Source: Rheinheimera sp. MM224 (GTDB lineage Bacteria > Pseudomonadota > Gammaproteobacteria > Enterobacterales > Alteromonadaceae). From it: a DNA stretch of 64,000 bases. This document shows, one piece after another, positions 1-64,000 of this stretch. The stretch spans positions 992,001 to 1,056,000 of the forward strand of contig NZ_OX352320.1 of NCBI RefSeq assembly GCF_947090785.1, read 5' to 3'. Each line of letters begins with the position of its first letter. The stretch's first letter is position 1. Below the pieces are notes generated by a model. That model did not search any database. It was not told where the DNA came from and worked only from the letters and a program-made list of their open reading frames with translations. The position numbers were made by a program, and so were the translations under genes.

Positions 1-2
1 TA

Positions 3-1784
3 GATATAGCCTTGATGCACAGCGCCGATCTGATGTTTAAAGATGGTGCTTTGTGGCTAAAAACTGTCACAGGTTTACAGCAGGTCGACAGCTTGATGCG
101 CTATTTACCAGATGCCCGTTGTGATGCACTGGAGCTGGATCCGGACTCCACAGGTACTGCTGGTTTATTGCAAAGCATTCGTCAGCAGCAGCTATTTTGC
201 GCCAATCCGCCAGGAGCTGCCTTAGTGGACTCCGGTGTGTTATTGCCCTTTTTACCTGCGCTTTGTCGAACGCTGTTAAATGAAGAATTGCAATTGCCCA
301 CTACTGCCGCTTTTTGGTGTGGCAAGCCTGAGCAGTTGCAACTGGTGTTATCTGATGCAATAAATTACAGATTCCGCAGAATTGATACAGCCCAAAGCTG
401 GCTTTGGACTGAACTGGACCCGCTGCAACAACAAGATTTACAGCAGCAATTGGCGACTTGTCCTGAGCTTTTTATTGCTATCCGCTTGCTGCCATTGTGT
501 TCTGTACCCTGCTGGAACGCGACTCAAGGTCAGCATCAGCAGTATGGCGTGTTGCGTTTATTTGGTTTGTTGTCCGAGCAGCATAGTCCGGCTGTGATGC
601 CTGGCGCTTTGGCTCGTATCAGCCCTGATGCGCAAAGCCTGCAGCATCAGTACAGTATGGGGTTTGTTGCCAAAGATGTCTGGGTGCTGGCCGATCAGGA
701 CCATGCGGTTAGCCTGCTGCAAAATACCCAAAAACGCATTTTGTTATCCCGTCATAGTGGCTTGCTGCCAAGCCGTGTCGCCGACCATTTATTCTGGCTG
801 GGCCGTTATAACGAGCGATTAAATTTAGTCTGCCGGGCTTTACGTTACACAGTGCCGCTCTTAACAAGCGCAGGGGTAACCAGCTTTCAGGTCACAGCTG
901 GGCAACAAAGTGATAGCAGAGCTTTAGTTCGGTTTTGCTTGCAGGCCAATGGCACTTTGCCAGACAGCGTAGCTTTGAGTTCATTACAGCAGACCAGCGC
1001 CTTGCAGCAGGCCTTAAGTGAACTCTTTTCGCTACAGCATCCGGCCGGTTTGGCGCAGGTGCTGAAAAACTTACTCTTTAATGCGCAGTCGGTGCGGGAA
1101 TACTTCAGCGAAGACACCTGGTATGTGCTGGATAAATTACAGCTGGCGCTGACGCAATGGCCAAACCCACTGAACTGGCAGCAGCCGCAACAAATGGTGC
1201 GTTTGCTGGATGAGGTCATATTATTGCAGACCGCTATTTATGGTCTGAATAACGAAACCATGAGCCGTACCCAAACCCTGAGGTTTATGGATTTAGGCCA
1301 ACATATGGAAAGGGCATTGCAAAGTGTCACTCTGCTGCAGGAAGTGTTTGTATTTGATCAGGGCCGCAACTGCAGTGCTTCGTTGATGGAGTCTGTGCTG
1401 CGTATGACGGATACCTTAATGACCTACAGGCGCCGTTATAAAACCGAGTTGCACCCGCTGGCGGTGATTGATTTGCTGCTACTGGATGACAGCACGCCAC
1501 GTTCTGTGGGTTATCAGTGCGCCCGTCTTGCCAGTCAAATTCAGCAACTGCCTAAACCTGGTGCTGCTGTGGTACTGAGTCGTGAGCAAAAACTGGCAGT
1601 AGAGCTGGTGTCTTTATTGCAACTGGCCGAACCAGAACAACTCTTTGATGATCAGTTACAGGCGACACCAGAGCTGAGTCGTTTATTACAGCAGTTGCAT
1701 GCCGTGCTTAGGCAACTGTCCGACAGCATTACTCTATCGTATTTCAGCCATGCGGAAGCAGGCAAATCCTGGCAGAGTTTTTAA
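3..1784 (+). CDS. Circularly permuted ATP-grasp / alpha-E fusion protein, 5' end cut by window
   Basis: The reading frame is open to the left edge of the window (codons GAT ATA GCC precede the first possible start), so this is the 3' part of a longer gene. The first ~190 residues look like the C-terminal part of a circularly permuted ATP-grasp (CP_ATPgrasp_2): aligned stretches include LWLKTVTGLQQVDSLMRY and FCANPPGAALVDSGVLLPFL. From about residue 255 the all-helical alpha-E (DUF403) domain begins with SRVADHLFWLGRYNERL, a hallmark N-terminus, and runs to the end. In other bacteria these domains sit in one or two genes next to a transglutaminase-like gene, as here, and were proposed from comparative genomics to make or modify a peptide. 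The substrate is unknown. The family call is firm; the function is inference. Confidence 0.85.
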   Translation, partial: DIALMHSADLMFKDGALWLKTVTGLQQVDSLMRYLPDARCDALELDPDSTGTAGLLQSIRQQQLFCANPPGAALVDSGVLLPFLPALCRTLLNEELQLPTTAAFWCGKPEQLQLVLSDAINYRFRRIDTAQSWLWTELDPLQQQDLQQQLATCPELFIAIRLLPLCSVPCWNATQGQHQQYGVLRLFGLLSEQHSPAVMPGALARISPDAQSLQHQYSMGFVAKDVWVLADQDHAVSLLQNTQKRILLSRHSGLLPSRVADHLFWLGRYNERLNLVCRALRYTVPLLTSAGVTSFQVTAGQQSDSRALVRFCLQANGTLPDSVALSSLQQTSALQQALSELFSLQHPAGLAQVLKNLLFNAQSVREYFSEDTWYVLDKLQLALTQWPNPLNWQQPQQMVRLLDEVILLQTAIYGLNNETMSRTQTLRFMDLGQHMERALQSVTLLQEVFVFDQGRNCSASLMESVLRMTDTLMTYRRRYKTELHPLAVIDLLLLDDSTPRSVGYQCARLASQIQQLPKPGAAVVLSREQKLAVELVSLLQLAEPEQLFDDQLQATPELSRLLQQLHAVLRQLSDSITLSYFSHAEAGKSWQSF

Positions 1785-1809
1785 ATGGGCATTGATATGA
1801 ATTTCAGGC

Positions 1810-1830
1810 GGGCGGGGACAAGCCCCGCCC
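1810..1830. repeat. GC-rich intergenic palindrome
   Basis: GGGCGGGG (1810-1817) and CCCCGCCC (1823-1830) form a perfect 8-bp stem with a 5-base loop ACAAG. It lies in the 107-bp gap between the alpha-E gene and the transglutaminase gene. There is no T-run after it, so it is not an ordinary terminator. Its shape is like dispersed GC palindromes found between genes in many proteobacteria, but only one copy is in this window. Confidence 0.5.
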
Positions 1831-1891
1831 CTACATTGTCGCCGCACTGTAAATACAATTACGTTGCGGACCGAGCAACAAGGCCGACTAT

Positions 1892-2773
1892 ATGAAGTAC
1901 CAGATCCGCCACCTGACCCGTTATTGTTACCAGCATCCTGTGGCCAACAGTTACAATCTGGCTTGTTTGCAGCCACGGCAATTACCGACACAAGAGCTGT
2001 GCAGTTTCAACTTAGAGGTGTTACCCACTGCTTCTTCTGTTTATGCCAGAACAGATACCTTTGGTAATACCCAGCATTTTATTCACTTGCAGCCACCACA
2101 CCAGCAACTGGCTGTGACTGCTTACTCTGTTGTTGAAGTTTTGCCACGCCAGCAAAGTCTGGCTTTGGATTTAACTCAGCCCTGGCCACAAGTCGCGGCT
2201 TTTTTCCGCCAGCAACAAGGTTATTCACCCGATCAACTTAAAGCACTGTTGTGCACAGGCCCAAGCCGGATGATCCCCGTGCTTGATGAAACAAAGGCAT
2301 TGATCCAGAGCATAGCTGACCCGACTTTGACCGTATTACAGCTGGCGCAACAACTGACAGATCTGATTTTTCACCAGTTTGAATACGACCCTGAATTTAG
2401 CTCAGTGGTCACTCCTGTGTCCGAAGTGCTGTTGCATAAAAAAGGCGTCTGTCAGGACTTTGCTCAGCTCGCCGTCAGCTGTTTACGCGCTTTAGGTATT
2501 CCCAGTCGTTATGTCAGTGGTTATCTGGAAACCTCACCACCAGAAGGCCAGCCACGTTTAATAGGAGCTGATGCATCCCATGCCTGGTTTGCTGTGTACG
2601 ATCCGGAACTGGGTTGGGTCGATTTTGACCCCACTAATAACCTGATGCCGGCAGAACGTCATATCACCTTAGCTTATGGCCGCGACTATGCCGATGTAGT
2701 GCCACTGAAAGGCTTGCTGCAGGGACATGGCGTGCATCAGTTAGAAGTGGAAGTGGATGTAGTGCCGATTTGA
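1892..2773 (+). CDS. Transglutaminase-like cysteine protease/peptidase family protein
   Basis: The 293-residue protein has the bacterial transglutaminase-like N-terminal region (MKYQIRHLTRYCYQHPV...) followed by the transglutaminase core. The presumed triad is visible: Cys in KKGVCQDFAQLA, His in GADASHAWFAVY and Asp in GWVDFDPTNN. The spacing and GYLET segment match the family. Genes of this type accompany ATP-grasp/alpha-E genes and are thought to act as amidases or peptidases on the same product. It has no signal peptide, so it is likely cytoplasmic. The gene follows its partner by 107 bp, with only a weak ribosome site (AAGG). Its 3' end overlaps the convergent AraC gene by 37 bp. Confidence 0.88.
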   Translation: MKYQIRHLTRYCYQHPVANSYNLACLQPRQLPTQELCSFNLEVLPTASSVYARTDTFGNTQHFIHLQPPHQQLAVTAYSVVEVLPRQQSLALDLTQPWPQVAAFFRQQQGYSPDQLKALLCTGPSRMIPVLDETKALIQSIADPTLTVLQLAQQLTDLIFHQFEYDPEFSSVVTPVSEVLLHKKGVCQDFAQLAVSCLRALGIPSRYVSGYLETSPPEGQPRLIGADASHAWFAVYDPELGWVDFDPTNNLMPAERHITLAYGRDYADVVPLKGLLQGHGVHQLEVEVDVVPI

Positions 2774-3654
2774 ACTGTGCTGGTTCTGCCTTGTGCTGTA
2801 TCTTTTTGCGGAGTCAAACCAAACATCCTGCTGTATTCACGGGTAAATTGCGGCACGCTTTCGTAGCCTACTGCAAAAGCTGCGCTGCCAGCTTTTAAGC
2901 CTTCAGCACGCATTAAACGCCGTGCTTCTATCAGCCGTAATTGTTTCTGAAATTGCAGCGGTGACAACGAAGTCACAGTGCGAAAGTGTTGATAAAAGGA
3001 GGAAGGGCTCATTCCTGCAATGGCAGCCAGTTGCTCCATCTGCAGTGGCTGACGAAAATCTGCTCTGAGTACGGCCACTGCTTTGGCTATTTGTCGGATA
3101 TGGCTGTCCTGATAACCAAGTCGCTGAATGGCAGCGCCATGGCGTCCAGCTAACAACCAGTAGTGCATCTCCCGCACCAGTTGTTTGTGCAGCACAGGCA
3201 CTGATTCTGGTCTGTCTAACAAGTTCATCAGGCGAAGTGCTGCGTCGGCCACTTGTTGGTCTGTAGGTTGAACCTGCACCGGAACCTGCGAGCTTTGTTT
3301 GGGCTGCGCCATGTGTTCCGTCAGCTCAGCAATCACACTCAGATCCAAATCCAGCACTAGTGAGATGTAGGGGGCGTCCAGGCTTGCCTCTGTAATTTGA
3401 CTGATGGTTGGCACATCGGCACTGATCAACAAAGAATCACCGGTACTAAAGTCAAACACCTCTGAACCCATTACCACTTGTTTTTTGCCCTGCAACACCA
3501 GACAAACCAGCGGGCGCGATATAGCATATTCGAGCCCGCTTGGGGTATTCGAACGGATAGTTGTCAGGCCGGTAATGGGCGTTTGTGCAAGACCATTTGG
3601 GTTGGCATAAGCCTCGACATAACGGCGCACAGTGTTTAATAGCATATCTTTCAT
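2737..3654 (-). CDS. AraC-family transcriptional regulator
   Basis: A 305-residue regulator with an AraC_N type ligand-sensing N-terminus (ISRPLVCLVLQGKKQVVMGS is typical of this subfamily) and a C-terminal AraC HTH domain around residues 190-290. The two helix-turn-helix units are seen in LQMEQLAAIAGMSPSSFYQHF and SAAFAVGYESVPQFTREYSR. The C-terminal tail is unusually rich in Ser/Thr and its coding end overlaps the transglutaminase gene tail-to-tail. It is divergent from the SDR gene at 3792, a common arrangement in which the AraC protein activates the adjacent oxidoreductase. The effector is unknown. Confidence 0.9.
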   Translation of the reverse strand: MKDMLLNTVRRYVEAYANPNGLAQTPITGLTTIRSNTPSGLEYAISRPLVCLVLQGKKQVVMGSEVFDFSTGDSLLISADVPTISQITEASLDAPYISLVLDLDLSVIAELTEHMAQPKQSSQVPVQVQPTDQQVADAALRLMNLLDRPESVPVLHKQLVREMHYWLLAGRHGAAIQRLGYQDSHIRQIAKAVAVLRADFRQPLQMEQLAAIAGMSPSSFYQHFRTVTSLSPLQFQKQLRLIEARRLMRAEGLKAGSAAFAVGYESVPQFTREYSRMFGLTPQKDTAQGRTSTVQIGTTSTSTSN

Positions 3655-3791
3655 GGCTGATACTCTAGGCTACCAGAATTAGCCTTTGCAAGAGCTTTGG
3701 AGAATTAAGCAAAAAATGCGGATCTTCGGGTAAAGACCCTTAAGCTGGTTTTCTTTAGCATGCAGGGGTCTTAAACCACAGGAGAAAACGC

Positions 3792-4547
3792 ATGACTAAA
3801 ATCGCTTTAGTAACAGGAGCCAGCCGTGGGCTTGGCCGTAATACCGCACTGAATATTGCCCGTCGTGGCGCAGATGTCATCATTACTTATCAGAGTCGCG
3901 AGCAAGAGGCGCAAGCTGTAGTGACAGAAATCCGTGCTATGGGCCGTAAAGCTGTAGCTTTGCAGCTGGATACAGCTGCTGTGGCAGGTTTTGCCAGCTT
4001 TGCTGCGCGGCTGCGCACTTTGTTGGCTGACATCTGGCAACGCGATACCTTTGATCATTTGGTGAATAATGCCGGTCATGGTGACTATGCACTCATTGAG
4101 CACACCACAGAGGCTCAATTTGACCAATTGGTGAATGTGCATTTTAAAGGTGTGTTTTTCCTGACGCAGAGGTTGTTGCCTTTGCTGGCAGACGGAGGGC
4201 GTATTGTGAATTTATCTACTGGATTAACGCGGATATCAGCGCCTGGCTGGGCGGCTTATGCTGCGGTCAAAGCTGCAGTGGAAATGCTGACCGTTTATAT
4301 GGCAAAAGAGTTTGGTCCACGTGGTATAGCAGTCAATACAGTAGCGCCAGGTGCGATAGAAACTGACTTCTTTGGCGGCGCAGTGCGTGATACCCCTGAC
4401 TTTAACAAGTTCTTTGCCGATATGACGGCTTTAGGCCGGGTCGGAGTTGCTGATGATATAGGCCCTATGGTGGCCAGTTTATTGTCGGAAGACCATCGGT
4501 GGGTCAATGCTCAACGTATTGAAGTATCAGGTGGGCAGGGGATTTAA
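3792..4547 (+). CDS. Short-chain dehydrogenase/reductase (SDR)
   Basis: The 251-residue protein has every classical SDR landmark: the nucleotide-binding motif TGASRGLG at residues 8-15, NNAG at 92-95, catalytic Ser in VNLSTG (about 142), and YAAVK giving Tyr156 and Lys160. The PG motif after the active site (VAPGAIETDF) is also present. It is expected to be an NAD(P)H-dependent cytoplasmic reductase; the substrate cannot be read from the sequence. A good ribosome site (AGGAG) sits 8-9 bases before ATG. The divergent AraC gene probably controls it through the 137-bp gap between them. Confidence 0.9.
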   Translation: MTKIALVTGASRGLGRNTALNIARRGADVIITYQSREQEAQAVVTEIRAMGRKAVALQLDTAAVAGFASFAARLRTLLADIWQRDTFDHLVNNAGHGDYALIEHTTEAQFDQLVNVHFKGVFFLTQRLLPLLADGGRIVNLSTGLTRISAPGWAAYAAVKAAVEMLTVYMAKEFGPRGIAVNTVAPGAIETDFFGGAVRDTPDFNKFFADMTALGRVGVADDIGPMVASLLSEDHRWVNAQRIEVSGGQGI

Positions 4548-4555
4548 CAAAGTTA

Positions 4556-4590
4556 CAGCTGCACCATGCTGGGTCTGGCTGGTGCAGCTG
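4556..4590. terminator. Hairpin between convergent genes
   Basis: CAGCTGCACCA (4556-4566) pairs perfectly with TGGTGCAGCTG (4580-4590), an 11-bp stem with a 13-base loop. It lies just after the SDR stop codon and before the 3' end of the convergent phosphatase gene. The following bases (CTTTACT) are only weakly T-rich, so it is either a weak intrinsic terminator or a 3'-end stabilising hairpin. Confidence 0.5.
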
Positions 4591-4619
4591 CTTTACTGGA
4601 CGAGCCAGGTTTTTCGGAG

Positions 4620-6539
4620 CTACAAACTATAATCCTGCGTCAGTTCGTCATCGCCTTTTTCCAGCTCAAAACTGACTGTGTCGCCGTCGGCGCAAAGTTG
4701 TACTATTTTGCAAGGCACTCCTTCAGGCGTCAGCTCCAATAAGCCTATACCAGCAGCATTGACCAGACGGCGACCTTTGGTTTCACCTATAGGCCTGTGA
4801 TGGGTGATGATCATACGGCGTCTTTTGGTAAACCAGTTCAGCGGCGAGCGGGAGGCGTAGAGCCAACGGTTAGCTGTGTCCAGTAAGGCCAGAAGGCGGT
4901 GAGGAAACTCATTTTTCAGGCCACTGCTGGTGATTTGCCAAATAGATGGGCTTTGTTGTTTGTGTCGTAGCTTTATCTGAAATACAAAGCTGTAATGCAC
5001 ATCACCGGATAAAATGACAAAGTTGCGGGGTGTTTTTGGATGACGGAATAAATTCAGCAGCGCATAAGCTGAACCCGGATGTGTCATCCAGTTTTCAGCG
5101 TCCACCATCAGAGGTTTACCAAAACTGGTAAAAATACGCTGAATAGTTTCAATCAGTTTGACGCCAAACACAGGAGCAGGGGAGACCAGCAATACAGCTG
5201 CATGGCCCAGCAGTTGTTGCTGCAATTCAGTAATAGATTCCCAGTCCATCAATCCCGAAGGTTTTTCCATCGCAAGCTCTGAGCGCCAACGTTGGGTGCG
5301 GGTATCCAGCACTAACAAGGGCGGTTGGGTAGGCCAGCTGTAATGCCATTCAGAGAATTTGAGCAGGTGATTGATACATTCGTCATGAGTTTCAGTGCCG
5401 GGTTGACTCAGGGCCTGTTGGCATAAAGGTATCAGCTTTTGCACTTTTTCCGGCGCATTACCAAAGCCCTGAAACAGCAAATAGCCCATCAGCGCATTGC
5501 CAATAATACGGCGGGAAAACGGGTGCTCGTAGGCGGTTTTTTCCCACTCTGCGGTTAAATTCCAATCGTCGGTAATATCGTGATCATCAAACATCATCGC
5601 GACTGGCATGTGGGCCATCAAACGTCTGACCTGGCCTAAACCTGCTTTAAACTCTGTCAGGTTGTTGCTGTAGATGACACAGCGCTTCTGGCGCTCCGGG
5701 CTGAAACTTTTCAGTAGCCCCTCCGGCATCTGCAAGTCCAGGCCCTGCCATGGCGCAGGCGACCAGACCAGCAGGTACATTGAAAATATTTCAGCCATAG
5801 AGATCAAGTGGTTGTGGGCGCTGTCTGTGGTAAATACCGGTTTTTTTGCGCCCTGAAATAGCTGCTTTAGCACCTGATAGCCAGCCTTTGTGTTCGGCAG
5901 TAATTGTTCACGCTGGTAATAATAGGGCGTTTTGCTATGCAGCTCATGGGCAGAGCTTAAGGTTGAACAAGGTAACTTTTCGTCAGCAAAATCCAGTTTA
6001 GCAATCAGCTGATGAATGGCATAAAGCGTAGGGGCTGCTACGTCGTCTGTGTAGACCTGATCACCACTTAACATCAGTAAGGATGGCCATTGATCCGGTG
6101 CTGTGTCTTTTAGCTGCTGATCGGCACGGACTAACGCATCACCCGAAGTAAAATGCGGTTTGCGGCAAGAGCCATGCAATACCGAATGCACTTTGGGTTT
6201 GAGAATAAAACCCGGTAAATCCCGGCCTGGATAAACTAAATCGTCCGCCCACTGCCGCCAGTCTTGCCAGTCGCCTGTGCTGGTTTTTAACTGCAGATCA
6301 TAACTAATCCAGCGTTCAGTTGGCAGCGCCTCACTCAGTTCCAGATCCAGAAAATACAGATACAATTTGCCTGCAAGCTGAATTTGTTGCACCCAGGGTT
6401 GCAGCTGTTTTGCGTCAAACTGCACTGCTTCGCCTTGTTCAGGTTGGAGCTGAAGTTTCAGTTCTACTTGTTCTGAAGTGGCTAACCAAAGGCATATCCT
6501 GCCTGGTGTCAGACGGCGCAGCAGCGGACCTGCCCACAC
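4620..6539 (-). CDS. PhoD-like metallophosphatase
   Basis: The protein (639 residues from GTG at 6539) has an N-terminal beta-rich domain (AGPLLRRLTPGRICLWLATS) and a PhoD-type metallophosphatase core. Core motifs are LMLSGDQVYTDD, MMFDDHDITDDWN and FVILSGDVHYSFVF, which supply the metal-binding Asp, Asn and His residues. No signal peptide is seen, unlike secreted Bacillus PhoD, so it is more like the cytoplasmic PhoD-like proteins of Gammaproteobacteria. Substrate is probably a phosphodiester or phosphomonoester but is unknown. Start choice is uncertain: the good ribosome site AAGGAG lies 7 bases before an in-frame ATT at 6560, which would give 646 residues and the conserved-looking beginning ISDPITLVWAGP; a stop codon closes the frame just upstream. 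Confidence 0.85.
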   Translation of the reverse strand: MWAGPLLRRLTPGRICLWLATSEQVELKLQLQPEQGEAVQFDAKQLQPWVQQIQLAGKLYLYFLDLELSEALPTERWISYDLQLKTSTGDWQDWRQWADDLVYPGRDLPGFILKPKVHSVLHGSCRKPHFTSGDALVRADQQLKDTAPDQWPSLLMLSGDQVYTDDVAAPTLYAIHQLIAKLDFADEKLPCSTLSSAHELHSKTPYYYQREQLLPNTKAGYQVLKQLFQGAKKPVFTTDSAHNHLISMAEIFSMYLLVWSPAPWQGLDLQMPEGLLKSFSPERQKRCVIYSNNLTEFKAGLGQVRRLMAHMPVAMMFDDHDITDDWNLTAEWEKTAYEHPFSRRIIGNALMGYLLFQGFGNAPEKVQKLIPLCQQALSQPGTETHDECINHLLKFSEWHYSWPTQPPLLVLDTRTQRWRSELAMEKPSGLMDWESITELQQQLLGHAAVLLVSPAPVFGVKLIETIQRIFTSFGKPLMVDAENWMTHPGSAYALLNLFRHPKTPRNFVILSGDVHYSFVFQIKLRHKQQSPSIWQITSSGLKNEFPHRLLALLDTANRWLYASRSPLNWFTKRRRMIITHHRPIGETKGRRLVNAAGIGLLELTPEGVPCKIVQLCADGDTVSFELEKGDDELTQDYSL

Positions 6540-6560
6540 CAGCGTGATAGGATCAGAAAT

Positions 6561-6850
6561 AACAACACTCCTTTTATTCTAACTATACAGCAGCTTAGCT
6601 TTGTATTTCCCGCAGTATCCCCGTGGCGCTGCTGCTTGTCCAGTAATTAGCCTTGTTTGCGTTGCGGGGTGCAGCTTTATGACTGCGGTTATCCGACAAA
6701 GTTTAGCAATTTTTTTGTCAAAGTTTGCGTAGCAGGCAGAACTGCATTAGCTTGTAATCTAGCTTTTTGGGAACTGAATCGCAGCTTAGGCGAATGGCTG
6801 CCTTTGACAACATATACAGAGCTTTTGGCTCTAAGGATCAAGGAATTACC
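6561..6850. other. Intergenic region, no gene seen
   Basis: About 290-310 bp between the divergent phosphatase and the membrane protein gene. It is AT-rich in its middle and holds TTGACA at 6804-6809, but no convincing -10 box at the right distance. A longer reading of the next gene from TTG at 6767 is possible but lacks a ribosome site. No RNA gene or repeat was recognised. Confidence 0.5.
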
Positions 6851-7588
6851 ATGGCAGACACAAACCATCTGAGTGCATTTAGCGGTGTATTGCGCGATTT
6901 GATCTCCTCTTTGCGTGATGCGCTGCTGTTTGGGGTTTTTGTGCTGCTGTTATTTTCACCGGAAACCGTCAAAGCCCGGCTGATAGAGGCAGGGTTTACC
7001 AAAGGCACCATAGGTGGAATGGAGTGGGAAGCTCAGGTGAAAGAAGCCTCAGACAATACCAAGTCTGCCGGTCAGACCTTAAGTCAGGCAAAGTTGGGTT
7101 ACGACGAGCTGATAAGTCGGCTGGCTCAACTGGAGAACAAGGTGACCAACCCAGTGATCCAACGCGAGCTGGACAGTATTGGTGATGCAGCACAAAGCTC
7201 CCGTGCTGAGTTGGCTTCGGCTGATCAGGCGATTAAACGCAGCCTGGTGGCGCAGCAGCAATTGGTCAGTCAGGGATCATCGACAGTGGCCGAAACCACA
7301 GGCTGGGTGTTTTTAGGCAAAGTGACAGAAGATAAACATAGCTGGGAGCAAGGCTCGCCTAAAACCATCCACAGCATAGAGCCTGAAGCTTTAGTGGGAG
7401 CGACTTTGACCTTAAAAGATGATGTGTATTTACGTGACGATTCAGCCACTAATGTCAGAGCTATGGCGCCTTTGCTGGCTGTGGTGAAAATGGAAGAAAA
7501 GCTTGATGTGATCGATCTGGATTATTCGCATGCCAAAGCGGGCGGCTGGTTTGTCTGGGCTAAAGTAAAACGTCAGCCCACTTCTTAG
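6851..7588 (+). CDS. Membrane-anchored coiled-coil protein with C-terminal SH3-like region, function unknown
   Basis: From ATG at 6851 (ribosome site AAGGA upstream) the protein is 245 residues. Residues ~20-40 (LRDALLFGVFVLLLFSPETV) form one likely transmembrane segment. Residues ~60-145 are rich in Ala, Gln, Glu and Ser in heptad-like order and look like a coiled coil. The C-terminal ~75 residues contain ALVGATLTLKDDVYLRDD, a pattern seen at the start of bacterial SH3-type folds. I do not recognise the family. It stands alone between a divergent phosphatase and convergent mutS. A structural or envelope-associated role is only a guess. Confidence 0.75.
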   Translation: MADTNHLSAFSGVLRDLISSLRDALLFGVFVLLLFSPETVKARLIEAGFTKGTIGGMEWEAQVKEASDNTKSAGQTLSQAKLGYDELISRLAQLENKVTNPVIQRELDSIGDAAQSSRAELASADQAIKRSLVAQQQLVSQGSSTVAETTGWVFLGKVTEDKHSWEQGSPKTIHSIEPEALVGATLTLKDDVYLRDDSATNVRAMAPLLAVVKMEEKLDVIDLDYSHAKAGGWFVWAKVKRQPTS

Positions 7589-7601
7589 CTTGGAGTCGCT
7601 T

Positions 7602-7637
7602 AAAAAAACAGGCCCAATTCAGGGCCTGTTTTTTTAG
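7602..7637. terminator. Bidirectional intrinsic terminator
   Basis: AAACAGGCCC (7606-7615), loop AATTCA, GGGCCTGTTT (7622-7631), with an A-run on the left and a T-run on the right. It can end transcription of the membrane protein gene on the plus strand and mutS on the minus strand. Confidence 0.9.
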
Positions 7638-7651
7638 TGAAGCATAAAGAA

Positions 7652-10237
7652 TTACAAGCTGGCTTTCAGCTGATACAACAAATCCAAAGCCTGACGGGCT
7701 GAGAGCTGATCAGGATCCAGTTTTGCCAGTTGCTCCAGTATAGGGTGAGGTTCGGCTTCGACAAACAATTGCTGTTGTAGCGGTTCTGCTGTTTTGGCCG
7801 CTGCTGGTGCTTTGGCGCTGACGACAGATTGTTGTTCCAACTGGGCCAGTTTTTGTTTGGCTTTTTGGATCACCACCCGCGGCACACCGGCCAGCTGTGC
7901 CACCTGTAAACCATAACTTTTACTGGCTGCGCCATCCTGCACCTGATGCATAAAGACGATGTGTTCGTCGTGTTCTACTGCATCCAGATGGATATTGGCT
8001 AAACCTTGTAACTGCGAGGCTAGTTCGGTTAGTTCAAAATAATGAGTAGCAAACAAAGTCATGGCTTTGAGTTGCTGAGCCAGATATTCAGCACAGGCCC
8101 ATGCCAAAGACAAGCCATCATAAGTGCTGGTGCCACGGCCTATTTCATCCATCAGCACTAAACTTTGGGCTGTGGCATGATGCAAAATAGTGGCTGTTTC
8201 TGTCATTTCCACCATAAAAGTAGAACGGCCAGAGGCCAAATCATCGGATGCACCCACACGGGTGAATATTCTGTCGACAGGGCCTAATACAGCGCGCTCT
8301 GCCGGTACAAAACTGCCTATATAAGCCATCAGCACTATTAACGCATTCTGACGCATATAAGTCGATTTACCGCCCATATTCGGGCCTGTAATCATCAGCA
8401 TGCGTCGCTCTGGCGAGAGCTTAAGTGGGTTGGCGATAAAAGGTTCAGTCATCACCTGTTCAACCACAGGGTGACGGCCAGCTTCTATCTGTATACCAGG
8501 CTCTGGCGTCAGCTCTGGCTGATGGTAGTTCAGTTGTTCAGCGCGCTCTGCGAAGTTGGTCAGTAAATCCAGTTCTGCCAAAGCCGCGGACAGTTGCTGC
8601 AATTCAGCAAGGTAAGGTGCTGTTAAATCAAATAACTCATCGTATAACTGCTTTTCCAACGCCAAAGCTTTGCTTTGACTACCAAGCACCTTGTCTTCGT
8701 ATTCTTTTAATTCAGGAATAATAAAACGTTCGTTGTTTTTTAACGTCTGGCGGCGAATATAGTCCGCTGGCACCTGATCGGCAGCGCTGCGACCGGTTTC
8801 AATGTAATAGCCAGCAACTCTGTTAAAGCCGACTTTGAGTGAAGCAATACCAGTACGTTCTTTTTCACGTTGCTCCAGTCGCTCCAGATAATCAGTGGCA
8901 CCAGTAGCGAGTTCCCGCCATTGATCCAATGCTGCGTTGTAGCCTGAAGCTATTACACCACCATCGCGAATCAGCATAGGTGGGGTTTCGACTATGGCAC
9001 GCTCTAATAAACCACAAAGCTCTGGTAACGGTTGGCATTTAGTAGCGAGCTGCGTCAATAAAGGGCTGTGTAACAGAGTCAGTTCAGGGGACAGCTCTGG
9101 CAATAACTGCAAAGCAGCACGCAAACGCGAGAAATCACGAGGCCGGGCGCTTCGAAGTGCTAAACGGGCGATAACACGCTCCGTATCACCTACTTGTTTA
9201 AATAGCGGCTGTAAACTCTGGTGGTGTTGCTGCAATTCAGCCACGGCCTGATGACGGCCTGACACCAAAGTCTGATCGCGCAGCGGCGCATGGATCCAGC
9301 GCTTCAATAAACGACTGCCCATAGCGGTCTGGCATTGATCCAATACAGCGGCCAGGGTGTGGTCAAATTGGCCTGCTAAGGTTTGGGTTAGCTCTAAGTT
9401 ACGTCGTGTTGCAGCATCCAGTACTATGCAGTCCTGATTGCGTTCTAAGGCGATAGAACGAATATGAGGTAACTGGGCGCGCTGGGTATCTTTGACATAA
9501 CCCATTAAGCAACCCGCCGCCATTAATGCCACCGGTGCTTGTTCTACACCAAAACTTTGTAAGTCGCGGGTGCCAAATTGTTGGGTGAGTAAACGCTTGG
9601 CGTTGCTTAACTCAAACTCCCAGACAGGGCGGCGGCGCACGCCTTTACGGTTGATGACGCTATCCGGCCAGTCCTGTTCTTCAGCATATAAAATTTCCGC
9701 CGGATTTAACCGTTGTAATAAGGCCAATAAATCATCCAGATGGGTGACTTCATTAACTAAAAAGCGGCCGCTACTTAAATCTAAGTAAGCAAAACCATAA
9801 CTGCCTTTTTGCTGATACAAAGCAGATACCAAGGTGTCCTGACGTTCATTCAGCAGCGCTTCATCTGTGACAGTGCCTGGCGTGACAATACGTACCACAG
9901 CACGTTCAACCGGGCCTTTGCTTAAGGCCGGATCGCCGATTTGCTCACAAATAGCGGCGGATTCACCCAGTTGCACTAAACGGGCTAAATAACCTTCAAT
10001 CGAATGATAAGGCACGCCTGCCATAGGAATAGGCTGTCCTGCCGACTGGCCTCTTTTGGTCAGGGAAATATCTAACAGGGCAGATGCTTTTTTGGCGTCG
10101 TCATAAAACAGCTCGTAAAAGTCACCCATACGATAAAACAGCAAAATGTCAGGATGCTGGCATTTCAGGCCAAGGTACTGTTGCATCATCGGAGTGTGCG
10201 GGCTTAGGGCTTGCCCGTCTTTCTGTTCTGGCGGCAT
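7652..10237 (-). CDS. mutS: DNA mismatch repair protein MutS
   Basis: The 861-residue protein is full length for MutS. The N-terminal mismatch-recognition domain carries the [12 protein letters not shown] motif (Phe-x-Glu wedge that stacks on the mismatch). The C-terminal ATPase has Walker [15 protein letters not shown], Walker [14 protein letters not shown] and the downstream [11 protein letters not shown] and [11 protein letters not shown] segments. The tail after about residue 800 holds a short linker and a final helical segment ([15 protein letters not shown]), the tetramerisation motif. It recognises base mismatches and small loops and recruits MutL. It is divergent from pncC with 32 bp between start codons, close to recA, as in many Gammaproteobacteria. 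Confidence 0.98.
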
Positions 10238-10269
10238 AATGGCTTAATAATTCCTGCGTTGGACCAAAG

Positions 10270-10761
10270 ATGACAATTCCAGTAACCACCTATCAATTGG
10301 CGGCGGATCTCGGAGCGCTATTATTGCGGAAAAACTTCAGTATCACCACAGCAGAATCCTGCACTGGCGGTGGTATTGCTTATGTGTTGACCGCAGTACC
10401 CGGTAGTTCAGCTTATCTGGACCGATCTTTTGTCACCTACAGCAATAAATCCAAGCAACAACTCTTAGGGGTAAAAGCCGAAACTTTGTTGCAATACGGT
10501 GCTGTCAGTAAAGAAACAGTGCTGGAAATGGCGGTAGGTGCAGCCAAAGCTGCTGGTGCTGAAGTGGCGGTCGCTGTGTCTGGTATTGCAGGCCCTGATG
10601 GCGGTTCTGTTACTAAACCTGTGGGTACTGTGCATTTTTGTTTTGAAATTCAGGGCCATCAGGTATTGTCGCATCGTATTTTTGATGGCGACCGTGCGAC
10701 AGTCCGCCAGCAGGCGATCGATTTTGTATTGCAGCAGCTGATCTTGTTATTGACAGACTAA
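10270..10761 (+). CDS. pncC: Nicotinamide-nucleotide amidohydrolase PncC (CinA C-terminal domain family)
   Basis: A 163-residue single-domain CinA_C protein. Motifs are TTAESCTGGGIAYVLTAVPG, VSKETVLEMA and VAVSGIAGPDGGS followed by KPVGTVHF, all typical. The family deamidates nicotinamide mononucleotide to nicotinate mononucleotide, recycling the NMN released by NAD-dependent DNA ligase. Length matches the short proteobacterial form lacking the N-terminal MoaB-like domain. It precedes recA by 66 bp, the usual cinA/pncC-recA order; recA has its own SOS promoter. Confidence 0.93.
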   Translation: MTIPVTTYQLAADLGALLLRKNFSITTAESCTGGGIAYVLTAVPGSSAYLDRSFVTYSNKSKQQLLGVKAETLLQYGAVSKETVLEMAVGAAKAAGAEVAVAVSGIAGPDGGSVTKPVGTVHFCFEIQGHQVLSHRIFDGDRATVRQQAIDFVLQQLILLLTD

Positions 10762-10790
10762 AACAAAAAGACTACTGTATGAGCATACAG
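10750..10790 (+). promoter_or_regulatory. recA promoter with LexA operator
   Basis: TTGACA (10750-10755), 17 bp, TACTGT (10773-10778) gives a sigma-70 promoter, overlapped by CTGTATGAGCATACAG at 10775-10790. That 16-mer is a perfect dyad with CTG-N10-CAG spacing and, from memory, equals the core of the E. coli recA SOS box. LexA would cover the -10 region, so recA should be induced by DNA damage. Confidence 0.93.
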
Positions 10791-10827
10791 CACTTTGAGT
10801 GCATCCAAGAATTCACCGGAGAGAGCA

Positions 10828-11886
10828 ATGGACGACAATAAACAAAAAGCACTGACCGCAGCCTTAGGTCAAATCGAACGCCAGTTTGGTAAAGGTTCAA
10901 TTATGCGTTTGGGCGACAGCACAGCGCTTGATATCGACTTTATCCCTACAGGTTCGTTAGGTTTGGATATTGCGCTCGGCATAGGCGGTTTGCCTTGTGG
11001 TCGTATTGTTGAGATCTACGGTCCTGAATCTTCAGGTAAAACCACCTTAACTTTACAAGTTGTCGCTGAAGCTCAGCGCATGGGTAAAACCTGTGCTTTT
11101 ATCGATGCTGAGCACGCTTTAGACCCTGTATATGCGAAAAAGTTAGGTGTAAATGTTGATGATTTATTAGTGTCTCAGCCGGATACAGGTGAACAGGCAC
11201 TGGAAATCTGTGACATGTTAGTGCGTTCTGCTGCGGTAGACGTCATTGTTGTCGACTCCGTAGCTGCATTAACACCTCGCGCTGAAATTGAAGGCGATAT
11301 GGGTGACAGCCACGTAGGTTTACAGGCGCGTTTAATGTCTCAGGCGCTGCGTAAACTGACGGGTAATATCAAACGTTCAAACACCTTATGTATTTTCATC
11401 AACCAAATCCGGATGAAAATTGGTGTGATGTTTGGCTCACCAGAAACGACTACTGGCGGTAACGCGTTAAAATTCTACGCTTCAGTCCGTTTAGATATTC
11501 GTCGTACTGGTTCTGTCAAAGATGGCGACGAAGTGACGGGTAACGAAACCCGCGTCAAAGTGGTGAAAAACAAAGTAGCACCGCCGTTTAAACAAGCCGA
11601 ATTTATTATTATGTACGGCGCTGGTATCAGCAAAGATGGCGAGTTAGTGGACTTAGGTGTACTGCATAAGCTGATCGACAAAGCCGGTGCCTGGTACGCC
11701 TACAAAGGTAACAAAATTGGTCAGGGTAAAGCCAACGCCATGAAGTACCTGCAGGAAAACCCTGCTGTTGCCAAAGAAATTGAAGCCGAATTACGCCGTA
11801 TGCTGTTACTGGAACCGTCGAAAGGTGCTCCGTCACCGGCAGAAGATTTTGGTATGGTGCCAGAAGACGCTGAAGCCGATCTGTAA
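10828..11886 (+). CDS. recA: Recombinase RecA
   Basis: The ATG at 10828 follows GGAGAG and gives the usual 352-residue RecA. Walker A is [13 protein letters not shown], the Walker B region is [20 protein letters not shown], and the L1/L2 loops ([36 protein letters not shown]) are complete. The acidic C-terminus ([14 protein letters not shown]) is present. RecA forms filaments on single-stranded DNA, drives strand exchange and triggers LexA self-cleavage. A TTG-initiated extension from 10795 would overlap the region just after the operator and is unlikely. A recX gene, often next, is not found; a strong terminator follows. Confidence 0.98.
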
Positions 11887-11946
11887 GCTGCATTAGCCCT
11901 GGGCTGTAAGCTTAAAGAATAAGGGCAAAGAACAGGCGCAGATTAA

Positions 11947-11980
11947 AACAAACCCGGCTCAGGCCGGGTTTGTTGTTTTT
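11947..11980 (+). terminator. recA terminator
   Basis: AACAAACCCGGC (11947-11958) pairs with GCCGGGTTTGTT (11963-11974) across the loop TCAG, a perfect 12-bp stem followed by GTTTTT. It closes the recA transcript 60 bp after the stop codon. Confidence 0.9.
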
Positions 11981-12108
11981 GACTGTATGGCATTTGAGAA
12001 AACCAGATTTTATTTCCTGTCCTGTCGGCCCATTTTTAACATCAAAAGCTGATGATGCTGAGGTCTGAACTACTTGTATTCATTCATCAGCCATCTTTAT
12101 TTTTATTT

Positions 12109-12140
12109 AGACGTCTAAACGTGTAGAAGTTGACATTTCC
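12109..12140 (+). promoter_or_regulatory. MetJ operator (tandem met boxes) upstream of metA
   Basis: AGACGTCT at 12109-12116 is a perfect match to the 8-bp met box consensus. It is followed without gap by AAACGTGT (6 of 8) and AGAAGTTG (5 of 8), and less clearly ACATTTCC. MetJ binds such tandem boxes cooperatively with S-adenosylmethionine. TTGACA at 12130-12135 is a possible -35 box inside the array, with a weak -10 (CAGAGT) 17 bp later. The rest of the 303-bp recA-metA gap (11887-12189) shows only the recA terminator. Confidence 0.85.
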
Positions 12141-12189
12141 ACTGCTTTGAGCCAGAGTAACCTCATTTTTCAGCCTTGTCGGAGATGCT

Positions 12190-13116
12190 ATGCCTATTAA
12201 AGTCATTGATCAGTTACCTGCTGTGGAAGCTCTTTCTGCAGAGAATGTGTTTGTCATGACTGAAAGCCGGGCTTTATCGCAGGATATCCGGCCGCTGAAA
12301 ATTGCCATTCTGAATTTGATGCCGAACAAAGTCGCGACTGAAATCCAGCTATTGCGCTTGTTAGCCAACAGTCCGCTGCAGGTGGATGTGGAGCTGATAC
12401 GACTTGATAACCATGTCAGCAAACACACGCCACAAAATCATCTGGACTGTTTTTACCGCTATTTTTCTGATGTTCAGCAGCAAAATTATGACGGCCTGAT
12501 TATCACGGGGGCGCCTTTAGGTTTAGTGAATTACGAGGATGTCAGTTACTGGCCTCAACTGGCAGAAATTCTGACCTGGGCTGATCGTCATGTGACTTCC
12601 ACCTTATTTTTATGCTGGGCTGCTCATGCGGCTTTGTATCATTACTATGGCTTGCAGCGTGAAATTCGTGGTGAGAAGTTATCAGGGGTGTACTGGCAAA
12701 ACGTCTCTCAACCTTTAAGTCCATTGGTACGGGGTTTTGATGATGAGTTTTTAGTGCCACATTCGCGTTATGCGCAGGTGCCGAAACAAAAGTATCAACA
12801 TCACCCGGATTTGCATGTATTGGCAGAAGCCGATGCAACAGGGGCTTACTTGCTGCAAAACAGTACAGGCAGTCGGGTTTTTGTCACTGGCCATCCTGAG
12901 TATGATTTAACCACCTTAAACGATGAGTATCAGCGTGATTTAGCCGCAGGTCTTGAGCCTAAAATCCCTGAGAACTACTATAAACAAAACGATCCGGCTA
13001 AAGGTCCACATAAGTTATGGCAAAGTCATGCCTTTTTATTGTTCAGTAACTGGCTTAACTATTATGTGTATCAGGCCACACCTTTTGATATTCAGCAGAT
13101 AGGGCGTTCGTCATGA
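12190..13116 (+). CDS. metA: Homoserine O-succinyltransferase MetA
   Basis: The 308-residue protein aligns without gaps to E. coli MetA through the active site. The nucleophile is Cys142 in [14 protein letters not shown]; the catalytic His and Glu lie in [16 protein letters not shown] has Gly at position 111, the residue associated with succinyl-CoA rather than acetyl-CoA use in this family, so succinyl transfer is predicted. It makes O-succinylhomoserine, the first committed step to methionine. The stop TGA overlaps the ATG of the next gene as ATGA, so translation is coupled to metH. The MetJ operator upstream predicts repression by S-adenosylmethionine. Confidence 0.96.
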
Positions 13117-14177
13117 CCAATCGCACTGTGTTAACTCCAGACGCCCTTCGCGCGTTGTTGGCTGAGCGTATTCTGGTGTTAGATGGTGCTATGGGCACTA
13201 TGATCCAGCAGTATAAATTACAGGAAGACGATTACCGCGGCACTGAATTTGCCGATTGGTCTACTGATCTGAAAGGCAATAACGATTTACTGGTGCTGAC
13301 TAAACCTGAACTGATCCTGGATATCCATCGCCAGTACTTAGCTGCTGGTGCTGATATTCTGGAAACCAATAGCTTTAATGCCACGCCTATCGCTATGGCT
13401 GACTACGATATGTCGCATTTATCTGCCCGTATCAACCGCGAGTCAGCGGCTTTGGCGCGTCAGGCCTGTGATGAATACAGCACGCCAGATAAACCACGTT
13501 TTGTTGCAGGTGTATTAGGCCCAACCAACAGAACGGCTTCTATTTCACCTGATGTGAACGACCCAGGTTACCGTAATGTCGACTTTGATACTTTAGTCAG
13601 CGCTTACTGTGAGTCTACTCAGGCACTGATTGAAGGTGGTGCCGACATTATTATGTTGGAAACCATTTTTGATACCTTAAACGCCAAAGCCGCCGCTTTT
13701 GCTGTACTCAAAGTATTTGATGAGCTGGGTTTCAGTTTACCTGTGATGATCTCAGGTACTATCACCGACGCCTCTGGTCGTACTTTGTCCGGCCAGACTA
13801 CTGAAGCTTTTTACCATTCATTAGCTCATGTTCAACCGGTCAGCTTTGGTCTGAATTGCGCTTTAGGTCCGGATTTATTGCGGCCTTATGTCGAGACTTT
13901 GTCTGGTATTTCACAATGTTATGTCTCAGTGCATCCAAACGCCGGTTTACCGAATGAATTTGGTGAATATGATTTAGGTGCAGTAGAGATGGCCAAAGAA
14001 ATCGCCGACTGGGCAGAGCAGGGTTTTTTAAATATTGTTGGTGGTTGTTGTGGCACCACACCTGAACATATCCGTGCTATCAGTGATGTGGTTGCAGGAA
14101 AACCTGCGCGTCAGCCGAAAGAGAAAACGCACCAGTTTCATTTGTCTGGTTTAGAAGCTTTTGGTCTGGAGTGGTAA
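13113..14177 (+). CDS. metH: Methionine synthase, homocysteine-binding subunit (split MetH, N-terminal part)
   Basis: This 354-residue protein equals the first domain of cobalamin-dependent MetH. It starts with [17 protein letters not shown] and carries the zinc-binding cysteines in [10 protein letters not shown] and [14 protein letters not shown]. It ends at [10 protein letters not shown], the linker before the folate domain in E. coli MetH, and stops with TAA whose last base is the A of the next gene's ATG. Homocysteine bound to zinc is methylated here from methylcobalamin carried by the partner protein. Coupled overlaps on both sides (ATGA with metA, TAATG with the second part) indicate one operon. 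The break is at a domain boundary, so it looks like a true gene split and not a frameshift, though an assembly check is fair. Confidence 0.93.
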
Positions 14178-16804
14178 TGCGACAACAAGCCCGTTTTATT
14201 AATGTTGGTGAACGCACCAATGTCACAGGCTCAGCCCGTTTTAAAAAGCTGATATTAGAAGGCGAATACGAAAAAGCGCTGGATGTTGCGCGTCAGCAAG
14301 TCGAAAGTGGTGCTCAGATCATCGATATCAACATGGATGAAGCCATGCTCGACAGCAAGGCGGCCATGGTGCGTTATCTGAATTTACTGGCGTCTGAGCC
14401 GGACATTTCCCGTGTGCCTATTATGGTCGATTCATCCAAGTGGGAAGTGATTGAAGCGGCGCTGAAATGTATTCAGGGTAAACCTGTCGTCAATTCTATT
14501 TCGCTCAAAGAAGGCATAGAGCCGTTTTTATACCAGGCAAAATTACTACGACGTTATGGTGCTGCTGTGGTGGTGATGGCCTTTGATGAAAAAGGTCAGG
14601 CTGACACTAAAGTCCGCAAAGTCGAAATCTGTCAGCGCGCTTATGACATTCTGGTCAATCAGATTGGCTTTCCGCCAGAAGATATTATCTTCGACCCGAA
14701 TATTTTTGCTGTGGCGACCGGCATCGAAGAGCATAACAATTACGCGGTCGACTTTATTGAAGCCACCCGTGAAATCAAACGCTTATGCCCTTACGCTAAA
14801 ATTTCAGGCGGTGTATCCAATATCTCCTTTTCGTTCCGTGGTAATGACCCGGTGCGCGAAGCCATGCACTCGGTATTTTTGTATCATGCCATTCAGGCTG
14901 GTATGGATATGGGCATAGTCAACGCCGGTCAACTGGCGGTCTATGACGATATTCCAGAGTTGTTGCGTGAGCGGGTTGAGGACGTGATCTTAAACCGACG
15001 TGAAGATGCGACAGAACGTTTGCTCGACATTGCGGCTGAGTTTAAAGGTGATGGTTCTGTTGCCGTCAAAGAAGACGAAGCCTGGCGCGCCTGGCCCGTG
15101 AATAAACGTCTTGAACATGCGTTGGTGAAAGGTATTACCGACTTTATCGATCAGGACACTGAAGAAGCCCGCTTAACTGTTGAACGTCCCTTGCACGTGA
15201 TTGAAGGTCCGCTGATGGACGGCATGAACGTGGTAGGCGACTTATTCGGTGAAGGCAAAATGTTCTTGCCTCAAGTGGTTAAATCCGCCCGAGTCATGAA
15301 AAAAGCAGTGGCCTATTTACAGCCTTTTATTGAACTGGAAAAAGCCGGTACCGGCGCCCGGGCTCAGGGCAAAGTGCTGATGGCGACAGTCAAAGGTGAC
15401 GTACACGACATAGGCAAAAACATTGTAGGCGTAGTGCTGCAATGTAATAACTATGAAGTCATCGACCTTGGCGTGATGGTGCCTTGTGCCACCTTGCTGC
15501 AAAAAGCCAAAGAGCTGAATGTAGATATTATCGGCTTGTCCGGTCTTATTACGCCGTCTTTAGATGAAATGGTGCATGTAGCCAAAGAAATGACCCGCTT
15601 AGGTTTTGATATCCCGCTGCTGATTGGTGGCGCTACGACATCCAAAGCTCATACAGCAATCAAAATTGCACCGAATTATCAGCATGGCGTGGTCTATGTG
15701 CCAAATGCTTCGCGCAGCGTGTCAGTGGTGCAGTCACTGATCAGCAAAGAACATAAACCGGCCTTTTTGGAACGGGTGAACGACGAATACGACAGAGCCC
15801 GTGACCAGCATGCCCGCAGTCGCCCTGGTGAGAAACTGCTGACTCTGGAGCAAGCCCGGGCTAATAAATTCAAACTGGATTTAACCAAAGTGGCACCTGC
15901 ACCTAAACAGCCTGGTGTGCATTTATGGCAGGATGTTGATTTAGAAGTACTGCGCGATTATATCGACTGGACGCCATTTTTCCTGACCTGGCAATTGTCC
16001 GGTAAGTATCCTGCCATTTTGAATCATCCTGACGTGGGCATGGAAGCACGTCGTGTGCACAGAGACGCTAACGCTATTCTTGACTTGATGATCCGCCAGA
16101 AAAAAGTGCAGGGCAAAGCCGTATTTGGCTTTTTTCCGGCCAATAGTGATGGCGATGATATTGTCGTCTACACGGATGAGAGCAGAACAGCGGAGCGTTG
16201 CCGTTTGTTTAATTTACGTCAGCAACTACAGCTGCGTAACGACAATCCAAACTGCTGCTTAGCTGACTTTGTTGCGCCTGTGGGTTCTGGCATTGCTGAT
16301 TACATTGGCGGTTTTGCTGTCAGTACGGGTTTTGGCGCTGATGAGCTGGCTGATGAATTTGCTGCTCAGCACGATGATTACAACAGTATAATGGTCAAAG
16401 CCTTAGCTGACCGTTTAGCTGAAGCATTAGCCGAATACCTGCATATGAAGGTACGACGTGAGCTATGGGGTTATGCACCGGACGAGGCTCTGGATAACGA
16501 GCAGCTTATTCGTGAGCTGTATCAGGGTATAAGACCTGCGCCTGGTTATCCGGCTTGTCCTGAGCATACGGAAAAAGGCACTTTATGGCAGTTGTTGGAT
16601 GTGGAGGCTCAAACCGGCATCCAGCTGACTGAAAGTTATGCGATGTGGCCTGGTGCTGCAGTCAGTGGTTGGTACTTTGGGCATCCTGATAGCAAATACT
16701 TTGCTGTCAGCAAAATTGGCACCGACCAAAAAGATGAATACGCCGCGAAAAAAGGCTGGTCAGTTGAACAGGCGGAAAGCTGGTTAGCCCCGAACTTAGG
16801 CTAA
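14177..16804 (+). CDS. metH: Methionine synthase, folate/cobalamin/activation subunit (split MetH, C-terminal part)
   Basis: From ATG at 14177 the protein has 875 residues. Domains in order: methyltetrahydrofolate-binding ([39 protein letters not shown]), helical cap, cobalamin-binding (DVHDIGKN, with cobalt-ligand His near residue 410, and [16 protein letters not shown]), and the C-terminal S-adenosylmethionine activation domain ([35 protein letters not shown]). It transfers the methyl group from methyltetrahydrofolate to cobalamin and is reactivated reductively. Together with the preceding 354-residue protein the length (1229) equals one-piece E. coli MetH. A GTG six bases upstream is a possible but less likely start. 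Confidence 0.95.
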
Positions 16805-16816
16805 CCAAGCCAAAGA

Positions 16817-16836
16817 GTCAGAGCCAAGGCTCTGAC
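16817..16836. terminator. Hairpin after metH
   Basis: GTCAGAGCC (16817-16825) pairs with GGCTCTGAC (16828-16836). It sits between convergent metH and the PilZ gene. The 2-base loop and poor T-run (CCCTTTACTC) make it a weak candidate terminator. Confidence 0.5.
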
Positions 16837-16843
16837 CCTTTAC

Positions 16844-17539
16844 TCAACTGGCGATGGCTGGGTCGACGATAAAACGTTGCAGCATTTTAGCGACCTGTCG
16901 CTCCGGTAATTCAAACTTAATACCTAAAGACAACTCCTGTAATTCCAGATGGCAGTTCATAATTTCCCCTGGGATCTGAATACGATCCTCTTCGCCAGGC
17001 ACCAACAACTCCATCATCACAGACACTTTGCTGATTTGGCTGGCATCCGCATTCATCTTCATTGAAAAACGGCAGCCGCAAGGTGAAATGTCGATGACAA
17101 AGCCGTTATAAAGTGAAAAGGTCTCAGGCAAAGTTCCTTGTTCCAATGGGTTAACATAAGCCGGAATAAAAGCCCGGATCCGCTGTTTTGCCCGTAAGGA
17201 TCGGTTTTCAATTTGTTGGGGATATTCCAAAAACAGCAGGTGCACAGGATGATGAGAGATGGTTTTAATCATGGCTCTAAAGGCAATACACTCGCCTAAA
17301 TCACCTTCCAGCAGGCAGCGCACAACCGTCATATTACCTTCAACAAACACATCTTTGTAGCCACCATCGACCACTTGTTGAGGCAGTTTCAGCACCAGAT
17401 AGCGGTTTTTCTCATAGCCGACCAATGAAGTGCGTACCCTCAGACTGCTGGGCTGTGAGAACTGCAAGTCCACCTGCGAGCCAGGATGCAAATGACGGAT
17501 TTTTTCATGCACTACGGGTGAAAGTAACGACTGTTCCAT
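16844..17539 (-). CDS. PilZ-domain protein with YcgR-like N-terminal domain
   Basis: A 231-residue protein. The N-terminal half (HPGSQVDLQFSQPSSLRVRT, YLVLKLP) resembles the YcgR/flagellar-brake domain. The C-terminal half is a PilZ domain: the arginine motif in RAKQRIRAFIPA and the DISPCGCRF motif (D-x-S-x-x-G) are the c-di-GMP contacts. It should be a cytoplasmic c-di-GMP receptor; the target (flagellum, pili or other) is not shown by neighbours. It is a single gene convergent with metH. Two GGDEF/signalling genes lie 12 kb away. Confidence 0.86.
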   Translation of the reverse strand: MEQSLLSPVVHEKIRHLHPGSQVDLQFSQPSSLRVRTSLVGYEKNRYLVLKLPQQVVDGGYKDVFVEGNMTVVRCLLEGDLGECIAFRAMIKTISHHPVHLLFLEYPQQIENRSLRAKQRIRAFIPAYVNPLEQGTLPETFSLYNGFVIDISPCGCRFSMKMNADASQISKVSVMMELLVPGEEDRIQIPGEIMNCHLELQELSLGIKFELPERQVAKMLQRFIVDPAIAS

Positions 17540-17723
17540 CGAGAGTCACCTTTGTTTGTTATTTGAACAAAACAGCAGCTTTGATTAATAGTGCAAATAT
17601 GATAAAAATGCAAAGTTATTTTCTGCTTTTGGTACTAAATTTACTATTTTACCAAAGGGTGAAAAAATGGGATGAGAGGGGGAGGGGGAAAATAGAATAG
17701 CCGATAAATATGCCCTATAGTTT

Positions 17724-18920
17724 ATGTATGAAAGATTGATGCAGATGATGAATATGAAATACTTTCTGAACATCTGTGTAGCTGTGCTTTTAACTGCATG
17801 TCAGCAAAACAATAGCCCAACTACTGCCCCTGACACCTTATGGAATGATGACTTGTTTCAGCCAGTGGCTGAGGTTGTGGAATCACCTGAGCAAATTTTT
17901 GCCTTACCTGATCAAGTTAAAATGGAAATCCGGTCTCTGACTCGATCTTCAGATTCTGCACGGGAAAAAACCGATGCATTACTCACTTATTTGTTTTCAA
18001 AAAAAGGCACCAACTTGTTGTATCAAAACGATGCAACTTTAACTGCCACTGAGACTCTGGCCGCCAGACAGGCTAATTGTTTGTCTTTGACCATATTGTC
18101 TTATAGCCTGGCACAAGAGTTAGATCTGTATGTGGAATTCAGAGATATTAAAATTCCTGAATACTGGACTCAGAATAATGGCCAGAGTTTATTAAATGGT
18201 CATGTAAATTTGAATGTTGTGGGTGGTAAAAATGTCAAAACTAATGGCAATGTAGATTACAGCGTGTTTAGTTATGTAATTGATTTTGGCGTGCAAAGTA
18301 ATAAAAGTCATTTTCCCTCTGTTGCACTGAAACAGAGCCAGGTGATTGCCATGTTCTATAACAACAAAGCTGCGGAAGCTATGGTCTATGGCAAAGATGA
18401 TCTGTCATATACTTATTTAAAGGCCGCCATCAAAGCGGACCCTTTAGCCGCGGAGAACTGGAATAATCTTGCTGTGTTATACCGGAAAAAACAGCAGTTT
18501 GAGCTGGCCGAAAAAGCCTATTTACTCTCAGGTAGATTGGATCCGGAACAACTGAATGCCAAAGCGAATTTAGCGCTACTTTATGAAGCGACAGGACAAA
18601 CAGAAAAGGCTGAACAATTAAAACGTCTGGTCGATTCAAAACGGAATCAAAACCCCTATTACCACATTATGTTAGGCGATGAATCTTTCGCTTCTGGCGA
18701 TGTACAGAGTGCTATCGAGCATTACAGAAAAAGTCTGGCCTTGGATAAAAAGTCAGCAGAGGCCTTATTTGGGCTGGCCAAAGCTCACTTGTCGCTTGGA
18801 ATGACAGATAAAGCAGAGCAGTATTTACGCTCTGCCGCGCGGTCAGCTCCAAACAGGTCTGAACGTGATCGCTATCAGGGTAAACTGGATCGATTGATCA
18901 CTGCAGTGGTTCAGCATTAA
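17724..18920 (+). CDS. Lipoprotein with transglutaminase-like and TPR domains
   Basis: The N-terminus (CVAVLLTACQQ) is a lipoprotein signal with the lipidated Cys near residue 26, so the protein is membrane-anchored outside the cytoplasm. Residues ~60-190 look transglutaminase-like: Cys in RQANCLSLTILSYSLA and His in LNGHVNLNV are at matching places, but no clear third residue was found. Residues ~225-390 hold about four TPR units (AAENWNNLAVLYRKKQQFEL, AKANLALLYEATGQTEKAEQ, AEALFGLAKAHLSLGMTDKA). The start is uncertain among several in-frame ATGs between 17724 and 17754. The M28 peptidase gene follows after 13 bp, so the two are likely one operon acting in the envelope. Confidence 0.82.
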   Translation: MYERLMQMMNMKYFLNICVAVLLTACQQNNSPTTAPDTLWNDDLFQPVAEVVESPEQIFALPDQVKMEIRSLTRSSDSAREKTDALLTYLFSKKGTNLLYQNDATLTATETLAARQANCLSLTILSYSLAQELDLYVEFRDIKIPEYWTQNNGQSLLNGHVNLNVVGGKNVKTNGNVDYSVFSYVIDFGVQSNKSHFPSVALKQSQVIAMFYNNKAAEAMVYGKDDLSYTYLKAAIKADPLAAENWNNLAVLYRKKQQFELAEKAYLLSGRLDPEQLNAKANLALLYEATGQTEKAEQLKRLVDSKRNQNPYYHIMLGDESFASGDVQSAIEHYRKSLALDKKSAEALFGLAKAHLSLGMTDKAEQYLRSAARSAPNRSERDRYQGKLDRLITAVVQH

Positions 18921-18933
18921 GAGGTAAATCGCA

Positions 18934-19872
18934 GTGCCGAAGTTTTATTCTATTGCGCTCTGTGCACTGCTGTTTTTGCTTCAGGTTCTGAGTTTTAACC
19001 TAAAAGCGAATTCAGCCTTACTGCATGATATCCAGCAATTATCAGATGAACCTATGGCAGGACGTAAAACTGCACAGCCAGGTGCTGAGTTGGCGCGTCA
19101 GTATATACGACAGCGCTTTGCTGATTTGGGCTTAGTGGCGTTACAGCCAGATTTTCAGCATCCTTTTGACTACAGCATAGGTTTTGTAGACAAGCAAGGT
19201 GTGAACCTGATCGCAACATTAAAAGGCTGCAACAGTGCTGACCGTTACATAGTGATGACGGCACATTATGATCACTTAGGCACTATAGCCGGCAAGGTTT
19301 ACAACGGTGCGGACGACAATGCATCTGGTGTAGCCACTATGTTGGCTTTAGCTGCACTGTTAAAAACTCAGCCTTGCCCTTCATACAGTTATCTTTTTAT
19401 TGCTACCGACGCCGAAGAATCGGGGCTTCATGGCGCTAAAGCTTTTGTCGCTGAACCAGCAGTACCGCTACAGCAACTTATACTGAATATTAATCTGGAT
19501 ATGCTCAGCCGCGGGGAGCGGGCGAATCACTTGTATCTGTATGGCGCTCATTCTTTGCCTGGGGTAACGGATTATCTGAACGCGGGGGATTTTTCAGTGA
19601 ATTTAAAACTAAGGCACAGAGGCAAAGGGCTCAGAGGGCAAAACAGGTTGGACTGGGCTAATGCCAGCGATCACGCACCTTTTCGCCGGGCCGGTATCCC
19701 GTATTTGTTTTTTGGCGTTGATACCCATACTCACTACCATACACCGCAGGATGATTGGCAGAATATAGACCCAGCTTATCTGCAGCGGATGTTTGAGAGT
19801 CTGAGTTCTATCGTATTGTGGCTGGATAAACAGCCGCCAGAATGGTATCAGGCGGCGCGAAAACCTAGATAA
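18934..19872 (+). CDS. M28-family zinc aminopeptidase, exported
   Basis: GTG start at 18934 behind AGAGG gives 312 residues with a signal peptide (hydrophobic residues 5-20, cleavage after ~26). Metal and catalytic residues of family M28 are present: His and Asp in TAHYDHLG and NGADDNASG, the Glu pair in TDAEESGLHG, Asp in NLDMLSRGE and His in THTHYHTPQDDW. It likely removes N-terminal residues from peptides in the periplasm or outside. It is 13 bp after the TPR lipoprotein gene and likely co-transcribed. Confidence 0.88.
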   Translation: MPKFYSIALCALLFLLQVLSFNLKANSALLHDIQQLSDEPMAGRKTAQPGAELARQYIRQRFADLGLVALQPDFQHPFDYSIGFVDKQGVNLIATLKGCNSADRYIVMTAHYDHLGTIAGKVYNGADDNASGVATMLALAALLKTQPCPSYSYLFIATDAEESGLHGAKAFVAEPAVPLQQLILNINLDMLSRGERANHLYLYGAHSLPGVTDYLNAGDFSVNLKLRHRGKGLRGQNRLDWANASDHAPFRRAGIPYLFFGVDTHTHYHTPQDDWQNIDPAYLQRMFESLSSIVLWLDKQPPEWYQAARKPR

Positions 19873-19890
19873 TCTGCTTTAGGTTTCAGA

Positions 19891-21165
19891 TCATGGGGCT
19901 GGGATCCACTCTGGATCATCAGTCAGTCGGGGGAACTCACCACTGTTCCAGTCTGCTTTGGCTTGCACTAAACGTTCTGGGTTTCTGGCAACAAAATTCC
20001 AACTGAGCAGTACTGGGTCTGCCACTTCATCGCCACCCAGTACCATAAAGTGCGCACCATCATCGCCAGCGACCACAGTTAAATCTTCTGTCATCACCAA
20101 CATTTGACCTGCGTTCAGAACGGGTTGTTTTAACGACCCTTTGGCCAGATAAATCGCCAGTTGCTGTTCAGACTTCGGTAAGGCCAAGCTGGCGCACGGA
20201 TCCAGTTTCAGCTCAGCATAACAACAGCGGGCGGGAAAACTAACTACTGAAGTCTGAGAAAAATACTCACCTAACAACACCCGAATTTCACTGCCCGGCA
20301 CCTGGATTGCGGGAAATAACGCCGCCGGATAATGTTGAAACGAAGGTTCAGATTCCGCTTCATCTTCTGGCAGCACTAACCAGATTTGCATACCTTCAAC
20401 CTGGACTTGTTCTTCACGGATATCGGCTGGAATACGTTCTGAATGCGCTATGCCGCTACCTGCACGCATCAGGTTAATAGCACCGGGTTCAATCAGTTGT
20501 TTGGTACCTAGCGTGTCACTATGCAGCATAGCGCCGGAAAATAAGTAGGTGACGGTAGCAAGGCCAATATGCGGGTGCTGACGCACATCACCTTCTGTGT
20601 TGCCTGCAGCAAAAGTAGCTGGGCCCATATGATCCACAAAAATAAAAGGACCAACACGGCGCTGTGCTTTGGCTGGTAATAATCGCTTGATCATAAAACC
20701 AATATCACGGGCCTGCGGCTGAATAATCAAAGGCTCGCTGCTTTCAGTTAGTGCTGGCACTGGTTCAGCTTTGAGGCTGGTATGCACCTGTACTTCGGTT
20801 TGGGTCATCAATTTATGGATAGGGCATTTGTCTGCAATGGCCAGTAACTGTTCGCGCTGCTCTGCCGTTAAATCACCTATCAGTTCCAGACTAACATGCA
20901 ACTGATACAAACCTTTGCCTTCGGCACTGTCATCCCGGCTGATTTCCACTTTGACTTCTTGTAGCGGAATATTTTTGCGTTTGGCAAACAACTGCAATGT
21001 CATAGCTTTACAAGTGGCTACTGCTGCATCAAATAAATCATGTGGATCTGGCCCAGTGTCAGTTCCTCCAGCAACCTGAGTTAAGTCAGCATTGATCTGA
21101 TGGCTATCAATTTGAATGGTCTGTCGTAATTGACCCGGTGTATGTTGGCTGACAGTAATGGTCAT
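19891..21165 (-). CDS. OsmC-pirin fusion protein
   Basis: Two families in one 424-residue chain. Residues 1-~130 are OsmC-like: the redox cysteines are Cys52 (AVATCKAMTL) and Cys114 (ADKCPIHKLM). Residues ~140-424 are pirin: metal ligands His197 and His199 (RQHPHIGLATVTYLF), His241 and Glu243 (GSGIAHSERIP). OsmC proteins reduce organic peroxides with thiols; bacterial pirins are metal-dependent cupins, some with quercetinase activity. Fusing them suggests an oxidative or electrophile-stress function, which is inference. The frame is continuous with no sign of a join artefact. It stands alone between convergent peptidase and same-strand photolyase gene (59 bp gap). Confidence 0.9.
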   Translation of the reverse strand: MTITVSQHTPGQLRQTIQIDSHQINADLTQVAGGTDTGPDPHDLFDAAVATCKAMTLQLFAKRKNIPLQEVKVEISRDDSAEGKGLYQLHVSLELIGDLTAEQREQLLAIADKCPIHKLMTQTEVQVHTSLKAEPVPALTESSEPLIIQPQARDIGFMIKRLLPAKAQRRVGPFIFVDHMGPATFAAGNTEGDVRQHPHIGLATVTYLFSGAMLHSDTLGTKQLIEPGAINLMRAGSGIAHSERIPADIREEQVQVEGMQIWLVLPEDEAESEPSFQHYPAALFPAIQVPGSEIRVLLGEYFSQTSVVSFPARCCYAELKLDPCASLALPKSEQQLAIYLAKGSLKQPVLNAGQMLVMTEDLTVVAGDDGAHFMVLGGDEVADPVLLSWNFVARNPERLVQAKADWNSGEFPRLTDDPEWIPAP

Positions 21166-21224
21166 AAATAAATCCTTTTGAAGGTAACTGAACTCAGCAT
21201 ATATTAAATAGACCCTGCAGTGGC

Positions 21225-22742
21225 TTATTCGTTCAGATCTAAGCTAAGTTGTGCTGTTGAACTTACTGATTTAGCGCTGCGCCTTGATGGTCTTTTTCTG
21301 CTGGCATGGCGCTGTACGAGCTGGCGTTTTTGCTCACGCCACCATTGCGGATCCTGTTGTTGTTTGCATTCAGTTAAGCGCTGTTTAGCCAGTCGCATTG
21401 CTTGTTGCAGGTCCACCACAGGCATGGGGTAATCTCTGCCCAGCACACAGCCATATTGATGCTGTAACGACAATGGCATGAGCCAAGGCTGATGCAACCA
21501 GCTATCTGGTAGCAAACGCAGTTCAGGGCACCAACGCCTTATAAATTGTCCTTGGGGATCTTTTTGCTGGCTTTGTAATACGGGGTTGTACATCCGGTTT
21601 GGATTAATGCCCGTGGTGCCAGCCTGCATCTGGATTTGTGGATAATGAATACCTGGCTCGTAATCGATAAAACACTGCGCCAGATGCAAAGCCACAGGCC
21701 GCCAGTCCAGCCATAAGTGATAACAGGCAAAAGCCACTAACATGGCACGAGCACGGAAATGCAGCCAGCCAGTGGCCAGCAAGCTACGCATACAAGCATC
21801 AATCAGCGGGTAGCCGGTATAGCCATGAGACCAGGCCCAGAACCAATCGGTATTAAAATCTTGCTTACGCAAACGGGCATAACCTGGATGCAGGGCTTCG
21901 GTTTCAATCAGCGGATCGGATTCCAGCTTCTGGATGAAATGACAATGCCAACGCAATCTGCTGTAAAACGACGATAAACCAAAACTTAAGGCAGGTTGTT
22001 GCTTGATGCTGCGTAGCGTCTGTTGTTGCAAAGCTCTTAAACTCAATTGGCCATACGCCAGATAAGGGCTCAGACGTGAACTGCTGTGCTGTGCTTTATC
22101 AGGCAATGAAATATGCCGGCTGTAGTCTTTTGCCCTGTAATTAAAAAAGCTTTGTACTGTATCTGGCAAGGTAAATGCGGTTTGCCCAGAACTGCAGGAG
22201 GGCAAATCCAACGCCCTCTGTGGTCGAAAAGGTTGAAAGGGCTGACGGCCATGGCAGATAAAAGGCAAAGTTTGAGGTCGCTGGTACAAAGCGCCTGATA
22301 AATACTGATCTGCTTGTTCAGCCCAAAGGTCGCGGTCTTTTAAAGCCCGAAATACAGCATGTTGCTGGTATTGCCGCCAAGGGATGGCCAGCTCTTTTAA
22401 TAGCTGTTTTACCGCCAGATCACGTTGAAAAGTCCATAAGTTGCCGGTTTCTTCATGGCTGAGGACTTGAGCGATCGGAAACTCCTGACACAACTGTCGA
22501 AGCACTTGAGTTGCCGGGCCTTTGATCACCAACAAGGGTTGGCCCAAGGCTGTGAGTTGTTGATCCAGCAGCTGCAGGCTTTGTTCGATAAAGAGCCATT
22601 GTCGCACTGAGGTATCAGGCTGTTGCCAATAATCAGGTTCAATAATATACAAAGGCAATACAGCACCTTGTCGTGCCGCTTCTGCCAAAGGGCCATGGTC
22701 ATCAATACGCAAATCACGTTTAAACCAGACCAAACTGATCAT
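21225..22742 (-). CDS. Class I-like photolyase/cryptochrome family protein
   Basis: From ATG at 22742, which overlaps the preceding gene's stop as ATGA, the protein has 505 residues. The N-terminal photolyase domain begins [18 protein letters not shown]. The FAD domain has [20 protein letters not shown] and [18 protein letters not shown]. Between them the usual asparagine/tryptophan-rich FAD segment is replaced by [19 protein letters not shown], so it belongs to a divergent branch and not to the E. coli PhrB type. It may repair cyclobutane dimers or act as a photoreceptor; the sequence alone does not decide. It is the third gene of a photolyase-family operon. The C-terminus is basic (KRKPSRRS-like), fitting DNA binding. 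Confidence 0.88.
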
Positions 22743-24082
22743 GTTTTTGTCTTCAACTGCTGCAGAAAAGGCCGCCAAAAATCCTGCACAGGTACTTTAG
22801 CTTCAGGCAGATGCACTAAGGCGCCTGCCGCTGTTTTGTGCGGTAACCAATGACGAACAAAGTCGCCTTGCGGATCGTGTGTCAAAGCTTGTTTGATTTG
22901 GTTAAATTGCCGGGCTCCACTGTTGCCGACTCCAGCTATATAAGCCCAGTTACACCAGTTGCTGGCACAATCATAATCCAGCAAATGCTGCTCAAAAAAC
23001 GCCGCGCCTAAACGCCAGTCCTGCTGCAGCTCAAAAATAAGATAACTGGCGACATTCTGCCGGCCACGGTTTGACATCCAGCCTGTGTGCAACAACATCT
23101 TGATATTGGCATCGACAAAAGGCAGACCAGTTTTGCCCTGGCACCAGAGGTCAAAGCGCTTATCAGACACAGGATCAGAGAAATCCAGCGGCGGACGAAA
23201 AGCATTTTTACTAAACCAGGCGCTACTGTGCTGTCGCATCTGCCAGCGAAAATACTCCCGCCATAACAGCTCAAAGCGGATCCAATAAGTGGATTCATTA
23301 GCGATATGCTGTTGTTCAAAATCCAGTACCTGCTGCCAGGTATAACAAGCCGATAAGCAACCATTGGCCAGATAAAAAGACCATAAACTGCTATTCCATT
23401 CGCCATCCAAAGCATCACGACTTTGTTTGTAGCTACGAACAGCTTGTTGTTGCCAGATAAACTGCATCAGTCGCTCTAATGCGGCTGCTTCGTTCAGCAA
23501 GGCAGCAGTTGGGCTGTGATACTGGCTGATAAAGTCGGCCGTTGCTACATCCAAAAGCAGTTCCGTTTCGCCGTAAAACTGCGAAGAAACAGCATAAGAC
23601 TGTGGCTGTTGCACTAAAAGCTCCGGTTCACGCTCTTTCCTGAACGCAGAGAAGCTTTTTGGCAAAGTGGCCAGAGCCGGTCTTAGTCCATGCTGCAACA
23701 AGCTATTGATATCATACAGCTTCAGTTTCAAGCCTGTGCGCTGTAGTTGCTGGTACTGCTCTGGTGCTGTGGGTTCTGCTGCAATTAAGCTTTGTGCCTG
23801 ATATTGCTCTGCCAGCTGTTGCAGGCACTCCGAAGTTCCGCCAATGCGAATATGCAACAGTAGTTGTTTTTGCTGCCATTGCTTTTGCCAGTCCAGCATT
23901 AGCTTTAGCTGAGCCTGCAAACGCGACAGACTTGCACGCTTTATACCGTATTGCGTACTTAGATACTCAACTGGGTCCAACACCAGAACTGCTATCAGTT
24001 GATCAACATCTGCTTGTTCTGACAGCAACAGGTTATCGTGCCAGCGCATGGCTTGATTAAACAGCACCAAAGCGCGTTTCAT
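22739..24082 (-). CDS. Cryptochrome DASH-type protein
   Basis: A 447-residue photolyase-family protein of DASH type. Distinctive segments are [53 protein letters not shown] and [19 protein letters not shown], all close to cry-DASH. Such proteins bind FAD and a folate antenna and repair dimers in single-stranded DNA or serve as blue-light sensors. The ATG overlaps the stop of the upstream gene (ATGA at 24079-24082) and its own stop overlaps the next start, so the three proteins should be made in step. Confidence 0.93.
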
Positions 24083-25602
24083 AGCTGCTCCAGATGGATC
24101 AGCAAGGCTTGCGCTTTTGCTGTGATTTGTGCACGCTCGTCATCCGATTTACGGTACCAGTTCTGATAACTCAGCTGCATTCTGGCATTGCCAGACAGCT
24201 GCGCCTGATTACGTTCGAGAAAATTCCAGTACAAGGCGTTAAAAGGGCAGGCGGTGGGACTGGTGGTTTCAGCAACATCGTAAGCACAACTTTTACAGTA
24301 ATTGCTCATACGCTGAATGTATTTACCACTGGCTGCATAAGGCTTAGACGCCAGTACGCCTTCATCGGCAAATAACGCCATACCCAGCGTATTCGGCAGT
24401 TCAACCCACTCGTAAGCATCAGCATAAACAGCAAGGTACCAATCGCAAATTTCTTCGACTGATAAGCCAGCCAATAGTGCAAAGTTACCTGTGATCATCA
24501 GACGCTGAATATGATGCGAATAGGCATATTCAATAGTGTGACTGATGGCTTGTTGCATACAGCGCATTTTGGTTTCTCCCGTCCAGTAATAGGACGGCAA
24601 AGGCGTATGAGCCTTAAGAAAGTTGCGCTCTTTGTACTCTGGCATCAGTAACCAGTACAAACCCCGCACATACTCGCGCCAGCCAATCAATTGGCGAATA
24701 AAACCTTCTGCAGCGTTCAGTGGCACTTTGCCTTCTTTATAAGCCAGCTCCACTTTTTGGCAGACCCAGCGCACATCCAACAGGCCACAGTTTAAATACA
24801 TAGAACAAATGCTGTGAAAAAGATGAGGCTCGTTCAGTTGCATCGCATCCTGATAATCACCAAAGAGTGGCAATTGATGCTCAACAAAATGTAAAAACGC
24901 CTGCCTTGCTTGTTTACCTGTCACTGCGTAACTGAAACTGTCGGCATTGCCCATGTTGTTCGGGAATTGCTGTTTCACCAAAGCTATGACTTGGCTGGTG
25001 ATTTCATCAGGTTCGAACTTGAGGATTTCTGGTAACTGCTGTTTAGCTGATATGGCTTTTCTGTTACTTGCATCGAAATTCCACTGTCCACCTACAGGTG
25101 CTCCGTCTTGCATTAAAAGACCCGTATAGCGGCGCATTTCACGGTAGAAATACTCCATCCGATATTGCTTTCGCCCTTGAGCCCAGTGCTGAAACATGGC
25201 TTTGCTGGCAATAAAACGGTCATCTTCCAGCATCAGCAGTGGACGCTTAAACAGTTGCTGCCAGCTTAAAATCTCCTGCTCTAACCTATATTCGCCGCAT
25301 TCGGTGATACAAATCTGGTCTAGCTCCGGATGGCGTGAAAGTTCAATAGCAACAGCTTCAGTCAAACTGCTAACTTTTTGTTGGTAATCGATATAACTGA
25401 CATCTATGCCTTGCTGCTGCAATACAGCAGCAAAATGACGCATGGCGCTGAAGATCAATATGATTTTTTGTTTGTGATGAGGGGTATAGCTGGCCTCGCT
25501 GGCCACTTCGGCCATCAACACCCTGTCTTGAGGTTGCACGTCGCGTAACGATGACAGAGCGGGACTGAGCTGATCACCTAATACCAGAATTAACTTTGCC
25601 AT
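24079..25602 (-). CDS. FeS-type bacterial cryptochrome/(6-4) photolyase family protein
   Basis: The 507-residue protein matches the deoxyribodipyrimidine photolyase-related (FeS-BCP, PhrB/CryB) family. It begins LILVLGDQLSPALSSL and has the FAD-domain segments QLIGWREYVRGLYW, RLMITGNFALLAG and DAYEWVELPNTLGMALFADEG. Cysteines placed for a 4Fe-4S cluster are in TKMRCMQQA, NYCKSCAYD and TACPFNALYW. Known members repair (6-4) photoproducts using an FAD, a lumazine or similar antenna and the cluster. It is the first gene of the three-gene operon. Confidence 0.93.
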   Translation of the reverse strand: MAKLILVLGDQLSPALSSLRDVQPQDRVLMAEVASEASYTPHHKQKIILIFSAMRHFAAVLQQQGIDVSYIDYQQKVSSLTEAVAIELSRHPELDQICITECGEYRLEQEILSWQQLFKRPLLMLEDDRFIASKAMFQHWAQGRKQYRMEYFYREMRRYTGLLMQDGAPVGGQWNFDASNRKAISAKQQLPEILKFEPDEITSQVIALVKQQFPNNMGNADSFSYAVTGKQARQAFLHFVEHQLPLFGDYQDAMQLNEPHLFHSICSMYLNCGLLDVRWVCQKVELAYKEGKVPLNAAEGFIRQLIGWREYVRGLYWLLMPEYKERNFLKAHTPLPSYYWTGETKMRCMQQAISHTIEYAYSHHIQRLMITGNFALLAGLSVEEICDWYLAVYADAYEWVELPNTLGMALFADEGVLASKPYAASGKYIQRMSNYCKSCAYDVAETTSPTACPFNALYWNFLERNQAQLSGNARMQLSYQNWYRKSDDERAQITAKAQALLIHLEQL

Positions 25603-25784
25603 CTTGGATTACCGTTATTTTGTTTTTTGATACGGCGGTGGCACAGGAACAGATCAGTGACAGTGCGAAAGCTGCCATACCGTTGGATTAACAAAAAACT
25701 GCGGCAGAAGGCAAAATCAAAGCGCATATGTTGCGAATGGTGGGGTTATTATAAGGAAGAATTTTTGCTTTGGAGTGAGCTTTC

Positions 25785-26357
25785 GTGCAATCAAAAACCG
25801 TCAACACAAAAACTGTGAACACAAAAACATGGGTATCAGGCTTGTTTCTTGGCGCTAGTCTGTTTGTTAACTCTGTTGCCGCGCAGGAACATCAGCACGA
25901 AGAACACGGCAGCCACACTCATGGCCAGGCTGTTTTGACTTTTGTGTTGGAAGGCAATGAAGCTGAACTTGCTTTCGCTACTCCTACGGCCAATATTGTT
26001 GGCTTTGAGCATCAGGCCAAAGATGATGCAGAGCGTCAGTTGGTGCAAAAAATGATTGCAGATTTTACCAACGCCAGCTGGTTTAGTTTTGGCGCTGAAG
26101 CCAATTGCACAGTCACAGGCACGGATATCAGCTCAGATTTAACTGCAGAACGTACTACCAAGCCACAGCACGCAGATTTAAATGCCAATTACACTTTAGT
26201 TTGTCAAAACCCGGCGCGTTTGCAGGCGCTGACATTGGATTTAGCCACTATTGCGGCAGGTGTAGAAAAAGTGTCAGTGCAGTGGATAGTGAATGGTGAA
26301 CAAGGGGCTGCGGATTGGGCTGCGGGAGCCGGTGCTTTGCCACTGACAGCGCAATAA
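25785..26357 (+). CDS. ZrgA-like (DUF2796) periplasmic metal-binding protein
   Basis: GTG at 25785 follows GGAG by 9 bases and gives 190 residues. A signal peptide (VSGLFLGASLFVNSVAAQ) is followed by a His-rich mature start EHQHEEHGSHTHGQ, fitting Zn binding. The remaining sequence (AVLTFVLEGNEAELAFATP, NIVGFEHQAKDDAE) is that of DUF2796/ZrgA. In Vibrio the ZrgA protein works with an ABC-type system in zinc uptake, and an ABC ATPase/permease pair lies 700 bp downstream here. The N-terminus carries a short repeat (KTVNTKTVNTKT), reflecting a DNA direct repeat; GTG at 25815 is an alternative start. Confidence 0.82.
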   Translation: MQSKTVNTKTVNTKTWVSGLFLGASLFVNSVAAQEHQHEEHGSHTHGQAVLTFVLEGNEAELAFATPTANIVGFEHQAKDDAERQLVQKMIADFTNASWFSFGAEANCTVTGTDISSDLTAERTTKPQHADLNANYTLVCQNPARLQALTLDLATIAAGVEKVSVQWIVNGEQGAADWAAGAGALPLTAQ

Positions 26358-26374
26358 GGCAAATAAGTATTTAT

Positions 26375-26416
26375 CACCCAATAAAAAATCGGCTTTTGCC
26401 GATTTTTTATTGGGTG
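26375..26416. terminator. Bidirectional terminator, 19-bp stem
   Basis: Bases 26375-26393 pair perfectly with 26398-26416 around a TTTT loop. The GC part is ATCGGC/GCCGAT and it is flanked inside the stem by A6/T6 runs, so it works in both directions. It separates the convergent ZrgA-like and DUF3299 genes. Confidence 0.92.
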
Positions 26417-26427
26417 GAAGAAAGCAC

Positions 26428-26985
26428 TTACTCGTAGGTATATTCTTCGATTTTATCGGCTTTCATCGAGTAAGCCGATTTTGCCAAATCATGACTCATG
26501 GATTCTGTAGTCAAAGTACCGCTGATCCAGAATGGTGAATAAATCATGTCACCTTTGATTTTTTGCTTGTTGGTGACAAAAATAATCTGGTTTGGTGGTG
26601 GTGGAGGTACGTGAATACAGGCACCAAAATAAGGCACCAGGAAAAATGCGGTGACGTTTTGATCAGCATCATATTCCACAGGCACGATAAAACCAGGCAC
26701 TTTTACTTTTTGGTTATTCAGCTCGCCTTTTACATTGGCAGACATTAACACTTCGTTCCAGGCTGCAGCAGCTGGGTCCTGATTACCAAAAGCCTGATTT
26801 AATGCGCCACCGGCTGGAGCTTCACCGCCTTCATGGCTGATTTCCGGCAGTTGTTCCATCTTTTTCAAATCTTCTTCAGGCAATAAATCTGTCCATTCCA
26901 ATGCCTTATAGTCTTCCGCTTTGACTGGTAACGCAGTAAATGCGACCAAAGTCAGAATTAACGCCATGTATAACGATTTAACCAT
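26428..26985 (-). CDS. DUF3299 exported protein
   Basis: The 185-residue protein has a signal peptide (residues 1-23, cleavage after VKAEDY-like A-E). The conserved DUF3299 core is present: VKVPGFIVPVEYD, FFLVPYFGACIHVPPPPPNQ and YSPFWISGTL. The Cys-x-His near the proline run is a candidate metal site. The family is often beside ABC permease/ATPase pairs of the kind found here and is probably a periplasmic partner, but its molecular role is not known to me. It is divergent from the ATPase gene; only 55 bp separate the starts. Confidence 0.85.
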   Translation of the reverse strand: MVKSLYMALILTLVAFTALPVKAEDYKALEWTDLLPEEDLKKMEQLPEISHEGGEAPAGGALNQAFGNQDPAAAAWNEVLMSANVKGELNNQKVKVPGFIVPVEYDADQNVTAFFLVPYFGACIHVPPPPPNQIIFVTNKQKIKGDMIYSPFWISGTLTTESMSHDLAKSAYSMKADKIEEYTYE

Positions 26986-27005
26986 TGGAGCCTCAGCCTC
27001 TGCAT

Positions 27006-27042
27006 ATGTTATAAGGTCACAAAAGAAGCCGTATCATAACAT
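27006..27042. promoter_or_regulatory. Inverted repeat between divergent DUF3299 and ABC genes, Zur-like half-sites
   Basis: ATGTTAT (27006-27012) and ATAACAT (27036-27042) are an exact inverted repeat 23 bp apart, in the 55-bp gap shared by the two divergent genes. Each arm looks like one half of an enterobacterial Zur box (TGTTATA...TATAACA), but the halves are not joined into one 23-bp site. Given the zinc-related neighbours a metal-responsive operator is possible; the assignment is weak. Confidence 0.35.
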
Positions 27043-27748
27043 GAGCCTTGTAATGTCAGAGCACACAGACCTGAAAATTCCGGCACTTGAACTCAAATCT
27101 TTAGTGTTCAGTTGGCCGGATCAGCCCCCTTTATTGAATATCCCACAACTGAAACTTGAGCAGGGCCAGCATTTATTTATTTATGGTTCCTCCGGCTCAG
27201 GTAAAACCACTTTATTGAATTTACTGGCTGGTATTTACCCTTGCCAGCAGGGTGATATTTTAATTGCTGGTCAGTCGATGGCGGCCTTATCAGCTGCTAA
27301 ACGGGATCAGTTACGAGCCTCTTCGATAGGCGTGGTATTCCAGCAACTGAACTTAATTCCGTATTTGACTGTGTTGCAAAACGTCTTACTGGTCAGCGCC
27401 TTTACTAAAAAAATTCCACAGGCCGAGCAGCGTGCCCGTTACTTATTGCAGAAATTAGGTTTAGACCAGCAGTTATGGCAGGCACCAGCCAATCAATTGA
27501 GCGTTGGTCAGCAGCAGCGTGTGGCGATAGCCCGCGCTTTATTAACTCAGCCCGCTTTGCTGATTGCAGATGAACCTACCTCAGCTTTAGACCATAAACA
27601 CAGAGATGGTTTTATGCAGTTGATGCTTAGCGAAGCCGAACTTTGTGGCACCACAGTGGTTTTTGTCAGTCATGATCCCGCTTTACGCTCGTACTTTCAC
27701 TTCGAGCTGGATATGGAGCAGTTACACCAGGGAGTTCAGCCATGTTAA
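27041..27748 (+). CDS. ABC transporter ATP-binding protein (LolD/MacB type)
   Basis: From ATG at 27041 the protein has 235 residues. Walker A is YGSSGSGKTTLLN, the Q-loop FQQLNLIPYLTVLQN, the signature NQLSVGQQQRVAIARAL, Walker B LLIADEPTSAL and the H-loop VFVSHDP. It pairs with the FtsX-like permease that starts within its last codons (7-bp overlap). ATG at 27053 is an equally possible start, since neither has a strong ribosome site. The system is of the mechanotransmission (MacB/LolD) kind, and with ZrgA-like and DUF3299 neighbours may serve envelope metal handling. Confidence 0.9.
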   Translation: MSLVMSEHTDLKIPALELKSLVFSWPDQPPLLNIPQLKLEQGQHLFIYGSSGSGKTTLLNLLAGIYPCQQGDILIAGQSMAALSAAKRDQLRASSIGVVFQQLNLIPYLTVLQNVLLVSAFTKKIPQAEQRARYLLQKLGLDQQLWQAPANQLSVGQQQRVAIARALLTQPALLIADEPTSALDHKHRDGFMQLMLSEAELCGTTVVFVSHDPALRSYFHFELDMEQLHQGVQPC

Positions 27749-29001
27749 TGCAGTTGGCCAGAGCCAGTTTATGGAACCGTAAAGGCACAGTGCTGATGAC
27801 GGTGATTTCGTTAACCATCAGTATCGCTTTGTTATTGGGTATTGATCATATTCGCCATGAAGCTAAAAGCAGCTTTACCAGCACGGTATCTGGCACAGAT
27901 CTGATCGTCGGTGCTCGTTCCAGCCAGTTGAATTTATTGTTGTATTCGGTATTTCGTATTGGTAACGCCACCAATAATATCGGCTGGAAGAATTATCAGA
28001 CGGTAAAAACTCATCCACAAGTAGCCTGGAGTATTCCTATATCTCTGGGCGATTCACATCGTGGTTATCGGGTTATAGGCACCAACGATGATTATTTTAA
28101 GTATTACCAGTATGGCGAAAAACAGCCGTTGAAACTGGCACAGGGTAAAGTTTTTGCCGGCGTGTACCAAGCGGTTTTAGGCTCTGTCGTTGCGCAAAAA
28201 CTAGGTTATCAGTTGGGTGAACAAATTACTTTGTCGCATGGTGTTGGCAGTATCAGCTTTACCCAGCATAAAGATAAACCTTTTGAAGTGGTGGGTATTC
28301 TCGCTCCAACTGGCACACCTGTGGATCAGAGCGTACATATTCCGCTGCAGGGTATCGAAGCTATCCATTTGGGGTGGCAAAGCGGTGGCATGCCGGCGCC
28401 AGGTAAGGGCATTAGTGCCGAACAAAGCCTGAGTATGGATTTGGAACCTAAAGTCATTACCGCTTATATGCTGGGTTTAAAATCCAAAATGGCAACTTTT
28501 GCAGTGCAACGTCAACTCAACGAATTTAAAGCTGAACCTTTATCCGCCATTCTGCCTGGCGTGGCTCTGGCTGAATTATGGCAAATGCTCAGCATGGTTG
28601 AGAATATGTTGTTACTGATCACAGCCTTAGTGATAGTAGCGACGCTGGTTGGTATAGTCACTACCTTACTGGCGGGCTTAAAAGAACGTCAGCGCGAAAT
28701 GGCGATATTAAGGGCTGTAGGGGCTCCGGCTTCCACCGTATTTTTACTGATAGAGCTAGAATTATTGCTGATGGCGTTATTGTCCATTGGTACGGCCTTG
28801 CTTGTTTTAGTGGCCGGACTCTGGGGCTTTCGCGAGCTGTTAGCCAGTCAATACGGACTTTTTATCAGTATTAACCCCTGGCATGAGCAAACTGGTTTTC
28901 TGCTGGCTGCTGTATTGGGGCTCACCCTGGTATTAGGAGCTATCCCTGCCTTCTTAGCCTACCGTAGGGCGCTGGCTTCAGGCTTAATGGTTCGGCTTTA
29001 A
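27742..29001 (+). CDS. FtsX-like ABC transporter permease
   Basis: The 419-residue protein has the MacB/FtsX layout: TM1 near residues 15-35 (GTVLMTVISLTISIALLLGI), a large periplasmic domain (~40-270), and three C-terminal TM segments (LLLITALVIVATLVGIVTTL, ELLLMALLSIGTALLVLVAG, GFLLAAVLGLTLVLGAIPAF). The cytoplasmic coupling motif KERQREMAILRAVGA is conserved. It is translationally coupled to the ATPase gene. Substrate is unknown. Confidence 0.9.
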   Translation: MLMQLARASLWNRKGTVLMTVISLTISIALLLGIDHIRHEAKSSFTSTVSGTDLIVGARSSQLNLLLYSVFRIGNATNNIGWKNYQTVKTHPQVAWSIPISLGDSHRGYRVIGTNDDYFKYYQYGEKQPLKLAQGKVFAGVYQAVLGSVVAQKLGYQLGEQITLSHGVGSISFTQHKDKPFEVVGILAPTGTPVDQSVHIPLQGIEAIHLGWQSGGMPAPGKGISAEQSLSMDLEPKVITAYMLGLKSKMATFAVQRQLNEFKAEPLSAILPGVALAELWQMLSMVENMLLLITALVIVATLVGIVTTLLAGLKERQREMAILRAVGAPASTVFLLIELELLLMALLSIGTALLVLVAGLWGFRELLASQYGLFISINPWHEQTGFLLAAVLGLTLVLGAIPAFLAYRRALASGLMVRL

Positions 29002-29010
29002 CTGACAAAT

Positions 29011-29045
29011 GGGCAAAACCGATCTGGTCTTTGCCCAATTTTTGT
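29011..29045 (+). terminator. Intrinsic terminator after ABC permease
   Basis: GGGCAAAACC (29011-29020) pairs with GGTCTTTGCCC (29026-29036), with one bulged base, followed by AATTTTTG. It ends the ABC transporter transcript ahead of the diguanylate cyclase gene. Confidence 0.75.
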
Positions 29046-29159
29046 TGTTGTTTTAAGCACATAGCGTGAAATTTTTCCGGGCAAATTTGTATTTGTTGCT
29101 GGGATTTATTTAATCCTTTGTTATAGTAGAACAGCAACTCCAACGAACAATGACAGAGC

Positions 29160-30815
29160 ATGACCGCAGAACAGTCCAAATTAGAGCAACAACTGGCTAA
29201 GCTTCACCAGCAATATATGGAGCGACTGCAAGCTGACATTCCTGTGCTCGCCTCTCAGGTAGGCGCTCTGGTTACCTTATCAAGCCAGTCAGACTGGCGT
29301 TCAGTGATTCTGCCTTTAAAGCATAAATTCCATACTTTGGCTGGTTCCGCCGGTACTTTTGGCTTACCACAACTGGGTAAGCTGGCCAAAAATCTGGAAC
29401 TGCAATTAAAAGACTGGATGGCAGAAGAGTCTGCTCCGGACTTGTTATCGATTAACAGTTTTATGACCATTTTCCAGCAAGTGCAATACGCCCATCAAAG
29501 CGGACATCAGGTGATGAACCTAACCTCTGCCAGGTTGGATTTGTTGCATGATCAGAAAGCACTTATTTATGTGCTGGAAGATGACGAAGAGACTGCACAA
29601 CATCTGACGTTGACCCTTGCTACTTTTGGTTACCAGATCCAAAGCTATACACGTATAGCAGAATTGGATCATGCGCTGAAAACCCGATTACCTGATGCCT
29701 TGATCCTGGATATTTCATTACCGGATGAAGAGCAGAGTGGTCTGGAGTATATAGCGGATTTTCAGAAGACTTTAGATGAAGCCTTGCCAGTGCTGGTATT
29801 AACCAGTCACAACAGTTTTGATCATCATTTGCAGGCCGTGCGCATTGGTGCCCGTGGTTATTTTGTAAAACCTTTAAATACCACAGCTCTGGAGGCGCGT
29901 TTACAGCGCTTATTGGCGGTACGCAGACGTGAGGCTTTTCGGGTTTTGATTGTCGATGATGATCAGCTATTGGCTGAACATTATGCACTGGTGCTGCAAG
30001 GGGCAGGGCTGCGTGCTGAAATTCTGTTAGACCCTTCTCAAATTTACGAAGGGCTAAATCGTTTCCGTCCAGACGTAGTCTTGCTGGATGTTCTGATGCC
30101 AGGCTGTTCAGGTCCTGAATTAGCCCAATTGATCCGCTTACAGGATGAATGGCTCAGTGTTCCCATTATTTATTTATCGTCAGAAACTGACGGTGAACGT
30201 CAGCTTGCGGCTTTAGTCAAAGGCGGCGATGACTTCCTGACCAAACCTATTACCGACACTGCGTTAATAGTGGCTGTTTTTGCCAGAGCGCAACGTGCCA
30301 GACAACTGGCCGATATGATGACCAAAGACAGCTTAACCGGCTTGTTGCAACACGCCAGAGTGAAAGAGCGTTTAAGTCATGAATTACAACGCAGTGAACG
30401 TACTGGTGAGCCTTTAAGTGTGGTGATGTTAGATATTGACCACTTTAAAAAGGTCAATGACAGCTATGGCCATCTGATCGGCGATCAGGTGATTAGCAGT
30501 TTAGCTAACCTTTTAAAACAACAACTGCGTAAAACCGACATCATAGGCCGTTATGGTGGCGAAGAGTTTTTACTGATTTTGCCAGATTGTAATCAAGAGC
30601 AGGCCTTTGGGTTGGTCGAACAAATGCGCCAATCCTTTGCCAGTTTACCCTTTAGTTTTGACTACCAGAATTTTCACTGTACTTTCAGTGCTGGTATTAG
30701 TCAGTCAAAAGCCACAGATGAGACAGACCAACTGATTGATCAGGCGGATAAAGCGCTGTATAGCTCCAAACATGCAGGGCGAAATCAAACCCAGTTTTAT
30801 CAGACTCCAGTTTAA
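29160..30815 (+). CDS. Hpt-REC-REC-GGDEF diguanylate cyclase
   Basis: The 551-residue protein has, in order, an Hpt domain (residues ~1-115, phospho-His58 in LKHKFHTLAGSAGTFG), a receiver (~138-255, Asp in ALILDISLPDEE), a second receiver (~262-380, VLIVDDD, Asp in VVLLDVLMPGCSG, FLTKPI) and a GGDEF domain (~385-551). The active-site motif is RYGGEEF and an RxxD inhibitory site (RKTD) lies at the usual distance before it. It should make c-di-GMP under phosphorelay control with product inhibition. The hybrid kinase gene ends 17 bp away on the other strand and is a likely partner. No membrane segment is seen. Confidence 0.93.
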   Translation: MTAEQSKLEQQLAKLHQQYMERLQADIPVLASQVGALVTLSSQSDWRSVILPLKHKFHTLAGSAGTFGLPQLGKLAKNLELQLKDWMAEESAPDLLSINSFMTIFQQVQYAHQSGHQVMNLTSARLDLLHDQKALIYVLEDDEETAQHLTLTLATFGYQIQSYTRIAELDHALKTRLPDALILDISLPDEEQSGLEYIADFQKTLDEALPVLVLTSHNSFDHHLQAVRIGARGYFVKPLNTTALEARLQRLLAVRRREAFRVLIVDDDQLLAEHYALVLQGAGLRAEILLDPSQIYEGLNRFRPDVVLLDVLMPGCSGPELAQLIRLQDEWLSVPIIYLSSETDGERQLAALVKGGDDFLTKPITDTALIVAVFARAQRARQLADMMTKDSLTGLLQHARVKERLSHELQRSERTGEPLSVVMLDIDHFKKVNDSYGHLIGDQVISSLANLLKQQLRKTDIIGRYGGEEFLLILPDCNQEQAFGLVEQMRQSFASLPFSFDYQNFHCTFSAGISQSKATDETDQLIDQADKALYSSKHAGRNQTQFYQTPV

Positions 30816-30832
30816 ATCCCGCTCAGCCAGAC

Positions 30833-33800
30833 TTACGGAGCGGGAGCTAATAAGTTTTTCAGTTGCTGCAATAATGCCGGTAAGTCGATCCGGCTTTTTG
30901 CCAGCACTAAATCGACCTGATGTCGCTGTGCCTGATTAAGCTCCTGAGCCGACCAAATGACCACAGGCGTTTGTGGCTGACGTAGTGCCAGTTCAGGTAA
31001 CAATTCCAGCCCTGAGCCATCCGGCAAACCAATATCCAGTATGACCAGATCAAAACGCTGACTGTTGAGCAACTGCATGGCTGATTTTACACTGGTGGCT
31101 TGCACTGAAGAGGCGAAGTCCGCCAGATGTAAGGCCAGAATTTGGCCTAGATGTGGGTCATCCTCTACATGCAAAATTCTGGTGTTCTGGTGTTTATCTG
31201 CGCCCAATAACAGCTCCAGTTTCTCCAATAACGAAGAAGGAGAGACAGGTTTATCCAGCCAGTCCAATGCATGGACTCCTCCCAGCAACTGGGTATGGTT
31301 GTCTTTGGATTCTGAACTGATGATCAACACCGGCGTGGATTGATAGTGACTGCGGCTACGCAGTTCTGCAAAAAGAGCTGAACCGTGACCATCAGGCAAA
31401 TTCAAATCCAGAGTAATAGCCTGATATAAATCCTGATCTAAAGCTGTGACGGCTTCTTTTAGGGTGGTGGCACAGTGGCTTTGATAACCCTGAGTCTGTA
31501 GCAGCTGCATAATAAAGCCCGCGACGTGAGGATCATCTTCTACTACCAGTATTTTCGGCTGATTCAGACTGGCTTGTTTCGCTTGCGCAAAATTGAGGTA
31601 AAAGCAACTCCCGGTAGGCGTCAGATTGTAAAAGCCCACTTTACCATCCATATGCTCAATCAGTTCTTTGACTATGGATAAACCTAAACCTGTGCCTTCA
31701 CTTTGTCTGCTGTCAGCCCCGTCAGCTTGCGAGAACTTCTCAAACATATGATCTTTAAATTCATCAGGTATACCAGGACCTTCATCTTCAACTTCTACCC
31801 GGACTTCATCGCCAACTAACAAAGAACGCACCTTCACGACAGAGCCAGCAGGTGAAAATTTTGCAGCATTGGACAATAAATTAGCCATAATTTGCTGAAA
31901 TCTCATGGCGTCTACCATCACCATAGCGTCCTGTTGTTCCGTCAGTTGCAGCTGAACTCCATACTTATCGGCGTAAGGCTGGTTACTTTGCACCGACTTT
32001 TCCAGTAGGTCCGAAATCAGGCACAGGCTCAAATCAAAATGCATTTTACCTGCGACCAGCTTATCTATGTCCAACAGATCGTTAATCAACTGACTGAGTC
32101 GGGAGCTGTTATCTTTGGCTATATCCAGCATTGAAACCATAGGGCCTGGCACAGGTCCTAAAACGCCGCCTGTCACTAAAGCTAAAGAGCCAGAAATCGA
32201 GGTCAGCGGAGTACGCAGTTCATGGCTGACCATAGAAACAAACTGGTTTTTCATCTGTTCGATACGACGCCGTTCGGTAATGTCCTGAAGAATGGACCAG
32301 ATCTGCTGCTCCCCCTCGTGGTTCTGGATCAGCACTCCCGTCACTGACACAGGCACAAAATGACCGTCCTGATGCTGTATTTCCTGCTCCAATGGGCCAT
32401 AACGTCCGTTGTGTTGTAACTGAGTCATTTGATCTGCTGCCATGGTGGCATAACCGGCACTGGATGGTGCGTCAGAGCAATCCGGCTGGTCTTTATAGCC
32501 CAGCATGCGATAAAACTCAGGGTTAGCCTCAATAAAAGCACCGTCGGTAAACCGGTTCAGTACTATAGCCAGAGGTGCCATTTTATACAGCGATGAAAGC
32601 TTTTGCTCACTGGCACTTAATGCCTGCAAGGCTTCGTGTTGTTGGGTTACATCCCAGATAAAACCATCGATATACAGTAGCTCGCCGTTGTCATCATAAA
32701 CACCCTGACCCAGCTCCTGCACCCAGCGCAGGCTGCCATCTTTGTGCCTGAGCCGGTATTCAACATTAAAACGTTGCTGGTTAGCCAGGGCTTGTTGTAC
32801 TGCACTATTTGTATGCTCTGCATCATCAGGGTAATTCAGTTCGGCAAAACTGATTTCTTTGCTGCGGATCAGTTGTTGGGCTTTGTAACCCGTTAAGGCA
32901 AATACTTCATCACTGACAAACAACATAGTCCAATGTTCATCGTTACGGCAGCGGTACACTACACCAGGTAAATTATCCAGCATGGAGCGGTAACGCTGTT
33001 CACTCATCAGCAAGGCATGATTTAAATGCTCCAGCTGAGTAATATCTATAGCCACACCTAAAAATCCGCGGATAGCGTTGTGTTCATCCCGCATCGCCGA
33101 CACACTTAGCCGTACTTGTTTGCGGTCGCCATTTTTACAGACGTAACTCCACTGCCGGGTTTCGCTTTGACCCTGGCGGGCATGGTGCACAAAAACATCA
33201 AAGCCCTGTATGTTTTGGCCGTACTTCTTGCTCAGTACCTGAGCATGAGCTGTGATTTCTGCAGGGTCGTGAAACAAAGCCGGACTATGTTTACCCACCA
33301 ATTCATCTGCGCCATAGCCGAGCATGCGCTCAGCTCCTGTATTAAACAGCCTTATGGTGCCTAGTGGATCGGTAGATATCAGCGCTACTTCTGTAGAGGA
33401 GTCAATAATGGCTTGCAGCCAGGAGCGTGTTTCTAAAATTTCTGTTTCTTTTTCCAAAGCTGTAGTGACATCGGAGTGCACCCCAAACATCAGCAACGGT
33501 TCGCCTTCGGCTGTCCAGCTCATGACTTTACCAATGGCATGGATCCAAACCCAATGACCAGCCTTGTGTTTCATTCTAAAGGTGCAGTCATAATAGGGCG
33601 TAAGTTTGGCGAAATGCTGCTCCAGCTGCTCTGTACAGCGTATTAAATCCTCAGGATGTGATAATTCAGCCCATAAATCGACAGAGGTCTGTTGTTTTGA
33701 CGTTAAGCCAATCAGAGTAAACCAGCGCTCATTAAAAATTGTTGTGCCGGTTTGCACATTCCATTCCCAGGTGCCGAGGTTGGAGCCGTTGATAATGGCA

Positions 33801-34687
33801 TCCATCCGGTCATGTTCTTGCTTAATTTGTAACTGCTGCTGATGCACTTCGGTGACGTTAGCGGCAATTATGATAATGCTTTCGACCAGACCTTTATGGT
33901 TTTTTTGTGGCACAAAATTGACATCAAAAATTTGACCATTTGCGGGCTTGGCTTGAAAAGAAACTGTTTCCCCCGCAAGGCACTTTTCAAGTGAAGGTTT
34001 TGCCTCAGCAAAAGGAGCTTCACCAAAGACCTGCAAAATAGTTTTTCCCACCGCGAAATCAGGTTCAATTCCAAACCATTCGGCGTATTTGTGGTTACAG
34101 AATACATAACGAAAATGGGTATCTATCTGGCCTAACAGCACGGGGGCGTGATTGATGACTGTCGTCAACGTTCGTTGTTGCTGATAATAAAGTTCAGCTT
34201 TCTGCCGCGCTTCGAGTAGCTGCACAGCCTGCATACCCAGCAAACTTAAACCCTGTCGTTGCTCCGCTGTCAGCTCTCTGACCTTGCTGTCCACCACACA
34301 TAAAGTGCCCAATACGGCACCGTTACTCAAAGTCAGAGGCGCGCCAGCATACAAACGTATACCGTCAGGTTTGGTGACATCCGGGTTATCGGCAAAACGT
34401 GGGTCTTTACTGGCATCCGGGACATAAGTCAGTTCGTTTGGTTCTAAAATGCTATGGGCACAAAAAGAAATATCTCTGTGGGTTTGATGATGATCAAAGC
34501 CAATTTTAGTTTTAAACCATTGTCTGTCTTTATCCACCAGAGTCAGCACAGCACAAGGGGTCTGGCATATGTGGCTTGCCAGCTGAACCAGCGCATCGAA
34601 GGCTGCTTCAGGTGCTGTATCAAGAATATTCAGCGTATAAAGTGTGGCTAAACGTTCTGCTTCGTTGGGTGGAAAAACTGCCCGCAT
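30833..34687 (-). CDS. GAF/multi-PAS hybrid histidine kinase with two receivers
   Basis: This 1284-residue soluble kinase begins with a GAF domain (~15-165, CAVLTLVDKDRQWFKTKIG), then about five PAS/PAC units (~175-800). The HisKA helix has the phospho-acceptor in MVSHELRTPLTSISGSLAL; the HATPase has the N box MANLLSNAAKFSP, VEDEGPGIPDEF and the G2 box GTGLGLSIVKELIEHM. Two receivers follow: VVEDDPHVA with Asp in AITLDLNLPDGHG, and HVEDDPHLG with Asp in LVILDIGLPDGSG. There is no transmembrane segment and no output domain, so it must hand phosphate to another protein. The nearest Hpt domain is in the convergent diguanylate cyclase. Confidence 0.93.
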   Translation of the reverse strand: MRAVFPPNEAERLATLYTLNILDTAPEAAFDALVQLASHICQTPCAVLTLVDKDRQWFKTKIGFDHHQTHRDISFCAHSILEPNELTYVPDASKDPRFADNPDVTKPDGIRLYAGAPLTLSNGAVLGTLCVVDSKVRELTAEQRQGLSLLGMQAVQLLEARQKAELYYQQQRTLTTVINHAPVLLGQIDTHFRYVFCNHKYAEWFGIEPDFAVGKTILQVFGEAPFAEAKPSLEKCLAGETVSFQAKPANGQIFDVNFVPQKNHKGLVESIIIIAANVTEVHQQQLQIKQEHDRMDAIINGSNLGTWEWNVQTGTTIFNERWFTLIGLTSKQQTSVDLWAELSHPEDLIRCTEQLEQHFAKLTPYYDCTFRMKHKAGHWVWIHAIGKVMSWTAEGEPLLMFGVHSDVTTALEKETEILETRSWLQAIIDSSTEVALISTDPLGTIRLFNTGAERMLGYGADELVGKHSPALFHDPAEITAHAQVLSKKYGQNIQGFDVFVHHARQGQSETRQWSYVCKNGDRKQVRLSVSAMRDEHNAIRGFLGVAIDITQLEHLNHALLMSEQRYRSMLDNLPGVVYRCRNDEHWTMLFVSDEVFALTGYKAQQLIRSKEISFAELNYPDDAEHTNSAVQQALANQQRFNVEYRLRHKDGSLRWVQELGQGVYDDNGELLYIDGFIWDVTQQHEALQALSASEQKLSSLYKMAPLAIVLNRFTDGAFIEANPEFYRMLGYKDQPDCSDAPSSAGYATMAADQMTQLQHNGRYGPLEQEIQHQDGHFVPVSVTGVLIQNHEGEQQIWSILQDITERRRIEQMKNQFVSMVSHELRTPLTSISGSLALVTGGVLGPVPGPMVSMLDIAKDNSSRLSQLINDLLDIDKLVAGKMHFDLSLCLISDLLEKSVQSNQPYADKYGVQLQLTEQQDAMVMVDAMRFQQIMANLLSNAAKFSPAGSVVKVRSLLVGDEVRVEVEDEGPGIPDEFKDHMFEKFSQADGADSRQSEGTGLGLSIVKELIEHMDGKVGFYNLTPTGSCFYLNFAQAKQASLNQPKILVVEDDPHVAGFIMQLLQTQGYQSHCATTLKEAVTALDQDLYQAITLDLNLPDGHGSALFAELRSRSHYQSTPVLIISSESKDNHTQLLGGVHALDWLDKPVSPSSLLEKLELLLGADKHQNTRILHVEDDPHLGQILALHLADFASSVQATSVKSAMQLLNSQRFDLVILDIGLPDGSGLELLPELALRQPQTPVVIWSAQELNQAQRHQVDLVLAKSRIDLPALLQQLKNLLAPAP

Positions 34688-34837
34688 ACAAAAATTCCAG
34701 ACAAAAGATATGAATTGAGTGTAACTGCAATTTTGAAAGCTTTTAAATAAAAAGCTGAAACAAAGCAGGTATTTAGTGATTTAGCCTGTATTGGCGTTAA
34801 CAGCGGTACAGTCTTTGGAAAGCGCCCGCAGGCGCTG

Positions 34838-35623
34838 TTATGATTTTTGCTCCAGCATACGCAACAATGCTGCCCAGCTGTCTTTATCAGCGTGCTCGTC
34901 GTATTTAAAAGGCATGCCAAAAGCTTCACCTTTGGCTGTGGCTTGCGGCACGGTAAAGCTATGTTTGACGCCGGGGTACACCCGAAAATCTAAGTCAGCG
35001 CCAGCCCCCAGCATTTCAGTGACAAAGCTGCTGGCTTGTTCTGGCGGCACAAAAGGATCAGCGCCGCCATGGGCCACCAGAATTTTAGCTTTCAAAGTAG
35101 TAGCATCAGCTTTGAATTTTTTTGAGGTTAACATGCCATGGAAACTGGCCACTCCGGCAAGGTTTTTACCCATGCGGGCCTGATTCAGTACCACGCCACC
35201 ACCAAAACAATAACCCATAGCGTAAATGCGGCTGGCATCGACACCTGATTCTGCTTTTAATAAGGTCATAGCAGCTTCAAAACGGGCATTAATTTTCTCC
35301 GGATCCTTCATCGCTTCTTCCATAAAGGCCATGGCGTTGTCTGGATGATCGGCCACTTTGCCTGTGCCATACATATCGACAGCAATACTGGTGTAGCCCA
35401 ATTCGGCCAACATTTTGGCTCTGCTGCGAGCATAGTCATTAAAGCCCCACCATTCGTGGATCACAATAACGCCGGTGCCCTGATTTTTAATGCTGTCATT
35501 GCCGTAAATTACCGCACTGCCAAGCTGATTGGGCAACTGCACCTTTTTTTCGGTCACTGCCGCAAAGCCTGATGCGGTAAAGATGAAAAGTACTGACACA
35601 CAGATCCTAGACAGCCATCTCAT
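34838..35623 (-). CDS. Exported dienelactone hydrolase-family protein
   Basis: GGAGGA lies just before the ATG at 35623. The 261-residue protein has a signal peptide (residues 1-21, ending ASGFAA). The DLH fold is clear: oxyanion region VIVIHEWWGFND, nucleophile Cys in AMGYCFGGGVVLN, Asp in AHGGADPFVPP and His in GVKHSFTVP. The triad is the Cys-Asp-His type of dienelactone hydrolases. The substrate is unknown. It is a single gene. Confidence 0.88.
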   Translation of the reverse strand: MRWLSRICVSVLFIFTASGFAAVTEKKVQLPNQLGSAVIYGNDSIKNQGTGVIVIHEWWGFNDYARSRAKMLAELGYTSIAVDMYGTGKVADHPDNAMAFMEEAMKDPEKINARFEAAMTLLKAESGVDASRIYAMGYCFGGGVVLNQARMGKNLAGVASFHGMLTSKKFKADATTLKAKILVAHGGADPFVPPEQASSFVTEMLGAGADLDFRVYPGVKHSFTVPQATAKGEAFGMPFKYDEHADKDSWAALLRMLEQKS

Positions 35624-35865
35624 AAAAAGTCCTCCGGGTTTGGTTGTTTATTCGCCGCTAAGCATAGTGAACAGCTTTATCGCTGTCGAATTGCGGAGCC
35701 AACTGAATTTACGGGGGATTTAGCTTAAATCGCTTTTTGTTGTGGTGACAAAAAGCACAAAGTCGGCGAGCATGGGGTGTGGCTCTGATGGAATGTGGCT
35801 TGTGGGATCCGATCTGAGCTTTTGAAGTCTGCAGTCCTGCAACTCGATAAGAAAAAGGAGTAGTT

Positions 35866-36762
35866 ATGTTGTTCAGAATTCTATGTTTATGTGTTGTCTT
35901 ATTGTCCGGTGTTGCATCTGCTTCAGAAGCGCAGCTGCTAAGACAAGATTATCAAAGCACAGTCGATGGCTTAAAGCGGCAGTATTTTGTCTATTTGCCT
36001 CAAGGTTATGATCAAAAAGCTGCGCAAAAATGGCCAGTCTTGCTGTTTTTGCACGGCAACGGCGAACGTGGCAACGGTCTGGACGAGCTGGATTACACTA
36101 TGATCCACGGTCCTTTATATGAAGCCTGGATCCAAAAACGCGACCTGCCTTTTATTATGATAGTGCCGCAATTGCAGATGTTTGATATGGGTAAGCTGCC
36201 TTATATCGCCAACCGTAGTAAAGCCGATATTCCGCAGCGCTTAGCGGATGGCGTACCGCCACGCCCAGTGATGTTCCCATCTGATAAAGCCATAGCACCA
36301 GCTAAAGCTGTAGCTGATATGTCGAAAGTGCCAGTGTTATTGCCAAATGGCTGGGAGAAGGCTGAGCAGGATTTATTGGCCATGCTTGCGACTGTGCAGA
36401 AAAATTACAACACAGATGCCAAACGTCTTTATATCTCCGGCATCAGCTACGGTGGTTTTGGTACCTGGTATATGGCCAGCAAACACCCGGAGTTATTCGC
36501 TGCCGCTGCTCCTGTAGTCGCCTGGGGTCATCCGGATTTAATGCCATCTATAGCTGCGGCTAAGCTACCACTTTGGGTGATAGCAGCAGGCCGCGATTCG
36601 GCTATAAATAAAGATAATATCTACCCAGGCATAGAGACGCTGCGCCAGTTAGGCCACACCAATGTGCGTTTTAGCATGCTGGAACAAGCCGAACACGACG
36701 CCTGGCGACAAGTGTACGAAGGCTGGGATATTTATGGTTGGTTGCTGGGGAAGGGGAAGTAG
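35866..36762 (+). CDS. Exported alpha/beta hydrolase (esterase/predicted peptidase)
   Basis: AAGGAG precedes the ATG by 7 bases. The 298-residue protein has a signal peptide (residues 1-19, cleavage near ASA-S). The alpha/beta hydrolase landmarks are the LFLHGNGERGNG oxyanion loop, nucleophile Ser in YISGISYGGFGTW, Asp in IAAGRDSAINKDN and His in EQAEHDAW. This matches the poly(3-hydroxybutyrate)-depolymerase-like/"predicted peptidase" group, whose natural substrates vary. It is a single gene ended by the bidirectional terminator shared with ssrA. Confidence 0.85.
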   Translation: MLFRILCLCVVLLSGVASASEAQLLRQDYQSTVDGLKRQYFVYLPQGYDQKAAQKWPVLLFLHGNGERGNGLDELDYTMIHGPLYEAWIQKRDLPFIMIVPQLQMFDMGKLPYIANRSKADIPQRLADGVPPRPVMFPSDKAIAPAKAVADMSKVPVLLPNGWEKAEQDLLAMLATVQKNYNTDAKRLYISGISYGGFGTWYMASKHPELFAAAAPVVAWGHPDLMPSIAAAKLPLWVIAAGRDSAINKDNIYPGIETLRQLGHTNVRFSMLEQAEHDAWRQVYEGWDIYGWLLGKGK

Positions 36763-36797
36763 GGGGTTGGTTACTTGTCTTGATACGTGATAAAGGT

Positions 36798-36833
36798 AAA
36801 GCAAAAGGCCACCTTGCGATGGCCTTTTGCTTT
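36798..36833. terminator. Bidirectional terminator between hydrolase gene and ssrA
   Basis: Bases 36798-36811 (AAAGCAAAAGGCCA) pair perfectly with 36820-36833 (TGGCCTTTTGCTTT) around an 8-base loop. It starts 3 bases past the tmRNA 3' CCA on the minus strand and ends the hydrolase transcript on the plus strand. Confidence 0.88.
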
Positions 36834-36835
36834 AT

Positions 36836-37195
36836 TGGTGGAGCCGGGGGGATTTGAACCCCCGTCCGAAAAACCTAGATCGTCGGTACTACATGCTTAT
36901 CCAGTTATTTAGTTAACCCTATGAGCGCCAGCTGGCAGGCTATCGTCGGGCGAGTCTGATTGGTTTTAGCATCTTGGCTCCAGACAAAGCCGCCATGCGA
37001 TCCTATTAGGGGTGATCTTCCAGAGTCTCAGCTTATAGGCATGCGTGAGGGGAAGAGCGCTCTACTGCTTATTAGGCAGCGAGTGCGTATGTTTCGTCGT
37101 TTGCGACTACTAGTTTGCGGCTTTTTTACGAGGCCTACCGCACCTCGGCATGCACCTAAGAGTTCGTGAATCCCGTCGAATCCAGTATCGGCCCC
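36836..37195 (-). ncRNA. ssrA: Transfer-messenger RNA
   Basis: The minus strand starts GGGGCCGATACTGGATTCGA, the conserved tmRNA 5' end, and finishes with the T-arm GGGGGTTCAAATCCCCCC, GGCTCCA and encoded CCA, together 360 nt. The tag frame (minus strand, 37104 to 37075) reads GCA AAC GAC GAA ACA TAC GCA CTC GCT GCC and two TAA stops, giving ANDETYALAA. tmRNA rescues stalled ribosomes with SmpB, whose gene lies 168 bp upstream on the same strand. Confidence 0.97.
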
Positions 37196-37234
37196 GAATT
37201 CTTTAGTACTTCTGAACACTTCTGTGTTGAGCGC

Positions 37235-37263
37235 ATTCTACGCTCTGCAGTTCAACGCGGCAA
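37235..37263 (-). promoter_or_regulatory. Candidate ssrA promoter
   Basis: On the minus strand TTGCCG (37263-37258), 17 bp, TAGAAT (37240-37235). Transcription would start about 33 bases before the mature 5' end, consistent with a precursor trimmed by RNase P. Confidence 0.5.
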
Positions 37264-37363
37264 GGTAAGAACTGGTCTTTTCTTGCTGCGTTTGGCTGTT
37301 ATTACTCTATATGGTGATGATTTGAACAATCTCAAGCTGAAGTGGGTAAGAACCCGGCTGTAA

Positions 37364-37846
37364 TTATCTTTTGCTGTGCTTCATCATGCGTTCTTTTTCA
37401 CGCGACCAGTCTCTGTCTTTGATGTCGTCACGCTTATCAAAGTGCTTTTTACCTTTGGCCAGATGGAATTCCAGCTTCACCCAACAGGCTTTCCAGTACA
37501 TGGAAGTGGCTATTAAGGTGTAACCGTCTTGCTCTTTTTTACCGACCAGTTTGTTCAGTTCACGTTTGTTCAGCAACAGCTTGCGTGAGCGCTCTGGATC
37601 GCAGACCACGTGAGAGGATGCGCTGTGCAGCGCCTGAATTTGTGCACCAATTAAAAAAGCTTCGCCATCTTTTAAAATGACGTACGAGTCGGACAAATTC
37701 ACTTTGCCTTCACGAATACTCTTTATTTCCCAGCCTTGCAGGCACATACCTGCTTCGAAACGCTCTTCGAGGAAATAGTCGTGTCGTGCTTTTCTATTTT
37801 GGGCTATGGTGCCGCCCTGATTTTTGCTGCTTTGTTTTTTGCTCAT
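37364..37846 (-). CDS. smpB: SsrA-binding protein SmpB
   Basis: The 160-residue protein has the SmpB core: [40 protein letters not shown] and [20 protein letters not shown]. The basic C-terminal tail ([19 protein letters not shown]) is complete and lies in the mRNA channel during trans-translation. It binds the tRNA-like part of tmRNA encoded just downstream and is needed for ribosome rescue. The gene is divergent from ratA. Confidence 0.97.
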
Positions 37847-37965
37847 CTTTGCGAACGAATTAACTCTTAAAAGCCAAGGAATTTAATGGCAAAAGGCTTA
37901 CGCCTGGGACATTGAGGCTACGGCCAGATCTGTTACAATCGCCGCCTGCATTAAGGGGAGAGAGT

Positions 37966-38409
37966 ATGCCACAAATTGAGCGCAGCGCACTGGTTTTTTA
38001 CAGCGCGCGCCAGATGTTTGAGCTGGTGAACGATGTACCACGTTATCCGGAATTTTTACCCGGTTGTGCCAAAGCACAAATTTTGCAGCAGTCTGCAGAT
38101 CAGATGCTGGCTAAGTTACAGGTGAAAAAAGCCGGTATCAGTCAGGAGTTCACCACTCGCAATACCCTGGTGACAAACTCGCAAATTCAGATGCAATTGG
38201 AGTCTGGACCTTTTAAAGCTTTATCCGGTGGCTGGACCTTCGTTCCGCTCAGCGATGAAGCTTGTAAAGTGGTGCTGGCATTGGATTTTGAGTTTTCCAA
38301 TAAAATAGTCGAGTTTGCTTTTGGTAAAATTTTTAATGAGTTAACAGCGGCTATGGTCGGTGCTTTTACACAAAGAGCAAAACAAGTGTACGGAGAACAG
38401 CATGGCTGA
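37966..38409 (+). CDS. ratA: RatA-type START-domain protein (ribosome association toxin/coenzyme Q-binding-like)
   Basis: ATG at 37966 has GGGGAGAG in front and gives 147 residues beginning MPQIERSALVFYSARQMFEL, the standard RatA/YfjG start. The rest (NDVPRYPEFLPGCAKA, VLALDFEFSNKIVEFAFG) fits the polyketide-cyclase/START fold of the family. E. coli RatA was described as blocking 70S assembly, whereas homologues in respiration (Coq10) bind quinone; both are family knowledge, not shown here. It overlaps rnfH by 8 bp, and smpB is divergent, as in E. coli. Confidence 0.92.
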   Translation: MPQIERSALVFYSARQMFELVNDVPRYPEFLPGCAKAQILQQSADQMLAKLQVKKAGISQEFTTRNTLVTNSQIQMQLESGPFKALSGGWTFVPLSDEACKVVLALDFEFSNKIVEFAFGKIFNELTAAMVGAFTQRAKQVYGEQHG

Positions 38410-38749
38410 AACTAAAGCTGTCGAGCTGGCTTATGCCACACCAGCTAAACAAAGTTTGTTGAGTTTAACTGTGGATGCTGCAGCTACTGTGGAGCAGATT
38501 ATTCAGCTGTCCGGTATGTTGTCATCTTTTCCTGAAATTGACTTAAGTCAGAATAAAGTCGGGATCTGGAGCCGGACCTGCAAACTGAATGAAGTGCCAA
38601 AGGCGGGCGACAGAATTGAAATTTATCGGCCTTTAATTGCCGATCCTAAAGATATGCGTCGTCGCCGTGCTGAAAAAGCCAAGGACGAAGGCAGAGCAAA
38701 TAAAACAACAGGTGGCAGACCTCAGGCTAATGAGCAAGCGCACGATTGA
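38402..38749 (+). CDS. rnfH: RnfH-family ubiquitin-like protein (RatB)
   Basis: From ATG at 38402 (inside the last codons of ratA) the protein has 115 residues. It has the RnfH beta-grasp pattern: VELAYATPAKQSLLSLTV, SQNKVGIWSRTCKLNEVP and the conserved DRIEIYRPLIADPKDMRRRR. The charged tail after residue ~95 is variable in the family. Its function is poorly known despite the name; it is the usual partner of ratA. Confidence 0.92.
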   Translation: MAETKAVELAYATPAKQSLLSLTVDAAATVEQIIQLSGMLSSFPEIDLSQNKVGIWSRTCKLNEVPKAGDRIEIYRPLIADPKDMRRRRAEKAKDEGRANKTTGGRPQANEQAHD

Positions 38750-38756
38750 TCGAAAC

Positions 38757-38790
38757 ATGGGGGTGATCAGATGATTTGATCTGCCCCCAT
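38757..38790. terminator. Hairpin between convergent rnfH and bamE
   Basis: ATGGGGG (38757-38763) pairs with CCCCCAT (38784-38790), extended by GATCA/TGATC. There is no T-run on either side, so it may act as a 3' barrier and not as an efficient intrinsic terminator. Confidence 0.5.
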
Positions 38791-38801
38791 ATGCAGTGTG
38801 G

Positions 38802-39158
38802 TTACTGGACTTTGTCTAAAGGCGTATTAAAGTTGGCTGGTTTGGTGAAATCACCGGTAATATCAACCAGCTTGTCGTCTTTAAAATTGATGACCATTTG
38901 CTTTTCAAAGTTATCGCCACGACCACCTTTTAGCGCATAAAAATAATGCCAGATGTCGTCGTCGAAAGCGTTTTCTGCAACAGGGTTACCTAATACAAAG
39001 CGAACCTGTTCTTTGGTCATTTGAACACGCAGTTTATCGATGTCTTTTTGTTCCAGAAAGTTACCTTGTGGTATATCAATCCGGTAAATCCAACTACTGC
39101 AAGCACCCAGAGTCAATGCTGTGGCCAACACAAGGGCCGTTTTCACTACTGCTTTCAT
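38802..39158 (-). CDS. bamE: Outer membrane assembly lipoprotein BamE
   Basis: ATG at 39158 has AAGAGA before it and gives 118 residues with the lipoprotein signal TALVLATALTLGACSS; Cys20 would be lipidated. The SmpA/OmlA core follows: IYRIDIPQGNFLEQKDIDKL, MTKEQVRFVLGNP and DIWHYFYALKGG. BamE is a small lipoprotein of the BAM complex that inserts beta-barrel proteins in the outer membrane. ATG codons at 39170 and farther upstream are possible but would lengthen the signal peptide. It is convergent with rnfH. Confidence 0.94.
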   Translation of the reverse strand: MKAVVKTALVLATALTLGACSSWIYRIDIPQGNFLEQKDIDKLRVQMTKEQVRFVLGNPVAENAFDDDIWHYFYALKGGRGDNFEKQMVINFKDDKLVDITGDFTKPANFNTPLDKVQ

Positions 39159-39285
39159 CTGTCTCTTCATCTGAATAAGTCTGTCGGCATCATACCGCAA
39201 GCATGGGCTGAAATTAAAGCCTTAATCAGACCTAAGTGTGTTGGCTAAGTTCGTGCCTGTTAAAAATAATTGATGTAAAGCTATG

Positions 39286-40953
39286 TTAAGGAGCACATAA
39301 CAGCTCTCGGGCGTTGGCAATCGCATTAGCGCTGACATTTTCACCTGCCAGTAAGCGGGCTATTTCCTGCACCCGTTCTTCGTCTGCCAGTTCACGAATA
39401 CGGGTTTCTGTTGCAATACCGTCAGTGTATTTCTCGACAAATAACTGGTGATGGCCCTGACTTGCGACTTGAGGTAAGTGAGTGACACAAATCACCTGAG
39501 TGGATTCTCCCAACTGGCGTAACAAGCGGCCTACACCAGCGGCAACAGGGCCGCTGATGCCCACGTCTACTTCATCAAAAATCAAGGTAGGAGTAGTGAC
39601 TTTGCCTGCCAAAATCACCTGAATAGCCAGGCTGATACGGGATAATTCACCACCTGATGCTACTTTGTGCAGTGCCTGTAAAGGTTGGCCTGGGTTGGTG
39701 CTGACCAGAAAATCGACCTGATCCCAGCCGGATGCGTTGGCTTTATCTATACCGGCACTTTCAACCGCAATATAAAATTTACCGTTGGCCATACTCAATT
39801 CGGCCATGCTGCGGGCAATTTTATCGGACAACTCCAAAGCAGCAGATTTACGCAGTTCAGACACTATTTCTGCAGCCTGACAATAGAGTTGCTGCGCCTG
39901 CTGAATTTCAAGCTGAAGTTCAACTATGCGATCATCATCACCAGCCAGTTCTGATAACTGCTGGGATAATTGCTGATGGAATAAGGCCAGCTGATCGTTT
40001 GGAATTTGATGTTTACGACTTAAACTGAGCCACTGCCCCAGGCGCTGGTCAATTTCTGCTAAACGTTCCGGGTCTATATCTACTTTTTCGCTGTAACGGC
40101 GTAATTCGCGGCCTGCTTCTTCAATTTGTACTAAAGCTTCGCTCAGCATCTGATGAATAGGAGCTAAAGCCGGATCTACTTCGATATAGTCGTCCAGTTG
40201 CTGACACGCATGACTTAATAAACGATAGCTGTTGGCATCTTCATCGTCATACGCCAGTTGCAAGGCTTGTTGGCTGGCCTGGATTAAACTGTGACTGTTG
40301 CTTAAACGCTGATGTTCAGTTTCGAGTTCAGCAAACTCATCTGTACCTGGGGCAAACTGGTCCAACTCAGCCACCTGATACTCCAGCAACTGCCGTTGTG
40401 CTTCACGTTGCTGCTGACTACTTTGTAGCTCGCCATATTCCAGCTTTAATTGCTGCCAGGCCTTCCAGTATTGGCGGCAGTCGGCTAAAGCAGATTGGGT
40501 ATTGGCATAAGCGTCCAGTAACTGGCGCTGGTGATCTGATTTTAATAACAGTTGATGGGCATGCTGACCATGAATACTCAGCAGATGATGGCCCAAAGCT
40601 TTAAGTTGTTGAGCCGGCACTTGTACGCCATTGATATAACCGCGGGAGCGGCCTTCGCTGCCCACCACACGACGCACTATACATTCGTTGCCCATGGCGA
40701 GATCTTGTTCGGCCAGCCAATGCTGAGCTGCACCCAACTGACTGATATCAAAAGTAGCCACTATATCGGCTTTATCACAACCGGGGCGTACCACTAAACC
40801 ATCGGCACGGTCGCCTAAACATAAAGACAAGGCATCTAAAGCTATAGATTTACCTGCGCCTGTTTCGCCTGTAATGGTGGTCATACCGCCACGCCAGTCG
40901 AGTTCCAGCGCGCGTACTATGGCAAAGTTGCTGATATGCAGATGGTTGAGCAT
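39286..40953 (-). CDS. recN: DNA repair protein RecN
   Basis: The 555-residue protein is full length. The N-terminus LNHLHISNFAIVRALEL is followed by Walker A GETGAGKSIALDAL, a long central coiled coil (~150-370), the ABC signature ASGGELSRISLAIQVI and Walker B PTLIFDEVDVGISG with a final VICVTHLPQVAS. RecN is an SMC-like protein of double-strand break repair. A LexA box 26 bp upstream of the start predicts SOS induction. Neighbours bamE and nadK are those of E. coli. Confidence 0.97.
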   Translation of the reverse strand: MLNHLHISNFAIVRALELDWRGGMTTITGETGAGKSIALDALSLCLGDRADGLVVRPGCDKADIVATFDISQLGAAQHWLAEQDLAMGNECIVRRVVGSEGRSRGYINGVQVPAQQLKALGHHLLSIHGQHAHQLLLKSDHQRQLLDAYANTQSALADCRQYWKAWQQLKLEYGELQSSQQQREAQRQLLEYQVAELDQFAPGTDEFAELETEHQRLSNSHSLIQASQQALQLAYDDEDANSYRLLSHACQQLDDYIEVDPALAPIHQMLSEALVQIEEAGRELRRYSEKVDIDPERLAEIDQRLGQWLSLSRKHQIPNDQLALFHQQLSQQLSELAGDDDRIVELQLEIQQAQQLYCQAAEIVSELRKSAALELSDKIARSMAELSMANGKFYIAVESAGIDKANASGWDQVDFLVSTNPGQPLQALHKVASGGELSRISLAIQVILAGKVTTPTLIFDEVDVGISGPVAAGVGRLLRQLGESTQVICVTHLPQVASQGHHQLFVEKYTDGIATETRIRELADEERVQEIARLLAGENVSANAIANARELLCAP

Positions 40954-40978
40954 GGTCCAACTCCCTTATACTGAATAA

Positions 40979-40994
40979 CTGTTAATTTATACAG
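40979..40994 (-). promoter_or_regulatory. LexA box upstream of recN
   Basis: The minus strand reads CTGTATAAATTAACAG, which has the CTG-N10-CAG form and the AT-rich centre of SOS boxes. It lies 26 bp before the recN start codon, where LexA would block transcription. Confidence 0.88.
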
Positions 40995-41032
40995 TAATTC
41001 GGGTTTTAGCAAGGGAGTGGTGAAGAGATTTT

Positions 41033-41926
41033 TTAGTAGAGTTTACTGCCCCAACCGAGCTTGTTACGCAGCACGTTAAAGTAGCTGTAACCAGGCGGGT
41101 GCACCAGTTTCAGCGGCTTCGGATGTTTACGAATACGGATTTCATCACCCGGCATCACCGCCAAAATCACATGACTGTCGCAGCTGACCTGTAAATGCGC
41201 GTCGTTACTGGGCGATACTTTTAATACTATTTCGCTGGTACCGGATACCACCAAAGGACGGCTGCTTAAGGTATGGGGGAACATTGGCACTAAACTCATT
41301 GCATCCAGCTCAGGTGTCAGAATAGGGCCGCCACCTGATAATGAATAAGCGGTAGAACCTGTTGGAGTGCTGACAATTAAACCGTCTGAGCGCTGACTAA
41401 AGACAAATTCGCCATTGATATGAGCTTCAAACTCAATCATATGCGCTACTTTGTCGGCGTGTAATACAGCTTCGTTCACAGCGCTGTTACTGCTTTTGAC
41501 GCAGTCATTGCGATAGACTTCCACTTCCAGCAGATTACGTTTTTCAGTGACAAAATTACCTGCTAACACAGCAGCTAAAGGTGTTTCAAAATCTTCCGGT
41601 GATAAGTCAGTTAGAAAACCCAGGTTACCGCGGTTTACACCCAATACAGCCACACCAAAACGAGCCAGCACGCGGGCAGCACCGAGCATATTGCCGTCAC
41701 CACCCACCACTATAGCCAGATCGCAGTTTTTACCCAGTTCGACTAAATCCATCACCTGCACATCGGGCAAGGCTAACGATTCAGCCACTTTTTCTTCCAC
41801 ATAGACCTTTAACTTCCGTGCAGTTAAAAACTGATACAGGCTGATAAGGGTGGTATTGGCGCCCGGATGATTAGGTTTGCCAATGAGGCCAATGGTTTGA
41901 AATGCGCTGCCTGGGTTTTGACTCAT
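41033..41926 (-). CDS. nadK: NAD kinase
   Basis: ATG at 41926 has AAAGGAAC before it and gives 297 residues, the usual size. The kinase motif [12 protein letters not shown], followed by [18 protein letters not shown], is complete; the second conserved region is [17 protein letters not shown]. It phosphorylates NAD to NADP and is essential. It lies between recN and hrcA-grpE; a longer reading to 42043 lacks a ribosome site and covers the probable hrcA promoter. Confidence 0.96.
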
Positions 41927-42015
41927 GAGTGTTCCTTTCAAAATGCCGTTTGAGTATACCCATAGTTTCTGGCAGCGAACAGGCTTTGTGTACAGACAGC
42001 GGACTAAGGGCAAGG

Positions 42016-42044
42016 CTTGAATTTTTAAATAATGACCCCACAAT
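42016..42044 (+). promoter_or_regulatory. Sigma-32-type heat-shock promoter
   Basis: CTTGAA (42016-42021), a 14-bp spacer, then CCCCACAAT (42036-42044). This is close to the sigma-32 consensus (CTTGAA, 13-15 bp, CCCCATnT). It is 60 bp before hrcA and would drive hrcA and grpE. No CIRCE repeat (TTAGCACTC-N9-GAGTGCTAA) is seen nearby. Confidence 0.8.
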
Positions 42045-42104
42045 ATCTAGCAGTATAAATGAGCAGTATTCTGCACCGTCTTATTAACCGGAGTAACAGC
42101 TGTA

Positions 42105-43130
42105 GTGGTTCAGTTAAGCAGACCAGAACTGATATTAAAACTCATAGTCGAGCAGTACTTGACGGACGGCATGCCGGTGTCGTCTAAGCTGTTGTGTGAG
42201 CAGTCAGAGCTTGGCGTCAGTTCAGCCACAGTGCGCAATACTATGATGTTGCTGGAGCAGCAGGGTTTTATCCGCTCTCCTCACACCTCAGCTGGTCGTG
42301 TGCCTACCACTTCGGGTATCCGTTTATTTATCGATAAAATGTTGCAGCTGGAGCCTTTAACAGGTCGTTGGCTGGATGCTATTCAGGTGAATTTGCCACC
42401 GCAATTACCAGTTTCTTTATTATGTCAGCAAGCCGGCCAGCTGCTAGCCAACTTAACAGGTATGGTTAGTATTGTTAGTGCGCCTAAAGGTCAGGGCAGG
42501 GTAATACGGCAGGTGGATTTAGTGCGTTTAGCCACGCAGCGACTCTTGCTGGTGGTCATAGACGAAGACGGTGATATTTTGCACCGTGTGTTGTTTCACG
42601 ACGATTTAATTGATAATCCAACCTTAAGCCGGGTTTTGTGTTTACTCAATGCAGCTTTATGTGGTCAGGATTGGTTGGATGGTATTTCACGTTTAGCATT
42701 AATAGCAAAGGAAGAATGCGGTACTGTGCAGTCTTTAGTGAAAACCGCTATGGCGCAACTGAGTCTGGATGAGATGCAGCAACATCAACCGCTGATTTAT
42801 GGTCAGCACCAACTGATGCAAGCTACTGATTATCACCGCGACCCACAATTGCAGCAAGTGATCGAACTTTTAGATAATCCATCTTGTCTGGTGAAGTTAT
42901 TGACGCCTATCACTCAGGATGAGCAACCAAAATTAATACTGGGGCGTGAGTCTGGTATTGAACCTTTAGCCAAGGTGAGTTTGATTTGTGCACGCTACCG
43001 CTCGGAGCCACATGGCTTTATCGCCTTGCTTGGACCACGCCGGATGAACTATGGTCGTTTTGTGCCTTTAGTTGAAGCTGTAGCACAACAAATGTTTTTT
43101 AACTTGAATCATCTTAATCAATCCCCATAA
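42105..43130 (+). CDS. hrcA: HrcA-family heat-shock repressor
   Basis: GTG start gives 341 residues, typical for HrcA. The N-terminal winged helix is recognisable: LKLIVEQYLTDGMPVSSKLL, GVSSATVRNTMMLLEQQGFI and the strongly conserved SPHTSAGRVPTTSGIRLFID. The C-terminal region has VLGRESG-like LILGRESGIEPLAKVSLI and IALLGPRRMNYGRFVPLVEA. HrcA represses chaperone genes through CIRCE in other bacteria and needs GroEL. The gene lies 29 bp before grpE, as in species with an hrcA-grpE-dnaK cluster, but dnaK and dnaJ do not follow. The ribosome site (GGAG) is 11 bases away, a little far. Confidence 0.9.
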   Translation: MVQLSRPELILKLIVEQYLTDGMPVSSKLLCEQSELGVSSATVRNTMMLLEQQGFIRSPHTSAGRVPTTSGIRLFIDKMLQLEPLTGRWLDAIQVNLPPQLPVSLLCQQAGQLLANLTGMVSIVSAPKGQGRVIRQVDLVRLATQRLLLVVIDEDGDILHRVLFHDDLIDNPTLSRVLCLLNAALCGQDWLDGISRLALIAKEECGTVQSLVKTAMAQLSLDEMQQHQPLIYGQHQLMQATDYHRDPQLQQVIELLDNPSCLVKLLTPITQDEQPKLILGRESGIEPLAKVSLICARYRSEPHGFIALLGPRRMNYGRFVPLVEAVAQQMFFNLNHLNQSP

Positions 43131-43159
43131 TAAGCCAACCTATGGTGGAGTAGTAACTA

Positions 43160-43729
43160 ATGAGCGAGCAAGATAAAGTGCAAACTGAACAACAACAGGC
43201 TGCGGAAGCAGCGGCAGAGCAACAAGTCGTAGAACTGACGCCGGAGCAGGAACTTATTGCAAAGCTGGATGCAGAATTACAGCAGGCAAAAGCCCAGTTG
43301 GCAGAGCAGCATGATTTAATGCTTAGAATTAAAGCTGAAGCAGACAACAGCCGTCGTCGTTCAGCTATGGATGTTGAAAAAGCCCATAAATTTGCGTTGG
43401 AGCGTTTCGCTGGTGATTTGTTGCCGGTTGTAGATAACCTTGAGCGTGCTTTAACTTTCTTAAATCGCGAAGACGACAGCCAGAAAGCTCTGGGTGAAGG
43501 CGTGGATTTAACCCTGAAAGGTTTACTGGATACGCTGGCGAAAAACGGTGTGCAGCAAATTGATCCACAAGGTCAGCCGTTTAACCCTGAATTCCATCAG
43601 GCCATGTCTATTCAGCCAAGTGCTGATGTAGCGCCAAACACTGTGACTTTTGTCATGCAAAAAGGCTACGAGCTGAATGGTCGTTTAGTACGTCCAGCTA
43701 TGGTTGGTGTATCTAAAGCTGTTGAATAA
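43160..43729 (+). CDS. grpE: Nucleotide exchange factor GrpE
   Basis: The 189-residue protein has an N-terminal acidic, Gln/Glu-rich segment with a long coiled coil (~20-85) and the conserved core EADNSRRRSAMDVEKAHKFA. The C-terminal beta domain has the signature PEFHQAMSIQ and GYELNGRLVRPAMVGVS. It is a homodimeric nucleotide exchange factor for DnaK. It follows hrcA by 29 bp and shares its heat-shock promoter; a long inverted repeat with a T-run ends it. Confidence 0.97.
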   Translation: MSEQDKVQTEQQQAAEAAAEQQVVELTPEQELIAKLDAELQQAKAQLAEQHDLMLRIKAEADNSRRRSAMDVEKAHKFALERFAGDLLPVVDNLERALTFLNREDDSQKALGEGVDLTLKGLLDTLAKNGVQQIDPQGQPFNPEFHQAMSIQPSADVAPNTVTFVMQKGYELNGRLVRPAMVGVSKAVE

Positions 43730-43743
43730 ACAGTAATTTATTG

Positions 43744-43802
43744 AAAATGGGGTCAGGTCACATTATTAAACATAAATAATGTGAACTGACCCCATTTTTT
43801 TT
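43744..43802 (+). repeat. Long inverted repeat serving as grpE terminator
   Basis: Bases 43744-43767 pair with 43775-43798 (24-nt arms, one G/A mismatch, 7-base loop AAACATA) and a run of eight T follows. The arms carry TGGGGTCAG and TCACATTATT. It functions well as a terminator, but it is much longer than needed. GGGGTCAG palindromes of this type occur in many copies beside other genes in some Gammaproteobacteria; whether this is one of a dispersed family in this genome cannot be told from one window. Confidence 0.85.
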
Positions 43803-43848
43803 GCTTACAATAGCGCTATTCGCAGTAGGCATTTATAAAGGAATCTTT

Positions 43849-45129
43849 TTGTCTGATCTGGAGTCTGGTATAGCGCCTTCCGCGCAACCTGTTGCTGAAC
43901 TGGTGCTTTGTCGCCACTGCGATCTATTGCAGCAATTGCCGTTGTTGGCTATTGGTCAGGAAGCTGCCTGTAGCCGCTGTGGTTATTTACTGGATATGCG
44001 CCAGAAAGATCCGGTATTACGTCCTGTACTCTATGCTGCAAGCTCGTTGTTTATGCTGATCCTAGCAAACCTCTTTCCTTTTATTGGCATGGATGTGGCG
44101 GGTAACGTCCATATCATGAGTTTCTTTGATACCTCCTCTGTCCTATTTAACGAACATCAGCAGTGGCTGGCAGTGTTGGTCTGGTTATTTATTCAGGCGA
44201 TACCAGCTTTTTGTATGCTGGCGGTGATTTACATCAAGCTTGGCATGGTGCGCCGCGTTCGCGGTCTGGTCTGGACCGCTCGTGTGCTTTATATGCTTAA
44301 ACCCTGGAGCATGGTGGATATTTTCCTTATTGGTATTCTGGTCGCCTTTGTCAAACTGGTGGTCTATGCCGATATTTCTGTGGGGATGAGCTTCTGGGCT
44401 TTTTGCCTGTTTTGTTTGTTGCATTTGCGCACTTTTCAGGTGATAGACCGCCATGCGTTGTGGGAATCGATAGCTCCTGCGCCTCAGCCTGTTGCTGCGC
44501 ATTTTGCAGGAAAAACCGGTGTTTCATTGAATTTAGCCAGTTGCAGCTGTTGTACTGCTATAGTGCCGCTGGAACAAAAACACTGTGGCCGTTGTGGCAC
44601 TAAAGTCACGGCCCGTATTCCGGCCAGCTTGCAAAAAACTCTGGCCTGGCTGATTACTGCAACTCTGTTGTATATCCCTGCTAACTTGCTGCCTATTATG
44701 GAAACTGTGTCTTTGGGCAGCAGCATTCAGTCTACAATCATCAGCGGTATTATATTGATGTGGCAGGACGGTGCTTACCCTGTGGCCATTGTGATTTTAT
44801 TAGCCAGCGTGGTCGTGCCCGTGGTGAAAATAGTGGTGATGTTCTGGTTATGTTATTTAGCCAGTCATACTGGCCATAAACGACAGTTGCTGTCGACCCG
44901 GGTGTATTTATTAGTCGACTGGATAGGCCGCTGGTCTATGGTGGATGTGCTGGTGGTGGCTATTCTGGCTGCTTTAGTACGGTTTGATTTATTGATGGGC
45001 GTGTACCCTGGTATGGGCGCGATAATTTTTGCGACTGTGGTGATCACCACCATGCTCGCCGCTATGAGTTTTGACCCACGTTTATTGTGGGATCAACGGA
45101 ATAAAAAAGAGGAGCAGCAGCGTGGCTAA
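43849..45129 (+). CDS. pqiA: Intermembrane transport protein PqiA
   Basis: TTG at 43849 has AAAGGA 6 bases before it and gives 426 residues; a TTG at 43801 lies inside the terminator and is rejected. Two PqiA repeats are seen, each with a zinc-ribbon-like Cys motif (CRHCDLLQQ with CSRCGYL; SCSCCTAIV with CGRCGTK) followed by four or so membrane segments. PqiA is the inner-membrane partner of the PqiB MCE tunnel, thought to move lipids between membranes. The next gene starts inside its last codons (8-bp overlap). Confidence 0.93.
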   Translation: MSDLESGIAPSAQPVAELVLCRHCDLLQQLPLLAIGQEAACSRCGYLLDMRQKDPVLRPVLYAASSLFMLILANLFPFIGMDVAGNVHIMSFFDTSSVLFNEHQQWLAVLVWLFIQAIPAFCMLAVIYIKLGMVRRVRGLVWTARVLYMLKPWSMVDIFLIGILVAFVKLVVYADISVGMSFWAFCLFCLLHLRTFQVIDRHALWESIAPAPQPVAAHFAGKTGVSLNLASCSCCTAIVPLEQKHCGRCGTKVTARIPASLQKTLAWLITATLLYIPANLLPIMETVSLGSSIQSTIISGIILMWQDGAYPVAIVILLASVVVPVVKIVVMFWLCYLASHTGHKRQLLSTRVYLLVDWIGRWSMVDVLVVAILAALVRFDLLMGVYPGMGAIIFATVVITTMLAAMSFDPRLLWDQRNKKEEQQRG

Positions 45130-46876
45130 GACGCAGGGCCGGGTGGCCGCGGTGAAAAAGATCCGACAATTATCCCCTATCTGGATAGTGCCAGTAATAG
45201 CTGTGGCTATTGGCATCTGGATGCTTTATTACACTCAGAAAAATCAGGGACCTGTGATTACATTAGTCACACTGAATGCTGAAGGCATAGTGGCAGGCAA
45301 AACTCAGATCAAAAGCCGCAGTGTTGATATAGGTCGGGTAGAGTCGGTGCAGCTGTCTGAAGATTTAAGCAAAGTACTGATCAAAGCGCGGATGGACCCG
45401 GGCATTGAAGCGTTACTCAATGAAGACTCCCAATTGTGGGTGGTTAAACCTACCATAGGCCGTGGTGGTGTCAGTGGTTTAAATACGCTGTTATCCGGCG
45501 CCTATATTGAATTGCAGCCAGGCAAAGCTAGTGTGCAAAAGTATTATTACGAATTGCTCGATAGCCCACCTATAGCGCCAGCTGATGCGCCAGGGGTACG
45601 GGTGACGTTGTTGAGTGATGATGCAACGGCTCTGGCCGTAGGCGATCCTGTGCTTTATCACGGTTATGCAGTGGGTACTGTGGAGACCAGTAACTTTGTT
45701 GCTGAAAAAGGCCATATGACTTATCAGTTGTTTGTGCGTGCGCCTTATGATGCCCTTGTGACTGAAAACGTACGCTTCTGGCAAGCCAGCGGCATGGCGC
45801 TGGATGTGTCAGCTCAAGGGGTTCGGGTTGAATTGGCGTCTGTGGCAACTTTGCTTAGCGGCGGTGTGCATTTTGATGTGCTGGATGGCTGGCCTGTGGG
45901 CGATAAAGTGGCCAGTAACAGTGAGTTTCAGCTGTTTAAAAATCAAAAGGCCATCAAAGAAGGTTTGTACACTGAATACAACGAATACCTGATGTTTTTT
46001 GACGAGTCGATTCGTGGTTTAACTGCAGGTGCGCCTTTGGAATATAAGGGCATACGCATTGGTACTGTGGCTATGGCTCCGTACTTTTTTAATATGGAAA
46101 ACCCGCTGGATGTGGCCTTTAAACGGGGTATTCCGGTGTTGGTAAGAGTGGAAGCGGGTCGGCTTGCTGGTGAGATGAGCCTGAAAAAGCTGGCGCAGGA
46201 ATTAGAAACCGCAGTGCAACATGGTTTAAGAGCTGTATTAAAAACCGGTAGTCTGCTGACTGGTGCTTTGTATATCGAACTGGTGCAAACCGATGCTGTG
46301 ATTGAAACACCTAAAGTAAAAGTGGATGTGCCAGCCCTTGCTGATGCTGATAGCTCTGAAAAAGTGCAAGTGGCAACAGCTCAGCCGCCAGAGTTTTCCA
46401 GCGAAGGTTTTGTGCCTGCGCCTTTTGCGTTAGCGGATCACGCTGGTCTGAAAATTATGCCAACAGCCCCAAGCGGTTTAGCCAATATTGAACAAAAAGT
46501 GCTGCAGGTGCTGGATAAGGTCAATCGTCTGCCTGTGGAAGATGTGTTAGCTCAAAGCTCAGCTACTTTGGCGCAAAGCGAAAAAATGCTGAAAAATGCT
46601 GAACAGTTGATCCTGTCACTGGACCAACTGGTGAAACACAATGCAGTACAGCAATTGCCAGCAGATATTCAGCAAAGTCTGGTGGAACTGCGTAAAACAC
46701 TGGCTGGCTTTTCGCCTGGTTCACCTGCTTATGAGCGGTTAAATGGCAATTTGCAATCGATGGACCAATTATTACGTGACTTGCAGCCTGTGATTAAAAC
46801 CATGAACAGTCAAAGTAACTCACTGATTTTTAATGCCGATCTGCCTAAAGATCCAGAACCTGAGAAGGGTAACTAA
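45122..46876 (+). CDS. pqiB: MCE-domain intermembrane transport protein PqiB
   Basis: GTG at 45122 has GAGGAG before it and gives 584 residues. One TM anchor (LSPIWIVPVIAVAIGIWMLY) is followed by three MCE domains (~45-140, ~160-270, ~285-410; e.g. GLNTLLSGAYIELQPG and LKTGSLLTGALYIELV) and a C-terminal helical stretch (~470-570) that would form the long central tube. PqiB hexamers bridge the periplasm. It overlaps pqiA by 8 bp and pqiC by one base. Confidence 0.95.
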   Translation: MAKTQGRVAAVKKIRQLSPIWIVPVIAVAIGIWMLYYTQKNQGPVITLVTLNAEGIVAGKTQIKSRSVDIGRVESVQLSEDLSKVLIKARMDPGIEALLNEDSQLWVVKPTIGRGGVSGLNTLLSGAYIELQPGKASVQKYYYELLDSPPIAPADAPGVRVTLLSDDATALAVGDPVLYHGYAVGTVETSNFVAEKGHMTYQLFVRAPYDALVTENVRFWQASGMALDVSAQGVRVELASVATLLSGGVHFDVLDGWPVGDKVASNSEFQLFKNQKAIKEGLYTEYNEYLMFFDESIRGLTAGAPLEYKGIRIGTVAMAPYFFNMENPLDVAFKRGIPVLVRVEAGRLAGEMSLKKLAQELETAVQHGLRAVLKTGSLLTGALYIELVQTDAVIETPKVKVDVPALADADSSEKVQVATAQPPEFSSEGFVPAPFALADHAGLKIMPTAPSGLANIEQKVLQVLDKVNRLPVEDVLAQSSATLAQSEKMLKNAEQLILSLDQLVKHNAVQQLPADIQQSLVELRKTLAGFSPGSPAYERLNGNLQSMDQLLRDLQPVIKTMNSQSNSLIFNADLPKDPEPEKGN

Positions 46877-47430
46877 TGCGTTATTTAGCTTTTGTATTCT
46901 TAAGTCTGGCTTTGGCTGGCTGTGGCAGTTCTCCGTCTGAACTGCAGTATTACCGCTTACCAGCAGTCGCTGCCAAAGCACCTGTAGTCGACAGCAGTAA
47001 AGTGCTGGTGATAGAACCTGTGATGGTCGCCAGTTATTTAAACAGCAACGCGCTGGTGTATCAGAATAACGAGGTGAATCTGCAACTGACTCGCACTCAC
47101 CAATGGGCTGAAGCTTTGGATCAGCAACTGACCCGTAATTTACAGGCACATTTATCTGGTGCTTTAACGGACTGGCGTGTGACTCAACAGGTCAGCAGTC
47201 CGGGCGATAGTCGCCTGACTGTGCAGGTCACTCAGTTTCATACCACGGCGGATGGTGTTGTATTGATCAGTGGTCAGGCTCATTTGCTGACAGGGGCTGT
47301 CGTCAAGCAAATGCCTTTTGAACTGCAATTACCTATTGCCGATGACGGCTATGACGAAGTAGTGAAAACTTTAGGCCAAGGCTGGGGGCAGGTTGCCGCA
47401 CAAATCGCAAAATTGCTGGAACAAAACTAA
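46876..47430 (+). CDS. pqiC: Outer membrane lipoprotein PqiC
   Basis: The ATG shares its first base with the pqiB stop (TAATG). The 184-residue protein has a lipoprotein signal AFVFLSLALAGCGSSP with Cys16 as lipidation site. The body (YYRLPAVAAKAP, VLVIEPVMVASYLNSNALVY, HQWAEALDQQLTRNLQAHL) is the ABC-type transport auxiliary lipoprotein fold (PqiC/YmbA). It docks PqiB at the outer membrane. Confidence 0.93.
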   Translation: MRYLAFVFLSLALAGCGSSPSELQYYRLPAVAAKAPVVDSSKVLVIEPVMVASYLNSNALVYQNNEVNLQLTRTHQWAEALDQQLTRNLQAHLSGALTDWRVTQQVSSPGDSRLTVQVTQFHTTADGVVLISGQAHLLTGAVVKQMPFELQLPIADDGYDEVVKTLGQGWGQVAAQIAKLLEQN

Positions 47431-47444
47431 TACTGGGCGCGGGC

Positions 47445-48554
47445 TTAACTACTAAATTCCGCGCCTAATACCACGGCTTTTCGTGCGCCTGTCACTTCAG
47501 GGATATTGCCCGGAATCTTGTGGTCGTAGGCATAAGCCAGCCAGGCAAAGGCCATAGCTTCCACATCGTCTGCTTTCACACCTAAACTGGCGGTTTGTTG
47601 AAGTTGTACAGTAGGGAATAACTGCTGCAGGTCGCTTATCAGTACTTTGTTATAAGCACCACCACCACAGACAAATAACTCCTCTATGGCTTCATTGACC
47701 AGTGCGATTTTAATGCTCTCTGCAGTAAAGCGGGTCAGCGTACGTTGTACATCTGCTGGAGCGTAGTTTTTCGCTTGTAATTTTTGTGCCAGCCACTCTG
47801 CGTTGAAATACTCTCTGCCTGTGCTTTTGGGGCCTTGTAGCTGAAAGTAGGGGTCTGATAAAAGATCGGTTAATAAATCCTGTTGTATCACGCCAGAGGC
47901 CGCATAAAGGCCATCTTTGTCATACAAACCTAAGCCTTGTTGCTGGATCCAGTTATCCATCAAACCATTGCCAGGGCCTGTATCAAAACCCCGCACTGGC
48001 CGATTGGGTTGTAACAAGGTGACATTGGCGATACCACCAATATTTAAAATAGCGCGATAGCTATCAGGCTTTGCAAAAATAGCCTTGTGAAAAGCTGGTA
48101 CTAAAGGTGCACCTTGTCCGCCATAAGCCATATCTTTACGACGAAAATCGGCGATAACCCGAATTTGCGTTTCAGCTGCCAAACGGAACATATCACCAAT
48201 CTGATAGGTAAAAGGAAACTGCACATAAGGGCGATGCCTTATGGTCTGGCCATGACAACCAATAGCGCTTATCTGTTCTGGGTTAACTTTGGCTTTAGCT
48301 AATAACTGTTTAACTGAATCAGCATAAGCTAATGCCAGTTGCTGCTCTACTAAACCCATCAGTTCAAGTTCACCCGGGCCGGATTGAGCCAATTGACTTA
48401 GCTGCTGGCGTAACTGTTCAGGGAAAGGGCAAAGCAGGGAGTCAAGTAATTCGGGCTGGAGTTTTTCTGGAGCAGACTGACCAAAACGAACCAGCACCAG
48501 ATCGATTCCATCGAGACTGGTGCCGGACATTATTCCTATATACAAGCTGGACAT
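47445..48554 (-). CDS. anmK: Anhydro-N-acetylmuramic acid kinase
   Basis: The 369-residue protein starts LYIGIMSGTSLDGIDLVLV, the family's phosphate-binding motif. Further motifs are AIGCHGQTIRHRP, ILNIGGIANVTLL, GFDTGPGNGLMDNW and ELFVCGGGAYNKVLI. It phosphorylates and opens 1,6-anhydro-MurNAc in cell-wall recycling. Its ATG overlaps by one base with the stop of the M23 peptidase gene (TAATG), the usual wall-related pair next to tyrS. Confidence 0.96.
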   Translation of the reverse strand: MSSLYIGIMSGTSLDGIDLVLVRFGQSAPEKLQPELLDSLLCPFPEQLRQQLSQLAQSGPGELELMGLVEQQLALAYADSVKQLLAKAKVNPEQISAIGCHGQTIRHRPYVQFPFTYQIGDMFRLAAETQIRVIADFRRKDMAYGGQGAPLVPAFHKAIFAKPDSYRAILNIGGIANVTLLQPNRPVRGFDTGPGNGLMDNWIQQQGLGLYDKDGLYAASGVIQQDLLTDLLSDPYFQLQGPKSTGREYFNAEWLAQKLQAKNYAPADVQRTLTRFTAESIKIALVNEAIEELFVCGGGAYNKVLISDLQQLFPTVQLQQTASLGVKADDVEAMAFAWLAYAYDHKIPGNIPEVTGARKAVVLGAEFSS

Positions 48555-49861
48555 TACTCAGCAGCGGCTACTGTGATCCGCTCGTGGTTCTGCATTTGTG
48601 CAATCAGCTGTTTTGCTTCATTTACAAAAGCAATACGTTCACTGGTAGACAGCGCATCTGCCTGAGGTAATTTCACAGTACGTGGGTTACGGTGCACACC
48701 ACCAACCACAAATTCATAGTGCAAGTGAGCTCCAGTGACACGGCCTGTAGAACCTAAACGGCCTATCACCTGACCTTGTTTCACGTTTTCACCTTGCTTC
48801 ACATCACGTTTGGATAAGTGCAGGTATTTAGTTACTATGTTGTTTTTATGCTTAATAAACACATAGTTACCATTCACGCCGTTACGGGTTGATGCAATGA
48901 CTTTACCATCACCAGCCGCCATAATAGGAGTACCTACTGCAGCAACATAGTCGACACCATTATGAGGTTTTACTTTCTTTAACACTGGGTGTAAACGGCG
49001 AGGGTTAAAATTGGAGCTGACATACTGGAAGCTGACCGGGGCTCGTAAGAAGGCTTGTTTGGTGCCCTTACCGTCCGGCTTGTAAAAGGCGCCGTCCTTG
49101 TGACGAACTGCCTGATAAGTCTGACCTTCGTTTTTAAACTGTGCAGCGAGAATATTACCGTTACCAACAAATTGACCATCGGCATAACGGGTTTCAAAAA
49201 TAACGCTGAAACTGTCACCTGCTTTGATATCTAAACCAAAGTCGATGTCGTAGCTGAAAATGTTGTTTGCCAGTGTCAGCATCTGAGCTTCGGTTAAACC
49301 TGCTTCCAGACCTGCGTTCCAGAACGAACCGTTAACCACACCACTGACGACTTCAGTACGGGTTTCAACTTCCTTTAATAACTCTTCGGCCGCAAACTTG
49401 CCATTGGCAGTACGCTGAACACGTAAGGTTTTCAGGTTGTTGATTGGATAACGGATTTCCTGCAGCTTGCCCTGGTTATCTAAACCAAACTCAATTTGCT
49501 CGCCGGGAAAAATGCGGGTTAAGGTTTTTACTGGTTTACCCAGTTCTAACACTTCCTGCATTGCGGCTTGATCTAATTTAGCTTTGCGGAAAATAGCCGA
49601 CAGAATGTCGCCTTTTTTCACGTCAACAGTCACCCACTCCAGTGAGTTATCTTCGTGTGGCAAGGTTGCAAGCTGTTCGGCTGCAATTTTCTCTTCCACC
49701 AAAGGGATATCAATACTGTATCTTTTTCCAACTTCCAACTCAGATGTATCTGTAGTTCTGGAGGCTGAAGCTTGTTCTGACGGGATCAACAGCATAACGG
49801 CAACAATGCCGCTTAGAGCGCCGATTAATAACCGATGTTTGATAGGCAAAGAAGAAATCAT
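48554..49861 (-). CDS. mepM: M23 murein endopeptidase (MepM/YebA type)
   Basis: ATG at 49861 gives 435 residues with an N-terminal membrane anchor (HRLLIGALSGIVAVMLLI). An OapA/LysM-like region follows (WVTVDVKKGDILSAIFRKAK, RIFPGEQIEFGL). The C-terminal LytM/M23 domain has its zinc ligands in HNGVDYVAAVGTP and GAHLHYEFVVGG. It cuts D-Ala-mDAP cross-links for wall growth. It is coupled to anmK and divergent from tyrS. A longer reading to 49939 would add a second hydrophobic stretch and is less likely. Confidence 0.92.
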   Translation of the reverse strand: MISSLPIKHRLLIGALSGIVAVMLLIPSEQASASRTTDTSELEVGKRYSIDIPLVEEKIAAEQLATLPHEDNSLEWVTVDVKKGDILSAIFRKAKLDQAAMQEVLELGKPVKTLTRIFPGEQIEFGLDNQGKLQEIRYPINNLKTLRVQRTANGKFAAEELLKEVETRTEVVSGVVNGSFWNAGLEAGLTEAQMLTLANNIFSYDIDFGLDIKAGDSFSVIFETRYADGQFVGNGNILAAQFKNEGQTYQAVRHKDGAFYKPDGKGTKQAFLRAPVSFQYVSSNFNPRRLHPVLKKVKPHNGVDYVAAVGTPIMAAGDGKVIASTRNGVNGNYVFIKHKNNIVTKYLHLSKRDVKQGENVKQGQVIGRLGSTGRVTGAHLHYEFVVGGVHRNPRTVKLPQADALSTSERIAFVNEAKQLIAQMQNHERITVAAAE

Positions 49862-49949
49862 AGAAAGCGCATCTCTTATTATTATCAGACAAACCAATAA
49901 AAAAACGAGCATATAACGATTTTTTGTGTGATGCCACACTTTTGTTGGT

Positions 49950-49977
49950 TTGATCTAAAGAAATGTTTCAGTAGAAT
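49950..49977 (+). promoter_or_regulatory. Candidate tyrS promoter
   Basis: TTGATC (49950-49955), 16 bp, TAGAAT (49972-49977), 46 bp before the tyrS start codon. A reasonable sigma-70 match by eye only. Confidence 0.4.
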
Positions 49978-50023
49978 GCAGGCTTGGAATTTTGCGAAAT
50001 ACAAAGAGATTTAGGAGTAGACC

Positions 50024-51226
50024 ATGGCTCACTGGGAGCAGGCGCTGGCTGAGATAAAACGCGGCTGCGAAGAGATTTTGTTAGAAGAAGAGCTGATTGC
50101 CAAGTTAAAGGAAGGAAAACCTTTAAAAATCAAAGCAGGTTTTGATCCAACTGCACCAGATTTGCATTTAGGTCACACGGTTCTCATCAACAAATTACGT
50201 ACCTTTCAACAGTTGGGCCATGATGTCATTTTCCTTATTGGCGACTTCACCGGCATGATTGGCGATCCGACAGGTAAAAACGTAACGCGTAAACCTTTGA
50301 CCCGGGACGACGTGTTGGCCAACGCACAGACGTATAAAGAGCAGGTGTTTAAAATTCTTGAGCCTGCAAAAACCCGTGTGGCTTTTAACTCCGAATGGAT
50401 GGAAAAGTTAGGCGCGGCTGGCATGATCAAACTGGCAGCACGTCAGACTGTGGCCCGTATGCTGGAGCGTGATGACTTTAAAAAGCGTTATGCCAATAAC
50501 CAGTCTATTGCGATACACGAGTTTTTATACCCGCTGGTGCAAGGCTGGGACTCCGTTGCTTTAGAAGCCGACATCGAAATGGGCGGCACCGATCAGCGCT
50601 TTAACCTGCTGATGGGACGTGAACTGCAAAAAGACGAAGGTCAGCGCCCACAAACCATTATTATGGTGCCATTGCTCGAAGGTCTGGACGGTGTGCAGAA
50701 GATGTCCAAGTCCTTGGGCAACTATATTGGTATCACAGACACGCCGGGCGAGATGTTTGGCAAAGTGATGTCCATCAGTGACGAGCTGATGTGGCGTTAC
50801 TATGATTTGCTGAGTTTCCGTCCTATTGCTGATATTGCAGCACTGAAGCAACAAGCAGCTGATGGCCGTAACCCACGTGATATTAAAATTGAACTGGCAA
50901 AGGAAATTATTGCCCGTTTCCATGACGAGGCGGCAGCTGTTGCGGCAGAACAGGATTTTATCCAGCGTTTTCAGAAAAATGCGTTGCCGGACGATATCCC
51001 TGAACTGACCTTAACTTTAACTGCGGACAGTATTCAGATTGCCAACTTGTTAAAAGAAGCTGGTCTGGTTGAAAGTACCTCAGAAGCTTTGCGTATGATT
51101 AAGCAAGGTGCGGTGAAGCTGGACGGTGAAACTAAAGTGGAAGACAGCAAGATGGAATTTGCCAAAGGCAGTTGTCATATCTTCCAGGTGGGTAAACGTA
51201 AATTTGCCAAAGTCAGTCTGGTTTAA
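50024..51226 (+). CDS. tyrS: Tyrosyl-tRNA synthetase
   Basis: The 400-residue class I synthetase has the HIGH motif as HLGH (residues 48-51) and KMSKS in [11 protein letters not shown]. The C-terminal S4 RNA-binding domain is seen in [20 protein letters not shown] and [11 protein letters not shown]. With KMSKS and this length it belongs to the TyrZ-like branch and not to the KFGKT branch of E. coli TyrS. It charges tRNA-Tyr. AGGAG is 8 bases before the ATG. Confidence 0.96.
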
Positions 51227-51247
51227 CTGCTGATTTACTATAAAAAG

Positions 51248-51271
51248 ACCGGCTTTGATGCCGGTTTTTTT
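51248..51271 (+). terminator. tyrS terminator
   Basis: ACCGGC (51248-51253), loop TTTGAT, GCCGGT (51260-51265), then T6. The A-run to the left may let it also act on the convergent regulator gene. Confidence 0.88.
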
Positions 51272-51284
51272 ATAGAGTTTGCTG

Positions 51285-51833
51285 TCAGCTGGCTTGTTGT
51301 AAACGGGCGAAAAGCAGTTTTTGTAATTCAGTCTTAAATTGCAAAGGCTCAAAAGGCTGGCGCAGCCAAATGATATCCATCGTCAGTTTTTGCTGAGGAT
51401 CTTCGGCCGATAACAATGCCAGTTTTACCTGATGTTGTGTCAGTTCCTGCTGCAGCATCGGCAGATCTATACCTTGCTGGTCAGCCGTCATCAACACCAG
51501 TTCTGGTTTACGCTCGCCCATCATCAACAATGCATCCACAGCGTTACGGGCATACTGTAATTCAACCGGGAAATGCCACTGCTGACATAACACCTGTAGT
51601 AATTTGAAAAAATCTGCATCCAGGTCAACGCATAACAGATGCGTCAGAGGTTGCGATTTTTGCCTTTTATGCAACAAACTCAGTAAAGATTCCTGCACTA
51701 TACGTCGGTGTCCACCTGGTGTTTTCCAGGCACTTAATAAGCCTTGTTCAACCCACAGCTGGATAGTTCGTACTGAAACACCTAAAAGAGTGGCCGCTTG
51801 TCGGGTAGAAAGAAGTTGATGTTGCTCTGACAT
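51285..51833 (-). CDS. HTH (excisionase/MerR-type) regulator with degenerate receiver-like domain
   Basis: From ATG at 51833 the protein has 182 residues. Residues 8-58 are a MerR/excisionase-type winged helix: LLSTRQAATLLGVSVRTIQL and TPGGHRRI. Residues ~65-180 follow the beta-alpha pattern of a response-regulator receiver (LTHLLCVDLDADFFKLLQVL, PELVLMTADQQG, VKLALLSAED, WLRQPFEP). The phospho-acceptor Asp at the end of beta-3 is replaced by Thr and the usual Lys by Arg, so it is probably not phosphorylated. It is divergent from the SPFH gene, and TTTGAT/ATCAAA inverted repeats fill the shared gap, suggesting it controls both. Confidence 0.82.
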   Translation of the reverse strand: MSEQHQLLSTRQAATLLGVSVRTIQLWVEQGLLSAWKTPGGHRRIVQESLLSLLHKRQKSQPLTHLLCVDLDADFFKLLQVLCQQWHFPVELQYARNAVDALLMMGERKPELVLMTADQQGIDLPMLQQELTQHQVKLALLSAEDPQQKLTMDIIWLRQPFEPLQFKTELQKLLFARLQQAS

Positions 51834-51848
51834 AATGATTTTTCTGAT

Positions 51849-51878
51849 TTGATTAAATTTATCATATTTATCAAATGA
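51849..51878. promoter_or_regulatory. TTTGAT inverted repeat next to regulator start
   Basis: ATTTGAT (51849-51855) and ATCAAAT (51872-51878) are an exact inverted repeat with a 16-bp centre, 15 bp upstream of the regulator's start codon. Half-sites equal those of the dyad at 51962. Confidence 0.6.
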
Positions 51879-51961
51879 GCTTGTGTCAATCAACGGATGG
51901 CTTTTTACAGTCAATTGCATGCTTTTTGTACTTATTTACTTGCACTTTTTTTAAATGAAGC

Positions 51962-51990
51962 TAATTTGATATTAAATTGATATCAAATTA
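51962..51990. promoter_or_regulatory. 11-bp dyad operator next to SPFH gene
   Basis: TAATTTGATAT (51962-51972) and ATATCAAATTA (51980-51990) are a perfect 11-bp inverted repeat with a 7-bp centre. Its right edge touches the ribosome site AAGAGG of the SPFH gene. It is a likely operator for the divergent HTH protein. Confidence 0.7.
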
Positions 51991-52000
51991 AGAGGTCGTG

Positions 52001-52852
52001 ATGAAAGAGTATCTGGCAACAAGCCGCAGTGGTTTGATGATGTTAGCTGTACTTCCTGCAGTCTTTGTTTTATCCGGTTTTGGCCTGCTGGTTTTAGGCG
52101 GTCCTCTGAAATTGGTTGCCATATTGGCACTGATTTTAGTGGGGATTGGCTTTTTCGGTTTCTATATGGTGCAGCCAAACCAATGCGCTGTGCTGCAGCT
52201 GTTTGGCCGTTACGTCGGTTCAGACTTACAAACGGGCTTACGTTGGGCTAACCCTTTTTACAGCAAACAAAAAGTATCGTTGCGGGTGCGCAACTTTGAA
52301 AGCGGCAAACTCAAAGTGAATGATCACAGCGGTAATCCGGTAGAAATCGCCGCCGTTGTGGTATGGAAAGTGGTAGACAGTGCTGAAGCCGTGTTTGAAG
52401 TGGAAGATTATGAGAACTTTGTCAGCATCCAAAGTGAAGCGGCTTTGCGCTTTTTGGCTTCGAGTTATCCCTATGAGGCGGTGGAAGATATAGATATCAG
52501 CCTGCGCAGCAATGGTCCTGAAGTGACAGATTTACTCAAAGCTGAAATCCAGGCTCGTCTGGACAAAGCTGGTGTTGAAGTGCTGGAAGCCCGTATCAGT
52601 CATTTGGCGTACGCGCCGGAAATTGCCAGTGCTATGTTGCAACGTCAACAGGCAAGAGCTGTAGTGATGGCGCGTCAGCAATTGGTTGAAGGTGCAGTGG
52701 GTATGGTGGAATTAGCTTTAGCCCGTTTGTCGGAAAAAAACATGGTGCAGCTGGATGAAGAACGTAAAGCCGCCATGGTCAGCAATTTGTTAGTGGTGCT
52801 TTGTGGTGATCATCAGGTACAACCTGTGATCAATACCGGCACTTTGTATTAA
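52001..52852 (+). CDS. SPFH/band-7 membrane protein
   Basis: ATG at 52001 has AAGAGG 5 bases before it and gives 283 residues. Two hydrophobic segments at the N-terminus (~12-60: [20 protein letters not shown] and [14 protein letters not shown]) are followed by an SPFH domain (~60-240): [40 protein letters not shown] and ILE-type [24 protein letters not shown] proteins form membrane-bound oligomeric cages. The small RHH gene follows after 12 bp. This SPFH-RHH pair recurs in Gammaproteobacteria from memory, but its role is not established. Confidence 0.9.
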
Positions 52853-52864
52853 GCGGAGACAGCA

Positions 52865-53047
52865 GTGTCGAAAAAAGCTTTTGCGTTACGTATTGATGAA
52901 ACAGTGCTGCAGGCTTTGCAGCACTGGGCTGATGATGAGTTTCGCAGTGCGAATGGCCAGATTGAATATGTATTACGCGAAGCATTAATTCAGGCTGGAC
53001 GGCTGAAGAAAAAGCCTCCGACAGAGCCTGCTGCAGAGCCGGATTAG
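52865..53047 (+). CDS. Small Arc-type ribbon-helix-helix protein
   Basis: GTG start with GGAG before it gives 60 residues. The sequence KKAFALRIDETVLQALQHWA and SANGQIEYVLREALIQAG fits a ribbon-helix-helix DNA-binding fold (one strand, two helices), with a Pro/Glu-rich tail. It is 12 bp after the SPFH gene, so they are one transcript. It could be a DNA-binding partner or a small cage-associated factor. Its stop overlaps the convergent TetR gene by 4 bp. Confidence 0.83.
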   Translation: MSKKAFALRIDETVLQALQHWADDEFRSANGQIEYVLREALIQAGRLKKKPPTEPAAEPD

Positions 53048-53619
53048 CTTAAAGCACGGACCAGTAGCAGTGCTTGTTTTTTAGCATGCTGAGCCACGGT
53101 GGCATCCGCATGCACTAAAGCCATGCTGATGGCGCCTTCTTTAAGTATCATCAAGCCATCAAGCAATAAAGACTGTGCTTCTTCTGGCAGGTGATAACTC
53201 TGAAGGTGAGTGTTCACTAAGTGTTTCACCTTGAGTTTATGCTGAGCACAGAGCTGCAATACAGCACTGTCTGGTCCATGGTATTCGGCTGCACAGTTTT
53301 GAAAGTAACAACCAAAAAAAGGCCCTAAGACTTGTGCCTTGCCTTCAAACCATAGCGTTAATGCATCAAACAACTTTTCTACCGGACTCATCGGATCGGC
53401 GCTGGACAGTTGCTGTTCCAGCCACTGATAAAAGCGCTGATGCCGAAGCTCCAATGTGGCCATCAACAGCTCATCTTTGCTGACAAAATGGTGATACAGC
53501 GTTTTTTTGGCAATAGCAGACTGTTCTAAAATCTGATTAATACCTACAGCATGCACACCATGGCGGTAAAACAACGTTAAGGCTGTTTCTACAAGCTGCT
53601 GTTTTTTATCCTGTTCCAT
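53044..53619 (-). CDS. TetR-family regulator
   Basis: ATG at 53619 follows GAGGG and gives 191 residues. The N-terminal HTH (VETALTLFYRHGVHAVGINQ, SAIAKKTLYHHFVSKDELL) is typical of TetR; the remaining helices form the ligand and dimer domain (LWFEGKAQVLGPFFGCYFQN). It is divergent from the HPP gene and a strong paired palindrome lies between them, so it should repress both. Confidence 0.92.
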   Translation of the reverse strand: MEQDKKQQLVETALTLFYRHGVHAVGINQILEQSAIAKKTLYHHFVSKDELLMATLELRHQRFYQWLEQQLSSADPMSPVEKLFDALTLWFEGKAQVLGPFFGCYFQNCAAEYHGPDSAVLQLCAQHKLKVKHLVNTHLQSYHLPEEAQSLLLDGLMILKEGAISMALVHADATVAQHAKKQALLLVRALS

Positions 53620-53648
53620 AAAAGCCCTCAGCATAGTTGATACTTAGC

Positions 53649-53707
53649 TTGACACAGGTAGACCAGTCTGTCTACAATGCAATTCGTTGGTAGACAGACT
53701 GGTCTAC
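53649..53707. promoter_or_regulatory. TetR operator pair overlapping the HPP promoter
   Basis: GTAGACCAGTCTGTCTAC (53658-53675) and its exact reverse complement (53690-53707) are 14 bp apart; each arm is itself nearly palindromic (GTAGAC...GTCTAC). A plus-strand promoter TTGACA (53649-53654), 18 bp, TACAAT (53673-53678) is covered by the left arm. Repressor binding would block RNA polymerase directly. Confidence 0.9.
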
Positions 53708-53723
53708 TTTGTGAGGTGATACT

Positions 53724-54224
53724 GTGACTGAACATAAAATCTGGGTGCAAGCTTTGCTGGCTGGTTGTGGTGCAGCTTTGGTCATGGCGCTGTTAGCTTT
53801 ATTGCAGCAATGGCAGCAGTTATGGCTGGTTGCTCCTTTTGGTGCCACAGCAGTGATTTTATTTGCCTTGCCGGATAGTCCGCTTGGTAAAGCAAAAAAT
53901 GTGATAGCAGGGCATTTTCTGGCTGCACTGATTGGCCTGACTTTTGTTCATGTTTTTGGTTTAACCGTATGGAGTTTGTCTGTTGCAGTGGGGTTATCTA
54001 TAGGTCTGATGGTGCTATGGAAAATTACTCATCCACCAGCAGGCGCTACTACCTTACTTATTATGTTAACGGCGCCGGACTGGTGGTTTTTATTCAATCC
54101 TGTGCTGACAGGTTCTGTGTTGATGGTGTTGGTGGCTCATTATTATCATCAGAGCCATAGGAAAGGCCATCAACATTTGGTTAAACGTAAAGCTGCAGCA
54201 GCAAATACCAAAGCGGAAGACTGA
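53724..54224 (+). CDS. HPP-family membrane protein
   Basis: GTG start with GAGGTG before it gives 166 residues. Four or five TM segments are evident (VQALLAGCGAALVMALLALL, WLVAPFGATAVILFALP, HFLAALIGLTFVHVFGLTVW, ILLIMLTAPDWWFLFNPVL-like). The signature HPPAGATT is present. HPP proteins are small integral membrane proteins, some linked to nitrite transport in plastids; the bacterial substrate is unknown. Expression should be controlled by the divergent TetR protein. The 3' end overlaps the convergent AEC gene by 44 bp. Confidence 0.87.
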   Translation: MTEHKIWVQALLAGCGAALVMALLALLQQWQQLWLVAPFGATAVILFALPDSPLGKAKNVIAGHFLAALIGLTFVHVFGLTVWSLSVAVGLSIGLMVLWKITHPPAGATTLLIMLTAPDWWFLFNPVLTGSVLMVLVAHYYHQSHRKGHQHLVKRKAAAANTKAED

Positions 54225-55095
54225 TAAAACTCAGCAGTAACCCCAGGCCGACCAAAGCTGGTACTAAACGTAGTGCCAGCCCCGCACCAATAGCTATAGC
54301 GCCGGCAGACACCATAGGCGGCATGGCTGCTTCAAATACTACAACCTGCAGCAGTAACGGATCGGGGTGGAATAAACTTAAAAATCCTAAAGCCAGTAAC
54401 GGCATGAACAGCAGCTTTATTCCTAAGGCAAAGATCAGAGGTTTGGCTTCTTTATTGTCCAGCTGTAACCTGAACTGAAAACCTACGGCAATCATAATAA
54501 CTGGGACTAAAGTAGCGGCCAGACTGTCCAGTACCAGACTAAAAAACGCCGGGTAAGTCACTGACTTCAGACATAACGCCAGGATCAGTGCAACAAAAGA
54601 AGGGAAGGTCAGTACACGTTTAATAATTTGACCCGCAGTTGGGGTGGCTGCATTGGGGTTATACCAGGCAGCTAAAATGGTGGAGTAAGTTGCCAGAGCT
54701 AAAAAGGAGCCAGCCTGATCGTAAATCATGGCATAAGGTAATGCCTGGTCGCCAAAAAAGGCTTCGACCATAGGAAAACCCAAAAAGGAGGTATTGCCTA
54801 AAGGTAAAACCACCAGCAAAGCGCCTACTGTAGTTTTTTCCCAGTGCCAGATTTTACCGGCGAGAATAATTAATCCAGCCACTACCACCAGCAACACCCA
54901 AGGTGTAATAGCTGGCAACCAGAGTTGATTGGAGAATTCTAACAGTGGAATTTTTTGCAGTACTAAAGCGGGCAGTGCAACAAAAAGCACATACTGATTC
55001 AGCACTATGCCTGTTTCCTGAGGAAACTGCGGCAGTCTGCGCAGCAAAGAGCCGATCACCAAATACACCAGAACTAAAGCAAAACTTTCCATCAT
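54181..55095 (-). CDS. AEC-family (auxin efflux carrier-type) transporter
   Basis: The 304-residue protein has about ten hydrophobic segments in two repeats. AEC traits are MESFALVLVYLVIGSLLRRL at the start, NTSFLGFPMVEAFFGD and the C-terminal EAAMPPMVSAGAIAIGAGL. Family members move small organic anions such as malate or auxin; the substrate here is unknown. Its start overlaps the GIY-YIG stop by one base, so the two are co-transcribed. Confidence 0.9.
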   Translation of the reverse strand: MMESFALVLVYLVIGSLLRRLPQFPQETGIVLNQYVLFVALPALVLQKIPLLEFSNQLWLPAITPWVLLVVVAGLIILAGKIWHWEKTTVGALLVVLPLGNTSFLGFPMVEAFFGDQALPYAMIYDQAGSFLALATYSTILAAWYNPNAATPTAGQIIKRVLTFPSFVALILALCLKSVTYPAFFSLVLDSLAATLVPVIMIAVGFQFRLQLDNKEAKPLIFALGIKLLFMPLLALGFLSLFHPDPLLLQVVVFEAAMPPMVSAGAIAIGAGLALRLVPALVGLGLLLSFISLPLWYLLLQLYV

Positions 55096-55454
55096 TACTC
55101 CTTTGCACTGAGCAAAGTGTAATCTGAAGCGGGTTTTGTGCCTATGCGACTTTCGCCTGATAGCTGCTCCAGCAGGTTCAGTTGTTTAGCCTCTTGCCTG
55201 AGTAACAACTCTTTATCCTTTTTTGGCCATTGTTTTAGCTGATATTCCAGTTTACTGGCAGAAGAGCGGCAGGGCATACCGTAAGTGAAGGCTAACTGCA
55301 GTGGGCCTTTGCCTTTGAGCGCCTTAGCGCCTCCTGTTAATTCACCACTATGCTGGCGCAAACGTCGTGTTGGATCTGTGCTGATACCAGTATATAAAGC
55401 GCCTGTTGCAGTGCGCACCATATAAACAAACCATGGAGTTGATACTGCGGTCAT
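55095..55454 (-). CDS. GIY-YIG domain protein (UPF0213/YhbQ type)
   Basis: A 119-residue single-domain protein. The GIY-YIG core is WFVYMVRTATGALYTGISTD, with the Arg in DPTRRLRQH and Glu in ASKLEYQLKQWPK. The short form is related to UvrC nuclease domains and YhbQ; a nuclease role is probable but not shown. The C-terminal extension (~95-119) is unlike YhbQ. It is upstream of and coupled to the AEC gene. Confidence 0.88.
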   Translation of the reverse strand: MTAVSTPWFVYMVRTATGALYTGISTDPTRRLRQHSGELTGGAKALKGKGPLQLAFTYGMPCRSSASKLEYQLKQWPKKDKELLLRQEAKQLNLLEQLSGESRIGTKPASDYTLLSAKE

Positions 55455-55527
55455 GCCTTGTTGTGTCCCTTCTGCTACACTAGCGACGATTTAACGGTTT
55501 GAAAGTCGCTACTTTAAAGGAAATTGC

Positions 55528-56790
55528 ATGTCATTTGCCACGCTTGGTTTAGATCCCCGTATTCTTTCTGCTGTGACCGCCCAGGGTTACCACACGCCAA
55601 CCCCTATTCAGCAGCAAACCATACCTGTGATCTTAGAAGGCAAAGATGTGTTAGCAGGTGCCCAGACAGGCACAGGAAAAACCGCTGCTTTTACCTTGCC
55701 AGTACTGCAACTTCTGAGTAAAAACACCAGCAAAGTCAATAACCTGCAGGTGCGCTGTTTAGTGCTGACGCCTACACGTGAACTGGCGCAACAAGTGGCT
55801 GACAGTGTCAAAGCGTATGGTGCAGATTTACCGCTGAAATACGCAGTATTTTATGGTGGTGTGTCGATAAACCCACAATACGACCAAGCCAGCCGCGGTT
55901 TAGATATTCTGGTCGCGACACCGGGCCGTTTATTGGATCATTTACATCAGGGTACTGTCAGTTTGTCAGAGCTACAAATTCTGGTACTGGATGAAGCCGA
56001 CCGTATGCTGGATATGGGTTTTATTCACGACATCAAACGTATTATGGCGAAATTACCCAAAGAGCGGCAGACGCTGTTTTTCTCAGCTACTTTTGCTAAG
56101 GAAATCAAAGAGCTGGCAGATACTTTATTAAAGTCCCCTGTACTGATTGAAGTGGCTAAACCAAACAGCACTGCAGATAAAGTTGAGCAACTGGCTTATA
56201 GAGTGGACTCGCAGCGCAAACGTGAGATGTTGTCTTACCTGATTGGTTCACGCCAATGGAAACAGGTGTTGATTTTTAGCCGTACTAAACATGGTGCAGA
56301 CCGTCTGGCTAAACAGTTAAGGTTGGATGGTATTGAAGCTGGTGCTATTCATGGTGATAAAAGTCAGGGTGCCCGCACTAAAGCGCTGGATGATTTTAAA
56401 AACAATAGATTAAGTGTGTTAGTGGCTACTGATATAGCGGCCCGCGGTCTGGATATCGAAGAGCTGCCTATAGTAGTGAACTACGACCTGCCTCAGGTGG
56501 CTGAAGATTATGTACACCGTATCGGTCGTACAGGCCGGGCTGGTAATTCAGGTATGGCGATAAGTTTAATTACGCCAGATGATCTGGTCATGCTGCAAGC
56601 CATTGAAAAACTGACGAAACAAGTGATCACACAGCAGGTTGTTCCTGGCTATGAACACGATCCGAAAATGAATCACAGCAGCAAAAAAGCCGATGCTGAA
56701 GAAGAACGGGTACAAAAAGTGGCAAGCCGTAATAAACAGCTGGCCAAAGAAAAAGCCAAGTTACGTTCGCAGGCTATGGGTAAAAAGTAG
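55528..56790 (+). CDS. rhlE: DEAD-box RNA helicase, RhlE type
   Basis: The 420-residue helicase has all motifs: Q motif ([14 protein letters not shown]), [12 protein letters not shown], Ia [60 protein letters not shown] and [12 protein letters not shown]. The start [20 protein letters not shown] is typical of RhlE. The tail is lysine-rich (~390-420). It acts in RNA remodelling and ribosome maturation. AAGGA is 7 bases before the ATG. Confidence 0.92.
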
Positions 56791-56810
56791 CAAAGAAAAC
56801 ATCAAAATTT

Positions 56811-56834
56811 AAAGGCAGCGCAAGCTGCCTTTTT
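56811..56834. terminator. rhlE terminator
   Basis: AAAGGCAGC (56811-56819), loop GCAA, GCTGCCTTT (56824-56832) and two more T. The stable GCAA tetraloop and short T-run make an intrinsic terminator between convergent genes. Confidence 0.85.
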
Positions 56835-56843
56835 ACTTAGTGA

Positions 56844-57380
56844 CTATGTGTCGTCTTTGGGGTTAAACGGCGTATTCAGCGTCAGTTGGTAAAATGCCAA
56901 ATCTAACCAACGACCAAACTTAAAGCCAGCCTGAGTGATAGTGCCGCTGTGGGTAAAACCATATTTTTTATGCAAGGCGATACTGGCGTCGTTGGCTGCA
57001 TCTATTCCGCCAATCAACAGATGATAATTCTCCAGCTGTGCCTGCTCTATGATTTTCTGTAACATCAAAGCACCATAACCTTTGCCTTGCTGATTCGGCG
57101 CTACATAAACCGAATGCTCGACTGAATACTTAAAAGCAGGGAAAGCCCGAAATGTGCCATAACTGCCAAAAGCCACCAGTTGATCCTGCTCATTTAACAA
57201 GCCCAACACCGGAAAATTGCCTGCAGTTTTGTTGGCAAACCATTGCTGCATAGTGGCCATAGTGCGGGGTTTGTACTCATACAAAGCCGTGGTATTTAAA
57301 ATAGCGTGGTTAAATATCGCCAGAATAGCTTCGGCATGTTCATCATAACTGCAGTGTACAAAACGCGTCAGGCTCTCCAT
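56844..57380 (-). CDS. GNAT acetyltransferase, phosphinothricin/methionine sulfone type
   Basis: The 178-residue protein follows a GGGAG ribosome site. The GNAT fold is seen in AILAIFNHAILNTTALYEYK, SVEHSVYVAPNQQGKGYGAL (acetyl-CoA loop Q-x-x-G-x-G/A) and GIDAANDASIALHKKYGF. This resembles the PAT/YncA group that acetylates phosphinothricin, methionine sulfone or sulfoximine; the true substrate is not known. The ppiC gene lies 12 bp upstream on the same strand. Confidence 0.88.
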   Translation of the reverse strand: MESLTRFVHCSYDEHAEAILAIFNHAILNTTALYEYKPRTMATMQQWFANKTAGNFPVLGLLNEQDQLVAFGSYGTFRAFPAFKYSVEHSVYVAPNQQGKGYGALMLQKIIEQAQLENYHLLIGGIDAANDASIALHKKYGFTHSGTITQAGFKFGRWLDLAFYQLTLNTPFNPKDDT

Positions 57381-57392
57381 TCAGATCTCCCT

Positions 57393-57671
57393 TTAGCTTC
57401 TGTACAAGGTTTTGATCAGATGATAACCAAACTGAGTTTTGATTGGGCCATGCACTTCCAGCACGGCTTTTTTAAATACCACTTCATCAAAAGCTCTGAC
57501 CATCTGACCAGGTTTAAACTCACCTAAATCCCCACCTTTTTTGCCAGAAGGGCACAAAGAGTGCTTTTTAGCCAAATCGTGAAAACTGGCGCCTTTGGCC
57601 AGCAGTTGTTTTAATTTTTCTGCTTCGGCAGCAGTTTTTACCAGAATATGGCAGGCACAGGCTTTAGCCAT
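57393..57671 (-). CDS. ppiC: Parvulin-type peptidyl-prolyl isomerase PpiC
   Basis: ATG at 57671 has AAGGAG before it and gives 92 residues, the size of cytoplasmic parvulin. Motifs are [33 protein letters not shown] and [10 protein letters not shown]. It catalyses proline cis-trans isomerisation without a membrane anchor. The GNAT gene follows after 12 bp. Confidence 0.95.
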
Positions 57672-57768
57672 GCAGGTTTCTCCTTCAGAGCGAAACAGCA
57701 TTGTACAACGTGTAAGAGTGCTGGAGCAAAGAGAGATCTGCATTTAGTCGCGATGAATTTGGCCCAAG

Positions 57769-57795
57769 AAAAAACCCGCCAGAAGCGGGTTTTTT
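57769..57795. terminator. Bidirectional terminator after protease operon
   Basis: AAAAAACCCGC (57769-57779), loop CAGAA, GCGGGTTTTTT (57785-57795). It ends the propeptide-like gene on the minus strand. Confidence 0.9.
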
Positions 57796-57809
57796 AATTA
57801 AAGCATCAT

Positions 57810-58352
57810 TTAGTTTGGTTTATACAGTTTTTCAACTACATCCAAACGAGCTTCTTTTACTAAGCCAGATTTACGGACTGAGTTAACAAGCTCTGTCAAA
57901 TTTGCGCCGGCAGGTGCCTGCACAATAGCAATTTTATTGCCTACGGCTTTAACCAGTTTTAATCCGAAATCTTGTTGTAAACGTTGCAGTGCAGCAGCAT
58001 CATTTGCCAGTATAGACAAACGACCAGTGACAACTCCAAGCTCACCTGTCAGCAGGTTTCTTACCACAGCGTCAGTTTTCACTACACCGTCAGTATTCAC
58101 TGCTGCCTGTTGCACTACAGTGCGACCAGACAAGGTACCTTTGGTATTATCAGCTGCCAGACTGGCAGGTGCTAATGCTAAATCCGGTAACAACTTGTAG
58201 ACGCCAAAATCAGCATTTTCAACTTTTCTGATTTTTACTGCTTCTGTCTTAGCCGGAACCAGTTTTTTTAACTCTGGTGAAACTTCTGCAGCTTGAGCTG
58301 AAGCCATAGTTCCGATAGTGGCCAGAGCAACTAAGGTTAATTTGTATTTCAT
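57810..58352 (-). CDS. Exported propeptide-like protein, candidate trans-acting chaperone of the adjacent subtilase
   Basis: The 180-residue protein has a signal peptide (MKYKLTLVALATIGTMASAQ, cleavage near AQA-A). Its last ~75 residues (LQRLQQDFGLKLVKAVGNKI, IVQAPAGANLTELVNSVRKS, LVKEARLDVVEKLYKPN) have the beta-alpha-beta pattern and closing strand of subtilisin propeptides (I9/fervidolysin type). The subtilase gene just upstream (18 bp gap, same strand) has no such propeptide of its own. In Aeromonas the kexin-like protease ASP needs a separately encoded downstream chaperone, so the same role is proposed here as inference. Confidence 0.75.
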   Translation of the reverse strand: MKYKLTLVALATIGTMASAQAAEVSPELKKLVPAKTEAVKIRKVENADFGVYKLLPDLALAPASLAADNTKGTLSGRTVVQQAAVNTDGVVKTDAVVRNLLTGELGVVTGRLSILANDAAALQRLQQDFGLKLVKAVGNKIAIVQAPAGANLTELVNSVRKSGLVKEARLDVVEKLYKPN

Positions 58353-58370
58353 AACTCTGTACTTCCTCTA

Positions 58371-60668
58371 TTAATGGCCAAATACGCGAATAGCTACACC
58401 TTCAACAACTGAAAGATCTGCGTTGTTGACGTAACCATCAACACCTAAGTAACCTCCCGTAGAAGCATAATCAGAGCCGTTAGCATCCAGTACTTTAATA
58501 GTCCAGGTGCCCTGAGCATTTTCACCATAAAAAGCGTTCGTCAGGAACACTGTATCATTTAGTATATAACCTGGCTGGAAGAAGAAATCTTCAGTCAAAG
58601 CAGGGATAGTTAAAGCCTGTTTAGAGGATAACAATACGCTCTTTGTACCAGTTGGAGATGTCACTTCGATCGCTAAGTCAATACCAGCAGTGGTCTGGAA
58701 ATATCCATCTACTGTGTCAAAACCGAACTCCATACCAGGGTTAGATACAGAAAATTTCAGCTGAGCACCTTCAAGGACCATTTCGTCAGTCACTTCAAGA
58801 GTTACAGTCGCACCAGTAACGCTGTTATCCGGAACAGATAACGCCAGAGACGTTGGAGTTTCGGTAGCCGCATAAGAACCTACACCTACCCACTCAGAAC
58901 TGACTTCTTCACCTAAGTTTACGGTGTAGTTTTTAGCCATAGCAACAGCTGCACCAGCGTTGACCCGACCAAAACCGTATAAATTATTGAAGTTAAAGCC
59001 TGCACCGTTTTCTACCCAGCCTTGGTGAGCTACAAATTCACCATTGGCTAATTCTAGTGATACAGGGGCATTGTCTGCATCAACCATAGTGCTGGTTGAA
59101 ACCAGAATATGACGAATATCACGGTAACTCAGTTCTGGGTTTGCAGAAGCAATTAATGCTACTACACCTGAAGCATTTGGAGCTGCAGATGAAGTACCGT
59201 TGAAGGTTGAGGTGTAGTTACAGCTGGCGTTTTCTGGATGTCCAGGGTTGTTGAAAGGGAAAAATCCTTCAAAGAAACCGGGGAAATAGAAGCCATCATA
59301 ATCTTCTGCTGAAGCAAAACTACTGTAGCCACGTAAACAGGTCATTTGGTCAGTAGTGACCATAGCTGGTTCAAAAGTACCGTATTCACCAGCCGGAGCA
59401 GATACTAACAGGTTAGCGCCAGCTGTTGAGTAGCTGGTATGTTTACCATCGCTATTCACTGCACCAATGCTGAAGTAGTAAGGAGTAGCTTGCGAAGGTT
59501 CAAAGTTACCGTTGTAACAGGTTAAACCCAAATCGTTGGCACCGTTTACTGCACATAAATCGTTGTCAAAGCTTACACTACCATCCTGGAAGCTGTTACC
59601 ACTGGATTTCATGTTGGCAGCGCCTTTGCCTGAACGTAATTCAGTGGCACTGAATTGCTGAACGGCTTCTTCAAATTCTGAGTAGGCAATAGCTGCAGGT
59701 ACTGTCAGACCGTAACTACGGTTAAATACGGCTACAGGTTCCGTGGCTGTAATACCGCTGCCTGGTGCACCATGGCTTAATACAAAAGCCACATTACTTT
59801 GTTCTTCCAGGTAGTTCATACCAATAAGTTGGGCATCAGGTGCTACGCCACGGCCACCTAAGCCGTTCCAGCCTTTTGCTGCAATTAAACCTGCCACGCT
59901 GGTACCATGATCACCAAAAGCAGAGCTACTGGTTGGATTTGTTGGATCTGCTGCACCAGGTACAAAGTTCAATGATCTGTTTGGAATCACATTGCCTTGT
60001 AAATCTTCATGAGCAATTTCTAGGCCTGAGTCAACCACAACGGCAACAGTGTTGCTACCAGTTGAGCCCGCAGCATAAGCAGCAGTCACGTTCATATCTT
60101 CGCCAGCTACCAATACATCAGGGTTTTTTCGCGATTCAACGATAGCTGTTGCGTCTTCTTCTGAAAGGCCACTAATTTCGGTCAGCAAAGTGAAGTAAGT
60201 CTCGTACAATGAGTCACTCATTGAAAAGGCTTTTTGACCAGTGTTTTTTAAGTGCCACTGTTGATAAGCCAATGGATCAGTACCGGCACCTGCAATAGTT
60301 ACTGTTGCTGTGGCAGATTCATTACCGTCGGACACAGTGTAGGAAAACACTTGCTCGCCAGGTGCTGTTGGTGTGAATACAAAGTTCAGACCAGTGACTG
60401 CCAGAGTGCCTTTACTCAGGGTGTATACACCACCAGTTGCTGTAATAGCGCTGCCGTTTTCTGAGATAGCTGTCAGGCTTAATGCATCCTGATTTGCATC
60501 AGTTCCGGCAAATGCTCCCGATACAGGAACCCATTCTTTGACTTCAATATTTGTTAGTGAGACGTTTGTTGCTTGTGGAGCAATGTTTTTGTTTCCATCA
60601 CTACCGCCACAGGCTGCAAGAGCAACCAGCACAGCAACGGATAAAGCAGAATATTTTAGCTTAGACAT
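58371..60668 (-). CDS. Kexin-like S8 serine protease lipoprotein with P domain
   Basis: A 765-residue protein. The lipoprotein signal VAVLVALAACGG has Cys20 as lipid site. Residues ~30-130 form an Ig/cadherin-like domain (FVFTPTAPGEQVFSYTVSDG). The subtilase domain holds Asp213 (AVVVDSGLEIAHEDL), His254 (GDHGTSVAGLIAAKG) and Ser493 (FNGTSSAAPNASGVV). The last ~180 residues are a P/proprotein-convertase domain (LAIEVTSPTGTKSVLLSS, GTWTIKVLDANG). This is the layout of kexin-like proteases of Gammaproteobacteria. It would be active on the cell surface or in the periplasm, with the downstream propeptide-like protein as partner. There is no I9 propeptide between residues 20 and 190. Confidence 0.92.
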   Translation of the reverse strand: MSKLKYSALSVAVLVALAACGGSDGNKNIAPQATNVSLTNIEVKEWVPVSGAFAGTDANQDALSLTAISENGSAITATGGVYTLSKGTLAVTGLNFVFTPTAPGEQVFSYTVSDGNESATATVTIAGAGTDPLAYQQWHLKNTGQKAFSMSDSLYETYFTLLTEISGLSEEDATAIVESRKNPDVLVAGEDMNVTAAYAAGSTGSNTVAVVVDSGLEIAHEDLQGNVIPNRSLNFVPGAADPTNPTSSSAFGDHGTSVAGLIAAKGWNGLGGRGVAPDAQLIGMNYLEEQSNVAFVLSHGAPGSGITATEPVAVFNRSYGLTVPAAIAYSEFEEAVQQFSATELRSGKGAANMKSSGNSFQDGSVSFDNDLCAVNGANDLGLTCYNGNFEPSQATPYYFSIGAVNSDGKHTSYSTAGANLLVSAPAGEYGTFEPAMVTTDQMTCLRGYSSFASAEDYDGFYFPGFFEGFFPFNNPGHPENASCNYTSTFNGTSSAAPNASGVVALIASANPELSYRDIRHILVSTSTMVDADNAPVSLELANGEFVAHQGWVENGAGFNFNNLYGFGRVNAGAAVAMAKNYTVNLGEEVSSEWVGVGSYAATETPTSLALSVPDNSVTGATVTLEVTDEMVLEGAQLKFSVSNPGMEFGFDTVDGYFQTTAGIDLAIEVTSPTGTKSVLLSSKQALTIPALTEDFFFQPGYILNDTVFLTNAFYGENAQGTWTIKVLDANGSDYASTGGYLGVDGYVNNADLSVVEGVAIRVFGH

Positions 60669-60874
60669 TGTGTTGTTCTCTGTTCCATGATTTCAAGTTT
60701 TTGTTATGAGCTTGTTGGTTGTCATGTGCGCACATTTACAACCAATTGCCATTTCATCCTAACATGTTAATAAATTGAAACTCTAGTGATTTGTTTATGT
60801 TTTTTTCAAGACCGTACTGTACTGATTTTTAAGGTTTTTTGTGCTAATTTGTTACTTGAGCCTGATTTTTAGGC

Positions 60875-60902
60875 AAAAAAAACGGAGCCTTTGGCTCCGT
60901 TT
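60875..60902 (-). terminator. aguA terminator
   Basis: AAACGGAGCC (60880-60889), loop TTT, GGCTCCGTTT (60893-60902). The A-run on the left gives a T-run on the minus strand, 17 bp after the aguA stop. Confidence 0.88.
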
Positions 60903-60918
60903 GGGGAATAGATGTTAA

Positions 60919-62025
60919 TCAGGCAGGCTGTTGTTGGGTAATACAATGCACGTTGCCGCCACCTAATAAAATCTCCCGGCCAGGTACAGTGACCACCTGA
61001 TGCTTCGGAAAGATTTTAGTTAAGATGTCGATCGCAACCTGATCGTTCGCATCGTCAAATACCGGAACCACCAAACCACCATTGCATAAATAGAAGTTGA
61101 TGTAAGAACCGGCTAAACGGGCTTCAGATTCACGAGGTACAGCTGCACCTGTTAAATCCACAGTGGCATATTCGTCTGCTTTGGCCAGCATAGGAGCAGG
61201 CACAGGCAGTTTGTGGACTGTGAATTTACGGCCTTTGGCGTCAGTGCTGTTTTCCAGCACTTCTAAAGCAGCGCGCGAGCGTTCGTACTGAGGATCGTTT
61301 TTATCGTCAGTCCAGGCCAGCAAGACTTCGGCAGGGCCGACAAAACAGCACATATTATCGACGTGACCATCGGTTTCGTCGTTAAAAATGCCTTCTTTCA
61401 ACCAAATGACTTTATCAATGCTTAAATAGTCTGACAGCATCTGCTCGATTTGCTCGCGCGATAAATCCGGGTTGCGGTTTTTATTCAGCAAGCATTCTTC
61501 AGTGGTCAGCAATGTACCTTCGCCATCGACATGAATAGCACCACCTTCCAGCACAAAGCCTTCAGTGCGGTAACTAGTTGTGCCTTCGATATTGGCAATC
61601 TTTTGCGCAACCTGATCGTCTCTGTGCCAAGGGAAGTACAAACCGCCGTTTAAACCGCCCCAGGCATTAAAGGTCCAGTCGACAGCGCGTACTTCTTTGC
61701 CATTGGTGACAAAAGTAGGGCCAGTGTCACGGCACCATGCGTCATCTGTTGAGGTTTCAACCACACGAATTGGGTGAGTGGTTGGTTCTAAGCTCAACTG
61801 CGCCTGAGCATTGGCAAACTGAGCAGCAGAAGCTAATACAGTCACAGGCTCAAAACGGGCAATAGCACGAATGACAGCACAAAAGGCGTGTTGCGCTGGC
61901 TTGGCGCCTAAACGCCAGTTGTCGGTGCGCTCTGGCCATACCATCCAGGTTTGTTTATGCGTCGCCCACTCGGCTGGCATAAAAAAACCATCGGCACGAG
62001 GCGTACTGTTTAAGGTAACAGCCAT
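60919..62025 (-). CDS. aguA: Agmatine deiminase
   Basis: The 368-residue protein has the AguA core: [66 protein letters not shown] and the catalytic Cys361 in [15 protein letters not shown]. It hydrolyses agmatine to N-carbamoylputrescine and ammonia. AguB, which uses the product, is encoded one base upstream on the same strand, so the two form a putrescine-making operon. Confidence 0.97.
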
Positions 62026-62026
62026 C

Positions 62027-62917
62027 TTAATTGTTACCTTCAGTAGGTGTGGTTTTGCCGTCTTTGGTTAAGATGGCGCCGTATAAGTCGATACGACGGT
62101 CACGGTATACGCCCCAGTTACGACGGTTTTTTGCGGTTTCGTCTAAATCGAAAGTGTGAACTAACACAGCTTCGCTGACTTCGTCGGCTTCTTCTACTTT
62201 GGCACCAAACTCGTTGGCAATAAAAGAGCTACCGTAGAAGGTAATAGCGTAATCGTCTTCGGTTTCACGACCAATACGGTTCGACGCAATCAATGGCACC
62301 AGGTTAGCTGCTGCATGGCCTTGCTGAGTACGTTGCCAGTGTTCACGTGAATTGACTGTTTCATCATGAGGTTCAGTGCCGATAGCTGTTGGGTAGAACA
62401 GCAGTTCTGCGCCCATCAGTGCCATGCTGCGGGCACATTCAGGGAACCACTGATCCCAGCAAATACCTATACCAATTTTGGCATAAGCTGTATCCCAGAC
62501 TTTAAAGCCGGTGTCACCTGGAGTGAAATAGAACTTTTCGCTGTAACCCGGGCCATCAGGAATATGGCTCTTGCGGTACAAGCCTAAGTTGCTACCGTCG
62601 GCATCAATCACAGCCACAGTGTTGTAAAAACAATTGCCGGCTTTTTCATAAAAGCTGATAGGTAAAACCACATTCAACTCTTTGGCAATTTTGCTGAAAT
62701 GTTTGATAGCCGCGTTGTCTTCGACAGTAGTCGCGAACTCTAAATATTCATACTTTTGTTTCTGGCAGAAGTAGTTACGCTCAAACAGTTCCTGCAGCAG
62801 GATGATCTGGGCGCCCTGTTCAGCGGCTTCACGGACTAAGCGCTCACCACGGGCAATATTTTCTTCTACATTCCAGCCACCAATCATTTGGGTGGCGGCC
62901 ACAGTTACCTTACGCAT
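62027..62917 (-). CDS. aguB: N-carbamoylputrescine amidase
   Basis: ATG at 62917 follows GAGGAG and gives 296 residues. This nitrilase-family enzyme has its triad in [11 protein letters not shown] (Glu), [12 protein letters not shown] (Lys) and [15 protein letters not shown] (Cys). It cleaves N-carbamoylputrescine to putrescine, CO2 and ammonia. The stop is 1 bp from the aguA start. A longer reading to 62974 would run through a direct repeat (NSILNSILT) and lacks a ribosome site. Confidence 0.97.
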
Positions 62918-62948
62918 GCAAAGTCTCCTCAAGCCAGAGCTATTAGTC

Positions 62949-62972
62949 AAAATAGAATTCAAAATAGAATTC
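62949..62972. repeat. Two 12-bp direct repeats upstream of aguB
   Basis: AAAATAGAATTC occurs twice in tandem (62949-62960 and 62961-62972), with a partial third copy (AAATA). It lies 32-55 bp before the aguB start, where -10/-35 elements would be. It may hold tandem promoter elements or be replication slippage. Confidence 0.6.
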
Positions 62973-63114
62973 AAATAAAAAGATGCAGCTACTCTAGTCA
63001 GTTTTGCCCCCTAGAGCAACCAACGAGGGCAATCAAAAGCTAAGGCTGCAAGGGCGCGCAAAATGCCGTATTTTTGCGCTGTCGTCAATGAGTTTTACGG
63101 TGTTGGTGCAGAGT

Positions 63115-63140
63115 TTCAGGGCAGTTGTTGCTGCCCTGAA
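63115..63140. terminator. Hairpin after peroxiredoxin-like gene
   Basis: TTCAGGGCAG (63115-63124), loop TTGTTG, CTGCCCTGAA (63131-63140), a 10-bp stem 54 bp past the stop on the minus strand. No T-run follows on the minus strand, so terminator function is uncertain. Confidence 0.45.
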
Positions 63141-63193
63141 TTAACTATGGGTGGATATGCATAAATACTGGGTTTTTAGTGAATGTCGCTAAG

Positions 63194-63835
63194 CTATTTG
63201 CTTTCTTTGGCCAAACGAGCCGCCAGCAACAACAGCTCAGGCTGCAAGCGGACTTTGTAATTAATATGCTGATAGCTGTACTGCACTAAACCCTCTTTGT
63301 TCAGGATATACACCGCAGGCACGGGCAGAACTACTTTGCCTGTGTTTTGCTCTTTATTCAGATTCAGTTTGTAGGTATTTAAATAGGTCGCGCTGGTTTT
63401 TTCATCCAGATAATAAGCCACACCAAAAGCAGAGCTTAAATTGAACTGACTGTCGGACAACAAGGTATAAGTAATGGCAGCGCCTTTGGTATCTTTTAAA
63501 CTGGCCTGAATAGCAGCGGGGCTGTCTGGTGTCACTGCAATCAGCTGATAACCTAAAGCTTCAAGTTTGGGTTCAATCTCACGTAAAGCCGCCAGTTGCA
63601 GGTTGCAATAAGGACACCAGCCGCCACGGTAAAACACCAGTACTGTGTCTTGTTGTTTTAGCACTGAATTGAATTCTACGGCTTTGCCTGTCGCATCCTG
63701 CAGACTAACCATAGGAGCCGTCATACCGTTTAATAAGGGTTTAATATCTTCAGGGCTCTGGGCAATACGGGATTCTGCCAACAGGCTAAAACTAAAGAGG
63801 CTGAGACTAAGTAAAAGAATATGCTGAATTTTCAT
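63194..63835 (-). CDS. Exported peroxiredoxin-like (AhpC/TSA) protein
   Basis: The 213-residue protein has a signal peptide (HILLLSLSLFSFSLLAES). The thioredoxin-fold core has CPYC in YRGGWCPYCNLQLAALREIE, preceded by VLVFYRGG. This is the redoxin group in which the peroxidatic Cys sits in a CxxC. The TPDSPAAIQ and DSQFNLSSAFGV segments agree. It would reduce peroxides or act as a periplasmic thiol oxidoreductase. It is a single gene. Confidence 0.87.
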   Translation of the reverse strand: MKIQHILLLSLSLFSFSLLAESRIAQSPEDIKPLLNGMTAPMVSLQDATGKAVEFNSVLKQQDTVLVFYRGGWCPYCNLQLAALREIEPKLEALGYQLIAVTPDSPAAIQASLKDTKGAAITYTLLSDSQFNLSSAFGVAYYLDEKTSATYLNTYKLNLNKEQNTGKVVLPVPAVYILNKEGLVQYSYQHINYKVRLQPELLLLAARLAKESK

Positions 63836-63978
63836 TTTGGTTTTTCCTTAAGTGATATGAGCTTATATACCGGAGTTGTCTGGATATTCTTTCAGCGGGC
63901 GACGAATAATTGCTGATATAGCGCAAAGTAAAAACCGAAAAGCAGGGTAGAATGTGCTGAAGTGAGCAGGAGGTGTCT

Positions 63979-64000
63979 GTGCTGGATATATTAATTGTAG
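63979..64000 (+). CDS. Start of a gene cut by the right window edge
   Basis: An excellent ribosome site AGGAGGT (63968-63974) is 4 bases before GTG at 63979, and the frame is open to the window end (M L D I L I V). Too little is visible to name it. Confidence 0.55.

Follow-up and report, generated by a model that had tools for sequence, protein, structure and literature searches.

A recurring pair of genes for an SPFH membrane protein and an Arc-like ribbon-helix-helix protein, with a predicted tandem operator, in Rheinheimera sp. MM224 and other bacteria

The genome of Rheinheimera sp. MM224 (4.64 Mb, one contig) carries HTH, SPFH and RHH open reading frames within the 64,000-nucleotide stretch of DNA analysed here, referred to below as the window. 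The layout given in a preliminary description, in which an HTH gene is divergent from an SPFH gene and a gene for a 60-aa ribbon-helix-helix (RHH) protein, is confirmed in its coordinates, including the intervening 167-bp gap at 51834-52000. The features of the locus are:

51238-51275, no strand assigned: terminator-like stem-loop between tyrS and the HTH gene (consensus match only, both strands)
51285-51833, minus strand: ORF for an HTH (excisionase/MerR type) plus degenerate receiver protein (TIGR01764, PF12728, weak PF00072); lineage-specific neighbour
51844-51889, minus strand: promoter-like site of the HTH gene, TTGACA-17-TATGAT (11/12 consensus match), with an overlapping repeat
51967-51985, no strand assigned: predicted tandem palindromic operator TGATATTA-AAT-TGATATCA, 11-bp period, 15 bp 5' of the SPFH ATG
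52001-52852, plus strand: ORF for an SPFH/Band 7 membrane protein of 283 aa (Pfam Band_7, E 2.8e-25; AlphaFold2 mean pLDDT 87)
52823-52849, plus strand: SPFH codons 275-283, encoding the C-terminal tail P-V-I-N-T-G-T-L-Y that is conserved in RHH-bearing rows
52865-53047, plus strand: ORF for an Arc-type RHH protein of 60 aa (P22 Arc profile match, operator co-occurrence)

The gene labels tyrS and anmK used here are ones that we take from recognition of the sequence. At 53044-54221 of the window, the last 4 bp of the RHH gene are shared with a convergent TetR-family gene, which is followed by a divergent gene for an HPP transmembrane protein; these two genes also adjoin RHH in Rheinheimera faecalis (L003), whose SPFH protein is identical in sequence to that of Rheinheimera sp. 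MM224. Elsewhere in the window, positions 36836-37195 hold a tmRNA gene with the tag ANDETYALAA.

In a domain scan, the HTH protein matches TIGR01764 (E 6e-11) and PF12728 (E 9e-11), and its receiver match is weak (PF00072, E 0.026, 15.1 bits with a cut-off of 30.2). Alignment with paralogues that keep both residues shows the acceptor Asp replaced by Thr and the Lys by Gln, so the earlier reading of a receiver-like domain lacking the phospho-Asp, a pseudoreceiver, was correct; the orthologue in genome G111 has Gly at the acceptor position. The start of the ORF is taken as 51833, which is common to that orthologue, and a further-out start at 51920 is possible. A paralogue in the same genome (G000:C1:940077, L142) and the one at L143 have an intact receiver (D-L-Q-M-P, K-P) at 44% identity, and upstream of the intact-receiver paralogue lies TTGATAAAAATACAAAATATGATA, which resembles the HTH-side repeat of the window.

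The HTH gene had been proposed to form a three-gene unit with SPFH and RHH, and its distribution does not bear this out. Orthologues scoring >300 bits occur in 2 of 147 same-family genomes (G000 and G111, both beside SPFH), whereas SPFH occurs in 69; any HTH or receiver match at E<=0.001 is found in 46, G000 and G111 included. The orthologue is likewise present in 2/80 genome_contigs loci (the best 80 of at least 589 SPFH relatives), and among 82 loci tested the HTH gene was seen only at the window's own locus, in R. faecalis and in Rheinheimera sp. A13L. The order anmK-tyrS-SPFH-RHH is present without HTH in the same-genus genomes G045 and G083; tyrS lies about 1.5 kb 5' of SPFH in Rheinheimera UBA8519 (L005), also without HTH, and about 3 kb before SPFH in G137, where the HTH gene is absent. 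In the genomes examined, HTH stands beside SPFH in three Rheinheimera lineages only. On this distribution we reject the HTH gene as a module member. Judged from sequence, it is a newcomer, a Rheinheimera-specific neighbour outside the conserved module, and it may add a control layer in that genus.

By the same kind of comparison, SPFH and RHH are an old two-gene pair that recurs across phyla. Among the best 80 of at least 589 confirmed SPFH relatives in genome_contigs, RHH lies downstream of SPFH in 77 loci from several phyla, within about 0.5 kb in 76 of the 77 and at 1.15 kb in the other (L070). The record titles name Pseudomonadota, Acidobacteriota, Actinomycetota, Bacteroidota, Planctomycetota and one Clostridia bin; some of these records are metagenome bins, and their phylum labels may be wrong. 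In the sample of 147 same-family genomes, SPFH is present in 69 (a fragment in G088) and RHH in 67, and all 67 RHH genes adjoin SPFH, separated by 3-255 bp as measured from where the SPFH match ends. The phylum sample gave SPFH in 28/299 genomes and RHH in 26/299, every RHH gene being adjacent to SPFH (26/26). SPFH was found in 13/360 genomes of the class sample, where 9/11 RHH-profile matches adjoin it; the other two are weak (E 6e-7 and 8e-6) and belong to other Arc-like genes, with SPFH absent from the 3.5 kb fetched. The family, phylum and class samples overlap in a few genomes. Plasmid records extend the pair to Deinococcus, Nonomuraea, Acetoanaerobium, Alphaproteobacteria and Bacteroidales.

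The extra ORFs between SPFH and RHH in 20 wide-gap loci vary with lineage. Many wide-gap loci of Lysobacterales (L041, L067, L075 and others) apparently encode a hydrophobic protein of ~90-110 aa between the two genes, which would make a three-gene operon in those loci, and in Aliiglaciecola and Paraglaciecola (L031, L039) this place is occupied by an ORF of ~65 aa whose start, M-x-W-E-Y-K-V, resembles DUF4177. An SPFH relative of 51% identity also occurs in four phage records (OR846799, OR848109, PQ520051 and OR846655, labelled as Listeria or Enterococcus phages), possibly through bacterial contamination.

The HTH/SPFH gap contains two inverted repeats, one near each start, as the preliminary description had noted: 51962-51990 on the SPFH side (14-nt arms, 93% match) and 51844-51879 on the HTH side (13-nt arms, 85% match). 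They are linked by a 10-nt direct repeat (90%), and both contain TTTGAT. The claim that they are a single operator type with the same half-site did not hold, since the HTH-side repeat ATTTGATAAATATGATAAA..ATCAAAT and the SPFH-side box, a tandem palindrome with the consensus TGATATCA-N3-TGATATCA, are different types. The HTH-side repeat overlies the -10 of the near-consensus TTGACA-17-TATGAT site (two promoter-like sites were found, with a shuffle mean of 2.5, i.e., no excess). It is kept in the four HTH-bearing loci, the shuffle comparison having covered the SPFH-side box alone, and is probably the HTH gene's own putative autoregulatory site.

Rather than being absent from relatives, the SPFH-side repeat is kept well outside Rheinheimera, tens to ~200 bp before SPFH. 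It is visible in 11/11 printed upstream regions, with or without HTH, from a set of 18 made up of the window's locus and its nearest relatives; the remaining 7 entered the scoring. Scoring used TGATATCA-N3-TGATATCA over 400 bp upstream and the first 90 bp of the gene, with shuffles for the 109-locus set only. The box of the window scores 15/16, a value reached by 0/100 dinucleotide shuffles, and in 105/109 loci no shuffle out of 100 reached the score of the locus; the four exceptions are three RHH-less loci and Streptomyces L076 (2/100 shuffles). Vicinamibacterales locus L028 has three box repeats with the 11-bp period. Within the Rheinheimera sp. MM224 genome, the SPFH-side site is the sole box with <=1 mismatch. 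The 147 same-family genomes contain 75 such sites, as opposed to 2 for a control pattern, and 64 of these precede SPFH, 48 as exact copies and 16 with a single mismatch. All 48 exact boxes stand before SPFH genes having RHH, and there is no box before the two RHH-less SPFH genes in this sample. Three RHH-bearing genomes (G004, G058 and G111) have no box at <=1 mismatch, G111 scoring 13/16. A further 19 genomes gave 12 boxes at this threshold in 11 genomes, 11/12 of them at SPFH, and 8 genomes had none; in G448 the sole such box is on a different contig from SPFH.

Because the box accompanies RHH with or without HTH, we assign the SPFH-side operator to RHH; it most likely belongs to the Arc-like protein and not to the HTH protein. 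In its sequence the RHH protein lies at the margin of the Arc family, with a match to Pfam Arc PF03869 (E 8e-4, 19.6 bits, single sequence) just under the cut-off of 20.4. Searched as a profile against the PDB, it has its best matches to solved structures in pArc (1u9p, E 2.7e-9) and P22 Arc (1arq, E 3e-4). Residues L8, R9, R27, S28 and N30 are invariant in a 29-row alignment, which keeps the ribbon Arg and RSxN and has a variable C-terminus. The DNA contacts of P22 Arc we take to be Q9, N11 and an Arg; the family mostly has A/S/P at the first position and P/A/L at the second, and keeps the Arg. Palindromes of 8 bp one helical turn apart would be the type of site used by cooperative RHH dimers, in line with the spacing of Arc sites. 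The comparison of RelB with Arc, in the passages of PMC2812701 used here, underlies this reading. Annotated names for RHH are inconsistent (hypothetical protein, Arc family, HicB antitoxin, 'PTS ascorbate transporter'), so the SPFH-RHH pair is easily overlooked; examples are 'HicB family antitoxin' in Qipengyuania (L206, 2216-2407) and 'PTS ascorbate transporter subunit IIC' in Deinococcus sp. QL22 (L212, 2241-2438).

The SPFH protein belongs to the SPFH domain family (Pfam Band_7, E 2.8e-25). Its N-terminus has two hydrophobic helices (11-31 and 36-51), a predicted membrane anchor modelled by AlphaFold2 as a helical hairpin; the SPFH domain follows and then a long helix (206-245), the whole resembling the stomatin/HflK/prohibitin fold. 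The counts of Lys and Arg per row (1.5 in the N-terminal flank, 0.7 in the loop and 1.3 after the second helix) weakly favour a hairpin with both ends inside. The C-terminal tail is of low confidence in the monomer model, with pLDDT 54 over residues 271-280 and 46 over 281-283. Among RHH-bearing rows, P275, N278 and G280 are present in 75/75 and Y283 in 72/75. A tail conserved yet flexible fits a short binding peptide, and the pattern would equally fit a peptide that folds only within an SPFH ring. In an AlphaFold2 model of a read-through SPFH-RHH fusion, no docking of the tail was seen (pLDDT 43 and 37 over 271-290, single RHH protomer). RHH proteins function as dimers, and giving RHH as one protomer made this docking test an unfavourable one.

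In an alignment of 33 SPFH proteins, the C-terminus departs from G-[ST]-[LI]-[YH] precisely in three RHH-less loci. This gave a prediction that was then tested on more loci. Over 158 loci in total, the tail ..NTG[ST]LY is kept in 143/146 with RHH and 0/12 without, and a box of >=13/16 is present in 142/145 assessable RHH-bearing loci and in none of the 12 RHH-less ones. The first set comprises 128 loci, the initial three RHH-less loci included. Its 122 RHH-bearing members have the box in 120/121 assessable cases and the tail in 117/122 by the strict pattern, or 122/122 allowing two further residues or Cys; its 6 RHH-less members have neither box nor tail. The five strict-pattern misses, all counted as kept, are four with two residues after the Tyr and one GSLC, the latter from L167 (G140), which ends so despite RHH and an exact box. 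This set left out four duplicates (L149-L152) and two broken SPFH genes, and L052, cut by a contig end, is the one locus outside its box count. Of the broken genes, L055 is frameshifted and has RHH and a 15/16 box; L166 is truncated and has neither RHH nor box. Fisher p-values for the 128-locus set overstate independence, because L001 and L003 are almost the same and some species, or close ones, may be represented in more than one collection. In the second set, 14/14 RHH-bearing loci have box and tail and 4/4 RHH-less loci have neither. The third set has 10 RHH-bearing loci, with box in 8/10 and tail in 7/10 (GNVHG, GTLNM and GTLNH being counted as misses), and two RHH-less loci, both from Deinococcus, with neither. 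Box or tail deviates despite RHH in Bosea, Rhizobium, Streptomyces and two Bacteroidales records.

Close relatives are split in the same way. Deinococcus radiophilus and D. proteolyticus are RHH-less and end in NSGR, and two RHH-bearing Deinococcus end in NAGSLY; G016, from the window's own family, is RHH-less and ends in TGSISQ among RHH-bearing relatives. Within the E-value limits used, RHH is absent genome-wide from all ten RHH-less genomes searched (G016, G161, G207, G466, G627, G661, G707 and the genomes of L009, L077 and L081), some of which are incomplete (G466 75%; 1.3 Mb for L009). On a tree of 111 SPFH proteins, built with the tail columns excluded, RHH changes 6 times. Restricted to well-supported branches, the tree gives 2 independent pairs, and with all branches taken 6; these pairs are as expected or equal and none is opposite, a non-significant result. 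An earlier 81-row tree gave 3 and 4. Six of the 12 RHH-less SPFH proteins, at 36-48% identity, are divergent and perhaps represent an outgroup in which RHH was never present. With independent losses few (2-6), these comparisons point to a coupling between SPFH tail and repressor but fall short of proof.

We consider it likely that SPFH and RHH form a two-gene operon with its own operator, autorepression by RHH and feedback through the tail. The parts of this model differ in strength. That RHH is a dedicated autorepressor is highly probable: two Arc-like RHH dimers (three in one locus) would occupy the 8-bp palindromes, spaced by one turn of the helix, and bound RHH would repress its own SPFH-RHH operon, no other clear target having been found in the genome. 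That the SPFH tail is the partner surface for RHH has about an even chance. The flexible tail (..NTG[ST]LY) may contact the RHH protein, and the oligomer state or amount of SPFH in the membrane might then set free RHH, a local feedback from scaffold to promoter by sequestration or co-repression. A predicted operon that encodes both scaffold and repressor, and is the repressor's sole target, would form a closed feedback loop. Of the unit proposed at the outset, the scaffold and one DNA-binding protein, RHH, with its own operator are supported; the HTH protein as a second one is not. The most far-reaching version, a phylum-spanning feedback in which the tail binds the Arc-like repressor and assembly or disturbance of the microdomain sets operon transcription from one operator per genome, we put forward tentatively, at somewhat less than even chances.

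The main competitor, unlikely in our estimate, is that RHH acts simply as an autorepressor and makes no contact with SPFH, the tail serving ring assembly or another partner and being lost by relaxed or shifted function. The small number of independent RHH losses, the undocked tail in the fusion model and the divergence of half of the RHH-less relatives, which may be another subgroup, are all in keeping with this; the parallel split among close relatives (TGSISQ in G016, NSGR versus NAGSLY in Deinococcus) argues against it. A second proposal, that the HTH/pseudoreceiver protein regulates SPFH-RHH by binding both repeats, would explain the divergent orientation of HTH and SPFH, the TTTGAT shared by the repeats and the overlap of the HTH-side repeat with the HTH promoter-like site. 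We judge it very improbable, the orthologue being confined to 2/147 family genomes whereas the box tracks RHH regardless of HTH.

RHH might also be a membrane-tethered regulator of a wider regulon, and there are indeed 31 sites with <=3 mismatches in the genome, compared with 10 for a reversed control pattern, and 11/75 family sites at the <=1-mismatch level lie away from SPFH. However, the genome has one site at <=1 mismatch and its three 2-mismatch sites are all inside long open frames; none of the 11 off-SPFH family sites is exact, 6 of the 11 come from genomes lacking this SPFH, and the exact sites are before SPFH in 48/48 cases. At <=1 mismatch, in the own genome and the 147 family genomes, a wider regulon is disfavoured, and we consider it very improbable. 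Similarly improbable is a toxin-antitoxin-like pair with a harmful SPFH and an RHH acting as antidote and autorepressor. RelB/RelE, in the passages of PMC2812701 used here, shows that an RHH antitoxin is able to repress the operon that encodes it while the toxin acts as co-repressor, and one RHH record is annotated as a HicB-family antitoxin; against this, 12/158 loci have SPFH but no RHH, an odd state for a toxin gene, the C-terminus of RHH varies, and SPFH and RHH have no PADLOC match. The suggestion of a defence unit fares no better, for PADLOC gave no SPFH or RHH match at E<=1 and matched the HTH protein to mad1 over the HTH only (5-51). Neither the defence nor the toxin-antitoxin reading has PADLOC support, and SPFH occurs without RHH.

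A unit of scaffold plus DNA-binding protein that could not be matched to a described system was what the preliminary description reported, and our comparison ends the same way. The RHH protein is closest to Arc among solved structures, and the phasing of the palindromes would fit cooperative dimers as in P22 Arc and other RHH autorepressors. It differs from P22 Arc in being chromosomal, in its pairing with SPFH, in the 8-bp TGATATCA half-sites and in the replacement of two of the three base-contact residues that we assume for Arc. The SPFH-NfeD operons (QmcA/YbbK-YbbJ, YuaG-YuaF, YqiK-YqiJ) likewise join an SPFH membrane protein to a dedicated operon partner. Theirs is the NfeD membrane protein, and the one here is a DNA-binding protein of Arc type that has an operator to itself; a Pfam scan found no NfeD among the 5 proteins at 51285-54221. 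Hinderhofer et al. (2009), in the passages used here, describe a conserved NfeD operon structure for SPFH subfamilies 1, 2 and 5, the remaining subfamilies having no NfeD neighbour (PMC2636767). HflK/HflC differ in that hflK and hflC are paired with each other, whereas the SPFH partner here is RHH, and the SPFH protein scores 26.4 and 23.2 bits against the NCBIfam HflK and HflC equivalogs, with cut-offs of 159.4 and 134.4. RelB-RelE and other RHH antitoxin operons are alike in having an RHH repressor within the operon that it controls and a partner that possibly modulates it (PMC2812701, passages as above); in contrast, the partner here is a membrane scaffold that is encoded first, has no toxin-family match and occurs alone in some genomes. 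YdjI-PspA of Bacillus subtilis, in which the SPFH protein localises PspA, is an earlier case of SPFH linked to a protein of the stress response; the abstract of that paper makes no mention of an RHH repressor (PMC8581546). The main text of a 2026 survey of Pseudomonas aeruginosa SPFH proteins is without 'Arc', 'DNA-binding' and 'ribbon' as whole words (PMC13086221). Among the matches listed in the open-access literature, we found no paper on SPFH, band 7 or stomatin paired with RHH, Arc or HicB, and none on the box sequence; one of the matched papers names ribbon-helix-helix in its bibliography alone.

The SPFH-RHH pair gives the impression of an autonomous module in which switch and scaffold have co-evolved. 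Should the tail bind RHH, the membrane state of the scaffold would be what the loop reads out. If the reading as a whole is true, the SPFH scaffold comes with a built-in reporter, consisting of one promoter, one operator and one repressor per genome, and recording the activity of this promoter during membrane stress would reveal the signals to which the scaffold responds.
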